A stretch of DNA of 64,000 nt from assembly GCF_000331245.1 (NCBI RefSeq), contig NZ_ANFZ01000014.1, forward strand, positions 62,001 through 126,000. The letters run 5' to 3'. The stretch is from Blastomonas sp. AAP53. GTDB taxonomy: Bacteria; Pseudomonadota; Alphaproteobacteria; Sphingomonadales; Sphingomonadaceae. Both the position numbers and the translations under genes were made by a program. The notes beneath the pieces were generated by a model that saw nothing but the letters and a program-made list of their open reading frames with translations, made no database searches and was not told the origin of the DNA. This document shows positions 1 to 64,000 of this stretch, in pieces (the first letter of the stretch is position 1; every line of letters starts with the position of its first letter).

Positions 1-19
1 TAGTGACGATGAAGCGTTG

Positions 20-1345
20 ATGGACCCGCCGCAGGGTTTTGGCAGCGATGAGCGGCGCATGCATGTGCGCGCCTACAACTACTGGGCCAAGCTGCTTGGA
101 AACCGGGTATTTCCGTCGATCGAAGACCTTGATCCGGAGAACATCGAAGACTTTGGTCCGCACAGCGTCCTCCTCGATTTCACATCGGGAATCGAAAATC
201 CGGCCATTCCCTTCATCGGCAGGGCGTTGCGCGAGGAGAGCGATCTTCCCGATGCCGTAGCCTATCTGGACGAGGTTCCGGGCCGGTCGCTGCTGTCGCG
301 AATCACCGATCATTATATGCAGATCCTCGCCAACCAGGCCCCCATCGGCTTCGAGGCGGAATATGTGAACGATCGCGGATCGACGATCATGTATCGCGGC
401 ATCCTGCTGCCCTTCTCCACCGACGATGACAGCATCGACTTTGTCTATGGCGTGATCAACTGGAAGGAGCTCGCCGACAGGACGCTCACCGAGCAGTTGA
501 TCCTGCAGATCGACGAGGTGGTGAAACAATCGCCTCGGAAGCCCGCCTTGCCGATCTGGGAGGATGATCCCGCCCAGATTTCCGCGCCGGGTGAACTGGG
601 GCTCGACCCGCTGGATGAGCCGCTGGCGCTGGATGGCTATGCGATGTTCGACACCGTGGCCGATGGGCTGGTCGAGATCGGCTTTGGCGGAGAAGACAGC
701 GAACCTGCCGCCAACCCCTTCCCTGCCGTCGAACTGCCGGGCGGCGATGCCGCCCTGGCCGACCTGCTCGATTTTGCCCGCGCGCATGTCGAAGCCGCGC
801 TGGCGAGCGAGGAGCGTTCGCGCGCCGCGCTGTATGCCGCGATCGGCCGGGCCTATGACTTTGCGCTCGCGGCCCGGGGACGGCCCGACGATTACGCGGC
901 GCTGCTCAGCGCAAGCGGCATCACCGCGCAGTTGCGCGCTCCGATGACTCCGCTGGTCAAGCTGGTCTTTGGCGCAAGCTATGACAAGACACGGCTGGCC
1001 GAATATGCCTGCGTCCTGAGCCACGCGATGCGGCGCGATGTGCCGCGCGGCGGCCTGGCCGATGTGCTGATGCAGCAGGTCGGCGGCCTCAAGGCGATCG
1101 TCCAGATCGAGCGGCGCGCTCGGCGGGCCCGCGACGAGGATGCTGAAAAGCTCTGCCGCAAGCATGAGACCCGGCAGAAGCTGCGCGCCAACCCGTCGAC
1201 ACCCATGGGTGCATTCGACATTGGCGATTGCGAGTTTGCGGTGCTGGTCGCGCGCCGCAACGCCGATGGCGTGCTGGGGGTGATCGGCATGGTCGACGAA
1301 AGCGATCCACTGGCCGATCGCATCCTGCGCAAGCTGGCCGGCTAA
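20..1345 (+). CDS. PAS-domain (PAS_5-like) protein, possibly cut at the window's left edge
   Basis: The product is about 440 residues. Its N-terminal half (roughly residues 10-160) resembles the PAS_5 type found in alphaproteobacterial regulatory proteins, with the typical run around RAYNYWAKLLG and a later LLPFS...VYGVINWKE stretch. The C-terminal half has no domain I recognise and is rich in Ala, Arg and acidic residues; it carries no kinase or output domain that I can see. The frame stays open to base 2 without a stop, and neither the ATG at 20 nor the TTG at 17 has a convincing ribosome site, so the true start is probably a few codons outside the window. A role in signal sensing is family inference only. 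Confidence 0.7.
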   Translation: MDPPQGFGSDERRMHVRAYNYWAKLLGNRVFPSIEDLDPENIEDFGPHSVLLDFTSGIENPAIPFIGRALREESDLPDAVAYLDEVPGRSLLSRITDHYMQILANQAPIGFEAEYVNDRGSTIMYRGILLPFSTDDDSIDFVYGVINWKELADRTLTEQLILQIDEVVKQSPRKPALPIWEDDPAQISAPGELGLDPLDEPLALDGYAMFDTVADGLVEIGFGGEDSEPAANPFPAVELPGGDAALADLLDFARAHVEAALASEERSRAALYAAIGRAYDFALAARGRPDDYAALLSASGITAQLRAPMTPLVKLVFGASYDKTRLAEYACVLSHAMRRDVPRGGLADVLMQQVGGLKAIVQIERRARRARDEDAEKLCRKHETRQKLRANPSTPMGAFDIGDCEFAVLVARRNADGVLGVIGMVDESDPLADRILRKLAG

Positions 1346-1526
1346 GCGGTTTCGGGCCCTTCCAGGGCTCGTAACATTTAATCGATCAGTTGAAAGAAAA
1401 TTACGTGAATTTGGCGTCAGCCCCCGGCTGTCCGCTTGAGAACCCGCGCATGATGGCGCATAAGCCGGGGTAGCAGACCCCATAAAGATGCGGCACTACA
1501 GCACGCACAAGGGGCAAGAGGAACAG

Positions 1527-4500
1527 ATGGCCGACACCCCGAATGCAGCGTCTGACGCAGACGCATCCGCGACCCCATCCAACAGTGCAAACCCCTTTGG
1601 CGACCCGCAACTCCACAACAGGCTGCGCGTCGCGCTGACCGATGCATTTCTCAAGGGTGCGCTGCCCGGCGAGAACGAGGGCTTTGATGAAGACGCCCGT
1701 ACCGAGGCTGCAGACTTCGCGTTGAAGGCGATGGCAAGGCGTCCCAGCGCCGACACCGTGCTGCTGATCGAATCGATCCCGGGACAAGCCGGCCACCGTC
1801 ATATGCGGCTGGCGATCATCAATGACGACATGCCGTTTCTGGTCGATTCGATCGCCGCAACGATCTCGCGCTTCGGGTTGGCGATCGACCGGGTGATCCA
1901 TCCGGTCGTCGCGCTGCGCCGCGATGCCGATGGGCTGCTCAGCGAGATCTTTGCCGATGAAGCGCCGGGTGAGCGGCGGGAATCGGTCGTGTATCTGGAG
2001 GTCGAGCGGGCCGATGCACGGCAACGCAAGGCGCTGGAGGCAGCGCTGTTGTCGGCGATGGCCGATGTGCGCGCCGCGGTGCAGGACTGGCCGATGCTGC
2101 AGGCTGCGATGCAGGCCGATGCCACCGCGATGGCCGATGGCGAGGGCGCAGCCCTGCTGCGCTGGTTTCTCGACCGCAACATGACCCAGCTGGCCTATCT
2201 GCGCTATCGCCGCGATGGCGCGACGGAAGCCGCCCTGGGGCTTGCACGGATGGGGGGCAGTGACCGCCAGCTGCTGGCAGCGCATTCGTTCGAACAGGCC
2301 TTTGCCTGGTTCGAAAGCGGCAACGCATCACCGCTGATCATCAAATCGAACTTCATTTCGACCGTTCATCGCCGGGCACCGCTCGACATGGTGATCCTGC
2401 CGATCTGGGAAGATGGCCGCGTCGCCGCACTGTCTGTCCACGGCGGCATCTGGACCAGCGCCGCGCTCGCCGCCGCGCCGGAGCGCGTGCCCGTGCTGCG
2501 CGCGCACCTCAAGATCCTGATGGACAAGTTCGGCTTCTCGCCCAGCGGCCATGCCGGCAAGGCGCTGTCGCACGCGCTCACCGCGCTGCCGCACGACCTG
2601 CTCATCGCGTTCAGCCTGGAAAATCTGGAGCGTGTCGCGCTCACCGCGATGTCGCTGGCCGATCGCCCGCGGTCCAAGCTGGTGACGGTGCAGTCTTCGC
2701 TGAAGCGCCACCTGTTCGTGTTTGCATGGCTGCCGCGCGACGAGGTCTCGACCGGGCGCCGCGTCGCCATCGAACGGATGCTGACCGAAGCATCGGGCGG
2801 CAAGACGCTGAGCTGGTCAATCTCGCTCGAAGACGGCGAGATCGCACTTCTGCGCTATGTGCTCGACCTGCGCGACGGCGGAATGCGCGTCGATGATGCC
2901 GCGCTGGATTCCGCGCTGCGCGCCATGGTCCGCGGCTGGGAGCCTTCGGTCGAGGAGGCGCTGATCGCCTTGGGCGAGGACAGCCGCGCCGCTGCGATGG
3001 CAGGCCGCTATGCCCCGCAGTTCCCGATGGCCTATCGCACCGATTACGGCTCGCAGGAGGCCGCGCTCGACATACTGCGGCTGCGCGATCTGGACAGCCC
3101 GGAGCAAACTGGCGCCCGGCTCTATCGCAAGAGCATGGATGCAGCGCAGAACCTGCGGCTGAAACTGTACAGCCAGGCCGGCGCGATACCTCTGTCTGAA
3201 ACCGTCCCGGCGCTCGAGAATTTCGGCTTTGACGTGCTGGAAGAAATACCGACCCAGCTGTCTGGCAGCGGCGGCGCGCATATCCACGATTTTCTGCTGC
3301 AACTGCGCGGCCAGGGTGATGTCGATTCACTGCTGATGCGCGCCAGCGCCATTGAGGCCGCGATTTCCGGCACGCTGGAAGGCAAGGCGGAAAACGATCC
3401 GTTCAACCGCCTGATCGCTGCGACGGGGCTGGAACAGCGCGCGGTGATCTGGCTGCGCGCCTGGTACCGGTATCTGCGCCAGGCAGGCCTGCCTTATGGT
3501 ATCGGCACCGTGGTCGATGCGCTGCACGATGCTCCTGCAATCGCGCATGCGCTGGTCGCGCTGTTCGTCGCGCGGCACGATCCGGCCTTTACGGGCGACC
3601 GCGAGGCCGCCACGCAGGCCAATCTCACCGCGATCAACACCGGGCTCACCCAGGTATCCGCGATCGATGACGACCGGCTGCTGCGCATGTTCCGCTCGCT
3701 CGTCATGGCGATCTTGCGCACCAATGCCTTCGCCCCTGCCGCGTCGCTGGCGATGGTGATGAAGATCGACAGCGCCAAGGTACCCGGACTGCCCGCGCCC
3801 CTGCCCTGGCGCGAGATGTTCGTGTATTCGCCCCAGGTCGAAGGAATTCATCTGCGCGCCGGCCCTGTCGCGCGTGGCGGGTTGCGCTGGTCCGACCGAC
3901 GCGACGACTTCCGCACCGAGGTGCTGGGCCTGATGAAGGCACAGCGCGTCAAGAACGCGGTGATCGTCCCGACCGGCGCCAAGGGCGGGTTCTTCCCCAA
4001 GCAGCTTCCCGACCCAGCGACGGATCGCGAGGGCTGGCTCACCGGCGGCAAGGATGCGTACAAGGCCTTCATCCGTACCCTGCTGTCGATCACCGACAAC
4101 ATCGTCGATGGCAAGGTGGTCCACCCTGACAGCGTCGTCGTGCACGATGGCGAGGATCCGTATTTCGTGGTCGCCGCCGACAAGGGCACCGCGACCTTCT
4201 CCGACACCGCCAATGGCATCGCTGCCGAGTTCAACTTCTGGCTCGGCGATGCGTTCGCCTCGGGCGGTAGCCAGGGCTATGACCACAAGGCGATGGGCAT
4301 CACCGCCAAGGGCGGCTGGGTCTCGGTCCAGCGCCACTTCGCCGAAATGGGCGTCGACGTTCAGAGCGACCCTGTGCGTGTTGCAGGCTGCGGCGACATG
4401 TCGGGCGACGTGTTCGGCAACGGCATGCTGCTGTCCAAGGCGATCAAGCTGGTCGCCGCGTTCGATCACCGCCATATCTTCCTCGATCCCGATCCGGATG

Positions 4501-6251
4501 CTGCCAAGAGCTGGGAAGAGCGCCAGCGGCTGTTCAACCTGCCGCGGTCCAGCTGGGACGATTACGACAAGGCGCTGATCTCCAGAGGCGGCGGCGTGTT
4601 CGCACGATCGATGAAGGCAATCCCGCTTTCGGCTGAGGTCAAGGCGATGCTGGGGATCGATGCCGACGAGATCGAACCGGCGGCGCTCATCTCCGCGATC
4701 CTGCGCGCCGAGGTCGATCTGATGTGGTTCGGCGGCATCGGCACCTACATCAAGGCCGCGTCCGAAAACAATATCGACGTCGGCGATCCTTCCAACGATC
4801 CCCTGCGCATCAACGCCGAACAGCTGCGCTGCAAGGTGGTGGGCGAAGGCGCCAATCTGGGCGTGACCCAGGCGGCGCGCATCGCCTTCTCCATGCTGGG
4901 CGGACGGATCAATACCGATTTCATCGACAATTCGGCAGGCGTCGATTGCTCGGACAACGAGGTCAACATCAAGATCGGCCTGGCGGCGGTGACGCGCGCG
5001 GGGCATCTCGACGAGCCTGCGCGCAACGCGCTGCTCGCCTCGATGACCGACGACGTTTCGGCTCTGGTTCTCGAGGACAACCGTCTGCAGGCACTGGGCC
5101 TTTCCATCGCCGAACGCGCCGGGGTGACCGCCCTGCCCTCGTACATCCGGCTGATCGAGCATTTCGAGGAGCAGGGACGGCTGGACCGCAAGGTCGAGGG
5201 ACTGGCCGACAACGCCACGCTCAAGCGGCGCGCGCAGGAAGGGCATGGCCTGACCCGGCCCGAGCTTGCAGTCGTGCTCTCCACCGCCAAGCTGACGCTG
5301 CAGGATGCGATCGAGCGCATTCCGCTGGCCGATGATCCGACGATGCGGCCCGAGCTGCTCGCCGCCTTCCCGCCGCAGATGCGCGAGGCCTATGGCGACG
5401 TGCTGATGCAGCATCAGCTGCGCGGCGAGATCATCGCCACCAAGCTGGCCAACCGCATGATCAACCGGATGGGCCTCATTCATCCGTTCGAGCTGGCGGA
5501 AGAAGAGGGCTGCAGCCTGGGCGATGTCGCCTGTGCCTTTGTTGCGGCAGAGCGGCTGTTCGCGCTTCCTGCGATCTGGGAGGAGTTCGACCATGCCGAG
5601 ATGGACGAGCAGGTCCGCCTGATGCTGTTCGATGCCACCGCCAATATCGTGCGCGTGCACATTGCCGATGTGCTGCGCGCGAGCGCCGATGGACTGATGC
5701 CAGGCGCGATCGTCGCTGCGCTGCAGCCCGGTGTCGATGCGCTGATCGCGGGGATGGACGACCTGCTCAACGCCGAGGCACGGCTGCAGGCGGCGCGTCA
5801 GGCGCAGGATCTGGTCAGCCTGGGCGCATCGCAGGTGCACGCGGGCCATATCGTCCGGCTGACCGGTCTGGATGGCGCGGCAGGCCTTGCCAACCTCGCC
5901 AGCCTGAGCGGCACCGGCCCGCTGCCGCTGACCCAGGCCTTTGCCGATCTGGGCGCGACCTTGGGTCTCGACTGGACGCAGATGACGGCGGCGCGCATGT
6001 CTCCCAGCGACCCGTGGGAACGTCTGCTGGTCTCGGGCCTCGCCCGCGACTTCCAGCAGATGCGGCTCGACTTCCTGGCGCGTGCCCAGGGCGGCGATCC
6101 GCAGGACTATGTGACCCAATGGGCCGAGGCCAACCTGCCCCGGATCAAGCAGTTCCGTACCCTGATCACGCGCGCAAGAATGGATGCCGCCCCCAGCGTG
6201 GCCATGCTCGCACAGATCGCCAGCCAGGCGCGGATCCTGCTGGCGCGGTAG
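1527..6251 (+). CDS. gdhZ: NAD-specific glutamate dehydrogenase, large (~180 kDa) type
   Basis: This enzyme would oxidatively deaminate glutamate to 2-oxoglutarate and ammonia with NAD+, linking amino-acid catabolism to the TCA cycle. The length of 1574 residues and the organisation are those of the giant bacterial NAD-GDH class: a long N-terminal regulatory part, then a catalytic core with ARGGLRWSDRRDDFRTEV near residue 785 and VPTGAKGGFFPK near residue 815. I chose the ATG at 1527 because AGAGGA lies just upstream; an in-frame ATG at 1488 would add 13 residues (MRHYSTHKGQEEQ) that do not look like the family. The gene stands alone and converges on the S9 peptidase gene. The symbol follows the Caulobacter name. 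Confidence 0.95.
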   Translation: MADTPNAASDADASATPSNSANPFGDPQLHNRLRVALTDAFLKGALPGENEGFDEDARTEAADFALKAMARRPSADTVLLIESIPGQAGHRHMRLAIINDDMPFLVDSIAATISRFGLAIDRVIHPVVALRRDADGLLSEIFADEAPGERRESVVYLEVERADARQRKALEAALLSAMADVRAAVQDWPMLQAAMQADATAMADGEGAALLRWFLDRNMTQLAYLRYRRDGATEAALGLARMGGSDRQLLAAHSFEQAFAWFESGNASPLIIKSNFISTVHRRAPLDMVILPIWEDGRVAALSVHGGIWTSAALAAAPERVPVLRAHLKILMDKFGFSPSGHAGKALSHALTALPHDLLIAFSLENLERVALTAMSLADRPRSKLVTVQSSLKRHLFVFAWLPRDEVSTGRRVAIERMLTEASGGKTLSWSISLEDGEIALLRYVLDLRDGGMRVDDAALDSALRAMVRGWEPSVEEALIALGEDSRAAAMAGRYAPQFPMAYRTDYGSQEAALDILRLRDLDSPEQTGARLYRKSMDAAQNLRLKLYSQAGAIPLSETVPALENFGFDVLEEIPTQLSGSGGAHIHDFLLQLRGQGDVDSLLMRASAIEAAISGTLEGKAENDPFNRLIAATGLEQRAVIWLRAWYRYLRQAGLPYGIGTVVDALHDAPAIAHALVALFVARHDPAFTGDREAATQANLTAINTGLTQVSAIDDDRLLRMFRSLVMAILRTNAFAPAASLAMVMKIDSAKVPGLPAPLPWREMFVYSPQVEGIHLRAGPVARGGLRWSDRRDDFRTEVLGLMKAQRVKNAVIVPTGAKGGFFPKQLPDPATDREGWLTGGKDAYKAFIRTLLSITDNIVDGKVVHPDSVVVHDGEDPYFVVAADKGTATFSDTANGIAAEFNFWLGDAFASGGSQGYDHKAMGITAKGGWVSVQRHFAEMGVDVQSDPVRVAGCGDMSGDVFGNGMLLSKAIKLVAAFDHRHIFLDPDPDAAKSWEERQRLFNLPRSSWDDYDKALISRGGGVFARSMKAIPLSAEVKAMLGIDADEIEPAALISAILRAEVDLMWFGGIGTYIKAASENNIDVGDPSNDPLRINAEQLRCKVVGEGANLGVTQAARIAFSMLGGRINTDFIDNSAGVDCSDNEVNIKIGLAAVTRAGHLDEPARNALLASMTDDVSALVLEDNRLQALGLSIAERAGVTALPSYIRLIEHFEEQGRLDRKVEGLADNATLKRRAQEGHGLTRPELAVVLSTAKLTLQDAIERIPLADDPTMRPELLAAFPPQMREAYGDVLMQHQLRGEIIATKLANRMINRMGLIHPFELAEEEGCSLGDVACAFVAAERLFALPAIWEEFDHAEMDEQVRLMLFDATANIVRVHIADVLRASADGLMPGAIVAALQPGVDALIAGMDDLLNAEARLQAARQAQDLVSLGASQVHAGHIVRLTGLDGAAGLANLASLSGTGPLPLTQAFADLGATLGLDWTQMTAARMSPSDPWERLLVSGLARDFQQMRLDFLARAQGGDPQDYVTQWAEANLPRIKQFRTLITRARMDAAPSVAMLAQIASQARILLAR

Positions 6252-6257
6252 CGTATT

Positions 6258-6293
6258 GCTCCGGCGCACCGCTCACACGCGGTGTGCCGGAGC
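6258..6293. terminator. Bidirectional terminator hairpin between convergent genes
   Basis: The arms GCTCCGGCGCACCGC and GCGGTGTGCCGGAGC form a 15-bp stem with one mismatch and a six-base loop. It fills the 44-bp gap between the glutamate dehydrogenase stop and the S9 peptidase stop. There is no long T tract on either side. Confidence 0.7.
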
Positions 6294-6295
6294 CG

Positions 6296-8242
6296 TCATG
6301 CCGGATTGTGCCTCGCCAGAAATGCTTCGAGCCGCTTCAGCCAGTCGGCAAGGTTGTTCGGGTCGTCGAAACCATGGCCTTCGGTTTCATAGCTCACATA
6401 TTCATGCGGCTTGCCCGCCGCCTTGAGCGCCTCGACATAGATCTTGGCCTGTTTTGGCGGCACGATCGTGTCTTCTTCCCCCTGGGCGATCAGGACCGGT
6501 CGGGTCAGGCGGCTGGACTGAGCGACGGGCGAGACGGTATCCAGATTGAAGCCCTCGTCACCACGGATGGTGTTGCGCCATTTGCGCAGACCGCTTTTGT
6601 TGAAGAACCGCGCATCATATTTGAGGATGCGGTTCCAGTCGGTGACACCGGCAAAGCTCGCGGCACAGCGGTAGCGCTCCGGATTGCGCGTGACCGCCCA
6701 GAGCGCGGCATAGCCGCCATAAGACGCGCCCACAACGCACACCCGGTTGGCATCGACCGTTCCGTTGTTGACCAGCCAGTCCATGCCATCGTCCAGATCG
6801 TCCTGCATCTGCCGCCCGATAGCCCCCTCGCCTGCAGCGGAATGCGCCTCGCCATAGCCGCCTGAGCCTCGGAAATTGGGTTGCAGCACGGCATAGCCAC
6901 GGCTGGCCAGGAACTGCACCTCGACATCATAGCTGAGCGAATCGCGGATGCCATAGGGGCCGCCATGCGGCAGGATCACCAACGGCAATCCCTTGGGGTC
7001 ACGGCCTCTGGGCAGCGTCAGGTTGGCGTGGATCGTCAGACCATCGCGCGCCTTGTAACTGACATACTGGCTGGGGCTGAGGCGGTTGGATTTGATCGTC
7101 TCGTTGGCCCGCGCAATCAGTTCCATCACGCCGCGCGATTCATCGAACAGATAGAAGCTGCCTGGATCGTGCGAAGCGCCGACATGATAGATCTTGACCC
7201 TACCGTCGCGGCTGCGCGAAACGAGCGACCCGTGCCGCGTGCCCAGCGCCTTGTCGATGGACGCCTGGATCTCCTGCTGGGCAGGATCAAACCAGTGCAC
7301 CCGCGCGCGGTCATCGGTGTAATAGACAGCCGACAGGCTGCCGTCCTCGTTCAGGTCAAAATCGGTGATATCATGATCTGGATTGCCGTAGACCAGCTCG
7401 CCAACGGTCTGCGTGGCGTAGTTGTAGCGGTGCAGCGCGTAACGCCCGGTCGCCTTTGCCGACAGCACATAGCCCTCATCCGACCCGCCGATCACGCGGA
7501 TCGCCTCGATCAGACCTTCGCGGGTTTCGTCGTCATAGCGGATGGTCGCCAGCTTCTTGAACTCGCCGGTGTCACCAGGCCGGTAATGCAGGGTCCAGCT
7601 GCGGCGATCAAAACTGACCCCCATGCGCACAACCCCCCGGTTGTCTGCATACCATTCCCAGATCGTGCTGACGGGCCGTTGAACGACCGTCATCTTGCCG
7701 GTCTCGAGCGAGGCCCGATAAACGGATGGATAATCGTAAATCGTCCGCTGGATCGACAGCAACACCCATTCGCCAGAAGGCTCGACGTACAGCACATCGT
7801 CGCCTTCCTCCCCCTGGGTATCCTGTCCGATGAACTTGGCCTTCATGGTCGCGGTATCGACTGCCAGTAGGTAGGACTTGCGCACCTCTTCGCCCTGCAC
7901 ATTGCTGGTCTTTGACACGCTGATCAGAATGCGATCATTGCCCGCCCAGCGGAACCAGCCAAGTTCAAGCTTCTCAGGCAGAGCAAAATTTTGGAGCGTG
8001 CTTTCGGTCAGGCCGCGAAACACGACAAACGTCTTGCCCTGACGCTGGGTGGAAAACAGGATAGTCTGCCCGTCGGGTGACAGCTTGGGCCAGTTGACCA
8101 AATTCAGTTTTGCGAATGTCTCGGCATCATAAAGCTCACCCGCTGCGGCCGCTGGCTCTTGCGCAGGCTGATGCGCGCTGGCCTGAACAGATGCAAGGCT
8201 CAGCCCCAGAATGACGGTGACCAACACGCTACGACTGAACAA
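6296..8242 (-). CDS. Secreted S9 (prolyl oligopeptidase family) peptidase
   Basis: This is a serine peptidase or dipeptidyl/acylaminoacyl peptidase of family S9, 648 residues. A signal peptide covers about residues 1-23 (ending ASVQASA), so the enzyme acts in the periplasm or outside. The first 400 residues fit a beta-propeller (repeated WSPDG-like turns such as LSPDGQTILF), followed by an alpha/beta-hydrolase domain with nucleophile Ser507 in GASYGG, Asp591 in GEEDTIV and His623 in EGHGF. The start is TTG at 8242: GGGGGAGG lies seven bases upstream, and no ATG lies near. That ribosome site is inside a strong hairpin (8249-8280). Its substrate cannot be deduced. It follows typA in the same direction. 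Confidence 0.9.
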   Translation of the reverse strand: MFSRSVLVTVILGLSLASVQASAHQPAQEPAAAAGELYDAETFAKLNLVNWPKLSPDGQTILFSTQRQGKTFVVFRGLTESTLQNFALPEKLELGWFRWAGNDRILISVSKTSNVQGEEVRKSYLLAVDTATMKAKFIGQDTQGEEGDDVLYVEPSGEWVLLSIQRTIYDYPSVYRASLETGKMTVVQRPVSTIWEWYADNRGVVRMGVSFDRRSWTLHYRPGDTGEFKKLATIRYDDETREGLIEAIRVIGGSDEGYVLSAKATGRYALHRYNYATQTVGELVYGNPDHDITDFDLNEDGSLSAVYYTDDRARVHWFDPAQQEIQASIDKALGTRHGSLVSRSRDGRVKIYHVGASHDPGSFYLFDESRGVMELIARANETIKSNRLSPSQYVSYKARDGLTIHANLTLPRGRDPKGLPLVILPHGGPYGIRDSLSYDVEVQFLASRGYAVLQPNFRGSGGYGEAHSAAGEGAIGRQMQDDLDDGMDWLVNNGTVDANRVCVVGASYGGYAALWAVTRNPERYRCAASFAGVTDWNRILKYDARFFNKSGLRKWRNTIRGDEGFNLDTVSPVAQSSRLTRPVLIAQGEEDTIVPPKQAKIYVEALKAAGKPHEYVSYETEGHGFDDPNNLADWLKRLEAFLARHNPA

Positions 8243-8248
8243 AAGAAA

Positions 8249-8280
8249 ACCTCCCCCGACGATCGATCGTCAGGGGAGGT
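8249..8280 (-). promoter_or_regulatory. 16-bp palindromic hairpin containing the ribosome site of the downstream S9 gene
   Basis: The arms ACCTCCCCCGACGATC and GATCGTCAGGGGAGGT are complementary apart from one position. Read on the - strand, the hairpin is followed by TTTTCTTTTG, so it looks like the typA terminator. The same 3' arm carries the GGGGGAGG ribosome site for the TTG start at 8242. It could therefore end typA transcripts and, in any read-through RNA, hide the ribosome site. Confidence 0.6.
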
Positions 8281-8340
8281 TATTCAGTCATTCAAAATTG
8301 ATGCAAGCAGACATTCATTCAAAACGAATGGATCTCGCGA

Positions 8341-10176
8341 TCAGGCCGCCTCCTTCTTCCGGCTCTGCTTCTTGCGCTCGTTCGGATCGAGGAAGCGCTT
8401 GCGCAGGCGGATGTTCTTGGGCGTCACTTCGACCATTTCATCGTCGTCGATGTAGGCGATGGCCTGTTCCAGGCTCATCAGGCGCGGCGGGGTGAGGCGG
8501 ATGGCGTCGTCCTTGCCGGTCGAACGGAAGTTCGTCAGCTGCTTCGACTTCATCGGGTTGACTTCAAGGTCATCGGGCTTGGCGTTCTCGCCGATGATCA
8601 TGCCTTCATAGACCGGCACGCCCGAGCCGAGGAACAGCACGCCGCGATCTTCCAGCGCGTTGAGCGCATAGCCCACGGTGTCGCCGGTGCCGTTCGAGAT
8701 CAGCACGCCGAGCTGACGCCCGGTGATCTGGCCCTTGTAGGGGCCGTACTTCTCGAACAGCCGGTTCATGATGCCGGTGCCGCGCGTGTCCGACAGGAAC
8801 TCGCCGTGATAGCCGATCAGGCCGCGCGACGGTGCGCTGAAGGTGATGCGGGTCTTGCCGCCGCCCGAGGGACGCATGTCGGTCATCTCGGCCTTGCGCT
8901 GCGCCATCTTCTCGACAACCGTGCCCGAGTGCTCGTCGTCCACATCGATGACGACGGTTTCATAAGGCTCGGTGCGCGCACCCTTTTCGTCTTCGCCAAA
9001 CAGCACGCGCGGACGCGAGATGCCCAGTTCAAAGCCTTCGCGGCGCATCGTTTCGATCAGCACGCCCAGCTGTAATTCGCCGCGACCGGCAACTTCGAAG
9101 CTGTCCTTGTCGGCCGATTCGGTGATCTTGATCGCGACGTTCGATTCGGCTTCGCGCATCAGGCGATCGCGGATCATGCGGCTGGTCACCTTGGTGCCTT
9201 CGCGGCCGGCAAACGGGCTGTCGTTCACCGCAAAGCGCATCGACAGCGTCGGCGGATCGATCGGCTGCGCATGCAGCGGCTCGGTGACCGAAGGCTCGCA
9301 GATGGTGTTGGCAACGGTCGCGGTGGTCAGGCCCGCGATCGAGATGATGTCGCCGGCATTGGCAACGTCCACCGGAACGCGCTCAAGACCGCGGAACGCC
9401 ATGATCTTCGACGCACGACCGGTCTCGACGATCGCGCCATCGGGATCGAGCGCGTGGATCTGCTGGTTGGTCTTGACCGAGCCCGAGAACACCAGACCGG
9501 TGAGGATGCGGCCGAGGAAGTTGTCGCGGTCGAGCAGCGTCACCAGGAACTTGAACGGACCGTCGGGGTCCGCCGACGGGGCGGGCACATGCTCGACGAT
9601 CTTCTTGAACAGGGGCTCCAGCGTGCCTTCGCGGACATCGGGCGAATCGCCGCAATAGCCGTTGCGGCCCGAGGCGAAGAGCACGGGGAAATCGAGCTGC
9701 TCGTCATTGGCTTCGAGGCTGACGAAAAGGTCGAACACCTCGTCGAGCACTTCTTGCGGGCGGCCATCGGGACGGTCGATCTTGTTGACGACGACGATCG
9801 GCTTGAGGCCCAGAGCCAGCGCCTTGCCGGTGACGAACTTGGTCTGCGGCATCGCGCCTTCGGCCGCGTCGACGAGCAGGATCACGCCATCGACCATCGA
9901 GAGGATGCGTTCCACTTCGCCGCCGAAGTCGGCGTGGCCCGGGGTGTCGACGATGTTGACGCGCGTCAGGTTGCCCTGCTGGTCGTCCCATTCAATCGAG
10001 GTGCACTTGGCCAGAATGGTGATGCCGCGTTCTTTTTCGAGATCGTTCGAATCCATCGCGCGCTCTTCGACGCGCTGGTTGTCGCGGAACGTGCCGGACT
10101 GGCGGAAAAGCTGGTCAACAAGGGTGGTCTTGCCATGATCGACGTGCGCGATGATGGCGATATTGCGAAGGGACAT
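8341..10176 (-). CDS. typA: Translational GTPase TypA/BipA
   Basis: TypA is a ribosome-associated GTPase of the EF-G/LepA superfamily needed for ribosome assembly and growth under stress, especially cold. The 611-residue length is usual. The G domain shows the P-loop [11 protein letters not shown] at about residue 9, the switch-[16 protein letters not shown] and NKIDRPDGR. The C-terminal half has the BipA-specific [21 protein letters not shown]-type region (seen as separate short motifs). It starts at ATG 10176. It is upstream of the S9 peptidase gene on the same strand but separated from it by a terminator-like hairpin. A high-copy-type repeat region lies upstream. Confidence 0.97.
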
Positions 10177-10298
10177 GAAAGAAAGCCTGTGTCAGGGGAT
10201 TGCCGGGGCACGCCGTCCGGCACGCCACTCTCGCGGGGCCCATAGCTTAAGCCTTGCTGCGGCGCAACAACTAGCGCGTGGGGGGTGGCGTGTGCCAA

Positions 10299-10440
10299 AT
10301 CCTCCCCGCCCCGGGGAGGGGGACCATCCGCAGGATGGTGGAGGGGCAGCGGGGATGTGCGCCGTCGAAGCATTGCACCTGGACGCTTCCCCTCCACCAT
10401 TCGCTACGCGAACGGTCCCCCTTTCCCAAGGGGGAGGAAT
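10299..10440. repeat. Dispersed inverted repeat pair (CCTCCCC...GGTGGAGGGG type)
   Basis: The left part (about 10301-10348) and the right part (about 10386-10438) are imperfect reverse complements; both join a CCTCCCC hairpin to a GACC...GGTGGAGGGG block. A single related hairpin occurs at 41815-41841. This and the next repeat fill the gene-free stretch 10177-10658, in which I see no coding gene. Confidence 0.7.
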
Positions 10441-10470
10441 TGGAAAAGCCCCGCGCCTCTTCTCACCTTC

Positions 10471-10559
10471 GTCATCCTGAACTTGTTTCAGGACCCATCG
10501 CACCCCAAAAGCCGAAGCCGCGCGGGGAGAAATGGGCCCTGAAACAAGTTCAGGGTGAC
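10471..10559. repeat. Dispersed inverted repeat pair (CCTGAACTTGTTTCAGG type)
   Basis: The left arm 10471-10498 (GTCATCCTGAACTTGTTTCA and on to ACCCAT) and the right arm 10532-10559 are 28-bp reverse complements with two mismatches, and each arm has its own small palindrome CTGAACTTGTTTCAG. A second copy of the same pair lies at 22331-22428. Confidence 0.85.
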
Positions 10560-10658
10560 GGACAGCGGCATTGCCGTAGCCAGGTCTATGGAGGCGGCTT
10601 TTGCACCATAAAGGAAAAAACCCGCCGTTCTCCAAACGACCCCATAGTCGACATTACA

Positions 10659-11090
10659 TCAATCGTCGTTCGGGATCTGGCTTGCCGCATAAATCGCGAT
10701 CAGCTCGTCCGGTTTCGCTTGTGTAGCGACATGAAGGATCACGGTTCGTTGGAGTTCGACATCGGGATGAAACGCACAGTTCCCGGCGAACCATAGCGCT
10801 TCCGACATTGGTTCATCGGAATGCCACGTCGTCATGACGAACTTTTCATCCGGTATGTGGCCGTAATTAAAGGTTTCAAGGACCGCCCAATCAACCGCGT
10901 CGTGCCACTTTTCGCACTCGGCCCCCCAAGCGATTGCATACAAGCAACCGCCTTCTACCAACCATTGGGCGATGCTGTTGCGCCAGTCGTCGGTCACCGT
11001 GGTGTCGGAGACAATGACTGCCCGAAGCGGCCCGATGGGTAGCTGTGGTGGAGTCTCGTCTGGAGGCAGATGCACGTATTCCGGTCTCAT
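10659..11090 (-). CDS. Hypothetical protein, 143 aa
   Basis: I do not recognise a named function. The protein is soluble, acidic and Trp-rich, with no signal peptide. The central part (DDWRNSIAQWLVEGGCLYAIAWG, in pieces, and CEKWHDAVDWAVLETF) looks like a compact conserved fold rather than a shadow of another frame, and codon use fits the neighbours. It stands alone between a repeat region and the next - strand gene. The start ATG at 11090 is the first in frame. Confidence 0.6.
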   Translation of the reverse strand: MRPEYVHLPPDETPPQLPIGPLRAVIVSDTTVTDDWRNSIAQWLVEGGCLYAIAWGAECEKWHDAVDWAVLETFNYGHIPDEKFVMTTWHSDEPMSEALWFAGNCAFHPDVELQRTVILHVATQAKPDELIAIYAASQIPNDD

Positions 11091-11191
11091 GCGCTCAGCT
11101 TAGGGGAACGGTTCCAATCGGCAATCCCTTTTCCGAAAACCACCCAGTTCCCGCCATCCCCACCACCAAGCCCCGCCCCCAAAAGCAGCCC

Positions 11192-12607
11192 CTACTCGGC
11201 ACATACCCCCATCCACATATCGCGCGGCATATCGACGCGGATCGGCGGGCCGCCCTTGGGGTCGGCGATGCCGTCGTACCACAGCGAGCGCGCCAGGTCG
11301 GGCATGAACACGCCGAGCGGCGCGGGGCTGTCCAGCAGCGGCGGCGTCGAGACGTATTTCATCCCGTTCGGCTCGCCAATGAAGGCGTGGAAATACAGGC
11401 TTTCCTCGCCCTCTTCCTCAGGCAGCATCTCCGGCGGGTTTTCGGCATCGCCCATTCCATCGACCGGGATCAACGTCGTCGATCCGAAGCCGTTGGAGCC
11501 TGCAAAGCTGAAATATTTGCGGAAGATCAGCTTGTCATCCTCGTCGGTCTGCTCGAGCACCGCGACCATGTCCGACTGCGCGCTGGGCGGCAGTGCGGGC
11601 TTTTCGAAGTGCAGCGTGAAGCGCGTCGGCCAGGGCGAGCGGTAGGTGGCCTTGAGGATCGGGCACGCCAGAGGCTTGACCTGCACCGCCGGGTCAGGCG
11701 TGAAATCGAGCGTGTCGATGCGCAGCCGGTCATCGACGATCTTGAACACCGCATAGGCATTGCCCCCGGTGGCGCAGCAATTGGCGTCGCTGTCGCGCCA
11801 GATCGGGAAATAGCTGCTGAGGCCGTAATAGTCGTAATCGACGCCCTTCCACAGCCCCATGCCCTCGGGCAGGCGCTTGGGCAGTTCGTTCTTCCAGCTG
11901 TTCATGCCGATGTTGACCCACGCGCCGGTGCGATAGAGGAACAGGCTATCGGCATTGCCCTCGCCCGTCCCCGCAGTGCGCGCAGGGAAATGCAGGATGA
12001 TGTCCTCGCCATTGTCGACCAGACGCGGCGGCTCGGCCTCGCCCTCGGTGCTGGTGTAGCCGATCAGCGCCGGTTTCGCCCCGCTGATGTCCCAGGCGAT
12101 GGTCATGCGCAGCGGGATGCCGCCGCCAGCATCCAGCCCGCTGACATATTGCCACGCGATCTGCCGCGCGCTGCCCTCCTCGCCTGCATTGAGGAAACCT
12201 GCCGACTGCACGACGCACATCTCGACCGCGCCGACCATGCAGGTCCTGGCGAGATTGCGCCCCAGCTCCTGCGGGGTGCGAATGGACGCGGCGATTCTGG
12301 CCAGCCCGTCGATCTCGGCCTTCACAGAACCCAGGCTCTCGATGATCACATCGGGATTGGCCTGTTGCGGCGTATCCTCGGGCGAATATTCGAAACCCCG
12401 CCGCAGATCGGCCACCGCCTCGTCGCGGCGTTCGGCGATCGTCGCCTTGCGCGGATCGACCTTGTCCCAGTCGGCCAGCGCCACCTCGACATCGGCCCAG
12501 CGCGCCGCGATTTCCGCGTTGGCGCACAGCGCGGCAGCGTTGAGTGTGCGGTCGGGACAGGGCGGAGGGGTTACGGTGGTCAGCAGCAGCGCGGGCAGAA
12601 GCATCAT
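11192..12607 (-). CDS. Hypothetical secreted protein, ~470 aa
   Basis: I find no family I can name. From the ATG at 12607 the protein begins MMLLPALLLTTVTPPP, a short signal peptide or lipoprotein-like leader, followed by Cys (PPPCPD). The rest is a soluble, Trp-rich sequence with paired Cys (residues near DANCCATGG and CPILKATYRSPWP), as expected for an exported protein. A longer in-frame start at 12754 would add 49 residues of low-quality sequence and run nearly to the preceding stop, so I prefer 12607, which has GGAG upstream. It is the last gene before the repeat region on this strand. Confidence 0.6.
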   Translation of the reverse strand: MMLLPALLLTTVTPPPCPDRTLNAAALCANAEIAARWADVEVALADWDKVDPRKATIAERRDEAVADLRRGFEYSPEDTPQQANPDVIIESLGSVKAEIDGLARIAASIRTPQELGRNLARTCMVGAVEMCVVQSAGFLNAGEEGSARQIAWQYVSGLDAGGGIPLRMTIAWDISGAKPALIGYTSTEGEAEPPRLVDNGEDIILHFPARTAGTGEGNADSLFLYRTGAWVNIGMNSWKNELPKRLPEGMGLWKGVDYDYYGLSSYFPIWRDSDANCCATGGNAYAVFKIVDDRLRIDTLDFTPDPAVQVKPLACPILKATYRSPWPTRFTLHFEKPALPPSAQSDMVAVLEQTDEDDKLIFRKYFSFAGSNGFGSTTLIPVDGMGDAENPPEMLPEEEGEESLYFHAFIGEPNGMKYVSTPPLLDSPAPLGVFMPDLARSLWYDGIADPKGGPPIRVDMPRDMWMGVCAE

Positions 12608-12692
12608 CGATGCACAACTCCAGTCAGGTGCGACCCCGCCCTGAGTTGTGCGCCGATTACAGCCAAATGCAATATGCTCTGAAGGGTTTAGC

Positions 12693-13451
12693 TTATTTGC
12701 CGGTCCAGTTCGGCGCGCGCTTCTGCGCGAAGGCGGCGGCACCCTCGCGTGCATCCTGCGAGGTCATCACGGGCCCCACGATGTCCTGCTGCTTGGCCCA
12801 CATGTCCTCGTCGCTCCAGCCGCGCGATTCGACCAGAACCTGCTTGGAGACGCGCACCGCGAGAGGGCCATTGGCGCTGATCTTGTGCGCCAGTTCGAGC
12901 GCGCCCTCGATCGCCGGGCCCTCCACCACGCGGTTTACGAAGCCGATCTCGTATCCGCGCTGCGCCGAGATGAAATCGCCGGTCAGCGCGAGTTCCATCG
13001 CGATGCGCGGCGGAATCTGGCGCGGCAGGCGCATCAGGCCGCCCGCAGCCGCCGCAAGGCCGCGCTTGGTCTCGGGAATGCCGAACTGCGCCTTGCTGTT
13101 GGCGACCAGCAGATCGCAGGTGATCGCGACCTCCATCCCGCCCGCCAGCGCATAGCCATCGACCGCAGCGATCAGCGGCTTCTTAGGGGGAGATTCGACA
13201 AACCCAGCGAAACCCTTGCCCTTGACCATCGGCAGTTCGCCGGTGAGGAAGGCCTTGAGGTCCATGCCCGAGCAGAAGGTGCCGCCCGCACCCTTGATGA
13301 TGCCGACGCGCAAGGCGTCATTGTTATCAAGCTCCTCCATCGCCGCCGCCATGCCTTCGGCCACCGCGCGGTTGACAGCGTTCTTGGCCTCGGGCCGGTT
13401 GATGGTGATGATGAGGACGCCATCGTCGGCGAGGGTTTGCACTTCAGACAT
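12693..13451 (-). CDS. Enoyl-CoA hydratase/isomerase (crotonase family)
   Basis: The 252-residue crotonase-fold enzyme likely hydrates a trans-2-enoyl-CoA. Visible are VLIITINRPEAKNAVN at the N terminus, the oxyanion-hole segment GTFCSGMDLKAF and the GYALAGGMEVAITCDL helix with the second Gly pair. The start at ATG 13451 (MSEVQTL) has AAGGAATTC upstream; the frame is open further but that part is antisense to the dehydrogenase gene. It is the last gene of a three-gene run with two acyl-CoA dehydrogenases, 20 bp after the previous stop, so the three probably carry out successive steps on one acyl-CoA. The substrate is unknown. Confidence 0.9.
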   Translation of the reverse strand: MSEVQTLADDGVLIITINRPEAKNAVNRAVAEGMAAAMEELDNNDALRVGIIKGAGGTFCSGMDLKAFLTGELPMVKGKGFAGFVESPPKKPLIAAVDGYALAGGMEVAITCDLLVANSKAQFGIPETKRGLAAAAGGLMRLPRQIPPRIAMELALTGDFISAQRGYEIGFVNRVVEGPAIEGALELAHKISANGPLAVRVSKQVLVESRGWSDEDMWAKQQDIVGPVMTSQDAREGAAAFAQKRAPNWTGK

Positions 13452-13471
13452 ATCGAATTCCTTGTGAAGGG

Positions 13472-14617
13472 TCAGAACAGCAGATCGGCCAGCTTGGCGC
13501 GGTGCCAGGCGGCGTCGCCGTATTGGCTGGCGTGCCAGATCGCGCTGCGGCGGTAGAGGCCCGCGTCGCAATCGTGCGTGAAGCCGAAGCCGCCGTGGAA
13601 CTGCACCGCGCGATCGGCGGCGAAACTGTACGCCTTGTCGGCGCTCGCCTTGGCCATGCGCACCGCGATCTCGCCCACGCCCTGCTGGCCGAAATTGTGC
13701 GCAGCGCTGAGCATGTGCGAGCGCGCCTTTTCGTACCCGACATAGGCGTTGGTGATCGGGTGCTTGAGCGCCTGATATTCGCCGATCAGCTTGCCGAACT
13801 GCTTGCGGGTCTTGAGATACTCGATCGTGTAGTCGATCGCGCTCTGCGTGCCGCCGCACATTTCCGCCGCCTGCAGCAAGGCGCTCGCGAGCTCGATCTG
13901 CCCCAGCGCCGTGCCCGAACGGCCTGCGTCAAGCAGCGCGGATGCGGGGACCGTGATCCCATCGAGCGTGAGTTCGTAGCTGCGCTTGGTCTCGTCGATG
14001 ATGATCTCGCGGCGCAGCGCGCCATCGGGGATCGCCGACCGCTCGATCAGCACCAGCCGCACCGCGCCCTCGACGGTGACCGACGCGATGACCAGCGCCG
14101 CGTCCTTGGCATAGGTCACGAACTGCTTGGTGCCGCTGAGCACATAGCCGTCGCCGCTGGCCTTGGCAGTCGCCTCGACATGGTCCAGGTTCCAGTCGCC
14201 GTGCGGTTCGGTGAGCGCCAAAGTCGCCACCTCCCCTGCGACGATACGTGGCAGCCATTCGCCGCACTGTGCCTCGTCGCCCGCTGCGAGCAAGGCCTGC
14301 GCGGCGATGGTGCAGGTGGCAAAGGGCGTGGCGAGCAAGCGCCGCCCCATCTGCTCGGCGATCGGCGCGACTTCGGCCATCGACAGCCCGACCCCGCCCT
14401 GCGCCTCGGGCACCGCGATGCCCAGCCAGCCCAGATCGACGATCTCCTGCCAGACGGCAGGATCATAGCCGCGCTCGTCCGCAATCAGCTTGCGCACCTT
14501 GTCGATCGGCGACTTGTCGCGGCAGAAGCTGGTCGCGACATCCATCAGCTCGATTTGCTCTTCGCTGTAGCTCAGGCCACCCAGATGGTCGGCGAGATTT
14601 CCTTCACTGAATGCCAT
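13472..14617 (-). CDS. Acyl-CoA dehydrogenase, smaller partner (381 aa)
   Basis: This FAD-dependent acyl-CoA dehydrogenase has the normal three-part fold: an N-terminal helical domain, a middle beta domain (VATLALTEPHGDWNLD, in pieces, and YVLSGTKQFVTYAKDA) and a C-terminal helical domain (RAVQFHGGFGFTHDCDAGLYRR). It starts 3 bp after the stop of a second acyl-CoA dehydrogenase gene. Such side-by-side pairs often form alpha2beta2 heteromers with one active-site set shared, for example the PimC/PimD pair annotated in dicarboxylate degradation and the paired enzymes of sterol degradation. That assembly is inference here. Electrons would go to electron-transfer flavoprotein. Confidence 0.9.
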   Translation of the reverse strand: MAFSEGNLADHLGGLSYSEEQIELMDVATSFCRDKSPIDKVRKLIADERGYDPAVWQEIVDLGWLGIAVPEAQGGVGLSMAEVAPIAEQMGRRLLATPFATCTIAAQALLAAGDEAQCGEWLPRIVAGEVATLALTEPHGDWNLDHVEATAKASGDGYVLSGTKQFVTYAKDAALVIASVTVEGAVRLVLIERSAIPDGALRREIIIDETKRSYELTLDGITVPASALLDAGRSGTALGQIELASALLQAAEMCGGTQSAIDYTIEYLKTRKQFGKLIGEYQALKHPITNAYVGYEKARSHMLSAAHNFGQQGVGEIAVRMAKASADKAYSFAADRAVQFHGGFGFTHDCDAGLYRRSAIWHASQYGDAAWHRAKLADLLF

Positions 14618-14620
14618 GAG

Positions 14621-15835
14621 TTAGCGGCCTTTCGGCAGGCCGAGCACATGCTCGGCGATGATGTTGCGCTGGATTTCGGAGGTACCGCCGCCGATGGTGG
14701 CGGAGAAGCTGTTGAGATAGCTGCGGTGCCAATAGCCATTGTCCACCGCGCACGGATCATCGACATAATAACCGCCACGCGTACCCTGGAAGCCGATCGA
14801 GAACTCGGTCAGCTCGCGGATCATCTCGGTGCGCGCGAGCTTGTTCATCAGCGCAAGGCCCATCGGGCGGTCCTGGACAAGCGGCCCCATCCGGCGGCGC
14901 TGGTTGTTGAGGTTCAGCGCCTGGATATCCATCATGAAATCGACCATCCGGTCCTTCATCACCGGATCGTCGAGCAGTGGCTTGCCGCCACGCTGCGATT
15001 GCCGCGCCAGTTCGACCACACCCATCGCGTCGAGCTCTTTCAGGAAGTACCCGCCGGCCAGGTTCACCTTGGCCCCGCGCTCATATTCCAGCGTCTTCAT
15101 CGCGATCTGCCAGCCGTCGCCCTCGTTGCCCATCAGGCACTCGGCGGAAATGCGCGCATCGGTGAAGAAGCACTGAACGAAGCCATATTCGCCGGTGAGC
15201 TTCTTGATCCGCCGCGTCTCGATCCCCGGCGCGTGCATCGGCGAAAGGAAGAAGCTGAGCCCCGCGTACTTGTTCGGTCCGTCGTTCGACGTGCGCGCGA
15301 GCAGGATCATGTACTTCGCGCGATCGCCCAGCGAGGTCCAGATCTTGGAGCCGTTGAGCACGTACTCGTCGCCATCCCGCACGGCCTTGAGCTGCGCATT
15401 GCCGAGGTCGGAGCCATTCTCGGGCTCGGAGAAACCCTGACACCAGATGTCCTCTGCGTTCAGCATCCCCTTGATATACTTCTTTTTCTCTTCCTCGCTG
15501 CCGATGTCCATGATCAGCGGCCCGGCCCAGCCGATGCCGATCGCGTTGAGCATGATCGGGCCGTCGTATTTCTTCATGACCTTGGTGGCGATGCGCTGGA
15601 AATCGGGGTGCAGGCCGCCGCCGCCATATTCGACAGGCCAGCTCGCGCCGAGATAGCCCGCCTCATAGACCTTGCGCTGCCAGGCGCACAGGAACTCGAA
15701 CTGCTGATCGGTGCTGACCTCCATGAAGGTCAGCGGCAGCATGAAGCCGGGGTCCTTGGGGGTGTTCTCGCGAAACCAGGCGTCGGCCTGGGCTTCGTAC
15801 TCTGCCAGCTCGGCAGCGGTGGGACGCGATGCCAT
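14621..15835 (-). CDS. Acyl-CoA dehydrogenase, larger partner (404 aa)
   Basis: First gene of the three-gene beta-oxidation operon. The middle domain shows CQGFSEPENGSDLGNAQ and YVLNGSKIWTSLGDRAKY; the C-terminal part shows the FAD/dimer motif ATIGGGTSEIQRNIIAEHVLG. The start ATG at 15835 (MASRPTAAEL) follows a purine-rich GAGGAGAGAGAC ribosome site. The promoter must lie in 15836-15993. The partner enzyme follows at once, supporting a heteromeric dehydrogenase. Confidence 0.92.
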   Translation of the reverse strand: MASRPTAAELAEYEAQADAWFRENTPKDPGFMLPLTFMEVSTDQQFEFLCAWQRKVYEAGYLGASWPVEYGGGGLHPDFQRIATKVMKKYDGPIMLNAIGIGWAGPLIMDIGSEEEKKKYIKGMLNAEDIWCQGFSEPENGSDLGNAQLKAVRDGDEYVLNGSKIWTSLGDRAKYMILLARTSNDGPNKYAGLSFFLSPMHAPGIETRRIKKLTGEYGFVQCFFTDARISAECLMGNEGDGWQIAMKTLEYERGAKVNLAGGYFLKELDAMGVVELARQSQRGGKPLLDDPVMKDRMVDFMMDIQALNLNNQRRRMGPLVQDRPMGLALMNKLARTEMIRELTEFSIGFQGTRGGYYVDDPCAVDNGYWHRSYLNSFSATIGGGTSEIQRNIIAEHVLGLPKGR

Positions 15836-15993
15836 GTCTCTCTCCTCGCACGTTCGATCCGGCCCGCGCTGGAAGATTCGCCGGGCCGTTTAATCGTTCG
15901 GTTAAAGAGGATATGCAGGGGTCCGCGACGCTTGTCCAGCAGGGCTGAAAATTTCCTTGGACCCGTGTGGCGGCTGCACGGGCACGCGAGGGA

Positions 15994-16521
15994 TCAGAGC
16001 GCCTCCAGCGTCCGACAATAGGACTTCTTGCGGAACGCATCGACCGCCGCGATCTCGCCCCGGTTCTTGAGCAGCACGCGGATCAGCGCGACACCCTTGG
16101 CATCCGGCAGCACGACCTTGCGCGCGCCGGTGGGCACAGCCTGCCCTGCCGCAGCCAAGACGATCCGCACCGGCGCGCCCTTGCTGTCACGGTCGCTCTC
16201 GACAAAGGCGACGTTGGTTTGACTGTCAAACACCGTGAGCGACCAGTAATGATCGGGCACCGGATTGGCCCTGATCTCCAGTGGCCCGTCAGTCAGATCA
16301 AACGCGCAGACCGAATAGGCGAGGTCCGGGCTGGGCCGCACGATGGTCTGGCTTTCGGCGGTCACCAGCGGTGAATGCGTCATGCGGTTGACCCCGGCTT
16401 GCGCGGCCAGCTTTTCCCAAGCGCGGTCCATGATGAAGCTCGGCGTTGCTGCGAGCGTGCCATACCAGCCCGCCAGCGCGGCGAGAACGGCGACCAGCAA
16501 GGGTCCGATCCAGCGGCTCAT
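15994..16521 (-). CDS. Membrane-anchored DUF1254-type protein
   Basis: The 175-residue protein has one N-terminal membrane segment (about residues 5-25, WIGPLLVAVLAALAGWYGTL) and then a small periplasmic domain with the DUF1254-like run FDLTDGPLEI...DHYWSLTVFDSQTN. Function is unknown for this family. The ATG at 16521 overlaps the stop of the upstream DUF1214-like gene (ATGA), which argues for translational coupling and decides against the GTG at 16530. Confidence 0.75.
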   Translation of the reverse strand: MSRWIGPLLVAVLAALAGWYGTLAATPSFIMDRAWEKLAAQAGVNRMTHSPLVTAESQTIVRPSPDLAYSVCAFDLTDGPLEIRANPVPDHYWSLTVFDSQTNVAFVESDRDSKGAPVRIVLAAAGQAVPTGARKVVLPDAKGVALIRVLLKNRGEIAAVDAFRKKSYCRTLEAL

Positions 16522-17096
16522 GTCCGGCACTCCCCACGCTCGATGCTGGGCAGCTTCACGCTCCCGCGCCGGGCCAGCAGGTCGCGCGATGGGTGGTAGG
16601 CACGCAAGGTCAGCTCGAAACGCTGGTCATCAGGCATCGCGATCCAGTGCGCACCTGTTCGTTGCCGTGCGATATCGACCTGCCACCGCGCCGCCTCGGC
16701 GGGGGTGAGCGCGCCGCTGCCGACCGAATAGACGCTGGCCGGGTTGGGGATGAGATAGCCCTTGGCGTCGTACAGCGTCAGGCTCCACCAGCGCGCATCG
16801 ATTGCGCCGCCCGAAACGCGGTACGCACAGCGCCCCTCGAGCGTCCGTCCGGCGCTGTCGGTGGTCGCGTTGAAATAGATCGCCTCGCGCTCGGGCAGGG
16901 CCAGCAATCCGCGCAGCGCAACGGTGGCCCGGGTCGAAACGCTGGCGTCAGCCGTGCCGACGTTATTGCCGGTGCTCCACGGACCGTTTTCGATGCCGAG
17001 CGCGGCAAAGCTCTGGCGCAGTTGCACCACCGCCGTGCCTGCCCCGATTGCCAGCCCCGCGACCAGCATCACCCCATAGCGTAACCCGCTGCGCAT
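16518..17096 (-). CDS. Membrane-anchored DUF1214-type protein
   Basis: The 192-residue product starts MRSGLRYGVMLVAGLAIGAG, one membrane anchor, followed by a DUF1214-like domain (AIYFNATTDSAGRTLEG, then IDARWWSLTLYDAKGYLIPN, in pieces, ending with Trp-rich strands). DUF1254 and DUF1214 normally occur together in one longer secreted protein; here they are two short anchored proteins encoded back to back, likely forming a complex. The start at 17096 is supported by AGGAGAGGGG upstream; the longer frame to 17177 has no ribosome site. Confidence 0.75.
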   Translation of the reverse strand: MRSGLRYGVMLVAGLAIGAGTAVVQLRQSFAALGIENGPWSTGNNVGTADASVSTRATVALRGLLALPEREAIYFNATTDSAGRTLEGRCAYRVSGGAIDARWWSLTLYDAKGYLIPNPASVYSVGSGALTPAEAARWQVDIARQRTGAHWIAMPDDQRFELTLRAYHPSRDLLARRGSVKLPSIERGECRT

Positions 17097-17196
17097 CTGC
17101 GCCCCTCTCCTTCTTTTGACAGAGGCTATGCCGGAAGATGGCGGGCTATGGCAAGGGGAATGGAGTTGGTTGGGCAACGGCAGCGTGCACTAGCGG

Positions 17197-17300
17197 GTCC
17201 CCTGCGAAGGCAGGGGCCCATCTTCGGACATTTGCGACATGACACAGCCGTTGCATCAACCGGATAGAAAGGGAGATGGGCCCCTGCCTTCGCAGGGGAC
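17197..17300. repeat. Dispersed inverted repeat (GTCCCCTGCGAAGGCAGGGG type)
   Basis: Two 27-bp arms, 17197-17223 and 17274-17300, are perfect reverse complements, separated by 50 bp. Each arm also holds a small CCCCTGC...GCAGGGG palindrome. A second, diverged copy lies at 23471-23553. It sits just downstream of ppdK. Confidence 0.9.
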
Positions 17301-17333
17301 CGGGCATACGATCCAGGAGGCGAGAGTGTTAGT

Positions 17334-19997
<2,664 letters not shown>

Positions 19998-20039
19998 CAG
20001 CTTCAGCCTGTCTGTGAGATAAGGGTTGATCGGTCGAGG

Positions 20040-22298
20040 TTAGCCCTCGATCTTCGAAAAATCGGCGACCCGGTGAACGGCAGCACGGAACCGCGCGAGC
20101 AGCCCCAGCCGCGCGGCGCGCTTGGCTGGGTCGGCATCGTTGACGGTCACGTCATCGAAAAACGCATCGATCGGCGCGCGCAGCACCGCCAGTGCGGCCA
20201 TTGCGCCCTCGAAATCCTCGCCATGGATGGCGAGCGCGGCGAGCGGCTCGGCTTTGTCGAGTGCTTCGATCAGCGCGAGTTCCGCCGGTTCGGGGTCGTA
20301 GGGAAGGCCAGAGCCAGGCTGCGCCATTTCCGCGACGGCCTGCGCGACAGCGGGATCCTCGACCATCGACAGCGGGTCTTCCTCACCGGTCTGCGCAATG
20401 CCCCCGCCGGTTTCCGGCGCGCCGGTCGGCGCATTCGCGCTGCCCCAGTCTTCCTTCTTCAGGATATTCGCCGCGCGCTTGTACCCGGCGAGCAGATTGC
20501 CTCCCTCGCCCGTCTCGACAAAGGCCTGGAGGGCATGAACACGCGCGAGGAGGCGGACGAGATCATCCTCGCCGCCAAGCGCAAACACCGCGTCGATCAG
20601 GTCGTGACGGACACCGGCCTCGCGCTGCTGGACCTTGAGGCGGTCGATGAAAAAGCCAACCAAAGTCACAGCAACATTCTGATCGAACGTCATCGCAATC
20701 GGACGACCAGCAAATTGAGATGCTGATGCCTCAAACTCTTGGGCGAGAATTGAGACAGCAGGTATCTTCATCGCCGGTGCAACCGCAGCAGCGATCATCG
20801 AATGAACCGAGCAGCGCAAGTGATTTGAGAAAATCAGGTTGGACACAGCAATCGCTGAACGCCTCAAAGCAAACGGGTCTTTGGAACCTGTCGGCAACTC
20901 ACTGATGCTGAAAAAGCAAGCAAGGCTGTCCAGCTTATCTGCCAGGCTCACCGCCACCGTCACCGGCGCAGTCGGCACGTCATCGCCCTGGCCGACCGGC
21001 TTGTAATGGTCGCGGATCGCGGCGGCGACTTGCGGGTGGAGACCTTCCTTCGCCGCGTAATAACCGCCCATAAGCCCCTGAAGTTCAGGGAATTCTCCAA
21101 CCATCTCGGTGACGAGATCGGCCTTGCATAGACGCGCGGCCTGTTCGGCGAGCGCCGGGTCGCCCTTGACGATGCCCTCTTCGCACAACCAGCGCGCCAG
21201 CTTGGCGACGCGCTCGACCTTGTCGGCGACGGTGCCCAGCTTTTCGTGGAAGATGATGGCCTTGAGCTTTTCCGAATGCTGCTCGAGCGTCTTCTTCTGG
21301 TCGAGTTCCCAGAAGAACCGCGCATCGCTCAATCGCGCTGCGAGCACCTTCTCGTTGCCCGCGACGATCGCCTGGCCGCCATCGTGCGCCGCAATGTTTG
21401 CGGTGCAGACGAACGCAGGCGCAAGCGCACCGGCGGCGTCGCGCACGACGAAATATTTCTGGTTGATCCGGGTGGTTAGCTGGATGACCTCAGGCGGAAC
21501 CTCAAGGAACGCGGGGTCGTAGCGGCCGAGCAGCGGCACCGGCCATTCGGTGAGCCCGGCATTCTCGACCACCAGACCTTCGTCCTCGACGAGGACAAAA
21601 CCGGCGTCGCTTGCAGCCTGCGCCGCGCCATCGCGGATGATGCTGGCGCGCTCGTCATGGTCGACGATGACATGCGCGGCGCGCAGCGTGCTGGCGTAAT
21701 CCTCGACGCCCGAAATCGTCACCGCGCCCTTGTGATGGAAGCGGTGGCCGACGGTGGTGTTGCCCGCGACCAGCCCATCGACCTCGCACGGCACGACATA
21801 GCCACCCAAAAGCGCGATGATGCCCTGCAGCGGACGCACCCAGCGGAGCGATTCCGTGGTCTGGCTGGCATGGCCCCAGCGCATCGACTTGGGCCAGGGG
21901 AAGGCGCGGATGATCGCAGGGATCGCGTCGGCCAGCACATCGGCGGTGGCGCGGCCCGGCTTGTTGATCACCGCGAACAATGTCGCGCGACCCTTGACGT
22001 CGCGGGTTTCGAGCGCGTCGCGGGTCAGCCCCGCCTTGCGCAGGAAGCCGTCAACCGCGGCATCGGGCGCATCGGCGGGGGGACCCTTGAGCTCTTCGGA
22101 CACCGCTTCAGTCGTCTCGGGCAGCCCGCGCGCAATCAGCGCGAGGCGGCGCGGGGTGGACCAAGTCTGGAGGCTCTGAGCCTTGAGACCGGCGGCGGCG
22201 AGCTGGTCGGCAAACAGCTTCTCAAGATCGGCGCGCGCCTTGCCCTGCATCCGCGCGGGAATTTCTTCGGAGAGCAGTTCGAGCAGGAAGTCGGTCAT
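20040..22298 (-). CDS. glyS: Glycine-tRNA ligase beta subunit
   Basis: GlyS is the tRNA-recognising subunit of the alpha2beta2 bacterial glycyl-tRNA synthetase. The N terminus MTDFLLELLSEEIPARMQ and the HD-like central part (DKLDSLACFF, GSKDPFALRR) are typical. At 752 residues it is longer than many homologues; part of the excess is a Gly/Pro-rich insertion near residues 620-660 (GSANAPTGAPETGGG, DPLSMVEDPAV). The stretch 20650-20930 differs visibly in base composition from the rest of the gene (see findings) but keeps the frame. glyQ lies upstream with a dispersed repeat between them. Confidence 0.95.
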   Translation of the reverse strand: MTDFLLELLSEEIPARMQGKARADLEKLFADQLAAAGLKAQSLQTWSTPRRLALIARGLPETTEAVSEELKGPPADAPDAAVDGFLRKAGLTRDALETRDVKGRATLFAVINKPGRATADVLADAIPAIIRAFPWPKSMRWGHASQTTESLRWVRPLQGIIALLGGYVVPCEVDGLVAGNTTVGHRFHHKGAVTISGVEDYASTLRAAHVIVDHDERASIIRDGAAQAASDAGFVLVEDEGLVVENAGLTEWPVPLLGRYDPAFLEVPPEVIQLTTRINQKYFVVRDAAGALAPAFVCTANIAAHDGGQAIVAGNEKVLAARLSDARFFWELDQKKTLEQHSEKLKAIIFHEKLGTVADKVERVAKLARWLCEEGIVKGDPALAEQAARLCKADLVTEMVGEFPELQGLMGGYYAAKEGLHPQVAAAIRDHYKPVGQGDDVPTAPVTVAVSLADKLDSLACFFSISELPTGSKDPFALRRSAIAVSNLIFSNHLRCSVHSMIAAAVAPAMKIPAVSILAQEFEASASQFAGRPIAMTFDQNVAVTLVGFFIDRLKVQQREAGVRHDLIDAVFALGGEDDLVRLLARVHALQAFVETGEGGNLLAGYKRAANILKKEDWGSANAPTGAPETGGGIAQTGEEDPLSMVEDPAVAQAVAEMAQPGSGLPYDPEPAELALIEALDKAEPLAALAIHGEDFEGAMAALAVLRAPIDAFFDDVTVNDADPAKRAARLGLLARFRAAVHRVADFSKIEG

Positions 22299-22330
22299 GT
22301 CAGAGATTCCAAAGCCGCGCTCGCTAGCCC

Positions 22331-22428
22331 GTCACCCTGAACTTGTTTCAGGGCCCATCGGGCACCAAGCGCCTTCACCCTATCGGCAGCCAGACGATGG
22401 ATGGGTGCTGAAACAAGTTCAGCATGAC
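22331..22428. repeat. Dispersed inverted repeat pair, second copy of the CTGAACTTGTTTCAG type
   Basis: The arms 22331-22358 and 22401-22428 match the pair at 10471-10559 (left arm GTCACCCTGAACTTGTTTCA onwards). The element lies in the glyQ-glyS spacer and would be transcribed as a large hairpin within that operon. Confidence 0.85.
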
Positions 22429-22449
22429 GAAGATTGATGGCTGGGTGAT

Positions 22450-23319
22450 TCACGCGGCCCACCCGTTCTTCTCCATCCACGCCTGGCAGCTGCCCTTCGC
22501 GAGGTCGCGGACGCGGCCCATATAGGCCTGGCGTTCGGCGACCGAGATCACCCCGCGCGCCTGCAGCAGGTTGAAGACATGGCTCGCCTGGATCGCCTGC
22601 TCGTACGCGGGGATCGGCAGCTTATTATCGAGGCAGTTCTCGCACTCGGCGACGGCCTTGCGGAACGCGTCGAACAGGCTCTCGGTGTTCGCCACCTCGA
22701 AGTTCCACGCGCTCATCTGCTTTTCGTTCTCAAGGAAAACATCGCCGTACGTGACGCCGTTGCCGTTGAAATCGAGGTCGTAGACGCTGTCCTTGCCCTG
22801 GATGTACATCGCCAGCCGCTCGAGACCGTAGGTCAGCTCGCCTGCGACGGGCTTGCAGTCGAAGCCGCCCATCTGCTGGAAATAGGTGAACTGCGTCACC
22901 TCCATGCCGTCGCACCAGACCTCCCAGCCCAGCCCCCACGCGCCCAGCGTCGGACTCTCCCAGTCGTCCTCGACAAAGCGGATATCGTGCAACAGCGGAT
23001 CGACGCCGATCGCGGTCAGGCTGTCGAGATACAGCTGCTGGATGTCGCCCGGCGAGGGCTTCAGGATCACCTGATACTGGTAATAATGCTGCAGCCGATT
23101 GGGGTTCTCGCCATAGCGGCCATCGGTCGGGCGGCGGCACGGCTGGACGAACGCGGCGTTCCACGGATCGGGGCCCAGCGCGCGCAGCGTGGTGGCAGTG
23201 TGGAATGTCCCCGCCCCCATCGGCATGTCATAGGGCTGCAATATCAGGCAGCCATGACGGCTCCAGAAGCTGTGCAGGGTCAGGATCATGTCCTGAAATG
23301 ACAGGCTGTGTTCGGTCAA
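22450..23319 (-). CDS. glyQ: Glycine-tRNA ligase alpha subunit
   Basis: GlyQ carries the class II catalytic core that activates glycine. It shows [35 protein letters not shown] (split), the [10 protein letters not shown] motif, and the [19 protein letters not shown]-type region that binds ATP (motif 2; read here as [12 protein letters not shown]). The start is not an ATG: TTG at 23319 gives [10 protein letters not shown], with GAAGG eight bases upstream, and the resulting 289 residues match the family. A longer open frame to 23385 has no family similarity. Confidence 0.93.
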
Positions 23320-23470
23320 ACGTCCGGCCTTCGCAGATGCAAAATGAATGCGCCGCGCTTTGGCGGATGGCAGGCGCTGGGTCAAGTCGCAGGTGATTCA
23401 GGCTTGGTGTGGGTGTCCCAAGTTTTGCTTCGTGGATGCGGATATCAACGCGGTGCTCTGCTCTTTATTG

Positions 23471-23553
23471 GTCCCCCGCGAAGGCGGGGGCCCATCTCCT
23501 GCCCTGCCGATGTTTCACCTGCTAGGAGATGGGCCCCTGCCTTCGCAGGGGAC
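23471..23553. repeat. Dispersed inverted repeat, second copy of the GTCCCC(T/C)GCGAAGGC type
   Basis: The arms 23471-23500 and 23524-23553 are 30-bp near-perfect reverse complements around a 23-bp centre (the left arm has CCCCCGCGAAGGCGGGGG, the right CCCCTGCCTTCGCAGGGG). It stands between glyQ (start) and the molybdopterin oxidoreductase (stop). Confidence 0.88.
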
Positions 23554-23575
23554 CAGCAGAACGTGAAGACTGCGG

Positions 23576-25684
23576 CTACTCCGCCGCCACCATCTGCTCC
23601 ACGCGCTCCAGCGTCACCGGCGTGCCGTTGAGCACCGCGTTGCCCGAAATCGGGTCCATCGCCTGCGGGTCGGTGAGGTCGTTGAGCGATACGCCCGGAC
23701 GCCGCCCTGCCACCGCGAGCCGAGTCCCGGGCTTGTCCTGCCCGAAGCCATGCGGGATCGAGATGACCCCGGGCATCACATCGTCGCTGATCTCTGCGGC
23801 CAGCTCGACCGAGCCGACGCGACTGGTAACGCGAACGAAGCCGCCATGGGTGATGCCCCGCACGGCGGCATCATCGGGGTGGATCATCGCGGTGCAGCGA
23901 TCCGGACCCTTGGCGAGGCGCGGCGAATTGTGCATCCAGCTGTTGTTGTTGCGCACATGCCGCCGCCCGATCAGCAGCAGCGCGTCCGCCGGGGTTTCGG
24001 CGAGCGCGGCGCGCCATTGCTCCAGCGCCTCAAGGCACAAAGGCGGCGCGCAGGCGATGCGCTTGTCCGGCGTCTGCAAGCGATCGGGCAGTCGCTGGAC
24101 ATGCGGGCCGAAGTCCTTGCCGTTGTTGTTCGCCTCGAGCTCTTCGAGCGTCACGTCATAATCGGAGCGCGCCAGCATCGAGGCCAGCACGGTGCGCGGC
24201 GGCACGATATTGGGCACCGCCTCGCCGCGCGCATGCAATATCGCGCGCGCCATCTCGGCGACGATCTCCCAATCCGCCTTGCTGCCCGCTTCCATCGGCA
24301 GCGTTGGCGCCGAGTAGTCGGCATAGTTGCGGATCGCGATGGGCCCCAGCAGCAGCGGATAATGGTCCTTTTCCAGCGGCCCGCATGGCGGCAGGATGTA
24401 ATGCGCATGCGCGCTGGTGGCGGTCACGAACATGTCGACCGACACCATCAGGTCGAGCTGCGGCAGCGCCTCGCCCCAGGCGCCGGGCGACGACAGCGCC
24501 GGATTGCCCGAGAGCACCACCAAAGCCTTGATCTGCCCCTCGCCCGGCGTCGCGATCTCGTCCGGCAGCAACGCGGACGGGAACTCGCTGATCACCTCGG
24601 GCCGGTCGCCGATGCGCGAGCGAAAGCGGTCGTACGTTCCCGGCCCCGCGCCCGCGACCAGATCGACCACGGGGGAGGAGAACATCACCCCGCCCTCGCG
24701 GTCGAGATTGCCGGTGGCGATGTTGAGCAGCTGGATCAGCCACAGGTTGAGCGTGCCACCTTGCGTCACCGAAACGCCCATGCGGCCGTAGACGATGGCC
24801 GGCTCCCCGTTGCCAAGGGTCGCCGCCAGATCGCGGATGACGGGCTCGGAGATGCCGCAATGCGCGGCGAGGGTCGGCACATCGAAGCCACGGATCGCCT
24901 GCCACGCTGCCGCCCAGCCCGTGTCGAGCATCGGCTCCAGACGGCCCGGAGCGACCAGCCCCGCGTCGTCGAGCGCCTTGAGCAGGCCCAGCAGCAAGGC
25001 TGTATCGGTGCCGGGGCGGATGAAGTGGTGCGCATCGGCGATTCTGGCGGTCTCGGTGCGGCGCGGGTCGATCACCACCACCTGCCCGCCGCGCTTCTGC
25101 ACCGCCTTCAGCCGCTTCTTCACATCGGGCACGGTCCATACGCTGCCGTTGCTGGCGAGCGGATTGCCACCGATGATCAGCATGAACCGGGTGCGATCGA
25201 CATCGGGAATCGGGAACAAGGCGTTGTGCCCGTACATCCACATCTGGATCAGCTGGTGCGGGATCTGGTCGAGCGTCGAGGCGGAATAGAGCGTGCGCAG
25301 CTTCATCGCCTTGCGCAGCACGCCCGTCTGCGTGCCGGTGGCGTAATTGTGCGCGTTGGGGTTGCCCATGTACATCGCGGGCTGGCCGCCGCTGGCCATG
25401 ACTTCGGCCATGCGCGCGCCGATCTCGGCATAGGCGGTGTCCCAATCGATCTCCTGCCAGCCGTTTTCGGTGCGCTTGACCGGACGGCGCAAGCGGTCAG
25501 GATCGTCCTGCAGATCGGCCAGCGCGGTCGCCTTGGGGCAGATATGGCCGCGGCTCAGCACATGGTCGGGATTGCCCTTGATCGAGACGATCTTGCGCCC
25601 CTGCACCTCGACCAGCACGCCGCAATTGGCCTCGCACAGATGGCAGGTGCGCGCGTGGATGCTGGTGGCCGATTCGTCTGCCAT
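23576..25684 (-). CDS. Molybdopterin-dependent oxidoreductase (formate dehydrogenase/nitrate reductase superfamily)
   Basis: This 702-residue protein belongs to the DMSO-reductase superfamily and would bind Mo-bis-MGD and one [4Fe-4S] cluster. The cluster ligands are Cys14, Cys17, Cys21 and Cys49 (CHLCEANC...ICPK). Other family motifs are GNPNAHNYATG and GGNPLASNGS. There is no twin-arginine signal, so it is cytoplasmic. No partner subunit or cofactor chaperone gene is beside it. Proteins like this in sphingomonads are usually called formate-dehydrogenase-like without proof; the substrate is unknown. The region upstream (25685-25884) contains operator-like repeats shared with a divergent gene. 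Confidence 0.88.
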   Translation of the reverse strand: MADESATSIHARTCHLCEANCGVLVEVQGRKIVSIKGNPDHVLSRGHICPKATALADLQDDPDRLRRPVKRTENGWQEIDWDTAYAEIGARMAEVMASGGQPAMYMGNPNAHNYATGTQTGVLRKAMKLRTLYSASTLDQIPHQLIQMWMYGHNALFPIPDVDRTRFMLIIGGNPLASNGSVWTVPDVKKRLKAVQKRGGQVVVIDPRRTETARIADAHHFIRPGTDTALLLGLLKALDDAGLVAPGRLEPMLDTGWAAAWQAIRGFDVPTLAAHCGISEPVIRDLAATLGNGEPAIVYGRMGVSVTQGGTLNLWLIQLLNIATGNLDREGGVMFSSPVVDLVAGAGPGTYDRFRSRIGDRPEVISEFPSALLPDEIATPGEGQIKALVVLSGNPALSSPGAWGEALPQLDLMVSVDMFVTATSAHAHYILPPCGPLEKDHYPLLLGPIAIRNYADYSAPTLPMEAGSKADWEIVAEMARAILHARGEAVPNIVPPRTVLASMLARSDYDVTLEELEANNNGKDFGPHVQRLPDRLQTPDKRIACAPPLCLEALEQWRAALAETPADALLLIGRRHVRNNNSWMHNSPRLAKGPDRCTAMIHPDDAAVRGITHGGFVRVTSRVGSVELAAEISDDVMPGVISIPHGFGQDKPGTRLAVAGRRPGVSLNDLTDPQAMDPISGNAVLNGTPVTLERVEQMVAAE

Positions 25685-25794
25685 GGCGTTCTCTCCCGGT
25701 TGTCTTTGGACCGGAAGGTATCAGCGCGCCCCACTGCTGACCAGCCACCGAAAACCCCGACTTTCCGTAACGGATGTCATGCGACACTGGCACT

Positions 25795-25866
25795 AAGTCA
25801 GGGTCACTTGACATAGTCAGCGAATCATAGCATAAAGTCAGGGTAAGCTGACATTTGGTCAGCGAA
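25795..25866. promoter_or_regulatory. Two direct repeats with inner TGAC...GTCA palindromes (candidate operator)
   Basis: Unit 1 (25795-25824) and unit 2 (25835-25866) share AAGTCAGGGT, TGACAT and GTCAGCGAA; the centre of each is TGACATAGTCA or TGACATTTGGTCA. The units start 40 bp apart, about four helical turns, and lie between two divergent genes. Confidence 0.55.
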
Positions 25867-25884
25867 GAGTGACAGGATGAACCG

Positions 25885-26076
25885 ATGATCAGGGGAGCCC
25901 CACGCAGATCAACGATGGCCAACCGGCGCCTGCACCGCTGGGCGGCTGGCCTGGGATTGGCGGTGCTGACAGGCGCGGCCTGCACATGGATCAGCATCGC
26001 CGGCGCAAACGAACCTGCAGCCCTTCCGGCCCATGGCGCGCAGCAAACCATTCTCGTCCATTTGGTGCTTGCTTGA
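25885..26076 (+). CDS. Small hypothetical membrane protein, 63 aa
   Basis: The short product has a basic N terminus and one hydrophobic segment at about residues 19-40 (WAAGLGLAVLTGAACTWISI). The ATG at 25885 has AGGA seven bases upstream, which is the main support. It precedes the HTH gene by 40 bp on the same strand and lies directly after the operator-like repeats, so it may be the first gene of that small operon. I recognise no family, and it could be non-coding leader. Confidence 0.4.
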   Translation: MIRGAPRRSTMANRRLHRWAAGLGLAVLTGAACTWISIAGANEPAALPAHGAQQTILVHLVLA

Positions 26077-26116
26077 CACGGCCAGCGCGCAGAGGACGCA
26101 AGAGGACGCCCCACGG

Positions 26117-26338
26117 ATGGAAGACATGAAAAACCGTTTGAAAGTGCTGCGCGCCGAACGCGACTGGAGCCAGGCAGAGCTGGGCGCGCGGCTTGATGTT
26201 TCACGCCAGGCGGTCAACGCGATCGAAACCGGGAAGTACGACCCCTCGCTGCCGCTGGCCTTCCGGATCGCGCGGCTGTTCGACATGGCTATCGAGGAGA
26301 TTTTCGATGACGAGTTCACCGGAGGCAACCATGGTTGA
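26117..26338 (+). CDS. XRE-family helix-turn-helix regulator, small (73 aa)
   Basis: The protein is a bare Cro/C1-type HTH domain: KNRLKVLRAERDWSQAELGA, then RLDVSRQAVNAIETGKYDPS and LPLAFRIARLFDMAIEEIF. This compact form usually regulates its own operon. The ATG at 26117 has AGAGGA upstream; a second ATG at 26126 (MKNRLK) is possible. The next gene overlaps its last codons, a common pairing of this HTH type with a small integral membrane protein. Confidence 0.88.
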   Translation: MEDMKNRLKVLRAERDWSQAELGARLDVSRQAVNAIETGKYDPSLPLAFRIARLFDMAIEEIFDDEFTGGNHG

Positions 26339-26750
26339 GAGCGACTGGCAGGCGCGCGCCAAGCAGCGCAAGCGCCGCATCTACATTATTATCGGCATCA
26401 TGTTCGGCTTGGGGTTGCTCAGCGGATTTCTGGTCGGCTTTTTCGAGGATGAACAGGCTGGCCTGATGGCTGCCAACAGCATACCACCGCAACTTGCCAT
26501 CCTTTCGGCAGTCGTCTTTGTCACCGCGATCACTTTCGGCACGTGGCGGCTCATGCAGGTCACCGACGAGTTGGAGCGCAAGATCAATACCTCAGCCACG
26601 GTGATGGCAGGCAACGTCCTTCTGGAAGGCTATCCGACGTGGTTTTTCCTCTGGAAGGGCGGCCTTGTCGGCGAGCCCGACGCACTCTGGCTGTTCTGCG
26701 CCGGTATCACTGCCAGCTGTCTCACATACGCGTGGCAGAAGCTGCGCTGA
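26331..26750 (+). CDS. Small integral membrane protein paired with the HTH gene
   Basis: The 139-residue protein has three or four membrane segments: IYIIIGIMFGLGLLSGFLVG, LAILSAVVFVTAITFGTW, and a C-terminal one (ALWLFCAGITASCLTYA), with a GYPTWFFLW stretch that may be re-entrant. The ATG at 26331 overlaps the HTH gene stop by eight bases, so the two are translationally coupled. Function is unknown; the pair may act as a membrane-linked regulator. Confidence 0.75.
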   Translation: MVESDWQARAKQRKRRIYIIIGIMFGLGLLSGFLVGFFEDEQAGLMAANSIPPQLAILSAVVFVTAITFGTWRLMQVTDELERKINTSATVMAGNVLLEGYPTWFFLWKGGLVGEPDALWLFCAGITASCLTYAWQKLR

Positions 26751-26812
26751 CCCGAAGTTCTTGCCCCTACCCCAACCCTCAGTCCCCACCAACCAGTAAA
26801 GGCCTGTAATCG

Positions 26813-27760
26813 ATGACCTTGACGTTCAAATCTCTGCGGACTGCCGCATACAGCATCGCGCTGATCAGCTTCGCCAGCACGCCGGTGCTGGCGCAGGAAC
26901 CCACCACGGTCGCAGAAGCGCTGGGCGCCTCCCCTGCTCCGGTCACGCAGGACATCAACCCGGCGATGTGGATCGTGCGCGATGCCGACACGACCATCTA
27001 CCTTTTCGGCACCGTCCATGTGCTGCGCCCCGGACTCAACTGGCTCAAGGACGATGTTAAGACCGCGTTCGATGGATCGGACGAGCTGGTGCTGGAAATC
27101 ATCGAGCCCGAAGACCCTTCAGTCACGCAGGGCGTGCTGGCCAAGTTGGCGACCAATCCGGCAGGCACCACGCTGCGCAGCCAGCTGCCCGCCACTGTGC
27201 TGACCAAGTATGAAGCGACGTTGGGCACGCTGGGCATACCGGCGGTTGCGCTCGATCAGTACAAGCCGTGGTTTGCCGGCGTCACGCTGACCACCGTTCC
27301 GCTGCTGATGAAGGGCTATGACCTCAACAGCGGTGCGGAAAAGACGCTCACCGCCGCCGCCAAGACTCAGGGCAAGCCGCTGGGCCAGCTGGAAACGATC
27401 GAGCAGCAGCTGGGCATTTTCGCCAGCCTCGATCTCCAGCGGCAGGTCGAATTCCTCGATGTCACGCTCGACGGCGTTCCCGAAGTCACCACGCAGATCG
27501 ATACGCTGGTCGATGCCTGGGGCAAGGGCGATCTGGAAAAGCTCAACACGCTGATGAACGAAGGCTTCGAGAGCTATCCCGGTCTGTACGACGCGCTGCT
27601 GACCAACCGCAACGCCAACTGGGCGCGCTGGATCACGGCGCGGCTGGACAAGCCCGGCACGGTGTTCATGGCCGTCGGCGCGGCGCACCTCGTCGGCAAG
27701 GACAGCGTGCAGGCTCAGCTCGCCAAGACCGGCATCGCCAGCACCCGCGTCACCCAGTAA
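26813..27760 (+). CDS. TraB/GumN (PrgY-like) family protein
   Basis: A 315-residue exported protein of the TraB/PrgY/GumN family. A signal peptide spans about residues 1-26 (ending TPVLAQ). The family's hallmark motifs are present: FGTVHVLRPG near residue 65 and a C-terminal GAAHLVGKDSV with the second conserved His. Members are proposed metal-dependent proteases or erasins, but activity has been shown for very few. It is not in an obvious operon and ends in a strong terminator shared with the convergent gene. Confidence 0.88.
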   Translation: MTLTFKSLRTAAYSIALISFASTPVLAQEPTTVAEALGASPAPVTQDINPAMWIVRDADTTIYLFGTVHVLRPGLNWLKDDVKTAFDGSDELVLEIIEPEDPSVTQGVLAKLATNPAGTTLRSQLPATVLTKYEATLGTLGIPAVALDQYKPWFAGVTLTTVPLLMKGYDLNSGAEKTLTAAAKTQGKPLGQLETIEQQLGIFASLDLQRQVEFLDVTLDGVPEVTTQIDTLVDAWGKGDLEKLNTLMNEGFESYPGLYDALLTNRNANWARWITARLDKPGTVFMAVGAAHLVGKDSVQAQLAKTGIASTRVTQ

Positions 27761-27780
27761 AGATCAGGTTCGCCGGCTCA

Positions 27781-27812
27781 AACCCCGCCAGCGCCTCAGC
27801 ACTGGCGGGGTT
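27781..27812. terminator. Bidirectional terminator hairpin
   Basis: A perfect 11-bp stem, AACCCCGCCAG and CTGGCGGGGTT, with a ten-base loop lies between the TraB/GumN gene and the epoxide hydrolase gene; its last base is the first base of the latter's stop codon. Confidence 0.85.
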
Positions 27813-28942
27813 CATGCATCCAGCGTGGCGTTGCGGAAGCAGGCGCGGACCTCGCGCACGAAAATGTCCGGCACCTCCAGCGCGGCGAAATGCCCGCCGT
27901 GATCGACCTCGTTCCAGTAGATGATATTGCTGAACCGCTTTTCTGCCCAGCGGCGCGATGTCTGGAACAGCTCCTGCGGGAAGATCGTGCCGCCCATCGG
28001 CAGGCTGATCGGGTCAAACCCCATGGCGCTGAAACTGTGCCAATAGAGCCGCGCCGACGATGCCGCCGAGTTGGTCAGCCAGTACATCGAAATGGTATCG
28101 AGCAGCGCATCGCGGTCGAAGCCCGAAAACTGGTCGTCGCAATCGGACCAGTTGCGGAATTTCTCCAGGATCCATGCCATCTGACCGACCGCGGAATCGG
28201 CGAGCGCATAGCCGATGGTCTGCGGCCGCGTCTTCTGGATCGATGAGTAACCGCTCTCCTCCTCCTGATAGTATTGCATCCGCGCCGCCGCGCGCTTCTC
28301 CAGATCGCTCAGATCCGCCATCGTCGTGGGGTCGGGCAGCGCCAGCACCATGTTCGAATGCACCGCGGCGCACGCGCCCAGGTTTTGCCGCGCGATTTCC
28401 AGCGTCACGCCAGAACCCCAATCGCCGCCCTGGGCAAAATACCGGTCATAGCCCAGCGCGAGCATCAGGTCGTTCCACACCTTCGCGATCCGCGCAATGT
28501 CCCAGCCCGGCTCGGTCGGCTTGCCCGAAAAGCCGAAACCGGGGAGCGAGGGAATGACGAGGTGGAACGCGTCCGCCGGGTCATCCGGGTTGGTCAGCGG
28601 CTCGATCACCTCGATGAACTCGAGCACCGATCCGGGCCAGCCATGCGTCATGATCAACGGGCGCGCGCCGGCGTGCTTGGAACGGATGTGGAGGAAGTGG
28701 ATGTCCACCCCGTCGAGCTCGATCAGGAACTGCGGATAGGCATTGAGCGCCGCCTCGCATTTGCGCCAGTCATATTGCTTGGCCCAATAGGTCGCAAAAT
28801 CCTGCACCACCGCCAGCGGAATGCCCTGATCCCAATCGTCGACAGTCTCCTTCTCCGGCCAACGGGTGGCGCGGATGCGGGCGTGGAGGTCGTCGATCGC
28901 GGCTTGCGGTATATCAATGCGAAACGGGCGTTGTGTATTCAT
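27812..28942 (-). CDS. Epoxide hydrolase (alpha/beta-hydrolase with EHN N-terminal domain)
   Basis: The 376-residue enzyme would open epoxides to diols. The first ~110 residues form the epoxide-hydrolase N-terminal domain. The hydrolase fold follows, with the oxyanion motif HGWPG at 100-104, the nucleophile Asp174 in GGDWGS and the catalytic His351 in DHGGHFAA; ring-opening tyrosines are plausible in the cap. The start ATG at 28942 gives MNTQRPFRI. The physiological substrate is not evident; the gene is isolated. Confidence 0.93.
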   Translation of the reverse strand: MNTQRPFRIDIPQAAIDDLHARIRATRWPEKETVDDWDQGIPLAVVQDFATYWAKQYDWRKCEAALNAYPQFLIELDGVDIHFLHIRSKHAGARPLIMTHGWPGSVLEFIEVIEPLTNPDDPADAFHLVIPSLPGFGFSGKPTEPGWDIARIAKVWNDLMLALGYDRYFAQGGDWGSGVTLEIARQNLGACAAVHSNMVLALPDPTTMADLSDLEKRAAARMQYYQEEESGYSSIQKTRPQTIGYALADSAVGQMAWILEKFRNWSDCDDQFSGFDRDALLDTISMYWLTNSAASSARLYWHSFSAMGFDPISLPMGGTIFPQELFQTSRRWAEKRFSNIIYWNEVDHGGHFAALEVPDIFVREVRACFRNATLDA

Positions 28943-29153
28943 GGATCGAGCCTATCCGATGAACCGGGCGCTTGCAAACGCTCCGGACCCGCCGATCTCT
29001 GACAAATCTTTCTTGCAGATTGCAACAATAACCCCTCAGCGCCGTTCGATTAGGGCACGCCCATGTCATGGCATTCATCATGGCTAGCCATCAGCGCGAA
29101 TTCAAACGCGCGATGTGGAATCGAAAATGGTCGGCGCAAAAGGAGACTCTTCA

Positions 29154-29795
29154 ATGAAAACCGCTTTTCTTACGTCATTCGTGGCGACTTCGGCCCTGAT
29201 GCTCGGCGCTTGCGGATCGGAAACCGTGACCACCGAATCCGATGTGACCGCTCCGGCTGACGCGCCGATGGCCACCGACGGTACCGCCGCCAACAGCATG
29301 GACCCATCGGGCAACGTCATGGTCGGCGGCGCAGCAATGCTTCCTTCGCGCAACATCGTCGAAAACGCATCGGAATCGCCGATTCACACAACGCTGGTCG
29401 CTGCGGTCAAGGCTGCCGGCCTGGTCGATACGCTCGCTGGCACAGGACCGTTCACGGTTTTTGCGCCCGTCAACACCGCGTTCGAAAAGCTGCCCGCCGG
29501 CACCGTCGACACGCTGCTGAAGCCTGAAAACAAGGACAAGCTGTCGGGCATCCTGACCTATCACGTCGTTGCCGGTCGCATGACCGCAGCCGATCTGACC
29601 AAGGCCATCACCGACGGCAGTGGCACCGCGACGCTGACCACCGTTCAGGGTGAAAAGCTCACTGCCAAGATGGATGGCGCCAATGTCGTGCTGACCGGTG
29701 AAGGTGGAAGCACCGCGATCGTCACTCAGGCGGACGTGCCCCAGTCAAATGGCGTGATCCATGTCATCGACGGTGTGCTGACGCCCAAGGCCTGA
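29154..29795 (+). CDS. Fasciclin (FAS1) domain lipoprotein
   Basis: The 213-residue product starts with a lipoprotein signal whose lipobox is LGAC with Cys20. A low-complexity acidic linker (ADAPMATDGTAANS) leads to one FAS1 domain from about residue 75: NASESPIHTTLVAAVKAAGL, then TGPFTVFAPVNTAFEKLP and the final GVIHVIDGVLTPK. FAS1 domains mediate adhesion at the cell surface. ATG 29154 is chosen because AAAGGAG lies eight bases before it. Confidence 0.92.
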   Translation: MKTAFLTSFVATSALMLGACGSETVTTESDVTAPADAPMATDGTAANSMDPSGNVMVGGAAMLPSRNIVENASESPIHTTLVAAVKAAGLVDTLAGTGPFTVFAPVNTAFEKLPAGTVDTLLKPENKDKLSGILTYHVVAGRMTAADLTKAITDGSGTATLTTVQGEKLTAKMDGANVVLTGEGGSTAIVTQADVPQSNGVIHVIDGVLTPKA

Positions 29796-29819
29796 TCACT
29801 CGATTTGACTTTCAGTTTA

Positions 29820-29847
29820 GGGCAGTCGGCAGAGATGCCGGCTGCCC
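29820..29847. terminator. Bidirectional terminator hairpin
   Basis: The arms GGGCAGTCGGC and GCCGGCTGCCC (one wobble pair) with a six-base loop stand between the fasciclin gene and the convergent phhA. Confidence 0.75.
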
Positions 29848-29875
29848 GAAATGCATTTGGCTCAGACAGGGCTGT

Positions 29876-30820
29876 TCAAACAGGCTTTGCGCCCGACCCC
29901 TGCCCGCCGCGATTGGCATATTCCTGCGTGCCGAGGTGATAGACCTTGTCACCACCCAGCACCGCCTGGTTGGAATAAGTGAACCCCGGGTTCAGCCCGC
30001 GATACAGATCGTCGAAATTGCGCTCCACCGTCTTGCGGAACAGTTCCTCGAAGCTGTCGATCACGAAATAGGTCGGCTGCATGTCCGAGATGACGTAGTC
30101 GGTGCGCATCACCCGGTCGACTTCCAGATGAATGCGGTTGGGCGATTGCCCTTCGACCGAGAACTTCGCCTCGAGCGGGCCGGACAAGATGCCCGCGCCA
30201 TAGGCCTTGATGCCATCGGCCTCGCGGATCAGCCCGAATTCGACCGTGTACCAGTACAGCGCCGACAGTGCCTTCAACCGGTTGTACGCCAGCGCCTTCC
30301 AGCCTGCCCGGCCATATTCCTGCATATAATCGGCATAGACCGGATCGGTCAGCATCGGCACATGGCCGAAAACGTCGTGGAACACGTCGGGCTCGGAGAT
30401 GTAATCGAACTGTTCGCGCGAGCGGATGAAATTGCCCGCCGGGAAGCGCCGGTTGGCGAGGTGATAGAAGAACACGTGATCGGGGATCAGCATCGGCACC
30501 GGCACCACCGACCAGCCGGTGATCGGCTGCAGTTCCTCGCTCAGCGCGCCGAAATCGGGCACGCCGCCGCGCCCCAGCTCGAGCCGCTCCAGCCCCGCCA
30601 TGAAGCTGCTCGCCGCGCGGCCCGGCAGCACATCCATCTGCTGGGCGAACAGATCGTCCCAGATGCCATGCTCTTCGGGCGTGTAGACGCGCTGCTGCGG
30701 CTCGAGCCAATCCTCGCCCAGATGCGCCGGGCGCTGGAGCGGGGCCACGCAGGTTTCTGCGGGCACATCGGGAATGACCGAAAAATCGACCGCGTCGGGC
30801 CTGATGAGAAGGTTTTCCAT
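29876..30820 (-). CDS. phhA: Phenylalanine-4-hydroxylase
   Basis: PhhA converts phenylalanine to tyrosine with tetrahydropterin, O2 and non-haem iron. The iron ligands are visible as His148 and His153 (FHDVFGHVP) and Glu194 (WYTVEFGLI). The 314-residue form from ATG 30820 has AGGGGA upstream; the open frame continues to 31051 but that part is antisense to the divergent regulator gene. The Lrp/AsnC-type regulator 136 bp away on the other strand is a natural candidate for its control. The extended N terminus before YTPEEHGIWDDLF is usual in sphingomonad homologues. Confidence 0.95.
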   Translation of the reverse strand: MENLLIRPDAVDFSVIPDVPAETCVAPLQRPAHLGEDWLEPQQRVYTPEEHGIWDDLFAQQMDVLPGRAASSFMAGLERLELGRGGVPDFGALSEELQPITGWSVVPVPMLIPDHVFFYHLANRRFPAGNFIRSREQFDYISEPDVFHDVFGHVPMLTDPVYADYMQEYGRAGWKALAYNRLKALSALYWYTVEFGLIREADGIKAYGAGILSGPLEAKFSVEGQSPNRIHLEVDRVMRTDYVISDMQPTYFVIDSFEELFRKTVERNFDDLYRGLNPGFTYSNQAVLGGDKVYHLGTQEYANRGGQGSGAKPV

Positions 30821-30956
30821 GCTGCGTCCCCTGAAACAATACTTGAAGCGGAAAGATACCATGGCGGGCGTGAAAAATCCTGTCTGAATCTTGCCCGATA
30901 TCGTCATCAATCGATCAACTCTTTCGTAAATTAGCTGTTTCAGGTAGGTTCTTTCC

Positions 30957-31427
30957 ATGATTGATCTTGAACCGGAAGATATCCGCATCCTGCGCGCCTT
31001 GCAGGACAACGGCCGCATCACCAATGCCGAGCTTGCCGAAACCGTCGGCATGTCCGCGTCCCCCTGCTGGCGGCGGGTGCGCAGGTTGGAGGGCGATGGC
31101 GTGATCAGGGGCTATTCCGCCAGGCTCAGTCGGCGCGCGCTGGGCCTTGGCGTGCTCGCCTATGTCAGCGTCGAAATTTCCGACCACGGCGAAGCGGTGA
31201 CCCGCGCATTCGAGGCGGCGGTGGCCGATCTCGACGAGGTCATCGCCTGCCACCAGGTCACCGGCGGCGCCGACTATATCCTCACCGTGGTGAGCCGCGA
31301 CCTCGACAGCTATGCGGATTTCGCCAACAGGCGGCTTCGCCCGGTCGCAGGGATCAAGGCGATCAGCACCAGCTTCGTTTTGAAAGAGGCCAAGCCGCAA
31401 GGCGGGCTGCCGGTTCAGGCCTCATAG
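30957..31427 (+). CDS. Lrp/AsnC-family transcriptional regulator
   Basis: The 156-residue protein has an N-terminal HTH (EDIRILRALQDNGRITNAEL, then AETVGMSASPCWRRVRRLEG) and a C-terminal RAM ligand-binding domain (VIACHQVTGGADYILTVVSR region). Such regulators form octamers and sense amino acids. It is divergent from phhA, so I infer that it responds to phenylalanine or tyrosine and acts on phhA; the sequence does not prove this. Confidence 0.92.
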   Translation: MIDLEPEDIRILRALQDNGRITNAELAETVGMSASPCWRRVRRLEGDGVIRGYSARLSRRALGLGVLAYVSVEISDHGEAVTRAFEAAVADLDEVIACHQVTGGADYILTVVSRDLDSYADFANRRLRPVAGIKAISTSFVLKEAKPQGGLPVQAS

Positions 31428-31443
31428 CATCGGCCGTCTGCTG

Positions 31444-32583
31444 TCAGGCAGCGAGGCCAGGCAGCTGCGACCGGATCGCGTCCAGATTGGTTCTGGCAAG
31501 GTGACTGCCGCGGCCATGGACGCTACCTTCAAGCAGCGGTTGATCGCCGATCTCAAGGCATCGCTCCCAGGCCGAGACGGCCAATGGAATCCATTCATCC
31601 AGCGCATTCGCCGGATCGGTCATGCCTTTGTCCAGCGCAAGGTTGCCGAGGACAAAAAAGAAGTCCGGCGACTTTTCCCATCGCATCATGAACTGGTCGG
31701 CAAAGGCAAAGGCCGTATCGAAATCGCCAACCTGGCCCAGGCAGTAGAGATAGCGCGTCGAAAGACAGTGCAGCCAGTTTGCGTCGGCTGGAGTGGCGGC
31801 AAGCGACTGGCGAAAATATTCGCTCGCCGCGGCGAACTCGCGGCGCACTTCGGTTTCCTTGCCCAGCTGATACAGAATGTAGGGATCGCCGGGACTGTCC
31901 TCCAGATCGAGCAGAAGCAGCGAACCATTGCGGTCACGCTTGGTATCGAGCTGGGCATCCAGATAGCCATCATGCCCCAGGTACAAATCCACCCTGACAC
32001 GCGGGAGGGTTGAGGCGGCCTGCTCGTGCACCCGTCCCTCGAAGCGAACGTTGCGGGGGAGTATCCTGGTGATCCAGTGCTGTCCTTCGGGTTGCGCGCC
32101 CTTCACGCCTGCGAGTTCAAACGCGCTCCGCTGGCAGACCACGCCCAGGCGATGGGGTGTCTGGCACCAAGAACGCAGAAGCTCGCCACCGGACTCGATC
32201 CACTCATCGGCATCGATCACCAGATTCCAGTCCGCATCGGCCAGCTCGAGCGATCGATTGCGCGCCTCTGCAAAGCTTCCCGGCCACTCCATCTCGTACA
32301 CGTCAGCACCCGCCTGCCGGGCCAGTTCAATGGTGTTGTCGGTGGATCCGGTGTCCAGAACGACCATCTTGTCGACCCAGGGCCGCACGCTGTCGAGGCA
32401 ACGGGCGATGCAGCGCGCCTCGTTGCGGACGATCATGGCCACCGCAAGGCTGCCCTTTGGGCGCCCGGCAGGCGATCGGGTTGGCTTTTTCAAGGCGACG
32501 TCCTCACTCTGGCCGAAATTCGGTCCAGAGCAGGCTATCGCGGAATGGTTAACGAGATGTGGATTGGCAGGGCCAGCCTGCAT
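31444..32583 (-). CDS. Glycosyltransferase family 2
   Basis: A GT-A fold glycosyltransferase: AVAMIVRNEARCIARCLDSV, then MVVLDTGSTDNTIELARQAG and the nucleotide-sugar/metal motif NLVIDADEWI, followed by a TPR-like C-terminal half. Family members of this type add sugars to surface glycans or proteins; the acceptor is unknown. The first ATG is at 32583 but has AGGGG jammed against it; a TTG at 32493 (MKKPTRSPAG after GAGGACG) is a good alternative and keeps the whole domain. It is isolated between the Lrp gene and rimO. Confidence 0.82.
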   Translation of the reverse strand: MQAGPANPHLVNHSAIACSGPNFGQSEDVALKKPTRSPAGRPKGSLAVAMIVRNEARCIARCLDSVRPWVDKMVVLDTGSTDNTIELARQAGADVYEMEWPGSFAEARNRSLELADADWNLVIDADEWIESGGELLRSWCQTPHRLGVVCQRSAFELAGVKGAQPEGQHWITRILPRNVRFEGRVHEQAASTLPRVRVDLYLGHDGYLDAQLDTKRDRNGSLLLLDLEDSPGDPYILYQLGKETEVRREFAAASEYFRQSLAATPADANWLHCLSTRYLYCLGQVGDFDTAFAFADQFMMRWEKSPDFFFVLGNLALDKGMTDPANALDEWIPLAVSAWERCLEIGDQPLLEGSVHGRGSHLARTNLDAIRSQLPGLAA

Positions 32584-32637
32584 CCCCTGCCCCGGCCCGG
32601 AGTGCGGAGCGCCCGAAAACGCCCGCAGACACCAGCC

Positions 32638-34014
32638 TCAGCCCGCAATGACCCCATACAGATCATGCTCGTCCGCATCCTCGACCAGCACATCAACGAA
32701 CGATCCCGGCTCCAGTCCTTCAGACACATCGCGCAGATACACATGACCATCGATCTCGGGTGCGTCAGCCTGCGAGCGACCCGTGGCGCCAACCGAGCCG
32801 TCGTCCTCGTCGGGCTCGCCGATCTCGTCGATGATCACCGGCAGCGTGCGGCCAACCTTGGCAGAGAGTTTCGCGGCGCTGATCGCGGCGGTCTTTTCCA
32901 TCAGCCGCTGGTAGCGTTCTTCCTTGATTTCCTCTGGCACCGGATTGGGCAGCGCGTTGGCCGCTGCACCTTCGACGGGTTCGAAACGGAAGCCGCCGAC
33001 GCGGTCGAGCTGTGCCTCGTCCAGCCAGTCGAGCAGATACTGGAAATCCGCCTCGGTCTCGCCGGGAAAGCCCACGACGAACGACGAGCGGATGGTGATA
33101 TCGGGCGCGATCTGCCGCCAGGCCTTGATCCGGTCGAGCACCTTAGCCTCGTTCGCCGGGCGCTTCATCCGCTTGAGAACGGCAGGGGCTGCATGCTGGA
33201 ACGGGATATCGAGATAGGGCGTCAACAGCCCTTCGGCCATCAGCGGGATGACGTGGTCGACATGGGGGTACGGATACACATAATGCAACCGCACCCAGGG
33301 CGCCTTGCCCTCTGCCGTGCGCAATCCGCCCAGCTCGCGCGCCAGATCGGTCATGTGCGCGCGCACGGGGCGGCCCTTCCAGTCGCGCGGCTCATGCCGG
33401 GTGTCGACGCCATAAGCCGAGGTATCCTGGCTGATCACCAGCAGCTCGCGCGTGCCCGCCGCAACCAGCTTTTCCGCCTCGCGCAGCACCGCATCGATGC
33501 GGCGGCTGACTAGGTCACCACGCAAGCTGGGGATGATGCAGAACGCGCAGCGGTGGTTGCAGCCTTCGGAAATCTTGAGATAGCTGTAGTGGCGCGGGGT
33601 CAGCTTGATGCCGCCTTCGGGCACCAGATCGATGAACGCACCGCGTGCTGGCGGGGCGGCGTCGTGCACGGCCTGCACCACATCCTCATACTGATGCGCG
33701 CCGGTGATTGCCAGCACATCGGGGAAGCGGGCGCGGATGACGTCGGCCTCGTTGCCCATGCAGCCGGTGACGATAACGCGGCCATTTTCGGCCATCGCCT
33801 CACCGATCGCATCCAGGCTCTCTTCCTTGGCACTGTCGAGGAAACCGCAGGTGTTGACCAGAACGACATCGGCCCCCGCATAGTCGCCGGACATCTGATA
33901 GCCCTCGGCGCGCAGCTTGGTGAGGATGCGTTCGGAATCGACCAGGGCTTTCGGGCAGCCGAGCGAGACCATGCCGACTTTCGGCGGGGCGGGGATCGTG
34001 ATGGGGGTGGACAT
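32638..34014 (-). CDS. rimO: Ribosomal protein S12 methylthiotransferase RimO
   Basis: RimO is a radical-SAM enzyme that beta-methylthiolates the conserved Asp of ribosomal protein S12. An N-terminal UPF0004 domain ([17 protein letters not shown], cysteines for the second cluster) is followed by the radical-SAM motif with Cys152, Cys156 and Cys159 (CNHRCAFC) and a C-terminal TRAM domain ([16 protein letters not shown]). From ATG 34014 (MSTPITIP) it has 458 residues, close to the family; earlier in-frame ATGs at 34029 and 34053 add up to 13 residues and have no better ribosome site. Confidence 0.95.
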
Positions 34015-34112
34015 GATTCCGCGGCGCATAGGCGTTTTGCGCGGCTTTGTCATGGATGAAGTGAACGCTGCGCTTCAACGCGCTTTCGGAAATGCGCTGT
34101 GGCTAGTGCGCA

Positions 34113-34201
34113 ACGTCCCTCGACTTCGCTCGGGACAGACGGGGGTGGAGCTCAGTATCGACGCTACCCTTTCCGAGTTCCCGAGCGAAGTCGAGGGACG
34201 T
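34113..34201. repeat. Dispersed inverted repeat (GTCCCTCGACTTCGCTCGGGA type)
   Basis: Two perfect 23-bp arms, 34113-34135 and 34179-34201, separated by 43 bp, lie between rimO and the arsenic operon. The arms also hold the small palindrome TCGACTTCGCTCGG-like core. Only this one copy is in the window. Confidence 0.85.
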
Positions 34202-34206
34202 CGGCG

Positions 34207-34890
34207 CTACGGACACGGAGTAGCACCTGCAGGTTCGTCGACAAACAGGACACGCCCAGCAGCATAGGCTGCGAACGCCCCGGCCAACTGCATCACGACG
34301 AACATCGGCACATCGCCAGGCGCGATGCCGGCAAAGCTGTTCGACAGAGAGCGCGCCACGGCAATCGCGGGGTTGGCAAAGCTGGTCGAGCTGGTGAACC
34401 AGTATCCCGCCACGATATACAGCGCGACGGCGGCGGGGACGTTGTCGGGCCGGTAGCGGACCGCGCCCAGGATGGTGAGCAACAGGCCGAACGTCGCGAC
34501 GAATTCGCCTGTCCAGTTGCCGATCCCGGCGCGCGCCTTGGTCGAAGTTTGCAAGATCGGCAGGTCGAACATCAGGTGGGTCACGAAGATGCCGATGATC
34601 CCGCCTGTCAGCTGCATGACAATGAACGCCAGCGCATCGCGCGTGGCGATCTCCCCGCGCAGCCGCATCACGAAGGTCACTGCCGGATTGAAATGCGCGC
34701 CCGATATAGGGCCGAAGATGGTAATCAGCACATATAGGATCGCGCCGGTGGCAAGCGTGTTGCCGAGCAACGCGATCGCGACATTGCCCCCAGCCAGCTC
34801 CTCCGCCATGATTCCAGAACCGACGACGCAGGCGAACAGCAGTGCCGACCCCAGCCCCTCAGCGATCAGCCGCCGCGCCTGTTGCCCCAT
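34207..34890 (-). CDS. aqpS: AqpS-like aquaglyceroporin of the arsenic operon
   Basis: A 227-residue MIP-family channel with six membrane segments. Both pore half-helix motifs are present: HFNPAVTF and [11 protein letters not shown]. It ends an arsR-arsI-arsC-aqpS run and its start overlaps arsC by 32 bp. In Sinorhizobium meliloti an AqpS encoded in the ars operon lets arsenite produced by ArsC flow out down its gradient in place of an ArsB/Acr3 pump; the same role is inferred here, as no pump gene is adjacent. Confidence 0.88.
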
Positions 34891-35371
34891 CTGTCGCCCC
34901 CTCGAATCGCCCGATTTCCCTCAACTGACGCTGGAGAGGTTGGCCATCGCTTGCAAGATCAAGTTCCAGCAGCGCCGCAATCCGCGCCTGCATCTGGTCG
35001 AACGCGGTCTCGAACGCCGCGCGCTGACCATCGCCGTCCACGGCAGCCGGATCGGGAATGCCCCAATGCGCCTTGATCGCGCGGCCGGGAAAGATCGGGC
35101 AGATCTCGCCTGCGGCATTGTCGCAGACCGTGATGACGATATCTAGCGGCGGCGCATCCGCCGCTGCAAACTCGTCCCAGCTTTTCGAACGAAAATCGCC
35201 GGTGATCGCGCGCTCCGCCAGCAGCTTGAGCGCCATCGGATGCGGTTCGGCTTTGGGGAAACTGCCCGCAGAGAATGCCAGCAATCGCCCCTCGCCCAGA
35301 TGGTTGGCGAGGGCCTCTGCCAGGATCGAACGCGCCGAATTGCCGGTGCACAGGAACAGGATGCGGATCAT
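34859..35371 (-). CDS. arsC: Arsenate reductase, LMW-phosphatase type
   Basis: ArsC of the thioredoxin-coupled low-molecular-weight phosphatase family reduces arsenate to arsenite. The P-loop CTGNSARS holds Cys8, and the redox pair is Cys83 and Cys91 ([16 protein letters not shown]). The 170-residue product carries about 30 extra C-terminal residues compared with minimal family members; this tail lies in the region overlapping aqpS. It follows arsI by 13 bp. Confidence 0.93.
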
Positions 35372-35384
35372 CGCTGTGAATGCC

Positions 35385-35846
35385 TCACATCGTCGGGCAG
35401 CAGGTCGTCTCGGGCGCGCTCAACGCCCCCTTGGCGACCGGGCCGGGATCGCCATAGACCGTCGCCTCGCCATCGGTGAAAAAGGCCTCCCACACGATGC
35501 CGTTGGGGTCCTTGACCCAGCTCTTTTCCGACCGGGCATAGCAGCAGGTGGTCTTGCCTTCTTCCAGCACCGGCCGGTCGGCCTTGGCCAGGCCTGCATA
35601 CACGTCAGCCAGCTCGTCGGTGTTTTCCGCCTGGATGCCCAGATGCTCGATGCCTTCGCTGGCGCCGCATCCTGCGACCGATATCGCGAAATTGACGCGC
35701 GGATCTTCCAGCTGCCACTTGGCATAGTCGCTCTTCACCACCGTCGGCTCGGCACCGAACATGGCGGAATAGAAGGCGATCGATCCATCGAGATCGCGGG
35801 TCTTGGCGTGGACATGCATGCGCTTCATCAGGTCTCTCCCTTGCAA
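35385..35846 (-). CDS. arsI: ArsI/CadI-family metalloenzyme (C-As lyase type)
   Basis: A VOC-superfamily protein of 153 residues closely resembling ArsI, the dioxygenase that cleaves the C-As bond of methylarsenite and other trivalent organoarsenicals. The expected metal ligands His5, His62 and Glu114 and the substrate-binding vicinal pair Cys95-Cys96 (KTTCCYARSEKSW) can be seen. An additional CC pair sits at the very C terminus (ETTCCPTM). Its position between arsR and arsC supports the assignment. CadI-like proteins share the fold, but the cysteine pair favours ArsI. Confidence 0.9.
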   Translation of the reverse strand: MQGRDLMKRMHVHAKTRDLDGSIAFYSAMFGAEPTVVKSDYAKWQLEDPRVNFAISVAGCGASEGIEHLGIQAENTDELADVYAGLAKADRPVLEEGKTTCCYARSEKSWVKDPNGIVWEAFFTDGEATVYGDPGPVAKGALSAPETTCCPTM

Positions 35847-35853
35847 TAGCGTG

Positions 35854-36207
35854 TCAGCAACCGGAGCCCCGGCAGCAGTTTTCGGTCAGAAAGCCGACCA
35901 GTGCAGCCATCGCGGCAAAGTCGGCGGAATAGATCAGCGATCGGCTCTCCCGACGCTGCACGATGAGCCCGGCCTGCATCATCTGGTTGAGGTGGAACGA
36001 CAGCGACGAGCGCGGAATGGCGAGCCGGTCGGCCAGATCGCCTGCGCTCACTCCCTCGGGACCCACTTCAACCAGCAGTCGAAACGCGGCGAGACGGTGC
36101 TCCTGTGCCAGCGCGGCCAGCGCGGTGATCACATCCGCGCTGCTGAGTGGCACTTGCACGCCACCGCCCGCGACACGATCAATGCACAAAGAGCCCGTCG
36201 ATTCCAT
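35854..36207 (-). CDS. arsR: ArsR-family repressor
   Basis: A winged-helix repressor of about 117 residues: ALAALAQEHRLAAFRLLVEV, then AIPRSSLSFHLNQMMQAGLI as the recognition helix region. It lacks the classical ELCVCDL cysteines; instead a cluster sits at the C terminus (ENCCRGSGC), as in several proteobacterial ArsR proteins where trivalent arsenic binds there. The ATG at 36207 overlaps a perfect inverted repeat, so translation may start at GTG 36159 (M-Q-V-P-L) instead. It leads the arsR-arsI-arsC-aqpS operon. Confidence 0.9.
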   Translation of the reverse strand: MESTGSLCIDRVAGGGVQVPLSSADVITALAALAQEHRLAAFRLLVEVGPEGVSAGDLADRLAIPRSSLSFHLNQMMQAGLIVQRRESRSLIYSADFAAMAALVGFLTENCCRGSGC

Positions 36208-36229
36208 ATTTCCAATATCATGGAAATAT
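36206..36229. promoter_or_regulatory. Candidate ArsR operator, perfect inverted repeat
   Basis: ATATTTCC and GGAAATAT flank an eight-base spacer (AATATCAT). The AT-rich palindrome stands out from the GC-rich surroundings and lies at the first possible arsR start codon, in the arsR-CHAP divergent gap. Confidence 0.65.
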
Positions 36230-36294
36230 AAGGTCACGTCAAGCGGCAAAGGCGGTAAACCCTTTGTGAACCATTTTGCCGCAATTTGGCCTTG

Positions 36295-37044
36295 ATGTTC
36301 CTGCGCCCCGGAATCCTGACCGTGCTGGCCGTTGCTGCTGCACTGACGTTCGCAAGTGGCCCCGCGGTCGCGCAGGAGGCAATGCTGCAGTGCGTGCCCT
36401 ATGCCCGTCAGGTGAGTGGTATCGAACTGTATGGCGATGCGCACAGCTGGTGGCAGCAGGCCGATGGTCGCTATGAACGCGGCAAGCGCCCGGTGGCGGG
36501 CGCGGTGCTGGCGTTCAAGCCGTACCGCTCGATGCAGCTGGGCCATGTCGCCGCTGTCAGCAAGGTCATCGATTCGCGCCGGGTGCTGCTCGATCACGCC
36601 AACTGGTCACCGATCAACGGTCGCAAGGGCCAGATCGAACGCAACGTGCTGGCCGAAGACGTTTCGGCGGCCAACGACTGGAGCGAGGTGCGGGTCTGGT
36701 ATTCGCCGATCGGCGGCCTTGGCACCACGCGCTATCCGGTGCACGGCTTCATCTATCCGCAGGGCCGCAGACCCGGCCAGCTCCAGACCCCGCCGGTGCA
36801 GATCGCGTCTGCAGATCAGCCCCGTGGCCCATTGACCCGCGCCGAGCGCAAGGCGCAGCGGCAGGCGGAAAAGGACGCGCGCAAACGGCTCAAGCAGATC
36901 GAAAAGCAGCGCAGGGAATACGCGAAATACCTCAAGAGGCAGGCCAAATCGCAGCGCCAAAGCGCGCATACGTCACCGCATGACGCACCGCCGCGACTTG
37001 AGGCCGACCCGATCGGTGATCTGATCGGCCGTGTCGGCGGTTGA
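36295..37044 (+). CDS. Secreted CHAP-domain protein (putative peptidoglycan amidase)
   Basis: The 249-residue product has a signal peptide (about residues 1-26, ending GPAVAQ) and a CHAP amidase/peptidase domain: the catalytic Cys in MLQCVPYARQVSG and the His in LGHVAAVSKV, followed by DHANW. A long basic, Lys/Arg/Gln-rich tail (RKAQRQAEKDARKRLKQIEK) may bind the wall or nucleic acid. It would cut peptidoglycan stem peptides during growth. The ATG at 36295 is preferred over an upstream TTG. Confidence 0.88.
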   Translation: MFLRPGILTVLAVAAALTFASGPAVAQEAMLQCVPYARQVSGIELYGDAHSWWQQADGRYERGKRPVAGAVLAFKPYRSMQLGHVAAVSKVIDSRRVLLDHANWSPINGRKGQIERNVLAEDVSAANDWSEVRVWYSPIGGLGTTRYPVHGFIYPQGRRPGQLQTPPVQIASADQPRGPLTRAERKAQRQAEKDARKRLKQIEKQRREYAKYLKRQAKSQRQSAHTSPHDAPPRLEADPIGDLIGRVGG

Positions 37045-37058
37045 TTGACGCCCGGCGA

Positions 37059-37379
37059 TTACGCCTTGGCGACGGGCGCGTCTTCGCCCAGATCCTTGTA
37101 CCATGCCTCGACAGGGCCGCTGAGCTTGAGCGTCAGAGGCTGGCCCTTGCGGTCGAGCGTCTTGCCCGCCTGAACGCGGATCCAGCCTTCCGAGATCGAG
37201 TATTCCTCGACATTGTTCTTCTCGACGCCCTTGAAGCGGATGCCGATGCCGCGCGCCAGCAGCTCTTCGTTGAAGAACGGGCTGCGCGGGCTGATCGCGA
37301 TCCGGTCCGGCGGCACATCGGCAGCGCCCGTGGCGGCGGCGGTCGGGGTCTGGTCGGCGGTTTCGGGGGTATCGGTCAT
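37059..37379 (-). CDS. DUF3297-family protein
   Basis: A small soluble 106-residue protein with a low-complexity N terminus and the conserved block RSPFFNEELLARGIGIRFKG, then EEYSISEGWIRVQAGKTLDR and a final VEAWYKDLGEDAPV. The family is conserved in alpha- and gammaproteobacteria with unknown function. It is convergent with the CHAP gene, 14 bp away. Confidence 0.85.
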   Translation of the reverse strand: MTDTPETADQTPTAAATGAADVPPDRIAISPRSPFFNEELLARGIGIRFKGVEKNNVEEYSISEGWIRVQAGKTLDRKGQPLTLKLSGPVEAWYKDLGEDAPVAKA

Positions 37380-37424
37380 ATTGAGGTCCGTTCTGGCATA
37401 AGCGTGCCGCGCCCATAGCCAGCC

Positions 37425-38261
37425 CTAGCGGACATCGCAATAGACCTGCCGGATGACGCCGCGGTCGAGCAAGGCCTGGAACAGCCGAACGGCGCGCGCA
37501 GGGCTCGAAAGGTCGGTGACCTCGCCGATATCGTCCACGGCTGCGCTCGCGTTGACCAGACGCAAGATTGCCTCCGGGTCGGTGGTCAGCACCCGACCCC
37601 GCCGGGGGGTGGATGCCGCGTTGACACCGACGACGCGGCCCTGTGCGTCGAAGGTCGGCCCGCCACTGATCCCGCCCAGCGGGCCATCGGCAGGTGGCAG
37701 GCGATCCGCCTCGGCCCACACCAGGATCGGCTCTGTCTGCCCGCCCGGCCCGCCCCGTGCTGCATAAGCCTGCCCGATATAGCGAGACACGACCACCGAG
37801 GGCTCGCCTGCGGGAAAGCCCATGTGATAGCCTAGGCTGCCTTCGGACGGCAGATCATCGGTCAACGCCAGCGCAAATTCGGGCAGCGGCCCCTGGCGGA
37901 TCACCGAGACGTCCGCTTCGCGGCTTTCGATGACGTCGGATATGGCATCGATACCGTCATCGGCCACCATCCCGATACGGTCGCAATTGTTGGTGACATG
38001 CTGCGCGGTCAGCCACGTGCCGTCGCGATCCACCGCAAAGGCAGTACCCTGGCTGTCCTGCTGCGGCCCCGGATCGGCGATGATGAAACTTTCGCCAATG
38101 TTCGGCAAAGGCCGGCGCGGGCTGCGCGGGTCGAATTGCTCGACACTGAGGGGAGCATCCCTCCATTGTTCGCCGTCGCCGCTGAACCAGACCCACAACA
38201 AGACCCCACCCAGCACCCAGGGCAGGCAACCGCGCCGGCTTCCCCCGTTCGTCCTGCTCAT
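37425..38261 (-). CDS. Membrane-anchored trypsin-like serine protease
   Basis: The 278-residue protein has an N-terminal membrane anchor (residues ~10-28, GCLPWVLGGVLLWVWFSG) and a chymotrypsin-fold domain with the triad His in TAQHVTNNC, Asp in READVSVI and Ser in GGISGGPTFD. There is no PDZ domain, so it is not a full DegP. The protease would act in the periplasm. Its length and motifs match the trypsin_2-type stand-alone proteases. Confidence 0.87.
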   Translation of the reverse strand: MSRTNGGSRRGCLPWVLGGVLLWVWFSGDGEQWRDAPLSVEQFDPRSPRRPLPNIGESFIIADPGPQQDSQGTAFAVDRDGTWLTAQHVTNNCDRIGMVADDGIDAISDVIESREADVSVIRQGPLPEFALALTDDLPSEGSLGYHMGFPAGEPSVVVSRYIGQAYAARGGPGGQTEPILVWAEADRLPPADGPLGGISGGPTFDAQGRVVGVNAASTPRRGRVLTTDPEAILRLVNASAAVDDIGEVTDLSSPARAVRLFQALLDRGVIRQVYCDVR

Positions 38262-38577
38262 GACCGGACCGGCGCCGGGGAACCAATGGCTGCGTTGTGC
38301 ATAATTGCGAGGCTAATGCGATGAGCGACAGAATCAAGCATGGCCAGCGAAGAATTCCGAAACAAGAGATCAGCCAAGGCATTTAGGTGATCAGTTAGTT
38401 TGTGCATGAACATGTCCTAACAATCATATTAATCTGGCGTTCAGATCATCCCACTTCACCGACAATGGTGTTACCCTTTGGCAACACCGGGTCAACATTG
38501 TTGAATATGTTGGAACCCTTTCCCGGTTCTGTAGGTTTGGCAACCGTCTGAATACCAAAAAGCAAGGACGCGATTAT
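38262..38577. other. Gene-free stretch upstream of the outer-membrane protein gene
   Basis: No coding gene is seen in these 316 bases. The right half is relatively A/T-rich and contains a short hairpin (GGTGTT...AACACC at about 38467-38488) and CAACATTGTTG. It probably holds the promoter and a long 5' leader of the outer-membrane protein gene. Confidence 0.5.
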
Positions 38578-39423
38578 ATGAAAACCCCCATCAAGATTTC
38601 CGCTGTTTCGGCCATCGCCATCGCGATGCTGGCCACTCCAGCATTCGCCCAGACGGTCAAGGAAGACACCGATTTTGACGGCGTCTATGTCGGCGGCCAT
38701 TTCGGCTACTCGGCACAGTCGAGCCCCCGCGATGAAGGCGTTGCCTTCGACACCGACATCGACGGCGAATTCGACAACGGCGTGTTCACCGCAGCCGGCG
38801 CCAATGCCTTTGCACCCGGCTTCTGCCGCGGTTCGGCGCGCACCAGCCTGGCCGCTGACGGCTGCGCCCAGGACCAGAACGGCATTGAATACGGCGTCCG
38901 CATCGGTGCCGACAAGCGTTACGGCAACTTCGTGATCGGCGCGCTGGTCGAAGGCAGCCGCTCGGAAGCCAAGGATTCGGCAACTGCCTTCAGCAGCACC
39001 CCGGCGAATTACGTTTTCACGCGTGAACTCGATTACGCCGTGTCCGCTCGCGCCCGCGCGGGCTACACCCCCGGCGGTGGCATCCTGTTCTATGGCACCG
39101 GCGGTGTCAGCTATGGCCGCATGGAAAACAGCTTCCGCACCTCGAACGCTGCCAACGCGTTCACGCCGCGCAATGGCAAGGATTGGTCGTGGGGCTGGCA
39201 GGCCGGCGGTGGCGTAGAAGCCAAGATCGCGCCGAACATGAGCATCGGCCTTGAGTATCTCTACAACACCTACACCAACGACGATTATGTCGTGAATGTC
39301 GGACCGGGCACAGCGCCTGCGACCAACCCGTTCCTGCTGACGAGCGGCCAGACCGACATGCGTCGCAGCGACCCCAATTTCGAATTCCACTCGCTGCGCG
39401 TGACGACTGCGTTCCGCTTCTAA
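38578..39423 (+). CDS. Outer-membrane beta-barrel protein
   Basis: The 281-residue protein has a signal peptide (residues 1-24, ending PAFAQ) and then alternating beta strands typical of the small Omp25/opacity-type barrels: GVYVGGHFGYSAQ, YGVRIGADKRYGNFVIGALV, ARAGYTPGGGILFYGTGGVS (each 20 or fewer) and a final aromatic strand LRVTTAFRF ending in Phe as outer-membrane proteins do. It has one Cys pair (FCRGSART, DGCAQDQ) in an external loop. Function is likely structural. Confidence 0.9.
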   Translation: MKTPIKISAVSAIAIAMLATPAFAQTVKEDTDFDGVYVGGHFGYSAQSSPRDEGVAFDTDIDGEFDNGVFTAAGANAFAPGFCRGSARTSLAADGCAQDQNGIEYGVRIGADKRYGNFVIGALVEGSRSEAKDSATAFSSTPANYVFTRELDYAVSARARAGYTPGGGILFYGTGGVSYGRMENSFRTSNAANAFTPRNGKDWSWGWQAGGGVEAKIAPNMSIGLEYLYNTYTNDDYVVNVGPGTAPATNPFLLTSGQTDMRRSDPNFEFHSLRVTTAFRF

Positions 39424-39452
39424 GCGATCGGTTCTCGAACTGAGTTCAACGG

Positions 39453-39482
39453 ATGGCGGGGCCTCGCAAGAGGTTCCGCCAT
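39453..39482. terminator. Bidirectional terminator hairpin
   Basis: ATGGCGGGGCCTC and GAGGTTCCGCCAT form a 13-bp stem with two wobble pairs around a GCAA loop, between the outer-membrane protein gene and the convergent DUF350 gene. Confidence 0.8.
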
Positions 39483-39486
39483 TCGC

Positions 39487-39909
39487 TTATCCGGCGACAG
39501 CAGCCGCGTTGAGCGACGCCAGCGCGATCTTGACCATGGCCAGAAAGATCGCGGCGGAAAGCTGGTCCTCCTCGATCCGCTTCGACAGGTTGCCGATCAT
39601 CAGGTCGACCACGCGAAACGCCACCAGTTGAAGGATCAGCGTGACGCTGCCCCAGATCACCACATCCCAGACATTCACCGATGCGGCCAGGCAAAAGGCA
39701 AGCGGCAGCGCCAGACCGATAGCCGCGCCGCCCAGCGACACCGCTGCCGACACATTGCCGTCCCGGATCAGCGCAAATTCGCGGTGCGGCGTGATCCACA
39801 TGTACACGGCCAGCGCAAGCGCCCAGGCGGCCGTTGCGGACCCGAGATGCAGCATGAAGATCGGCAGCCCGGCAGACAGGCTCTGGATTACGGGCATGGG
39901 ATCGGTCAT
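39487..39909 (-). CDS. DUF350-family membrane protein
   Basis: The 140-residue product has four hydrophobic segments in two repeats, typical of DUF350 (FMLHLGSATAAWALALAVYM, NVSAAVSLGGAAIGLALPLA, VWDVVIWGSVTLILQLVAFR and the last helix SAAIFLAMVKIALASLNAA). The ILQLVAFRVVDLMI-type region with charged residues at its end is diagnostic. Function is unknown. Confidence 0.87.
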   Translation of the reverse strand: MTDPMPVIQSLSAGLPIFMLHLGSATAAWALALAVYMWITPHREFALIRDGNVSAAVSLGGAAIGLALPLAFCLAASVNVWDVVIWGSVTLILQLVAFRVVDLMIGNLSKRIEEDQLSAAIFLAMVKIALASLNAAAVAG

Positions 39910-40006
39910 GGCGCAAACTGTTGACCCGAAAGCCCTGGGCGATCAAGCCTGATCCGACATATCCCGCTCCCCGCCCCTCCCTCGACAATGCAATCAGGCA
40001 AGCTTT

Positions 40007-40873
40007 ATGCGCATCTGCATTCTCATTCCCGATGACAACGACCTGCAGCGCTATGACGACTGGCGCGATCAGGCGACGCTCATCGAACCCTTGCTCGCGG
40101 CGCATGGCCTTTCGGTCGAATGGCGGGCGTGGACCGATCCTGCGCCGATCGACGTCGATCTGGTGCTGCCGCTGATGGCCTGGGGCTATCACCGCGACTT
40201 GCCGCGCTGGCAGGCGCAGCTTGACCGTTGGCAGGGCAAGCGCTTCCTCAACCCGCTGGAGGTGTTGCGCTGGAACACCGACAAACGCTATCTGCTGGAG
40301 CTGGCCGCCAAGAGCGTCGCCATCGTGCCGACGCGGTTCCACGAGGCGCTGCGGGAGAGCAACCTGGCCGATGCCCGGGCGGCCATTGGTGGCGCAGACC
40401 TGGTGATCAAGCCGCCTGTATCCGCAGGATCTGACCACACATGGCTGCTGCGCGGTGCGGTCCCCTGCCCCGCTGAGGCTCTGGGTCGCGCCATGCTGGT
40501 GCAGCCGATGATGCCAGCGATCGCCACCGAGGGCGAGTATTCGCTTTTCTGGCTCGCAGGCGACTTTGCTCATGCCATCGTCAAGCGTCCCGCCGCTGGC
40601 GATTTTCGCGTCCAGGGTCAGTTCGGGGGCCAGTCCCAGGCCATTGATCCACCCGCAGCGGCCAAGGCGCTGGCGCTGGCCACCCTGGCCGCGATTGACG
40701 CAGAGCTGCTGTATGCGCGCGTCGATATGGTGGGCGATGGCGAGGGCGGCTACTGCCTGATGGAGATCGAGCTGATCGAACCCTGGCTCTCGCTCGACCG
40801 CACGGCAGACGGCGGCCAGACCTTTGCGGCAGCTGTCGCGGCGGCCGCAGCCCACTCAGCCAGCGCCGGTTAA
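40007..40873 (+). CDS. ATP-grasp domain protein
   Basis: The 288-residue enzyme has an ATP-grasp architecture: an N-terminal preATP domain with RICILIPDDND, the ATP-binding Lys in ADLVIKPPVSAGSDHT, then MLVQPMMPAIATEGEYSLFW and the Mg-binding acid pair in CLMEIELIEPWLSL. It resembles the stand-alone ATP-grasp proteins related to the cycloserine ligase DcsG and glutathione synthetase. It would ligate a carboxylate to an amine; its substrates are unknown. It is followed by a TPR protein in the same direction. Confidence 0.85.
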   Translation: MRICILIPDDNDLQRYDDWRDQATLIEPLLAAHGLSVEWRAWTDPAPIDVDLVLPLMAWGYHRDLPRWQAQLDRWQGKRFLNPLEVLRWNTDKRYLLELAAKSVAIVPTRFHEALRESNLADARAAIGGADLVIKPPVSAGSDHTWLLRGAVPCPAEALGRAMLVQPMMPAIATEGEYSLFWLAGDFAHAIVKRPAAGDFRVQGQFGGQSQAIDPPAAAKALALATLAAIDAELLYARVDMVGDGEGGYCLMEIELIEPWLSLDRTADGGQTFAAAVAAAAAHSASAG

Positions 40874-40920
40874 GGTCTGACCGACCATCGCCACGCAAAC
40901 ACTGACAGGACGACCCATCT

Positions 40921-41784
40921 ATGCCGCATTTCCCTGCCCTGATCTGGATCGCTGCGATGCAGGTTGGCCCAGCAGACGCTAACGCGCTGGAACCGCTTGC
41001 CCCCCAGGCAGCCCCACGGCCCGATGAATTCCAGAACAAGCCCCGCGCATCCGGCTTCACTCCGCCACTGGCAGATGAAGCACGGTTCGATTCCTGCATG
41101 GACATGGCCACCGATGATCCGGCGAGCGGCATCATGGCCGCGAACGAATGGCTGATCGCAGGCGGCGGCTATTTCGCCCGCCACTGCCTGGGGTTCGCTT
41201 ATGCCAGGGATGGTCGCTGGAGCGCTGCGGCGGACAGCTTCGTCTCCGCGGCGCGCGATGCCGAGCTGGCGCATGACAAGCGCGCCACCAATTTGTGGAC
41301 CCAGGCCGGCAATGCCGCGCTTGCATCGGGTGATCCCGACCGGGCGCTGACCTATTTCGATGCGGCGATGGCGCAAGGCGAGGCCGACGGGCTGTTGCTG
41401 GGCGAGCTTCACCTGGACCGCGCCCGCGCCTTGGTCGTCGCTGGACGCACCGATGAGGCCGAAGCGGCATTGGACGAGGCGCACCGGCTTGCGCCCGAAG
41501 ATCCGCTCGCCTGGCTGCTGTCGGCCACGCTGGCGCGCCGGCTGGGCAAGCTTGACCGCGCGCAGGCCGATATCGACATCGCCGCCAAGCTGGCCCCGCG
41601 CGATCCGGAAGTGGCCTTGGAGGCAGGCAACATCGCCGCCAGCGCAGGCCAGTACGACACTGCGCGGCGCAACTGGACCCAGGCGATCGACATCCGCCCC
41701 GATGGTCCGGTCGCCAGGACTGCGCGGGGGCATCTGTCGCAGCTCGATCAGGCGGAAAGCGGGGATCAAGCAGAGCCGAAGTAG
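40921..41784 (+). CDS. TPR-repeat protein, probably exported
   Basis: A 287-residue helical repeat protein. At least four TPR-like units are seen from about residue 80: HCLGFAYARDGRWSAAADSF, LWTQAGNAALASGDPDRALT, YFDAAMAQGEADGLLLGELH and ALEAGNIAASAGQYDTARRN. The N terminus is weakly hydrophobic (PALIWIAAMQVGPADA) and may be a signal peptide. TPR proteins act as assembly scaffolds; no partner is evident. A terminator hairpin follows. Confidence 0.82.
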   Translation: MPHFPALIWIAAMQVGPADANALEPLAPQAAPRPDEFQNKPRASGFTPPLADEARFDSCMDMATDDPASGIMAANEWLIAGGGYFARHCLGFAYARDGRWSAAADSFVSAARDAELAHDKRATNLWTQAGNAALASGDPDRALTYFDAAMAQGEADGLLLGELHLDRARALVVAGRTDEAEAALDEAHRLAPEDPLAWLLSATLARRLGKLDRAQADIDIAAKLAPRDPEVALEAGNIAASAGQYDTARRNWTQAIDIRPDGPVARTARGHLSQLDQAESGDQAEPK

Positions 41785-41814
41785 CGCTCTGCTCTCCTGC
41801 TTGGATGCCGCAAT

Positions 41815-41841
41815 AACCCTCCCCCTTGATGGGGGAGGGTT
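41815..41841. terminator. Terminator-like hairpin of the CCCTCCCCC repeat type
   Basis: AACCCTCCCCC and GGGGGAGGGTT form a perfect 11-bp stem with a TTGAT loop, 31 bp after the TPR gene. It resembles the first half of the repeat at 10299-10440, so it may be one member of a dispersed family reused as terminator. Confidence 0.65.
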
Positions 41842-41967
41842 GGGTTGGGTGATCTCTCCGGATTGAGCAGTGCTTCAGCAGCGCACCATCACCCTCACCG
41901 CTGCGACTAGGTGGAAATGCCACCAAGCCTCGCTGCCTCTCGCATCAAGGGAGAGGCATTTGGTCGG

Positions 41968-42717
41968 TCAATCCAGATAGAAATCCACCGTCGTCACGAC
42001 GCGGACCTTCTTGAACGGCGTGTCGCTGACGCCCCAGCTGCCACCACCATCGCCGTCGCGCGATTCGACCGAGAAATAGCCCTGCGTCGCGCTCTTGATG
42101 CCGCCGACATCGGTGCCGCTATCCTCGGCGAACTGCTCGGCAGACGCGCGCGCGTCCTTGGTCGCTTCGGCGACCATCTTGGGCTTAATGTCGTTGAGCT
42201 TCGTGAAGCTGTACGCCATGCCCGAACCTTCCTCGAGCACCACGCCGCGCTTGATCAGGTCGAACTGCCGCTTCACTGCCGCCTGCGCCTTCTTGATGTC
42301 GTTGGTGCGCAGCGACATGCGCTGGCGGATGGTGTAGGTGGTTGATCCGTAGTTGTTGTTGAATTGCGAGACATTGGCGCCTGTCGGCTGCAAAGCATCG
42401 CCATCAAAGCCCAGTTCGGTGAAGAATCCGCGCAGCGCCTTGCTGTCGGCATCGATATCCGCCTGCGCCGTGGCCAGATCGTCCGCCTGCGCCGAATAGG
42501 CAATCGTCCAGGTGGCAAGGTCGGCAGTCACATCCTTTTCCGCCAGCCCGCGCACGGTCACCGACCGGTCCGCCTGCTTGGCGCGCAGCAGCCCATCGCC
42601 CAGCAGATACCCGCCCGCGACCATGCCCAGCGCCATGATTCCTGCGCCTGCCAGAAAGATGTTCCCCGTCAGCCAGCCGCGTTTGCCTGCATCGTCCTGT
42701 GCCCCGCTTTCAACCAT
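41968..42717 (-). CDS. SIMPL-domain (DUF541) protein, membrane-anchored
   Basis: The 249-residue product begins MVESGAQDDAGKRGWLTGNI, has one membrane helix (about residues 20-42, IFLAGAGIMALGMVAGGYLL), and then the SIMPL fold with SVTVRGLAEKDVTADLATWT and the C-terminal KVRVVTTVDFYLD strand. Family members form periplasmic assemblies or act in signalling, mostly uncharacterised. Start 42717 has AAGGA eight bases upstream; the frame continues to 42771 without a ribosome site. Confidence 0.88.
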   Translation of the reverse strand: MVESGAQDDAGKRGWLTGNIFLAGAGIMALGMVAGGYLLGDGLLRAKQADRSVTVRGLAEKDVTADLATWTIAYSAQADDLATAQADIDADSKALRGFFTELGFDGDALQPTGANVSQFNNNYGSTTYTIRQRMSLRTNDIKKAQAAVKRQFDLIKRGVVLEEGSGMAYSFTKLNDIKPKMVAEATKDARASAEQFAEDSGTDVGGIKSATQGYFSVESRDGDGGGSWGVSDTPFKKVRVVTTVDFYLD

Positions 42718-42845
42718 GCTCTCTGTCCTTCCAATGTCCCGCACACCGCCTATATTCGGAGGGTATTCCACCCCTGCGGCACGATGATCGATTAGCCTCT
42801 CGGCGATGAACCGTGTCTTAACTGCGATGAACTGAAAGTAGCATA

Positions 42846-43265
42846 ATGACCAAATATCTGCACACGATGATCCGCGTCACTGACCCGGAGGCGACAGTAC
42901 GCTTTTTCGAGCTGATCGGGCTGAAGGAAACGCGCCGCTTCGACAGCGAGCAGGGCCGGTTCACGCTGATCTTCCTCGCCGCCCCCGGCCAGGAGGGCGT
43001 GGCCGAGGTCGAGCTGACGCACAACTGGGACCCGCAGGAATATACCGGCGGGCGCAACTTCGGGCATCTCGCCTACCGCGTCGACAATGTCTACGAGACC
43101 TGCCAGCGGCTGATGGACGCCGGCGTCACGATCAACCGCCCGCCACGCGACGGCCATATGGCGTTTGTGCGCAGCCCCGACGGAATCTCGATCGAGCTGC
43201 TGCAGGAAGGCCATCTGGCACCTGCCGAGCCCTGGGTATCGATGCCCAACACCGGCGAGTGGTAA
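42846..43265 (+). CDS. gloA: Lactoylglutathione lyase-like VOC protein
   Basis: A 139-residue glyoxalase I-type protein: [40 protein letters not shown] and [13 protein letters not shown]. The ligands expected for glyoxalase I (His in the first strand, Glu in VAEVELTHN, His in NFGHLA and Glu in SIELLQ) are present. It would detoxify methylglyoxal with glutathione. It is not in a clear operon. Confidence 0.86.
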
Positions 43266-43329
43266 GCGGCTGGCGAGAGGCGGCGAAGCAAGCTATGCTG
43301 CGCATGTTGAGGGGGCGGATGAGAGGATA

Positions 43330-43785
43330 ATGATCATGCGCAGACTGCCCGTCATGCTGACCCTGGCCGCCCTCGCCTGCACCGCGCCGCTGATGGCGGC
43401 AGATTGCCGTGATGCGGAAATCCGCGAACGTACGCTGAGTGCGATCGAGAAGCTGGATGAACGCGGCCAGAAAATTGCCAGGCTCTATCTGCGCGACCGT
43501 GTCGCGGGCGATCCTGTCTCGTGCATCCCCAGGGTACGCCTGCGCCGTTCCACAGCAGCGAGCGACGATGTACTGCTGTATGACGACGGCTCGATCGTTT
43601 ATGTCAACACGCCCTATTTGGGCTGCCCCCGCGCCCGCGACAACACGATGATATCGGCCACTCCGGTCGGGCGACTGTGCTCGGGTGATACCGTGCTGGT
43701 GCAGGACCTGCGCATCGACGCGCCCCTTGGCAGCTGCGCGCTGAGCAAGTTCGTGCCGTTCAAGAAGGTGAAGAAGGGGGGATAG
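43330..43785 (+). CDS. Hypothetical secreted protein
   Basis: Not recognised. A 151-residue protein with signal peptide (MRRLPVMLTLAALACTAPLM, cleavage near AAD) and six Cys in the mature part, as in small disulphide-bonded exported proteins. ATGs at 43330 and 43336 are both possible; AGAGG is better spaced for the second. It sits alone, 65 bp after the glyoxalase gene on the same strand. Confidence 0.65.
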   Translation: MIMRRLPVMLTLAALACTAPLMAADCRDAEIRERTLSAIEKLDERGQKIARLYLRDRVAGDPVSCIPRVRLRRSTAASDDVLLYDDGSIVYVNTPYLGCPRARDNTMISATPVGRLCSGDTVLVQDLRIDAPLGSCALSKFVPFKKVKKGG

Positions 43786-43817
43786 TGGCAACCGTTTTTG
43801 CGGGGCCCACCTCCAGC

Positions 43818-44825
43818 CTATCCAAACCCCGCCAGGAACGCCGCCACATTTGCGCCCAGCGCGTCGACGGCATAGCCGCCTTCCATCACGATCACCGTCG
43901 GCAGATCGAGCGCGGCAATCGAGGCCGCGATGGGGGTGTAATCCTCCGTCTGCAAAGCGAATTGCGAGATGGGGTCACCTGCGAACGTATCCGCTCCGAA
44001 CGAGACGCACAGCAGGTCAGCGCCGAACTCGCGGATGGCCGCAAGCCCGGTGCCCAGCGCGGAGCGATACTCGGCCAGGCCCGTCCCGCGTGGCAACGGC
44101 AGGTTGAGCGTCGCGCCCTCGCCTGCCCCTTCGCCGCGCTCGTCGGCATGGCCCCAGAAGAACGGATAGTCGGTCACCGGATCGGCATGGACCGACACGA
44201 ACAGCACGTCGCCCCGGTCGTAGAAGATGTCCTGCGTGCCGTTGCCATGATGATAATCGACATCAAGGATCGCGATGCGCTTTTTGCCGCCTGCAATGGC
44301 CGCTTCGGCTGCGATCGCGGCATTGTTGAGGAAGCAATAGCCGCCCAGATAGTCCGCGCCGCAATGGTGCCCCGGTGGTCGGCATAAGGCGAAGGCTGCC
44401 CGCTCGCCATCCAGCACCGCCTGCACCGCCGCCAGCGCCGACTGCGCGCCCCAATATGAGCTCGTCCAGGTGCCCGCAGCGATCGGGCTGGAGGCATCGA
44501 AGCTGAACTGGCCGAGGTCCGCATCGATGCGGTTAAGCTTGAGCGGACGGCGGCCCACCACCGGCCAGGCATAGCCATGCGCGTCGCCTGCCCGCCCCGC
44601 CTCAACCCAGCGCTGGTGCGCGGTCTGCAGGAAGGCCAGATAGTCATCGCCATGCACCCGCCGGATCGGCTCCAGCCCGAAATCGGCAGGAGCTTCGACC
44701 TGCTGAAGGGTCGCCAGCACATTCTCCATCCGCCCGCGATGTTCTGCATGGGGCACATAGGCGCCATTGTGCAGTTCCACCGCCGGAGCGTGATCATGCT
44801 GGCGTGCGTCAAAAAACGTTCTCAT
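43818..44825 (-). CDS. Histone-deacetylase-family amidohydrolase
   Basis: A 335-residue zinc hydrolase of the HDAC/acetylpolyamine amidohydrolase family. Motifs include PPGHHCGADYLGGYCFLNNA (catalytic His pair), the metal-binding ILDVDYHHGNGTQDIFYD and the second Asp in SFGADTFAGDP. Bacterial members deacetylate polyamines or related compounds. The start at 44825 (MRTFFDARQHDHAP) is preferred over an upstream GTG-type extension. It is immediately downstream of the S9 peptidase gene (12 bp). Confidence 0.92.
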   Translation of the reverse strand: MRTFFDARQHDHAPAVELHNGAYVPHAEHRGRMENVLATLQQVEAPADFGLEPIRRVHGDDYLAFLQTAHQRWVEAGRAGDAHGYAWPVVGRRPLKLNRIDADLGQFSFDASSPIAAGTWTSSYWGAQSALAAVQAVLDGERAAFALCRPPGHHCGADYLGGYCFLNNAAIAAEAAIAGGKKRIAILDVDYHHGNGTQDIFYDRGDVLFVSVHADPVTDYPFFWGHADERGEGAGEGATLNLPLPRGTGLAEYRSALGTGLAAIREFGADLLCVSFGADTFAGDPISQFALQTEDYTPIAASIAALDLPTVIVMEGGYAVDALGANVAAFLAGFG

Positions 44826-44836
44826 CGCTCCGCCCT

Positions 44837-46771
44837 TCACTGCGCGAACAATTTGCTCAGGAACACCGTCTCCACCTCGCGGCGCAGGTCGTTGTTCGCC
44901 TTCTTGAGGAAGCCGTGGCCTTCGTGGGCATAGAGCACGTACCAGGTCTCGACCCCGTTGCCGCGCAACGCAGCGACCACCTGATCGGATTCGGACTGCG
45001 GCACCCGCGGGTCGTTCGCGCCCTGCATCACCAGCATCGGCTTGGTGATCTTGCCGACGTTCTTGAGCGGCGCGATCCGCTCGAACACCGCGCGCATCTT
45101 GGGATCGCGCTCGTCGCCATATTCGGCGCGGCGGTTGTCGCGGCGATAGGCTTCGGTGTTCTTCATGAAGCTGACGAAATCGCTGATGCCGTAACGCTCG
45201 ACCCCACCAACCAGTCTGTCCGAATAGAAGGTCATGGCGGCCAGCGACATATAGCCGCCATAGGACTGGCCATAGACCGCGATCCGCCCCGCATCCATGC
45301 CCGGCTGCTTGCCCGCCCAGTCGATCAGCGCACCGATGTCCTTGACGCTGTCTTCACGCAACGGGCCATTGTCGAGGTTCAGATATTTGGTGCCATAGCC
45401 ATCCGACCCGCGCACGTTGGGCAGGATCACCACCGCGCTCAGCACATCGGCAAAATACTGTGCGCCGGGGTTCCAGCTGGGCCGCGTCTGCGCTTCGGGT
45501 CCTCCGTGGATGTCGATGATCACCGGCAGCTTCGCATCGGGCGCAGCAGTCTTCGGACGATAGACGAAAGCGGGCACCGACAGCCCGTCAAAGCTCTTGA
45601 AGCGGATCAGCGTCGGCTCGGCGAGCTTCGCCGGATCAAGCTCGCCGGCTTCCGACTGCGTCCAGCGGGTCACCGCGCCGCTGCCCAGATCGACATCCCA
45701 GACGTCGCCTGCGGTGGTGGCGTTGGTCAGTCCGATTGCGAGCTTGCGACCATCGAGCGAGAATTCGAGCGCCGTGATGACCCCGCGCGGCAGCGATGGC
45801 GCAGAGATCGCATCGGGCGTCGTCAGCGAGGTCAGCAAAACCCGCGAAAAGCCATCCTCGTTCAGCGTATAGGCCAGCGTCCGGCCATCGGGGGCCAGGT
45901 CATAGCTCTCCACATCCCAGTTCACCTTGCTCGACAGCTGCGTCATCTGCCCCGATGCGACATCGATCCGCACGAGCCGCCGGAAATCGCTGCCCGCATT
46001 GGTGATCGCCAGGATCGCCTTGCCGCCATCGATGAAGCGCGCTTCCTCGAACCGCGCCTTGGCTTTCATCGAGAAATCGAGCGGGGTGACCTTGCCGCTC
46101 GCCATGTCGAGCAGCATCAGCTGGTTTTCGCGGTTGGAGATGCCCTTGGCGAGCAGCACGGTCGTCTTGTCGGCGCTGATATCCTGCGGGCCGACTGCAC
46201 CAGTGCCCTGCCACACCACGCGGCGGCTGGCAGGATCGGCGGGATCGGCCGCCATGATCGCATAGTCGGCCGAACCCTTGGTAGCACGCGACCAGACCAG
46301 CAGGCTGCCATCCTTGGCGAACACCGGCGACTGGTTGCGCGTCACCGGTTCGGTTAGCGGCTGACCTGCGCCATCGAGATCGCGGACGAACAGCTGGAAC
46401 CACTCATCACCGCCAGTGTCGCGGGTGAGCACGAAGCGGCTGCTACCAGGCACGGCCTTCGCGCCGCCCACCGGCTCGTTGTAATAGGTCAGCTGCCGCC
46501 GCGCAGACCCGGGGGCTGTGACATGATGCACCTGAAAGGTGGAGCCGAAGCGCGTGGTGATCAGCATCGATCCATCGGGCAGCCAGTCCTGAAACCGCGC
46601 CTCGCGATAGTTCTGGTACCGCTGCACCGCATCGCGAATATCCTGCGGGATGGCGGGCACATTTTCCAGCCGTGCGGAGCCGACCTGGCGGGTTTCCGGC
46701 TGCGCCTGCTGCGCCGAAGCGGGGACGGCGACGAGCGCGGCAAAGGCCAGCAGAGACGTACGAAGCAACAT
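44837..46771 (-). CDS. Secreted S9 (prolyl oligopeptidase family) peptidase
   Basis: The second S9 peptidase of the window, 644 residues, with a signal peptide (MLLRTSLLAFAALVAVPASA). A beta-propeller part contains repeated blades; the hydrolase domain carries Ser503 in YGQSYGGYM, Asp587 in GANDPRVP and His619 in HEGHGF. It shares only architecture with the S9 protein at 6296-8242. Probably co-transcribed with the HDAC-like gene that follows. No isopeptidase role is implied. Confidence 0.92.
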   Translation of the reverse strand: MLLRTSLLAFAALVAVPASAQQAQPETRQVGSARLENVPAIPQDIRDAVQRYQNYREARFQDWLPDGSMLITTRFGSTFQVHHVTAPGSARRQLTYYNEPVGGAKAVPGSSRFVLTRDTGGDEWFQLFVRDLDGAGQPLTEPVTRNQSPVFAKDGSLLVWSRATKGSADYAIMAADPADPASRRVVWQGTGAVGPQDISADKTTVLLAKGISNRENQLMLLDMASGKVTPLDFSMKAKARFEEARFIDGGKAILAITNAGSDFRRLVRIDVASGQMTQLSSKVNWDVESYDLAPDGRTLAYTLNEDGFSRVLLTSLTTPDAISAPSLPRGVITALEFSLDGRKLAIGLTNATTAGDVWDVDLGSGAVTRWTQSEAGELDPAKLAEPTLIRFKSFDGLSVPAFVYRPKTAAPDAKLPVIIDIHGGPEAQTRPSWNPGAQYFADVLSAVVILPNVRGSDGYGTKYLNLDNGPLREDSVKDIGALIDWAGKQPGMDAGRIAVYGQSYGGYMSLAAMTFYSDRLVGGVERYGISDFVSFMKNTEAYRRDNRRAEYGDERDPKMRAVFERIAPLKNVGKITKPMLVMQGANDPRVPQSESDQVVAALRGNGVETWYVLYAHEGHGFLKKANNDLRREVETVFLSKLFAQ

Positions 46772-46840
46772 GCGACACTTCCTTGTTCTTGCACCTGAAA
46801 ATCCTCGCCAAGGACGGGACAGGTTTTCAGGAACTTACGG

Positions 46841-47335
46841 TCAGAATACGCCCATGGCCAGCCCCGCGCCGAACATTGCGCCCAACTCGCGGCAGCGCGC
46901 CAGATCGGCCTCGTGCAGATGCTTGGGCGCGGCGATATCTTCCGGCGTTTGCGCATGGGTGCAGACGATAAGACTCTCGGCGATGCGCCTCAACCGCCAG
47001 CCGGTGGCGATCCGCTCGATCTGCCGCACCGCGCCCTCGCCGTCCGATCCTGCTGCGACCATCACCGCATAGGGCCGCCCCTCGATCTGCCCCAGCAGCG
47101 GGTAATAGCAGCGGTCGAAACACTCCTTCATCGCGCCGGTCATGCTCGCCAGGTTTTCCGGGCAGACGAACAGATAACCGGAAGCCTCCAGCAGATCGGC
47201 GGGTTGCGCTTCGTCTGCGCGCAGCAGGCGTACCGGGCCTTCCTCCGCAGCCGCAGCAGCAGCAGCCTGCGCCATCGCTTCGGACGCGCCGGTGCGGCTG
47301 TGCCAGACGATCAGCAGAGTGGGTGTGTCGGTCAT
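46841..47335 (-). CDS. Flavodoxin-family protein
   Basis: The 164-residue protein begins with the FMN phosphate-binding loop IVWHSRTGASEAMAQAA, followed by GYLFVCPENLASMTGAMKEC and a final AGSDGEGAVRQIERI, as in flavodoxin/NAD(P)H-FMN reductase-type proteins. It would carry electrons or reduce quinones or flavins. It is divergent from recJ. Confidence 0.85.
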   Translation of the reverse strand: MTDTPTLLIVWHSRTGASEAMAQAAAAAAAEEGPVRLLRADEAQPADLLEASGYLFVCPENLASMTGAMKECFDRCYYPLLGQIEGRPYAVMVAAGSDGEGAVRQIERIATGWRLRRIAESLIVCTHAQTPEDIAAPKHLHEADLARCRELGAMFGAGLAMGVF

Positions 47336-47453
47336 GGGGCTGGTGATAGCGCAGCCAACGGATCATTCCACCGCTTTTGCCCCTTCCCCCTCGCCAACGC
47401 CTGCCGCAGCGCATAAACAGGAGACTTCCCCGAACATCTGCGATCTGGAAACC

Positions 47454-49238
47454 ATGGCCACCCTGCACCCCGACCCCGTTCTTGGCATCACCCAGTCGAT
47501 GACAGGCCAGCCATGGCACTGGCGCGGGGCCGAGGGCGACCGGCGCGAGGCCGATCTGCAGCCCGACGATCTGGTTGCCCTGCTGCTGCTCAGCCGCGGC
47601 GTGCCGCGCGACGATCTTGATCGGCACCGCACCCCCACCATCCGTGGCTTCATGCCCGACCCGTCGATCTTCCGCGACATGGACAGCGCCGCCGACCGGC
47701 TCGCGCAGGCAGTGATCGCGCGCGAGAAGGTGACGGTCTATGGCGATTACGACGTCGACGGCGCGACCAGCGCCGCACTGCTGATCCGCCTGCTGCGCGA
47801 TCTGGGACTCGATGCAGGGGCCTATATCCCCGACCGGCTGATGGAAGGCTATGGCCCCTCGGGCGCAGCGCTCACCAGCCTGGCCGCAGACGGCTCGACG
47901 CTGATCGTCACCGTCGATTGCGGCGCGATGGCCTATGAGGCGCTGCAGATGGCGCACGATGTCGGCGTCGATGTCGTGGTGGTCGATCACCACAAATGCG
48001 CCAGCGAACTGCCGCGCGCCTTTGCGCTGGTGAACCCCAACCGGCTCGACGAGGACGACGAGGCCGCCGCGCACGGCCATCTCGCCGCGGTGGGCGTCGC
48101 CTTCCTGCTCGGCGCGGCACTCGTCCGCACCTTGCGCGCGCAGGGCTATTTCGCCAGCCGCAGCGAGCCTGCGCTGATGGACCTGCTCGATCTGGTCGCA
48201 CTGGGCACGGTGGCCGATGTCGCGCAACTCAAGGGGCTCAACCGCGCCTTCGTCGCGCAGGGGCTCAAGATCATGGGCCGACGCGGCAATATCGGCATGG
48301 CCGCGCTGATCGACGCCAGCCGCCTGACGCGCGCACCGGTGTGTTCGGATCTGGGCTTTGCGCTGGGCCCGCGAATCAACGCAGGCGGCCGCGTCGGTTC
48401 GGCCGATCTGGGCGTGCGGTTGCTCACCACGCAGGACGAGGCCGAAGCCGCCGATATCGCCGCGCAGCTCTCGCGGCTCAACGAGGAACGCCGCGCGATC
48501 GAGGCGATGGTGCAGGAAGAGGCCGAACTGCTGCTGACCGCGCAGCACAACCGCGCGGTGGCGGTGCTGTCGGGCAAGGGCTGGCATCCGGGCGTGATCG
48601 GTATCGTGGCCGGGCGAATCAAGGAACGTACCGGAAAGCCCTCGCTGGTGATCGCGGTCGATGATGCCGGTATCGGCAAGGGATCGGGCCGCTCTATTCC
48701 CGGGGTTGATCTGGGCGCGGCGATCATCGCAGCCAAGGACGCCGGACTGCTGGTCGCAGGCGGCGGCCATGCGATGGCGGCGGGGCTGACGATCAACGCC
48801 GACATGCTCGATCGATTCGGTGAGTTCCTTGAAGACCGGCTCGCAGGGCCAGTCGCTGCAGCTTCAGGATCGGCGCGGCTTCTGGTCGATGCGCTCGTAG
48901 CCCCGCGCGGGCTGACGCCCGACCTTGTCGAGCGGATGGAAAGTGCCGGCCCCTACGGCATGGGCTGGCCCGCGCCGCGCATCGCCACCGGGCCGGTGCG
49001 AATCGTACGCTGCGATGTCGTCGGCACCACCCATGTCCGCGCGATCGCAGCGGGCGATGACGGCGCATCGTTCAAGGCGATGGCCTTCCGCAGCGTCGAC
49101 ACCCCGCTGGGCCAGGCGCTGCTGGGTGCGCCGCGCGACCGCCGCTTCTGGATTGCCGGGCGCGTGAAGATCGACAGCTGGAACGGCAATCACGCCGCAG
49201 AAATGCACGTCGACGACCTCGCTCCGGTCGATCGGTGA
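47454..49238 (+). CDS. recJ: Single-stranded-DNA-specific exonuclease RecJ
   Basis: RecJ is the 5'-3' single-strand DNA exonuclease of recombination and mismatch repair. The DHH-family metal motifs are GDYDVDGATS with Asp98, Asp100 and Asp102 and VDHHK with His179-His180; the DHHA1 domain appears as AGGGHAMAAGLTI and the OB-like domain follows. The 594-residue form from ATG 47454 is the usual length; the frame is open from 47292 but without similarity. The gene ends 76 bp before a tRNA. Confidence 0.95.
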   Translation: MATLHPDPVLGITQSMTGQPWHWRGAEGDRREADLQPDDLVALLLLSRGVPRDDLDRHRTPTIRGFMPDPSIFRDMDSAADRLAQAVIAREKVTVYGDYDVDGATSAALLIRLLRDLGLDAGAYIPDRLMEGYGPSGAALTSLAADGSTLIVTVDCGAMAYEALQMAHDVGVDVVVVDHHKCASELPRAFALVNPNRLDEDDEAAAHGHLAAVGVAFLLGAALVRTLRAQGYFASRSEPALMDLLDLVALGTVADVAQLKGLNRAFVAQGLKIMGRRGNIGMAALIDASRLTRAPVCSDLGFALGPRINAGGRVGSADLGVRLLTTQDEAEAADIAAQLSRLNEERRAIEAMVQEEAELLLTAQHNRAVAVLSGKGWHPGVIGIVAGRIKERTGKPSLVIAVDDAGIGKGSGRSIPGVDLGAAIIAAKDAGLLVAGGGHAMAAGLTINADMLDRFGEFLEDRLAGPVAAASGSARLLVDALVAPRGLTPDLVERMESAGPYGMGWPAPRIATGPVRIVRCDVVGTTHVRAIAAGDDGASFKAMAFRSVDTPLGQALLGAPRDRRFWIAGRVKIDSWNGNHAAEMHVDDLAPVDR

Positions 49239-49313
49239 AAAAGGTTGGAAAAGACAAATACCGCGCTTGACTGCCCAGCCGCGAATCCCTAATGGGTCGC
49301 TTCCCGCGAAGAT

Positions 49314-49388
49314 GGCCCCTTCGTCTAGCGGTTAGGACGCGGCCCTTTCACGGCTGAAACACGGGTTCGATTCCCGTAGGGGTCACCA
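49314..49388 (+). tRNA. tRNA-Glu (UUC)
   Basis: A 75-base cloverleaf with encoded CCA. The acceptor stem GGCCCCT (49314-49320) pairs with AGGGGTC (49378-49384), the anticodon loop CTTTCAC has anticodon TTC, and the T loop is TTCGATT in GGGTTCGATTCCC. It is a single gene, downstream of recJ. Confidence 0.95.
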
Positions 49389-49904
49389 CTTTCCAGTGGT
49401 TTAGGTCATGGTGCGACGGGATTTCCCTGATTGTTCCCTATCATGCGGTTTTTCGCGGCCTTGATGCAGCCATCCTGCTCGGCCGTTCTTGCGCGTGAAT
49501 TCGCCTGGTAGTCGGGCGCGCCGCCCAACCTCAGAATCATGCCTGCAATGACTGCGCTTCATGCTTGGTCCAGCTGCAAATAGGCCAGCCAGTATCGATC
49601 ATAGGTGCGCTTCCACATGTCCTTGGGACGCTTGGTTTGCCCTTCCGGAGCCAACTTGATGGCGGTTGACGCGGTAACGTTCGGGGGAGCGGTTGCCGTG
49701 CGAACGCATTGATTGGCAACTCCTGATGCAACAGCCCAACCGATACCCGAATGATCTCACTGGCTGCCATGGCAGGTTTTTGGCTTACCGGGCCAGCCTG
49801 AAGCCGGTCAGTACTCTTTAGCAACATAGCGCCACGCCAACCCGGCCAAAGCCCGTTGGAACCAATTGGTTGGCCGTGCCAGTCCCGCCGTGCCGGCCAG
49901 CAGT
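49389..49904. other. Gene-free stretch right of tRNA-Glu, with a possible gene fragment
   Basis: No complete gene is credible here. On the - strand a frame ending at 49559 reads RPKDMWKRTYDRYWLAYLQL, which looks like the C-terminal end of a real protein, but no intact start or upstream body exists. This, with the tRNA to the left and accessory genes to the right, suggests a decayed insertion boundary. Confidence 0.35.
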
Positions 49905-50924
49905 TCAGCGCGGCCCGGTGAGCTGGGCTACCAGCAGATCGTTGGCAAGGCTGGCAACTTTGGTTGCGCCCTCCTCGTAGTTGCCCGGTTTGGCGTTGAA
50001 GGCGTATTTACGAGTTTTGCCAAAGCCGAGGCCACCAAGGCCAACCGCAGCGGCGATGCCGCCTGCGACATTCGCAGCGGCCTGAACGCCCTTTTCGCTG
50101 CCGCTGCTGGCATCGGACATCTCGATGAACTCGCCATCGACCGAAACCGACTGACCCAGCGTCAGCACCGTCTGCTTTCCATTGGCGCCGATTACCGTCA
50201 TCTTGGAATAGCCGGGCGTAACCGACAGGTTGGCGTTGACTTTCAGGCCACCGAAATTGAACGCGCCAGGGCGCTTCTGGTCAGAAAAGTCGATCAGGTA
50301 GGTTGCGGTGATGACCGGCGTGCCTGACGATCGGGCATAGTTGCCCAGGGCAACGCTGTTCTGCGCATAGGCCATGGTGTTGCCCATCTGGCCGAAGCCG
50401 CCCGATGTCGGGATATCCCCCATGATCATGATCTGGCGGGGGATGGCTGCGGGATACATATAGGTCGCCTTGCCCTTGCTTTTCTTTTCGAGCAGCAACG
50501 TCGCTTCTGCTGGTTCCGCCTTGCCCTTGCTGGCCAGTTCCTTGCTGGCGAATACGGCTGCAGGCTCGGCCACGGTGAAGCCACTGGCGGCGAGCCGCTG
50601 AACGAGATCCGCATATGCAGCATCGGTAATCTGCTGCATCATTTCAGGCGTTACGCCGACCAGGCTGCTTTTGGCCTTGGTGACGCCACCAACCGCCGCA
50701 AGCGCGCCGCCGGTCTTCTGGATCTGGTCGGTCGATTCAAAAATGAAGCCCACGTTGAAGCCGCCAATCGCCACTGTGGTCGCACCTGCAATCGCATCCT
50801 TGCCGGACACCTTGACCGCAGCGGCCTCCTTGGCATGCGCAACGCCGGGAACAAAGGTCGGCGTCAGCACCAGAGACATGCCAACAGCGGCTGAAAGAAG
50901 CCCGCGAGTGTTATATTCCTGCAT
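49905..50924 (-). CDS. Hypothetical exported protein, 339 aa
   Basis: Not recognised. A signal peptide (about residues 1-31, ending GVAHA) leads into a Gly/Ala/Lys-rich beta-type protein. It contains a conserved-looking core (YADLVQRLAASGFTVAEPAA, then VALGNYARSSGTPVITATYL, VTPGYSKMTVIGANGKQTVL) and ends in a Gly-rich segment GGIAAAVGLGGLGFG. It could be an envelope or surface protein. It is followed on the same strand by nothing before the tRNA. Codon use is similar to the neighbours, so I regard it as a real gene. Confidence 0.65.
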   Translation of the reverse strand: MQEYNTRGLLSAAVGMSLVLTPTFVPGVAHAKEAAAVKVSGKDAIAGATTVAIGGFNVGFIFESTDQIQKTGGALAAVGGVTKAKSSLVGVTPEMMQQITDAAYADLVQRLAASGFTVAEPAAVFASKELASKGKAEPAEATLLLEKKSKGKATYMYPAAIPRQIMIMGDIPTSGGFGQMGNTMAYAQNSVALGNYARSSGTPVITATYLIDFSDQKRPGAFNFGGLKVNANLSVTPGYSKMTVIGANGKQTVLTLGQSVSVDGEFIEMSDASSGSEKGVQAAANVAGGIAAAVGLGGLGFGKTRKYAFNAKPGNYEEGATKVASLANDLLVAQLTGPR

Positions 50925-50991
50925 CGATTTGTCTCCGGTTTGTTCGAAGTGAGCCTGATGGCGTCATCTTGCGATCTGTGAGGTTTTCAAA

Positions 50992-51396
50992 TTAGCCGAC
51001 GCCAATTGCCCTGCAGGCGCCTTCGATTTGCGATTGTGTGGCGCGGTCCTGCTCGATCGCCGCTCCCAAGAACCTGTTCGCCGCCACGACCAACTCGGAC
51101 TTCAGTTCCCTGTCGGTCTTTTCAGGTTTCAATACCTTGGCCTCTGCCAGCAATGCCTGCGCGGCGGCTTGGCCGACCCGCTTTATTTCCGGGTCTTTCG
51201 AGGCCAGGGACATGCCATGGACCCGGCCTGCACAGGCCATAACCTTGTCGTAACCGGCATTGCGAAAAGCCGACTGGCCCCCGGACTGCTGAGCCACCCG
51301 CGTAAGAGCTTTCAAATTCGGCGGTTGTACACCGGCAGCCAAGGGGCCGGAGTTGACTGCCAGGGCGCCGATACAAAGTATGTGGTGGAGCTTCAT
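50992..51396 (-). CDS. Hypothetical exported protein, 134 aa
   Basis: Not recognised. The start at 51396 gives MKLHHILCIGALAVNSGPLA, a signal peptide, followed by a helical mature part with two Cys (VMACAGRVHG and IEGACRAIG) likely forming a disulphide. A longer open frame reaches 51456 without a ribosome site. It lies 67 bp upstream of the 339-aa gene on the same strand, so the two may be co-transcribed; both are exported proteins of unknown function. Confidence 0.55.
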   Translation of the reverse strand: MKLHHILCIGALAVNSGPLAAGVQPPNLKALTRVAQQSGGQSAFRNAGYDKVMACAGRVHGMSLASKDPEIKRVGQAAAQALLAEAKVLKPEKTDRELKSELVVAANRFLGAAIEQDRATQSQIEGACRAIGVG

Positions 51397-52018
51397 GGTA
51401 GCAAACTGATGACACTTGCCCCGCGGAGTCAATTGTCGTCGAATTCCTAACATCATTTGTCATTCCTAGCCGCGACTGCGCCTTGCAGTGGATCAGGAAC
51501 GCTCCCCGACGGTGTCGGAGTGCAGCAGTTTGACCGATGGACGGGTGACGAGACCATATGGTCTCGGGTATCGGCCCACACCTCTTCGAAAACGTCTGAT
51601 ATCTGTGCCAAAATATCCGTTTGGGAACTCGGCGCGCTTGAAGCGTCATTGGGTGTGTTCCCATGCGCGCCATCGAGGCATTCGAGGGGGCTGCTCATGC
51701 CGAAAACGCACGTCGGCGGTTACCGCAGGCCTTTGTGAGCCCTGTCGATTTCGAACAAGAAGCTGGCCTGGCCTGAACGAGCCTGCCTGGGTGTCCACCA
51801 AGCCGGCAGCAGGCCAGACACATCTTGCGAAGATAGAGATTCCTGATATCTCAATTGCGAAGACGTTTTCCACTCAGGGATCATCGATACCCTTCGAATA
51901 CATGCGAAGCCTTTTCCAAAAAATCACAGCTTGCAATTCAATGGGTATTTTCAGGTAAGATTTTTTGACAGCTTCAGAAGTTTTGAATCTTACCGGTTAT
52001 CATATAAGATGAGATTTT
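51397..52018. other. Gene-free stretch left of the lasso cluster
   Basis: I see no gene. It holds an 18-bp perfect palindrome (51549-51566), a pair of 9-bp inverted arms GGTAAGATT/AATCTTACC (51954-51962 and 51986-51994) bracketing TTGACA at 51965-51970, and a marked fall in GC in its last 150 bases. The promoter of the B1-kinase-cyclase genes must be here; TTGACA with TCTTAC 17 bases later is one weak candidate. Confidence 0.45.
51549..51566. promoter_or_regulatory. 18-bp perfect palindrome, operator-like
   Basis: CGAGACCATATGGTCTCG is self-complementary throughout. It lies between the divergent exported-protein gene and the lasso cluster. Confidence 0.4.
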
Positions 52019-52267
52019 ATGATCAGCATGTCTAGCACCGTAGCTTTCAATTCCGACCTTATTTTTTCAGAGATGGATGGCGATTTTATTATGCTCGACG
52101 TTGCGAGCGGAAAATACTTTCACCTCGATTCCATCGGCTCTGAGATTTTCCGAGAAGTAAAAGAGCCCCGACTAGTTGCCGATTTGTGCGCGGTATTAGC
52201 GACCCGCTTCCAATCAGAGCCTGGCCAGATCCAAACGGACACCTTGCAATTCTTAACTGAAATGTAA
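52019..52267 (+). CDS. Lasso-peptide leader-binding protein B1 (PqqD-like RRE), shortened at the C terminus
   Basis: The 82-residue protein is a PqqD-like RiPP recognition element. B1 binds the precursor leader and delivers it to the B2 peptidase. The core fold is seen in DGDFIMLDVASGKYFHLDSI, then GSEIFREV and ATRFQ...DTLQFLTEM. Family members usually continue with a short G-L-V segment; here a TAA stops the frame after TEM, and the following in-frame codons would read SKGLVHISY before the next stop at 52295-52297. So the gene looks shortened by a nonsense change of about nine residues, perhaps still functional. Start: ATG 52019 or 52028. The DNA is A/T-rich. Confidence 0.82.
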   Translation: MISMSSTVAFNSDLIFSEMDGDFIMLDVASGKYFHLDSIGSEIFREVKEPRLVADLCAVLATRFQSEPGQIQTDTLQFLTEM

Positions 52268-52436
52268 TCCAAGGGACTCGTGCATATTTCATATTGAAAA
52301 TATTCACATCTATTTCAATGCAATTCGATTTTTCTTTTACGTTCTATTTTATAAAATTCCGATGTAGCTCAGTCAAAATGAACTCGATAGATCGGCGATA
52401 TCATGGAAACGGCAGTACAGAGGGTGTTTTCGTGTA

Positions 52437-53369
52437 ATGTCTGAAGCCGATTTGCCTCGATTTTTTTACTCGCTTTATGGGCTGGTAATTTGCTGCGAAC
52501 GGCCATTGGCTTTTCTGCCATCGTCGGCCGCGACCTCACCGGACATCACAATCGAATTTGCGGCTTTGGAAGACCGGCAAGACACGCCGCTGGTTGTCGC
52601 AGACAAATTCTCTGTTTTTGCGGACATGGAGGCCCGGTTCACGTCGGAGCTGGGGTTCGCAGCTGCCATTTCATCTGGCCGCCTCATAACCGTCGACGTA
52701 GCCTCTCACCTTTCCGAAGCAGGATTGCATGCGGCACTGTTCGGGCCGGCAATGGGTTGGCTGCTCTTTCAGAGAGGTCTGGTGCCGTTGCATGGCTGCG
52801 GGGTCGAAATAGCTGGGAGACTGGTGGCCATCGTCGGGCACAGCGGAGCAGGCAAGTCGACGCTTGGCCGGGCTCTCGTAGCCCGCGGACACCGGCTTGT
52901 GGGAGATGATCAATTGATCGTCGATCCAGTGACCGCCCACGTGCCCTCGGGTATGAACGCAATGCGTCTTTGGCAGGATTCAGCGCACCGCCTTGGCGAT
53001 ACAGTTTCGGAAGGAGCGCGCATCGCTTCTGGATACGACAAATATTATGTGGACCTTGGCAGCCCGTCATCGATGGATAGTTCTCCTCTGGAGCTGGTGC
53101 TCGCCCTCGGCTGCGACCCGAGTCGGGACCGCCCGCACTACGTGTCGCTCAACAGGCAGCAGGCTACTGTCATGCTCTGCACCCATGTTTATCAGCGCCA
53201 TGCGGCGTATGCGGCCGGTTACGCGCCAGCCGTGCTCGAGTGGAGCGCGCAAGTGGCCGTCAAGGTCCCCGTAATAGCGCTCGATCGACCAAACAATTTC
53301 GAGGCCCTCACCGGCATCTGCGAAGACATTGAGCGTCTGGTCGCAGGCCAGCAAAGCGCGGCGAGATGA
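52437..53369 (+). CDS. HPr-kinase-like lasso-peptide kinase
   Basis: A 310-residue protein related to HPr kinase/phosphatase C-terminal domains. The P-loop GHSGAGKST is at residues 134-142, with RLVGDDQLIV at about 153-162 in the place where HPr kinase has its second nucleotide/metal segment. In paeninodin-type clusters, a homologous kinase phosphorylates the C-terminal Ser of the lasso precursor. Both precursors here end in Ser, so the same reaction is inferred. The ATG at 52437 is the first in frame. The end overlaps the cyclase start (ATGA), showing tight coupling. It is not a sugar-catabolism HPr kinase: there is no ptsH nearby. Confidence 0.88.
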   Translation: MSEADLPRFFYSLYGLVICCERPLAFLPSSAATSPDITIEFAALEDRQDTPLVVADKFSVFADMEARFTSELGFAAAISSGRLITVDVASHLSEAGLHAALFGPAMGWLLFQRGLVPLHGCGVEIAGRLVAIVGHSGAGKSTLGRALVARGHRLVGDDQLIVDPVTAHVPSGMNAMRLWQDSAHRLGDTVSEGARIASGYDKYYVDLGSPSSMDSSPLELVLALGCDPSRDRPHYVSLNRQQATVMLCTHVYQRHAAYAAGYAPAVLEWSAQVAVKVPVIALDRPNNFEALTGICEDIERLVAGQQSAAR

Positions 53370-55291
53370 GTGCAATCTGCGGGCTATGGCTTGAAAGGGG
53401 TCATTCCGACGCCGCTCAAGGCGTAGCAGCAATGCAGGCTGCCCTGGCGATGTACGGCCGCGACCGATCTGCCCGATGGGAAGGCGAGGACGGCTCCGTT
53501 GCCATTGCCTGCCAGCTCATGCGCCTGGTGCCGGAAGATCGCTTCGATCGGCAGCCCCTGGCGGATGAAACGGGGCGCTTTCATCTTGTGGCGGATGCGC
53601 GGATCGATAACCGCACCGAGCTGGCGGCAGATCTGGCCATCGCGCCTGAACGATTGCAGAGCATGTCCGACTCCGCGCTGATCCTGGCCGCGTGGACAGC
53701 CTGGGGCGCTGCCTCCATCGAGCGGTTGTACGGTGATTTTGCCTTTGCCGTCTGGGATCTCGAACAACGGCATTTGCACCTGGCCCGCGATTTTCCCGGT
53801 GGCAGACCGCTGTTCTATGCCCGAACACCCAACGGGCTCGCCTTCGCGTCCATGGCAAAGGGTCTTCATGCCCTGCCGGACGTCGCTTACGCAGCGAACA
53901 TCACCACAGTGCGCGATCTTCTGGGCTTCGTGCCGATGAAGGGAACCGGGAGTTTTTTCGCAGGAGTCGACCGTGTCGAGCCAGGCACCCATGTCTGCTT
54001 CGCCGCAGGCGGCGAACGATCGATCAGGCGCTGGTATGTCCCGCCGCCACAATTGCCCGACACTGGCGATCCGCGGCCACAGATTGAAGCCTTTCGCGCA
54101 GTGTTTGATCGTGCAGTTGCCGATCGGTTGCGAGGGAACGCAGGCTTTGCATCGTTGTTGAGCGGCGGTCTGGATAGCACCGCCGTCACGACCTCCGCCG
54201 CGATGAAGTTGGCCGAAACGGGTCAACGGCTCACATCCTTCACCCATGCACCCCACCCGGATGCGCGCGTGCTTGAAAGGCCAGACCGCTTTGGTGACGA
54301 GAGCCAACACGCCCGCCGCGTGGCAGAGCTATATCCCAACATTGACCATGTCATTGATCATGCGCCCGGGCGGATGATTGGCGATGACCGCGATGCAAGG
54401 TTCCATTATCAAGAGTATCCGTCTCTCAATCTCTGCAACGAGGTTTGGATGACCGAACTCGCGCGGCAAGCGGGGGCGCTTGGCCGCGGAACGGTCGTCG
54501 TCACGGGCGCGTGGGGCAACATGACAATCAGCGATCATGGATTGGAGCGGCTGAACGCACTGCTTCATGGCGGCAAGCTGTTGCGCTGGCTGATCGAGGC
54601 ATTCGCTGTACTGCGCAGGGGCGCGATGACCCCGTTGGCGCTGGCCAACTGGAGCCTGCGGCCTTTCTTGCGGCGCAAGCATTTCGAAGCACTGCAGCGA
54701 CGGTTTGGCCGGCCAACAGGTCATCCGCTCAACGTTTCCCTGCTTCGCGCCGATCAGGTGTCTGAGGATCGATACGATAGCACCGGGAAAACCGCTCGTA
54801 GTCGGCGCGATCGGATCTTGGGGCTATTTTGGCAGCAGGAACTTGCTGCCCTGTCCAACAAGGGGCTGCTGGCAAGATTTGGGGTCGATTATCGGGATCC
54901 CACATCTGATCGGCGCTTGATCGATCTGTGCCTTGCCTTGCCGGACTCGCTGTTCTTGCGCCATGGCCAGCCAAAGTGGCTTTACCGCCAGGCGTTCCAC
55001 GACCGGTTGCCAACTACAGTTCTGGAGGAGCGCAGGAAGGGGTTGCAGGCAGCCGACTGGGCCAGCCGATTGGCAGTGGCGCGCGACGACCTCCTCGATG
55101 AAGCGCTGCGTGCCCAATCCAACCTGCAGGCCCAGACGTTGTTTGATCTCGACGGCCTCGAGCGCCTCGGCCGCTCTATTCCGGATCCGGACAAGGCAGC
55201 GCCATCTGATGACCTGAAGTATCGATTGCAGTTTCTGCGCACATTATCGGCCACGCATTTCCTACGCAAAGTTCAGCGCGATAACTCCTGA
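53366..55291 (+). CDS. Lasso cyclase C (asparagine-synthetase-like)
   Basis: The 641-residue enzyme forms the macrolactam: it adenylates the side chain of an Asp or Glu in the core and closes it on the new N-terminal amine. The N-terminal glutamine-hydrolase-like domain (MSAICGLWLERG...) is followed by the ATP-pyrophosphatase domain with SGGLDS at 266-271. The length fits proteobacterial lasso cyclases. It begins inside the kinase stop codon and is the last + strand gene of the cluster. The stop at 55291 faces the precursor genes across 525 bp. Confidence 0.9.
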   Translation: MSAICGLWLERGHSDAAQGVAAMQAALAMYGRDRSARWEGEDGSVAIACQLMRLVPEDRFDRQPLADETGRFHLVADARIDNRTELAADLAIAPERLQSMSDSALILAAWTAWGAASIERLYGDFAFAVWDLEQRHLHLARDFPGGRPLFYARTPNGLAFASMAKGLHALPDVAYAANITTVRDLLGFVPMKGTGSFFAGVDRVEPGTHVCFAAGGERSIRRWYVPPPQLPDTGDPRPQIEAFRAVFDRAVADRLRGNAGFASLLSGGLDSTAVTTSAAMKLAETGQRLTSFTHAPHPDARVLERPDRFGDESQHARRVAELYPNIDHVIDHAPGRMIGDDRDARFHYQEYPSLNLCNEVWMTELARQAGALGRGTVVVTGAWGNMTISDHGLERLNALLHGGKLLRWLIEAFAVLRRGAMTPLALANWSLRPFLRRKHFEALQRRFGRPTGHPLNVSLLRADQVSEDRYDSTGKTARSRRDRILGLFWQQELAALSNKGLLARFGVDYRDPTSDRRLIDLCLALPDSLFLRHGQPKWLYRQAFHDRLPTTVLEERRKGLQAADWASRLAVARDDLLDEALRAQSNLQAQTLFDLDGLERLGRSIPDPDKAAPSDDLKYRLQFLRTLSATHFLRKVQRDNS

Positions 55292-55816
55292 TTTGCGAGA
55301 CGAACAGATTAAGGACCGCAATGACGCCGCGATGATCGATCATTGGTTTTCGTCCACTTTCACCGATCAGCGGAACTGAGGGGATATGCGCAGGCGATAT
55401 TGGGCCGATCCTGTGCGCGGCCTTGTCATGGACAGTTATTGCAGCGCGAACGCTGCAAACTTCTCTCACGCGGCTTTCGTGAGGATTTTTCGTGGGAAAT
55501 CCGCTACGGTGCGCATGAAAGCAGCGCGGAACGGGCTTTGACGGAGAACTGTTCAGGCCAACTCGAACAACAGCGCATGTTCTGTAACAGCGCCATCGAT
55601 GCTGCGCTACACGGTCGCCAGATGTTTCCGGGCGTACTTCAGTTGCCTCACTTCAAGCTTGCGCTCGAAAACCCGGCCATTGGCCGCCACTTGACTGGGT
55701 GCCAAGTCGGCGTGTCGATGTCAGACGAGACCGCCATGGGGAGGCGCTGATGAGGAGCGGAACGATGCGGGAGCATTCATTGACCACCGGTCAGCCAAGC
55801 CCCCGCAATTGCGCAC
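55292..55816. other. Stretch between the lasso cyclase and the first precursor gene
   Basis: No gene is recognised. A + strand open frame 55343-55750 (135 codons) has no ribosome site and an Arg/Cys-rich composition, so I leave it uncalled. No additional WSKP-type precursor leader is found on either strand. It probably contains terminators of the two converging units. Confidence 0.4.
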
Positions 55817-55999
55817 TCAGGAAAGAAAGCCCCCGTCCACAAAATCAGTGGGGGCAGCTGACATCGTGATGCTTACGATGTCGACTTCATCCAGGGTGGG
55901 CTTGCTCCAAGTGCGACGTGCTGAATTTATTTTATCATCTGCCGACTGCACCACACCATCAGTCGATCCGCAGTTAGCTTCAAGTGCATCAATACTCAT
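55817..55999 (-). CDS. Lasso-peptide precursor A1
   Basis: A 60-residue precursor. The leader is 46 residues: after MSIDALEANCG it carries the recognition segment RRTWSKPTLDEVDI (Trp in place of the common Tyr of the YxxP motif) and ends ITM, with the Thr at position -2 that B2 peptidases need. The core is SAAPTDFVDGGFLS: Ser1 would be linked to Asp9, giving a nine-residue ring and a five-residue tail ending in Ser14. The ATG at 55999 has AGGGGA eight bases upstream and is conserved in the second copy; a GTG two codons earlier is not. It is a - strand gene with its own promoter-like sequence. Confidence 0.88.
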   Translation of the reverse strand: MSIDALEANCGSTDGVVQSADDKINSARRTWSKPTLDEVDIVSITMSAAPTDFVDGGFLS

Positions 56000-56037
56000 G
56001 AGCACGTTCCCCTGTCCTGACCATTTACTGGTCTCGA

Positions 56038-56066
56038 GAGCTACCTAGCCCACATCAATGGGTCAA
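56038..56066 (-). promoter_or_regulatory. Candidate promoter of precursor A1
   Basis: On the - strand TTGACC (56061-56066) and TAGCTC (56038-56043) are separated by exactly 17 bases. The same pair with the same spacing is kept upstream of A2, while the spacer sequence varies, which supports function. Confidence 0.55.
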
Positions 56067-56160
56067 GGTTCTTTTGTGTTTCCGGCCCCTCGGGGGGTGG
56101 CGGCTTTCTGGAGAGGATGCTGCGCCGATCCCGACCTTATGAATTGGTTCGGGGGTGACA

Positions 56161-56250
56161 ATGAAAAAGCGCTACGGCGCGGATTTCAGAGCCATCTGGC
56201 TGTTTGCATCATCTTGCCGCCCGCGTCGGCTTTGCCTGACGGCAGACTAA
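56161..56250 (+). pseudogene. Possible relic of an IS3-type transposase OrfA start, copy 1
   Basis: A 29-codon frame reads MKKRYGADFRA before losing any similarity. The start resembles the first residues of IS3/IS911-type OrfA proteins (KKRYSxDFxA). The match is only about 11 residues, so this is a weak call. It lies inside unit 1 of the precursor duplication, on the opposite strand. Confidence 0.25.
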
Positions 56251-56280
56251 CCAAGCGCCCGAAAAGTTGTCATGTTCCAA

Positions 56281-56460
56281 TCAGGAAAGAATAGTCGAAT
56301 CGGTAGTACCGGGGCCACCTGCCATTGTGACACTTGCGATGTCGACTTCGTCCAGGGCGGGCTTGCTCCAAGTGCGACGCGCTGCATTTATTTTGTCATC
56401 CGCCGACTGCACAACACCATCAGTCGATCCGCCTTTACCTTCAAGTGCATCAATACTCAT
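56281..56460 (-). CDS. Lasso-peptide precursor A2
   Basis: A 59-residue precursor, shorter than usual gene-calling limits. The leader has 46 residues, 39 identical to A1, with the same RRTWSKPALDEVDI segment and Thr-Met at positions -2 and -1 (SVTM). The core is AGGPGTTDSTILS: Ala1 to Asp8 gives an eight-residue ring and a five-residue tail ending in Ser13. ATG 56460 has AAGGGA upstream with the same spacing as A1. Ring size, tail and C-terminal Ser are predictions. It lies between A1 and the nucleotidyltransferase gene, all on the - strand. Confidence 0.87.
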   Translation of the reverse strand: MSIDALEGKGGSTDGVVQSADDKINAARRTWSKPALDEVDIASVTMAGGPGTTDSTILS

Positions 56461-56498
56461 GAGCGCGTTCCCTTATCCAAGCCATTTACATCGGTTTG

Positions 56499-56527
56499 AA
56501 GCTACCTAGTCCACTCCACGGGGTCAA
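56499..56527 (-). promoter_or_regulatory. Candidate promoter of precursor A2
   Basis: TTGACC (56522-56527) and TAGCTT (56499-56504) on the - strand, 17 bases apart, aligned with the pair upstream of A1. Confidence 0.55.
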
Positions 56528-56615
56528 GATTATTTTACATTTACAGCCGCTCAAGAGGTAGCGGCTTTCTGGAGAGGATGCGGCGCCAATCCCGACCTGA
56601 TGGATGGGTTCGGGA

Positions 56616-56732
56616 ATGAACACGACAAAAAAGCGTTACAGCACGGATTTCAGAGCCACCTGGCTGCTTGCATCACCTTGCGCCGGCGTTGTCTACGGCC
56701 CTGCGGCGAAGGCGCATCCAGCACAACTCTGA
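56616..56732 (+). pseudogene. Possible relic of an IS3-type transposase OrfA start, copy 2
   Basis: The frame reads MNTTKKRYSTDFRATWLLAS, of which the first 14 residues look like an IS3-type OrfA N terminus; the rest does not. It is the counterpart of the frame at 56161-56250 and has one more codon near its start. It overlaps nothing else but ends 15 bp before the stop of the nucleotidyltransferase gene. Confidence 0.3.
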
Positions 56733-56746
56733 CATAGGCCATGCCT

Positions 56747-57988
56747 TCACCCGGCAAGCCAGGCGCTGATCCGCGAAAGAGCCGTAGCTTCTGCCACGTT
56801 GTGCTCCGTGCGCACGTTGGCGATCAGGTCGGGAAGGCGCTGCTGGAGGAGACGGCGCCACAGCACCGGATAGCACATCACGATGGCCAGCGAATTGGGT
56901 GAGCGCGGGAACTGCTTGGCAAGCTCTGACGGCGCCGGAAAGGCCTTCGAAAGAACGAACGACAGCTTGCCCGCCAGCGTCGGCTTTGCCTGAACGCCCT
57001 CCAGGATCGCGACATCGTTTCTTGCAGCAAAGCTCCGCAACATCATGTCCGCTGCCTGATGGGCCACAGTGTCGTCAACATCCGCCAGCGGCAGCAGATC
57101 GTGCGGCTGGCCTTCCAGCGAGCCCGGCCATTGCTGTTGCAGCACCCGCAACACCAATGCCACGCCGCGGGTCACCCCCTGCTCTGCCGCATCGGCCCAC
57201 ACGGTCTTCCAATCGATGGAATGCGTTGCCAGCAGCCAGTGAAGATCCGGCAGGATCAGGGGGCCAATGTTGAATTGATGCTCGTAGACGGCATGGACGC
57301 ACAGATGCACCAGCATGTCTTCGGGCGTGGGGAACCGGATATCGTGATGGGCAACGCGGCTGGACTGCGCGCGCGCCAGGACGGCCTCGGCCCGCAATGT
57401 CCGATGCGCGTCCGAATAGCGCGTGCTTTCGGTCAATTGCACGTGCAGTTCCACCGCCGCGCGGCCATCGGGCGCGATCAGGCGCGGCAGGTGCTTTGAC
57501 CCTTCCAGATAGGCCTCGATATGCCCGGTATAATACGGATCGCGCGCAAACCCGGCTGCCTGCAGCCGCTCATAGGCGTCGATGGCCTCGGGCCTTGCCA
57601 CAAGCACATCGATATCGCGCAGCGGTCGCAGGCTGGGCTCGGGATAGGCAAACTCGGCAAGATAGGCGCCCTTCAGAAAAACATGGGCAATTCCCGCATC
57701 CTCCAGCGTCTGGTGGACGCGAACCATATCGCCCTTCGCGGCCAGCGCCCGCAGGGCCATGCTACGGCGCAGCGGCTGCAGCTGGTCGCTGAGGTCTGGC
57801 GGAACAAGCTCGAGCAGATGCGCCTGCTTGAGCGCGTAATGCAGGTAGGGAAGGAAGCGATGCTCCTGCCCCCAATCGAAAATCTGGGCCCAGTCCGCTG
57901 CAGAAAGGGCACGGACCTTTTCCGGGCTCAGTGATCCGGGGCGGCAGATGAGCGCAAGCGCAAGCGCCTTCAGTGCGGTACGTTCCAT
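56747..57988 (-). CDS. Nucleotidyltransferase-family protein of the lasso cluster
   Basis: A 413-residue protein of the uncharacterised nucleotidyltransferase type (PF14907-like). The key segment is AHVFLKGAYLAEFAYPEPSL followed by RPLRDIDVLVARPEAI, with the Asp-x-Asp metal motif; the N-terminal part is helical (LPYLHYALKQAHLLELVPPD). Such genes recur in lasso clusters with kinases, but their job is unsettled: a tailoring nucleotidyl transfer, or help with the phosphate chemistry, are both possible. Its ATG at 57988 overlaps the exporter stop by one base (TAATG), so it is coupled to it. Confidence 0.82.
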   Translation of the reverse strand: MERTALKALALALICRPGSLSPEKVRALSAADWAQIFDWGQEHRFLPYLHYALKQAHLLELVPPDLSDQLQPLRRSMALRALAAKGDMVRVHQTLEDAGIAHVFLKGAYLAEFAYPEPSLRPLRDIDVLVARPEAIDAYERLQAAGFARDPYYTGHIEAYLEGSKHLPRLIAPDGRAAVELHVQLTESTRYSDAHRTLRAEAVLARAQSSRVAHHDIRFPTPEDMLVHLCVHAVYEHQFNIGPLILPDLHWLLATHSIDWKTVWADAAEQGVTRGVALVLRVLQQQWPGSLEGQPHDLLPLADVDDTVAHQAADMMLRSFAARNDVAILEGVQAKPTLAGKLSFVLSKAFPAPSELAKQFPRSPNSLAIVMCYPVLWRRLLQQRLPDLIANVRTEHNVAEATALSRISAWLAG

Positions 57989-59742
57989 TATGACCCTGCC
58001 TTGACCAGTCGGTCGCTGACCTGCGCCCAGGGACCGGCAGCAACGAGCCGGCCGTTTAGCATGACGAGGACCTGATCGGCAATCATCGCCGCCGCTGGTG
58101 TATGCCCGATCAGCACGACCGTCGTGCTCCCTCGCAGCGCAGCAACCGCTTCCAGAATGCGCGCTGCGGCCGCCGCGTCCAGCGCACTGGTGGCCTCGTC
58201 CAGGATCAGCAGCTGGGGTTGCTGCAACAACGCCCGCGCCAGCGCAATCCGTTGCCGTTCGCCACCGGACAGGCCCGCGCCGGCCTGACCGATCTGCGTG
58301 TCGAGACCGTCAGGCAGGTCCAGAACGAAGTCCGCAGCCGCCCGGCGCAGTGCCGTTGCAAGGCTGGCATCGTCAGCAGATGAACTCGCCCAGAGGAGGT
58401 TGTCGCGGATCGTGCCGGGAAACAGGAATATTTCCTGCGGCATATAGGCGATCGAACGCATCCAGCCTTGCCGGTCGGCGCCTGACACCGGCTTTCCGTC
58501 GACCAGCAACTGGCCGGCATCTGGCGTGACGAGGCTGATGATGACATCGGCCAGGCTGCTCTTGCCCGCGCCCGATGGGCCCATGATCGCCGTGATCTGC
58601 CCCGCCGTTATCGTCAGGCTAACCCCATCCAGCACCGGTTGTTCGCGACCAGGAAAGGACACGCGGACGTCGCGAAGCTCGATGGCCCGGGAAAGCGGAA
58701 CGGGTCGAGGCTCGCTTGCGATATCCGTCTGCCGGGCAGCGCGGCTGGCAGCCAGAAACTCGGCGACCTCGGCAAAGGCAGGCAGCATGTTGATGCTCCG
58801 GCTCGCGTGCTGCTGCGCGTTCATCAGCAGGGGCATGAGCCTGGCAAACACGATTACCAAAGTCAGCAGCTCCGGCAGAGGAACCGCCAGCAGCTTCAGG
58901 CCCAGATACACATACAGCGCGAGCAGCGCGCCCCCGCAAACCTGGAACATGGCCCGCGACAGCGATGTGTTGCGGGCAAACGACAGCTGCGCATGGCGAA
59001 CCCCGGCAATCGCATCCTTCACCCTTGAAAGGTGACGGCGTTCATTCCCCAGTACCTTGGCCAGCTTGATGCTGCCAATGCTGTCCTGCAGGGTCTGCAG
59101 CAGGCTCCGGTTGGCCGTGCCCTGCAACTGGCCCAGCGCATAGGCTTCACGGTTGAACCGCCCCAATGCCAGAAGGATCACTCCGCTCGAAACAAGCACG
59201 ATGGCCGTCAGGCCGGGCGCGATGATCAGCGCGGCACCGAGATAGGCGAGCGCTGCAGCAATGGCCGCAAGCAGGGCCAGTGCAGACTGGACACCAAGGC
59301 CGACCCGGCTCATTTCGACCAGCATCAGATTGGCAAGGTCTGCAGGCCGATGCGGCGCAATCCAGCGCCATTCGGCTGACAGAAGCGCTTCAAAACAATC
59401 CTGCCTGAGCCCATCAACAAAATCGAACTGCAGCTTGACGATGGCTTGATCGCGGGCATAGCCCACGGCAGACTGCAACGCGATCAGGCCGACAAATACG
59501 CTGAGCAGCCCCTCTGCGGTTGCAGGAATACCCAGATAGGCCAGAGCGGCCATCACGCCGTTGATGACGGCGTTGTCCGTCACCTGCCCCCCGATCACCG
59601 ACAACAGTTGCACGAGCAGAATGACGCCGACGCCTTCTGTCGCGCTGGCCGCTATCGTCAGCAGCAAAACGCCCGCCGCTCTGCCCGCCGGCACGCGGGC
59701 AAACAGAGCCGCAAGGTCAGGCAGCGCCTTCAGCCATGGCAT
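57988..59742 (-). CDS. Lasso-peptide ABC exporter (fused membrane and ATPase domains)
   Basis: A 584-residue half transporter: an N-terminal ABC membrane domain with about six helices (for instance PAGRAAGVLLLTIAASATEG, AALAYLGAALIIAPGLTAIV), and an ATPase with the P-loop GPSGAGKSS near 388, the signature LSGGERQRIALARAL near 490 and LLILDEATSALD near 509. It is the D gene that exports the mature lasso peptide and often gives self-protection. It starts in the stop of the B2 gene (ATGA). Confidence 0.92.
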   Translation of the reverse strand: MPWLKALPDLAALFARVPAGRAAGVLLLTIAASATEGVGVILLVQLLSVIGGQVTDNAVINGVMAALAYLGIPATAEGLLSVFVGLIALQSAVGYARDQAIVKLQFDFVDGLRQDCFEALLSAEWRWIAPHRPADLANLMLVEMSRVGLGVQSALALLAAIAAALAYLGAALIIAPGLTAIVLVSSGVILLALGRFNREAYALGQLQGTANRSLLQTLQDSIGSIKLAKVLGNERRHLSRVKDAIAGVRHAQLSFARNTSLSRAMFQVCGGALLALYVYLGLKLLAVPLPELLTLVIVFARLMPLLMNAQQHASRSINMLPAFAEVAEFLAASRAARQTDIASEPRPVPLSRAIELRDVRVSFPGREQPVLDGVSLTITAGQITAIMGPSGAGKSSLADVIISLVTPDAGQLLVDGKPVSGADRQGWMRSIAYMPQEIFLFPGTIRDNLLWASSSADDASLATALRRAAADFVLDLPDGLDTQIGQAGAGLSGGERQRIALARALLQQPQLLILDEATSALDAAAAARILEAVAALRGSTTVVLIGHTPAAAMIADQVLVMLNGRLVAAGPWAQVSDRLVKAGS

Positions 59743-60218
59743 CAGCGCGTCAGACCCTGGGGCACGTACATGCCAACCACCGTGAAGGTCGAAAAGCTTT
59801 CATTGCCCGTAACCTTCACCGGTCCGGTGGCAACCCAGGCATGCGCCTTCAGGCCGGCGGCGAGCTGGTCACGCGCGACGCCGAAAAACAGCGCATAGGG
59901 TATGCGGTACAGACCCAGCAGCGCGCGTGCGGCCAAAGCCTGAGTAAAGCAATTGGCATCGAAGGGCGTGTAGCTGGCCGCCAGACGAATGACCTGTCCG
60001 ATGGCATCTGCGCGCCTGCATTGGGCCTCGGTCGCCAGTGGAACCCACGCATTGACCCCAGCTGGCACGCCTACAAAACGCCCAAGATGACGGAAGGGCA
60101 CCAGAAGCACAGCAAGCCGCGCGATCCCCAGGGCCAACCAGGTCGGGGCCAGCCAGAGTTTCTGGAAACGCGGCAATGCCAGAAATGTGGCCACCTTGCG
60201 CGAAAGCCGGAATGTCAT
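59742..60218 (-). CDS. Lasso leader peptidase B2 (transglutaminase-like)
   Basis: A 158-residue PF13471-type cysteine peptidase that removes the leader from the precursor, working with B1. Catalytic Cys90 is in DANCFTQALAARALLG and His126 in KAHAWVATG; a second acidic residue completes the usual triad. B1 and B2 are separate genes as in many sphingomonads, and lie on opposite strands at the two ends of the cluster. It is the first gene of the B2-exporter-nucleotidyltransferase operon. Confidence 0.9.
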   Translation of the reverse strand: MTFRLSRKVATFLALPRFQKLWLAPTWLALGIARLAVLLVPFRHLGRFVGVPAGVNAWVPLATEAQCRRADAIGQVIRLAASYTPFDANCFTQALAARALLGLYRIPYALFFGVARDQLAAGLKAHAWVATGPVKVTGNESFSTFTVVGMYVPQGLTR

Positions 60219-60685
60219 GTCTGTTACCTGTCGTCCCTGCGATGTGTTCGCTCCGGGCTAGGTATCTGGTAAACAATGCGAAGGATAGTCCGTCAAATGG
60301 CGGCTGATCTCATTCTGCACGTGCTGGCGCAGGAACGACCGCTAACGGGCGTCTCCCCGACACAGAGCGATGCTGGCTGCAGGGTGCTTGCAGCAGGCGC
60401 AGGCACCACTCAGCACGCGAAGATCGGCCACGTGTCCGCAGATGCCGCTTGATGGCCACGAAAGAACTTGAGCCGCATGTCAGCGTTCAGCAAGAGACCG
60501 GCGGCTGCGGCATGTACAATGGTGGGTGGAGAGATGCCGCCGAACACGACGTCTTGTGAATGCGCAGATTTTGAAGCATAGGGAGTGCATAGACGGACTT
60601 GCGCACGGCGCGAGTGGCTCGGCCCGGCGCCTATCCCCGGGACAATCCGGCATCTTCCTGCCGATGATCGTATCTGGATTTCTTC
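60219..60685. other. Gene-free stretch between lasso B2 and the SulP gene
   Basis: No gene is seen. It must contain the promoter of the B2 operon (a weak TTGACG at 60291-60296 with TTTACC 17 bases later on the - strand is one option) and that of the transporter gene. The part right of 60500 resembles ordinary GC-rich DNA. Confidence 0.4.
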
Positions 60686-62170
60686 ATGAACTTTACTGCC
60701 ACGCTTCGCCGCGACTGGCTTTCGAACCCGCGGGCCGAGATTCTGGCCGGCATCGTCGTTGCACTTGCACTGATACCCGAGGCGATCGGATTTTCGATCA
60801 TTGCAGGTGTCGATCCGCGCGTCGGGCTATATGCCTCGGTGGCGATCGCGATCGTCATTTCCTTCACCGGCGGGCGGCCCGGCATGATCTCTGCGGCGAC
60901 CGCTGCGGTGGCGGTGCTGGTGGTGCCGCTTGTCCGCGATCATGGGGTCGAATACCTGTTCGCCGCGACGATCCTGATGGGCATCATCCAGATCGTGGCG
61001 GGACTGATCCGCCTCAACCTGCTGATGCAGTTCGTCTCGCGCTCGGTGATTACCGGCTTCGTCAATGCATTGGCGATCCTCATTTTCATGGCGCAACTGC
61101 CACAGCTGACGAACGTGACATGGCAAGCCTATGCAATGGTCGCAGGCGGTCTTGCAATCATCTACCTTTTGCCGCGCCTCACCACTGTCATCCCCGCGCC
61201 GCTGGTCGCGATCATCATTCTGACCATCCTCGCGGTGTGGACCGGCGCTCCGGTGAACACGGTTGCAGACATGGGCAATCTGCCCGAAGGCTTGCCCAGT
61301 CTCGTGTGGCCTGATGTGCCGCTCACCTGGCAAACGCTCCAGATCATTGCGCCCTATTCGGCAGCGATGGCGGCAGTCGGGTTGCTGGAATCGCTTTTGA
61401 CCGCGCAAATCGTCGACGACATGACCGACACAGGCAGCGACAAGCGCCGCGAATGCGCCGGGCAAGGCACAGCCAACATCGCAGCCGCGCTGGTCGGTGG
61501 CATGGGCGGGTGCGCCATGATCGGGCAATCGGTGATCAACGTCACGTCCGGCGGGCGCGGACGGCTTTCGACCTTCACCGCAGGCGCGGTCCTGATGTTC
61601 CTGCTGGCGGTACTCGGCCCCTATGTGGGGCAGGTTCCGATGCCCGTGCTGGTGGCGATCATGATCATGGTGTCGATCAGCACTTTCAGCTGGAACTCGA
61701 TCCCCAACCTTCGCCGCCACCCCTGGCCATCATCCGTGGTGATGCTGACCACAGTCGCGGTGGTGGTTGGCACCCATGACCTCTCGCTTGGAGTGCTGGC
61801 GGGCGTGCTGCTTTCGGGGATCTTTTTTGCCGGCAAGGTGCAGCGGATGTTCGGCGTGGAGCGGACGCTGTCGGAGGACGGCCAGACCGCGCACTACCGG
61901 GTTCGCGGGCAGATCTTCTTCGCCTCGGTCGAGCGTTTCGTTGATGCCATGAATGTCGAGGAGGCCGCCCCTAACGTCACCATCGACATGACGGCGGCGC
62001 ATTTCTGGGACATCTCGGGCGTTGCCGCGCTTGACAAGATCGTCGCCCGGCTGAGGCGTGACGGTCGCAATGTGGAAGTGGCGGGCTACAACCGTGCAAG
62101 CGCGGACATCGTCGACAGGTTCGCGCTGCACGACAAGACCGGCTTCGAGCTGGGGGCGAGCCCGCACTGA
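60686..62170 (+). CDS. SulP-family anion transporter
   Basis: A 494-residue SulP/SLC26-type permease. About ten to twelve membrane segments run from residue 25 to 390 ([20 protein letters not shown], with the SulP pattern near PRVGLYASV; later [20 protein letters not shown]), and a C-terminal STAS domain (about residues 405-490) includes [20 protein letters not shown]. The transported ion is probably sulfate, bicarbonate or another anion; no carbonic-anhydrase gene is fused or adjacent. The frame starts at ATG 60686. Confidence 0.92.
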
Positions 62171-62644
62171 TGCAGTGATGGCAGCGGATGGACACCTGCG
62201 GACAGGCAGTATCCAGGCAGACTGGCGCCAACGCGGACGTTGACGCATAATCCCTTCGGCAAGTCTGAAAGGATCGGTGCCGGGTCCCTGGCCGAGTGGC
62301 GGGTGTCGAGCGGCGAGAAGCCAGATGCGCGCGTTCAATCTGCCAGTTGGCAATCGGCAACCGCAGCCCTCGACCTCGGGCAGGTCATTCCCTGCGGCAA
62401 TTCGAGCAGCTTCGGACCTTCTGCCGCCACCGCAAGCCCTCGCTCACGGACCACAACAGGAGCATCGGCTCTGTGCCGCTGGGCTTTGGCGGTTGCCGAC
62501 CACCCGCTGTTTGCGGAATGCCGGCATGAGGGCTGGCTCCTTGGGGTGGACGTCATGCGAGAAACAGAAACAGTCCGAATAATAAATGCGATTGACTCGC
62601 ATTAGCGAGCCTGGTTAGGCGCTCCCTATCAACAGGGGAGTTCC
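62171..62644. other. Gene-free stretch upstream of the TonB receptor
   Basis: No gene is credible. An open frame at 62240-62605 has an Ala/Ser/Arg-rich composition and no ribosome site. A Fur-box-like palindrome lies at 62585-62603. Confidence 0.5.
62585..62603. promoter_or_regulatory. Fur-box-like operator
   Basis: AATGCGATTGACTCGCATT is a 19-bp near-perfect inverted repeat (AATGCGA and TCGCATT) of the kind seen at iron-regulated promoters, 42 bp before the TonB receptor start codon. Confidence 0.7.
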
Positions 62645-64000
62645 ATGAAGTATTGCTTGTTTTTGTCCACCTCGGTCCTCGCCACGCTTGCGGCCCCCGC
62701 GGTCGCAGCGGAAGACACCTCTTCGGATCAGCAGAACGAAATCATCGTCACGGGTGAAAAGGCGGCACGCAGTCTGCAGGAAACGACGGCATCCGTCAGT
62801 GTGACGACGGATGAAAGGCTGGTCGAAGAAAATATCCTGACGATCCAGGACGTCTACAATCGCACCGCGAACGTCTCGGAAACCTATGGCGCGTCCGGTT
62901 TTTCGATCCGTGGCATTGATCAGCGCGGCGTTTCGGGCGGCGGTGATGCGGCCACTGCGACGGTGTTCGTCGATGGCGCACCCGTGCCACAGGATGTGCT
63001 CTCGAATGGCCCGACCGACATGTGGGACGTGGCGCAGGTCGAGATCTTCCGCGGGCCGCAATCGACCATCCAGGGTCTCAACGCACTGGCAGGCGCCGTG
63101 CATATCCGCACGCAGGATCCGACGTTCGACTGGAGCCTCAAGGGCCGTGCCCTCGTTTCATCATTCGACACGACGCAATTCGCGGTCGCTGGTGGCGGCG
63201 CCATCGTGCCCGGCGAACTGGCGTTCCGCATATCGGCCGAAAAGCGCGATTCCGATGGGTACATCCGCAACATCACCCGCAACGCGCCGGAAAGCGGCGT
63301 GGATTCCACGTCGATCCGGGGCAAGCTGCTCTGGACGCCGTCTGCACTGGCCGGTTTCGAAGCGCGCCTTGGCTATCACCGTTTCGAGACAAAGGGCGGA
63401 TACCTCTTCCCCTATGTCGATCGATCGGTCGGGGATTATTTCGACAACCGGACCAACCCGTCCGATTATCCCAACAGCAGCGATGTCGACAACGACCAGG
63501 TGACGCTGGACCTGCGCTATGATCTGGGTGGCGGGCTGACGCTGAGCACGCTCGGGACATATACGGATACGGACTTCATCCGCCAATATGATGGCGATTC
63601 CTCGGCCGCCAGCGTGGCCTATAGCGACATCGCGGGCGGGGCTGAAACCTTCACCCAGGAATTGCGCCTCAACTACGAGAGCGATCGGTTGAGCGCCCTT
63701 GCCGGGCTTTTCTATTATCATCGCGACCAGTATCGCCGCTCGCATCAGGTGACGCTGGTGCCGACGCCCGGCCCGACCATAGCAAACCTGCTGGCAGGCG
63801 CGCTGGGCGCGCCGTTGGCGGCGCAGGTCGCCGCGCTCTACACCGCTGCGCTGCCCAACATCCCGGTCGATTACACATCGGACTTTCCGACGAGGGTCGA
63901 GACGATGGCAGCGTTCGCCGACGCGCGCTATCGCCTGACGGATCGGCTCTCGTTGCTCGGCGGTTTCCGCTACGACCGCGAACGCAACACGATTGGCGGC
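62645..64000 (+). CDS. TonB-dependent receptor, 5' part (452 codons, cut by the window edge)
   Basis: The frame starts MKYCLFLSTSVLATLAAPAV, a signal peptide, then has the plug-domain elements EIIVTGEKAARSLQETTASV, VSETYGASGFSIRGIDQRG and VEIFRGPQSTIQGLNALAG, followed by barrel strands. GGGGAGTTCC lies upstream of ATG 62645. The Fur-box-like site suggests that it imports an iron-siderophore or haem complex. Outer-membrane receptors of lasso clusters also exist, but this one is 2.4 kb away behind a SulP gene, so a link is not shown. Confidence 0.9.
   Translation, partial: MKYCLFLSTSVLATLAAPAVAAEDTSSDQQNEIIVTGEKAARSLQETTASVSVTTDERLVEENILTIQDVYNRTANVSETYGASGFSIRGIDQRGVSGGGDAATATVFVDGAPVPQDVLSNGPTDMWDVAQVEIFRGPQSTIQGLNALAGAVHIRTQDPTFDWSLKGRALVSSFDTTQFAVAGGGAIVPGELAFRISAEKRDSDGYIRNITRNAPESGVDSTSIRGKLLWTPSALAGFEARLGYHRFETKGGYLFPYVDRSVGDYFDNRTNPSDYPNSSDVDNDQVTLDLRYDLGGGLTLSTLGTYTDTDFIRQYDGDSSAASVAYSDIAGGAETFTQELRLNYESDRLSALAGLFYYHRDQYRRSHQVTLVPTPGPTIANLLAGALGAPLAAQVAALYTAALPNIPVDYTSDFPTRVETMAAFADARYRLTDRLSLLGGFRYDRERNTIGG

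Follow-up and report, generated by a model that had tools for sequence, protein, structure and literature searches.

A kinase- and nucleotidyltransferase-containing lasso-peptide cluster with a stop-truncated B1 gene in Blastomonas sp. AAP53

Does a single locus of Blastomonas sp. AAP53 encode everything needed for two phosphorylated lasso peptides? An original prediction made from the DNA letters proposed as much, describing a complete, kinase-containing cluster. The locus lies within the stretch of 64,000 nucleotides analysed here (the window), from a genome of 3.6 Mb in 28 contigs with completeness given as 100. We consider it probable, at about 0.7, that this is a kinase/nucleotidyltransferase lasso cluster of a Blastomonas-type sphingomonad in which a stop codon truncates B1, leaving the pathway probably weak or silent in AAP53, with an intact B1 in Blastomonas natatoria; the expected loss of activity follows from the in-frame stop that cuts B1.

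Gene content and layout

Within the 64-kb window, the cluster forms two facing gene units with two duplicated precursor genes between them. The rightward unit comprises B1, K and C, and the leftward unit B2, D and N, then A1 and A2; enzyme families were assigned with Pfam and NCBIfam models.

52019–52267, + strand: B1, leader-binding PqqD/RRE protein; 82 codons, in-frame TAA at 52265–52267; PF05402 (8.3e-12)
52268–52297, + strand: continuation of the B1 frame past its stop; SKGLVHISY (nine codons), then TGA (DNA read by eye)
52437–53369, + strand: K, HPr-kinase-like peptide kinase, 310 aa; PF07475, Hpr_kinase_C (6.3e-10)
53366–55291, + strand: C, asparagine-synthetase-like lasso cyclase, 641 aa; PF00733, Asn_synthase (2.4e-28); NF033535 (1.9e-70)
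55817–56005, − strand: A2 precursor, predicted core SAAPTDFVDGGFLS; W-x-K-P-x-L leader, T(−2), C-terminal Ser
56281–56460, − strand: A1 precursor, predicted core AGGPGTTDSTILS; W-x-K-P-x-L leader, T(−2), C-terminal Ser
56747–57988, − strand: N, nucleotidyltransferase-like protein, 413 aa; PF14907, NTP_transf_5 (1.5e-46)
57988–59742, − strand: D, ABC exporter, 584 aa; PF00005, ABC_tran (2.7e-34); PF00664 (1.4e-12)
59742–60218, − strand: B2, leader peptidase, 158 aa; PF13471, Transglut_core3 (1.4e-19); NF033537 (73.8 bits)

This order and these strands are as originally described. The overlaps described with them are present between K and C (ATGA, 53366–53369) and between D and N (TAATG, 57990–57986), and B2 and D share TGATG. 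A further TAATG, ahead of K (52435–52439), does not belong to B1, which ends at 52267; the TAA in it closes an unrelated 47-codon frame. Neither promoters (2 versus 2.8) nor terminators (8 versus 8.2) exceeded their counts in shuffled sequence.

Kinase-containing proteobacterial lasso clusters are already in print (PMC5067487, PMC8498205, PMC10368454), and by its sequence the AAP53 cluster belongs to the known class that carries both a kinase and a nucleotidyltransferase. A literature search found no publication pairing Blastomonas with a lasso peptide; one match among those listed by a looser search pairs the genus with lassopeptides, the latter in another organism. Of 298 genomes of the family, AAP53 among them, 106 have K-like proteins (E ≤ 1e-8, any HPr-type kinase counted), 46 have N-like proteins (E ≤ 1e-10) and 134 have PF13471. 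Within the nine genomes of the genus that were searched, again including its own, a B2 of 89% identity is present only in G207, which we take as B. natatoria, and a distant B2 (44%) in G157.

The divided, inward-facing layout is present as originally described, but it is not distinctive. Among surveyed loci, which were picked for K or B2 matches lying nearby and are no random sample, 50 including the window carry B1, K, C and B2, 38 of them with an N match. Genes lie on both strands in 24 of the 50, and the four genes themselves are split over both strands in 16, or 15 of 49 relatives; a script for the narrower convergent plan flagged one locus, L057, besides the window. Plasmid p1 of Azospirillum sp. 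TSH100 holds an uncharacterised cluster of similar plan, with PqqD, K and C read rightwards and a precursor-like frame and B2 leftwards. That frame has the leader WIRPVLEEVDIVTVTQ and a core ending in Gly, unlike the Ser of AAP53, and the plasmid further differs in a beta-hydroxylase gene between B1 and K, additional genes between the units, a D gene on the other strand and the lack of an annotated N in the stretch. These cases rule out the layout as a novelty: kinase-containing lasso clusters of the family show many gene orders, and division alone is no sign of it.

Two short precursors

Self-comparison reveals A1 and A2 as directly duplicated over 381 bp (82% identity); their leaders agree at 38 of 45 aligned residues and their cores at 4 of 13. 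The predicted cores have 13 (A1) and 14 (A2) residues, each with a five-residue tail, and both end in Ser, as expected for phosphorylated lasso peptides of the PadeK, ThcoK and SyanK type. Relative to the predicted cut site, both precursors have the features of lasso precursors: a YxxPxL-like leader with Trp in place of Tyr, Thr at −2 and an acidic residue at core position 7–9. The paeninodin precursor model NF033524 (cut-off 27 bits) scores A1 at 18.4 bits and does not match A2, which has no match to any Pfam or NCBIfam family. The precursor of a paeninodin-type Bacillota control, Priestia aryabhattai plasmid pB2.3, passes the same model at 57.7 bits. By their own scores, A1 and A2 fall outside the paeninodin precursor family.

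A third precursor copy was sought in 55292–55800 and rejected, self-comparison returning the A1/A2 pair only. That interval has no match in the eight other genomes of the genus searched, and its 135-aa frame belongs to no Pfam or NCBIfam family.

A 2026 review gives lasso peptides a size range of 13–33 residues (PMC13352647), so that the predicted AAP53 cores lie close to its lower limit, with similar cores in other relatives. None of 34 precursors of kinase loci read by eye (median tail 8.5, median core 16.5) has a shorter tail than those of AAP53; the four with five-residue tails are A1, A2 and those of B. natatoria and L050. Excluded from the 34 were precursors with an unclear cut site or ring acid (L053, L075, L079, L081, L082, L089, L095) or with no acidic residue (L096, L116), together with extra precursors of L061 and L078, near-repeats (L073, L076, L086, L088) and frames judged to be chance; for L083 and L092, the cut was chosen to give a nine-residue ring. 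The kinase-locus set was pre-filtered for a C-terminal Ser and gives no Ser frequency; when the filter is lifted, likely precursors with other ends among the matches listed are those of L109 (Leu) and L115 (Pro). In kinase-free loci, the leader pattern returned one convincing precursor (L040). By eye, tail length has no link to N, and the idea that K or N governs short tails is unsupported.

Conserved enzymes and a truncated B1

For the enzymes, we compared columns that are the same in at least 90% of relatives. The comparison drew on loci having K together with C or B2, along with L055, the half-cluster of B. natatoria, and left out matches of less than 60% of the length of the window protein. 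AAP53 keeps all of them: 12 of 12 in K (54 relatives), 10 of 10 in C (54), 9 of 9 in N (35) and 6 of 6 in B2 (43), where C90 and H126 are among the residues kept. The K columns include H119, K140, D157 and D158, the His-Lys-Asp-Asp set that PMC9266682 describes in lasso kinases and that is expected of kinases of the PadeK, ThcoK and SyanK type. B2 scores above the curated lasso B2 cut-off (73.8 versus 33 bits for NF033537). C is of the asparagine-synthetase type expected of lasso cyclases, with PF00733 over its cut-off and the conserved columns in place; it reaches 238 bits against the lasso cyclase model NF033535, under the model cut-off of 525, as does the annotated lasso cyclase of the Priestia control (389 bits). 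The PF14907 gene of the leftward unit, N, had been left without a role; its counterpart in the pseudomycoidin cluster, PsmN, known here by description, adds a hexose to the phosphate (reviews PMC9266682, PMC8498205).

All five enzyme genes other than B1 are open and, by dN/dS against B. natatoria (K 0.17, C 0.13, N 0.19, B2 0.12, D 0.17), are under purifying selection. Families, conserved residues and relatives thus back the proposal of a kinase-type lasso cluster with two Ser-ended precursors.

Completeness is where that proposal fails. B1 stops after 82 codons, and its PqqD domain is complete only across the TAA: the open frame alone aligns with PF05402 to position 61 of 67, short of the full-length RRE of the lasso class, and the sole PF05402 match in a whole-genome Pfam search covers positions 3–67 by spanning one TAA. 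Profiles grown from the window proteins and run on 80 loci from relatives gave 60 further B1 matches, all 60 extending 7–20 residues beyond the AAP53 end, the extra stretch mostly carrying paired hydrophobic residues, for example LV or LI. The solved relatives 9x90_B, TbiB1 and TfuB1 likewise outrun AAP53 B1, with 15, 16 and 10 residues past the matched stretch. The B. natatoria protein, intact at 95 aa, continues with EAKGLVEVSK where AAP53 B1 stops, and the codons behind the stop resemble this segment, a family-like ending that is still readable. Upstream of the stop, B1 is 77% identical to that of B. natatoria with a dN/dS of 0.13; neither value points to prolonged decay, so the stop is either an error or, by its looks, recent. 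AAP53 B1 accordingly looks short of its last nine or ten residues, and the cluster probably has a damaged B1, unless the stop base itself is wrong.

Two low-confidence models of B1 (mean pLDDT about 64, two-row alignments), used only for placing the missing segment, assign it to the final part of helix 3 and a last strand. In the paeninodin system, B1 holds the leader along its helix 3, weaker leader binding by B1 leads to less cleavage, and the C-terminal region of B1 may contact B2 (PMC5067487). BsfB1 strongly raises phosphorylation and is required for cleavage (PMC10368454). B1 therefore serves leader binding, efficient cleavage and a strong boost to phosphorylation (PMC5067487, PMC10368454), and given these roles its truncation weakens the case for two phosphorylated lasso peptides. 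The shortened protein retains most of the fold and may function in part. A second lasso cluster in the AAP53 genome (L002) encodes a fused B protein, its leader-binding part without a PF05402 match, that might substitute for B1.

Related clusters and alternative readings

B. natatoria DSM 3183 carries an uncharacterised cluster with the same genes and with enzymes 77–89% identical to those of AAP53; one precursor is seen there, with the core AGGPGVSDSGILS, versus two in AAP53. Each half of its cluster sits close to a contig end, on two different contigs, and the halves are presumed adjacent; an overlap of the two contigs at the precursor was ruled out, the longest common exact word being 11 bases. 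The two species are similar over 51817–60301, apart from gaps around the precursors. Outside this interval, the left flank of the AAP53 cluster is found in another genome, G281, and the right flank on a different contig of B. natatoria, which suggests that the block occupies different positions in the two species.

Among described systems, proteobacterial lasso clusters with a tailoring kinase (SyanK of Sphingobium yanoikuyae, from the same bacterial family), compared by description, share with AAP53 split B1 and B2, C, an HPr-type kinase, an exporter and a Ser-ending precursor (PMC8498205, PMC9266682). The proteobacterial kinase-cluster order A B1 B2 C K D (PMC5067487) differs from the two facing units, the N gene and the two precursors of AAP53. 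The Priestia control has C, A, K, B1, B2 and D as in AAP53, its kinase is 29% identical to K, and precursors of both carry T-M before the cut and end in Ser, but its genes lie on one strand in the textbook arrangement C A K B1 B2 D rather than divided. The pseudomycoidin cluster (PsmK, PsmN), compared by description, likewise pairs a kinase with a nucleotidyltransferase gene (PMC9266682), and the Bsf cluster of Bradymonas sediminis has A, B1, B2, C, D, K and N (PMC10368454); there, the kinase targets Ser3 and the leader has Ile at −2, in contrast to the Thr(−2) and C-terminal Ser of AAP53. On these comparisons, the AAP53 cluster is a paeninodin/SyanK-like predicted pathway with precursors outside the NF033524 family.

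The genes, their families, the conserved residues, the leader motif and the Ser end are the parts of this pathway read directly from the DNA. For its chemistry, cut site and ring, we infer a course from characterised homologues. By that analogy, B1 would bind and present the W-x-K-P-x-L leader of A1 or A2, K would add one or more phosphates to the C-terminal Ser of the linear precursor, and B2 would cleave after T(−2)-M(−1). C would then close a ring around the tail, linking residue 1 to Asp8 (A1) or Asp9 (A2); N may attach a further group to the phosphate, a hexose in pseudomycoidin (PMC9266682, PMC8498205), and D would export the product.

Could the cluster nevertheless be intact and active, the B1 stop being a sequencing or assembly error or the short B1 sufficing, so that AAP53 makes two phosphorylated, possibly hexosyl-phosphorylated, lasso peptides? 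The open state of the other genes and the selection acting on them would fit, as would the nine family-like codons past the stop, which are expected if the stop is absent or very young. Against this, the TAA is present in the assembly searched and none of the 60 relatives has so early a B1 end, and we regard an intact, working cluster as unlikely, though the most serious competitor to a truncated one. We hold it less likely still that the products are unthreaded branched-cyclic or linear phosphopeptides, their five-residue tails being too short to thread. The AAP53 tails are indeed at the bottom of the set read by eye, and a related class of linear phosphopeptides exists with an RRE, a kinase, an NTP transferase and an exporter (PMC13381572). 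However, the core gene set given for that class in the same source contains no cyclase, whereas AAP53 has a conserved lasso-type cyclase and B2, and its cores of 13 and 14 residues are still within the published lasso range.

The preferred reading thus remains a lasso cluster with a truncated B1, for which two phosphorylated lasso peptides would be plausible in the intact relative and are doubtful in AAP53. More speculative, and in our estimate very improbable, is a minimal phospho-lasso family with rings of 8–9 residues and five tail residues, in which the C-terminal phosphate or hexosyl-phosphate added by K and N would be the stopper that holds the tail threaded.

The AAP53 locus is an uncharacterised sphingomonad addition to these clusters, and its predicted cores approach the smallest described lassos in size. 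Together, B. natatoria and AAP53 offer a natural pair of intact and truncated B1 proteins that could probe the role of the C-terminal end of the RRE.

Surroundings of the two precursor genes

Upstream of each of the duplicated precursor genes, A1 and A2, lies a copy of a 28-bp stretch that is common to both, TTGACCC...CTAGGTAGCT:

56039-56066, minus strand, copy upstream of A2
56500-56527, minus strand, copy upstream of A1

This shared stretch is possibly a promoter. The two matches of the 28-bp pattern provide no independent evidence, because the pattern was built from these same two copies. Between the cyclase gene and A2 there is a stretch of about 500 bp:

55292-55800, holding a 135-codon frame

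The frame matched no known family, and the stretch had no match among the 8 other genomes of the genus that were searched.

Other lasso-type loci in Blastomonas

The genome of strain AAP53 carries another lasso-type cluster (L002, G000:C8:53145-56477), which comprises a cyclase-like frame and a B2-type protein of 228 codons that is probably a fused B protein. Separately, in the half cluster of Blastomonas natatoria, inspection by eye found a stretch behind the nucleotidyltransferase-like gene N that resembles the precursor upstream region, followed near the contig end by a GC-rich palindrome that may mark the boundary of a mobile element (L055:11360-11681).

Precursors and gene content in relatives

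Two precursors from kinase-type lasso clusters have cores without Asp or Glu:

L096:16081-16182, minus strand
L116:9664-9765, minus strand

Both cores contain Asn-Gln, and Asp-Gln occupies the same place in 4 sister precursors (L069, L080, L085 and L086). Another kinase cluster (L061:2906-4793) holds at least 4 precursor genes in tandem, with near-identical leaders and varied cores.

On Priestia aryabhattai plasmid pB2.3, a cluster of order C A K B1 B2 D includes a lasso kinase (L121:6989-7924) that carries the annotation 'aldolase'. In the lasso-type cluster on plasmid p1 of Azospirillum sp. TSH100 (L119/L122), genes for PqqD, an Asp/Asn beta-hydroxylase, the kinase and the cyclase are consecutive, a 2OG-Fe(II) oxygenase lies close to the leader peptidase B2, and the precursor core contains several Asp and Asn residues.
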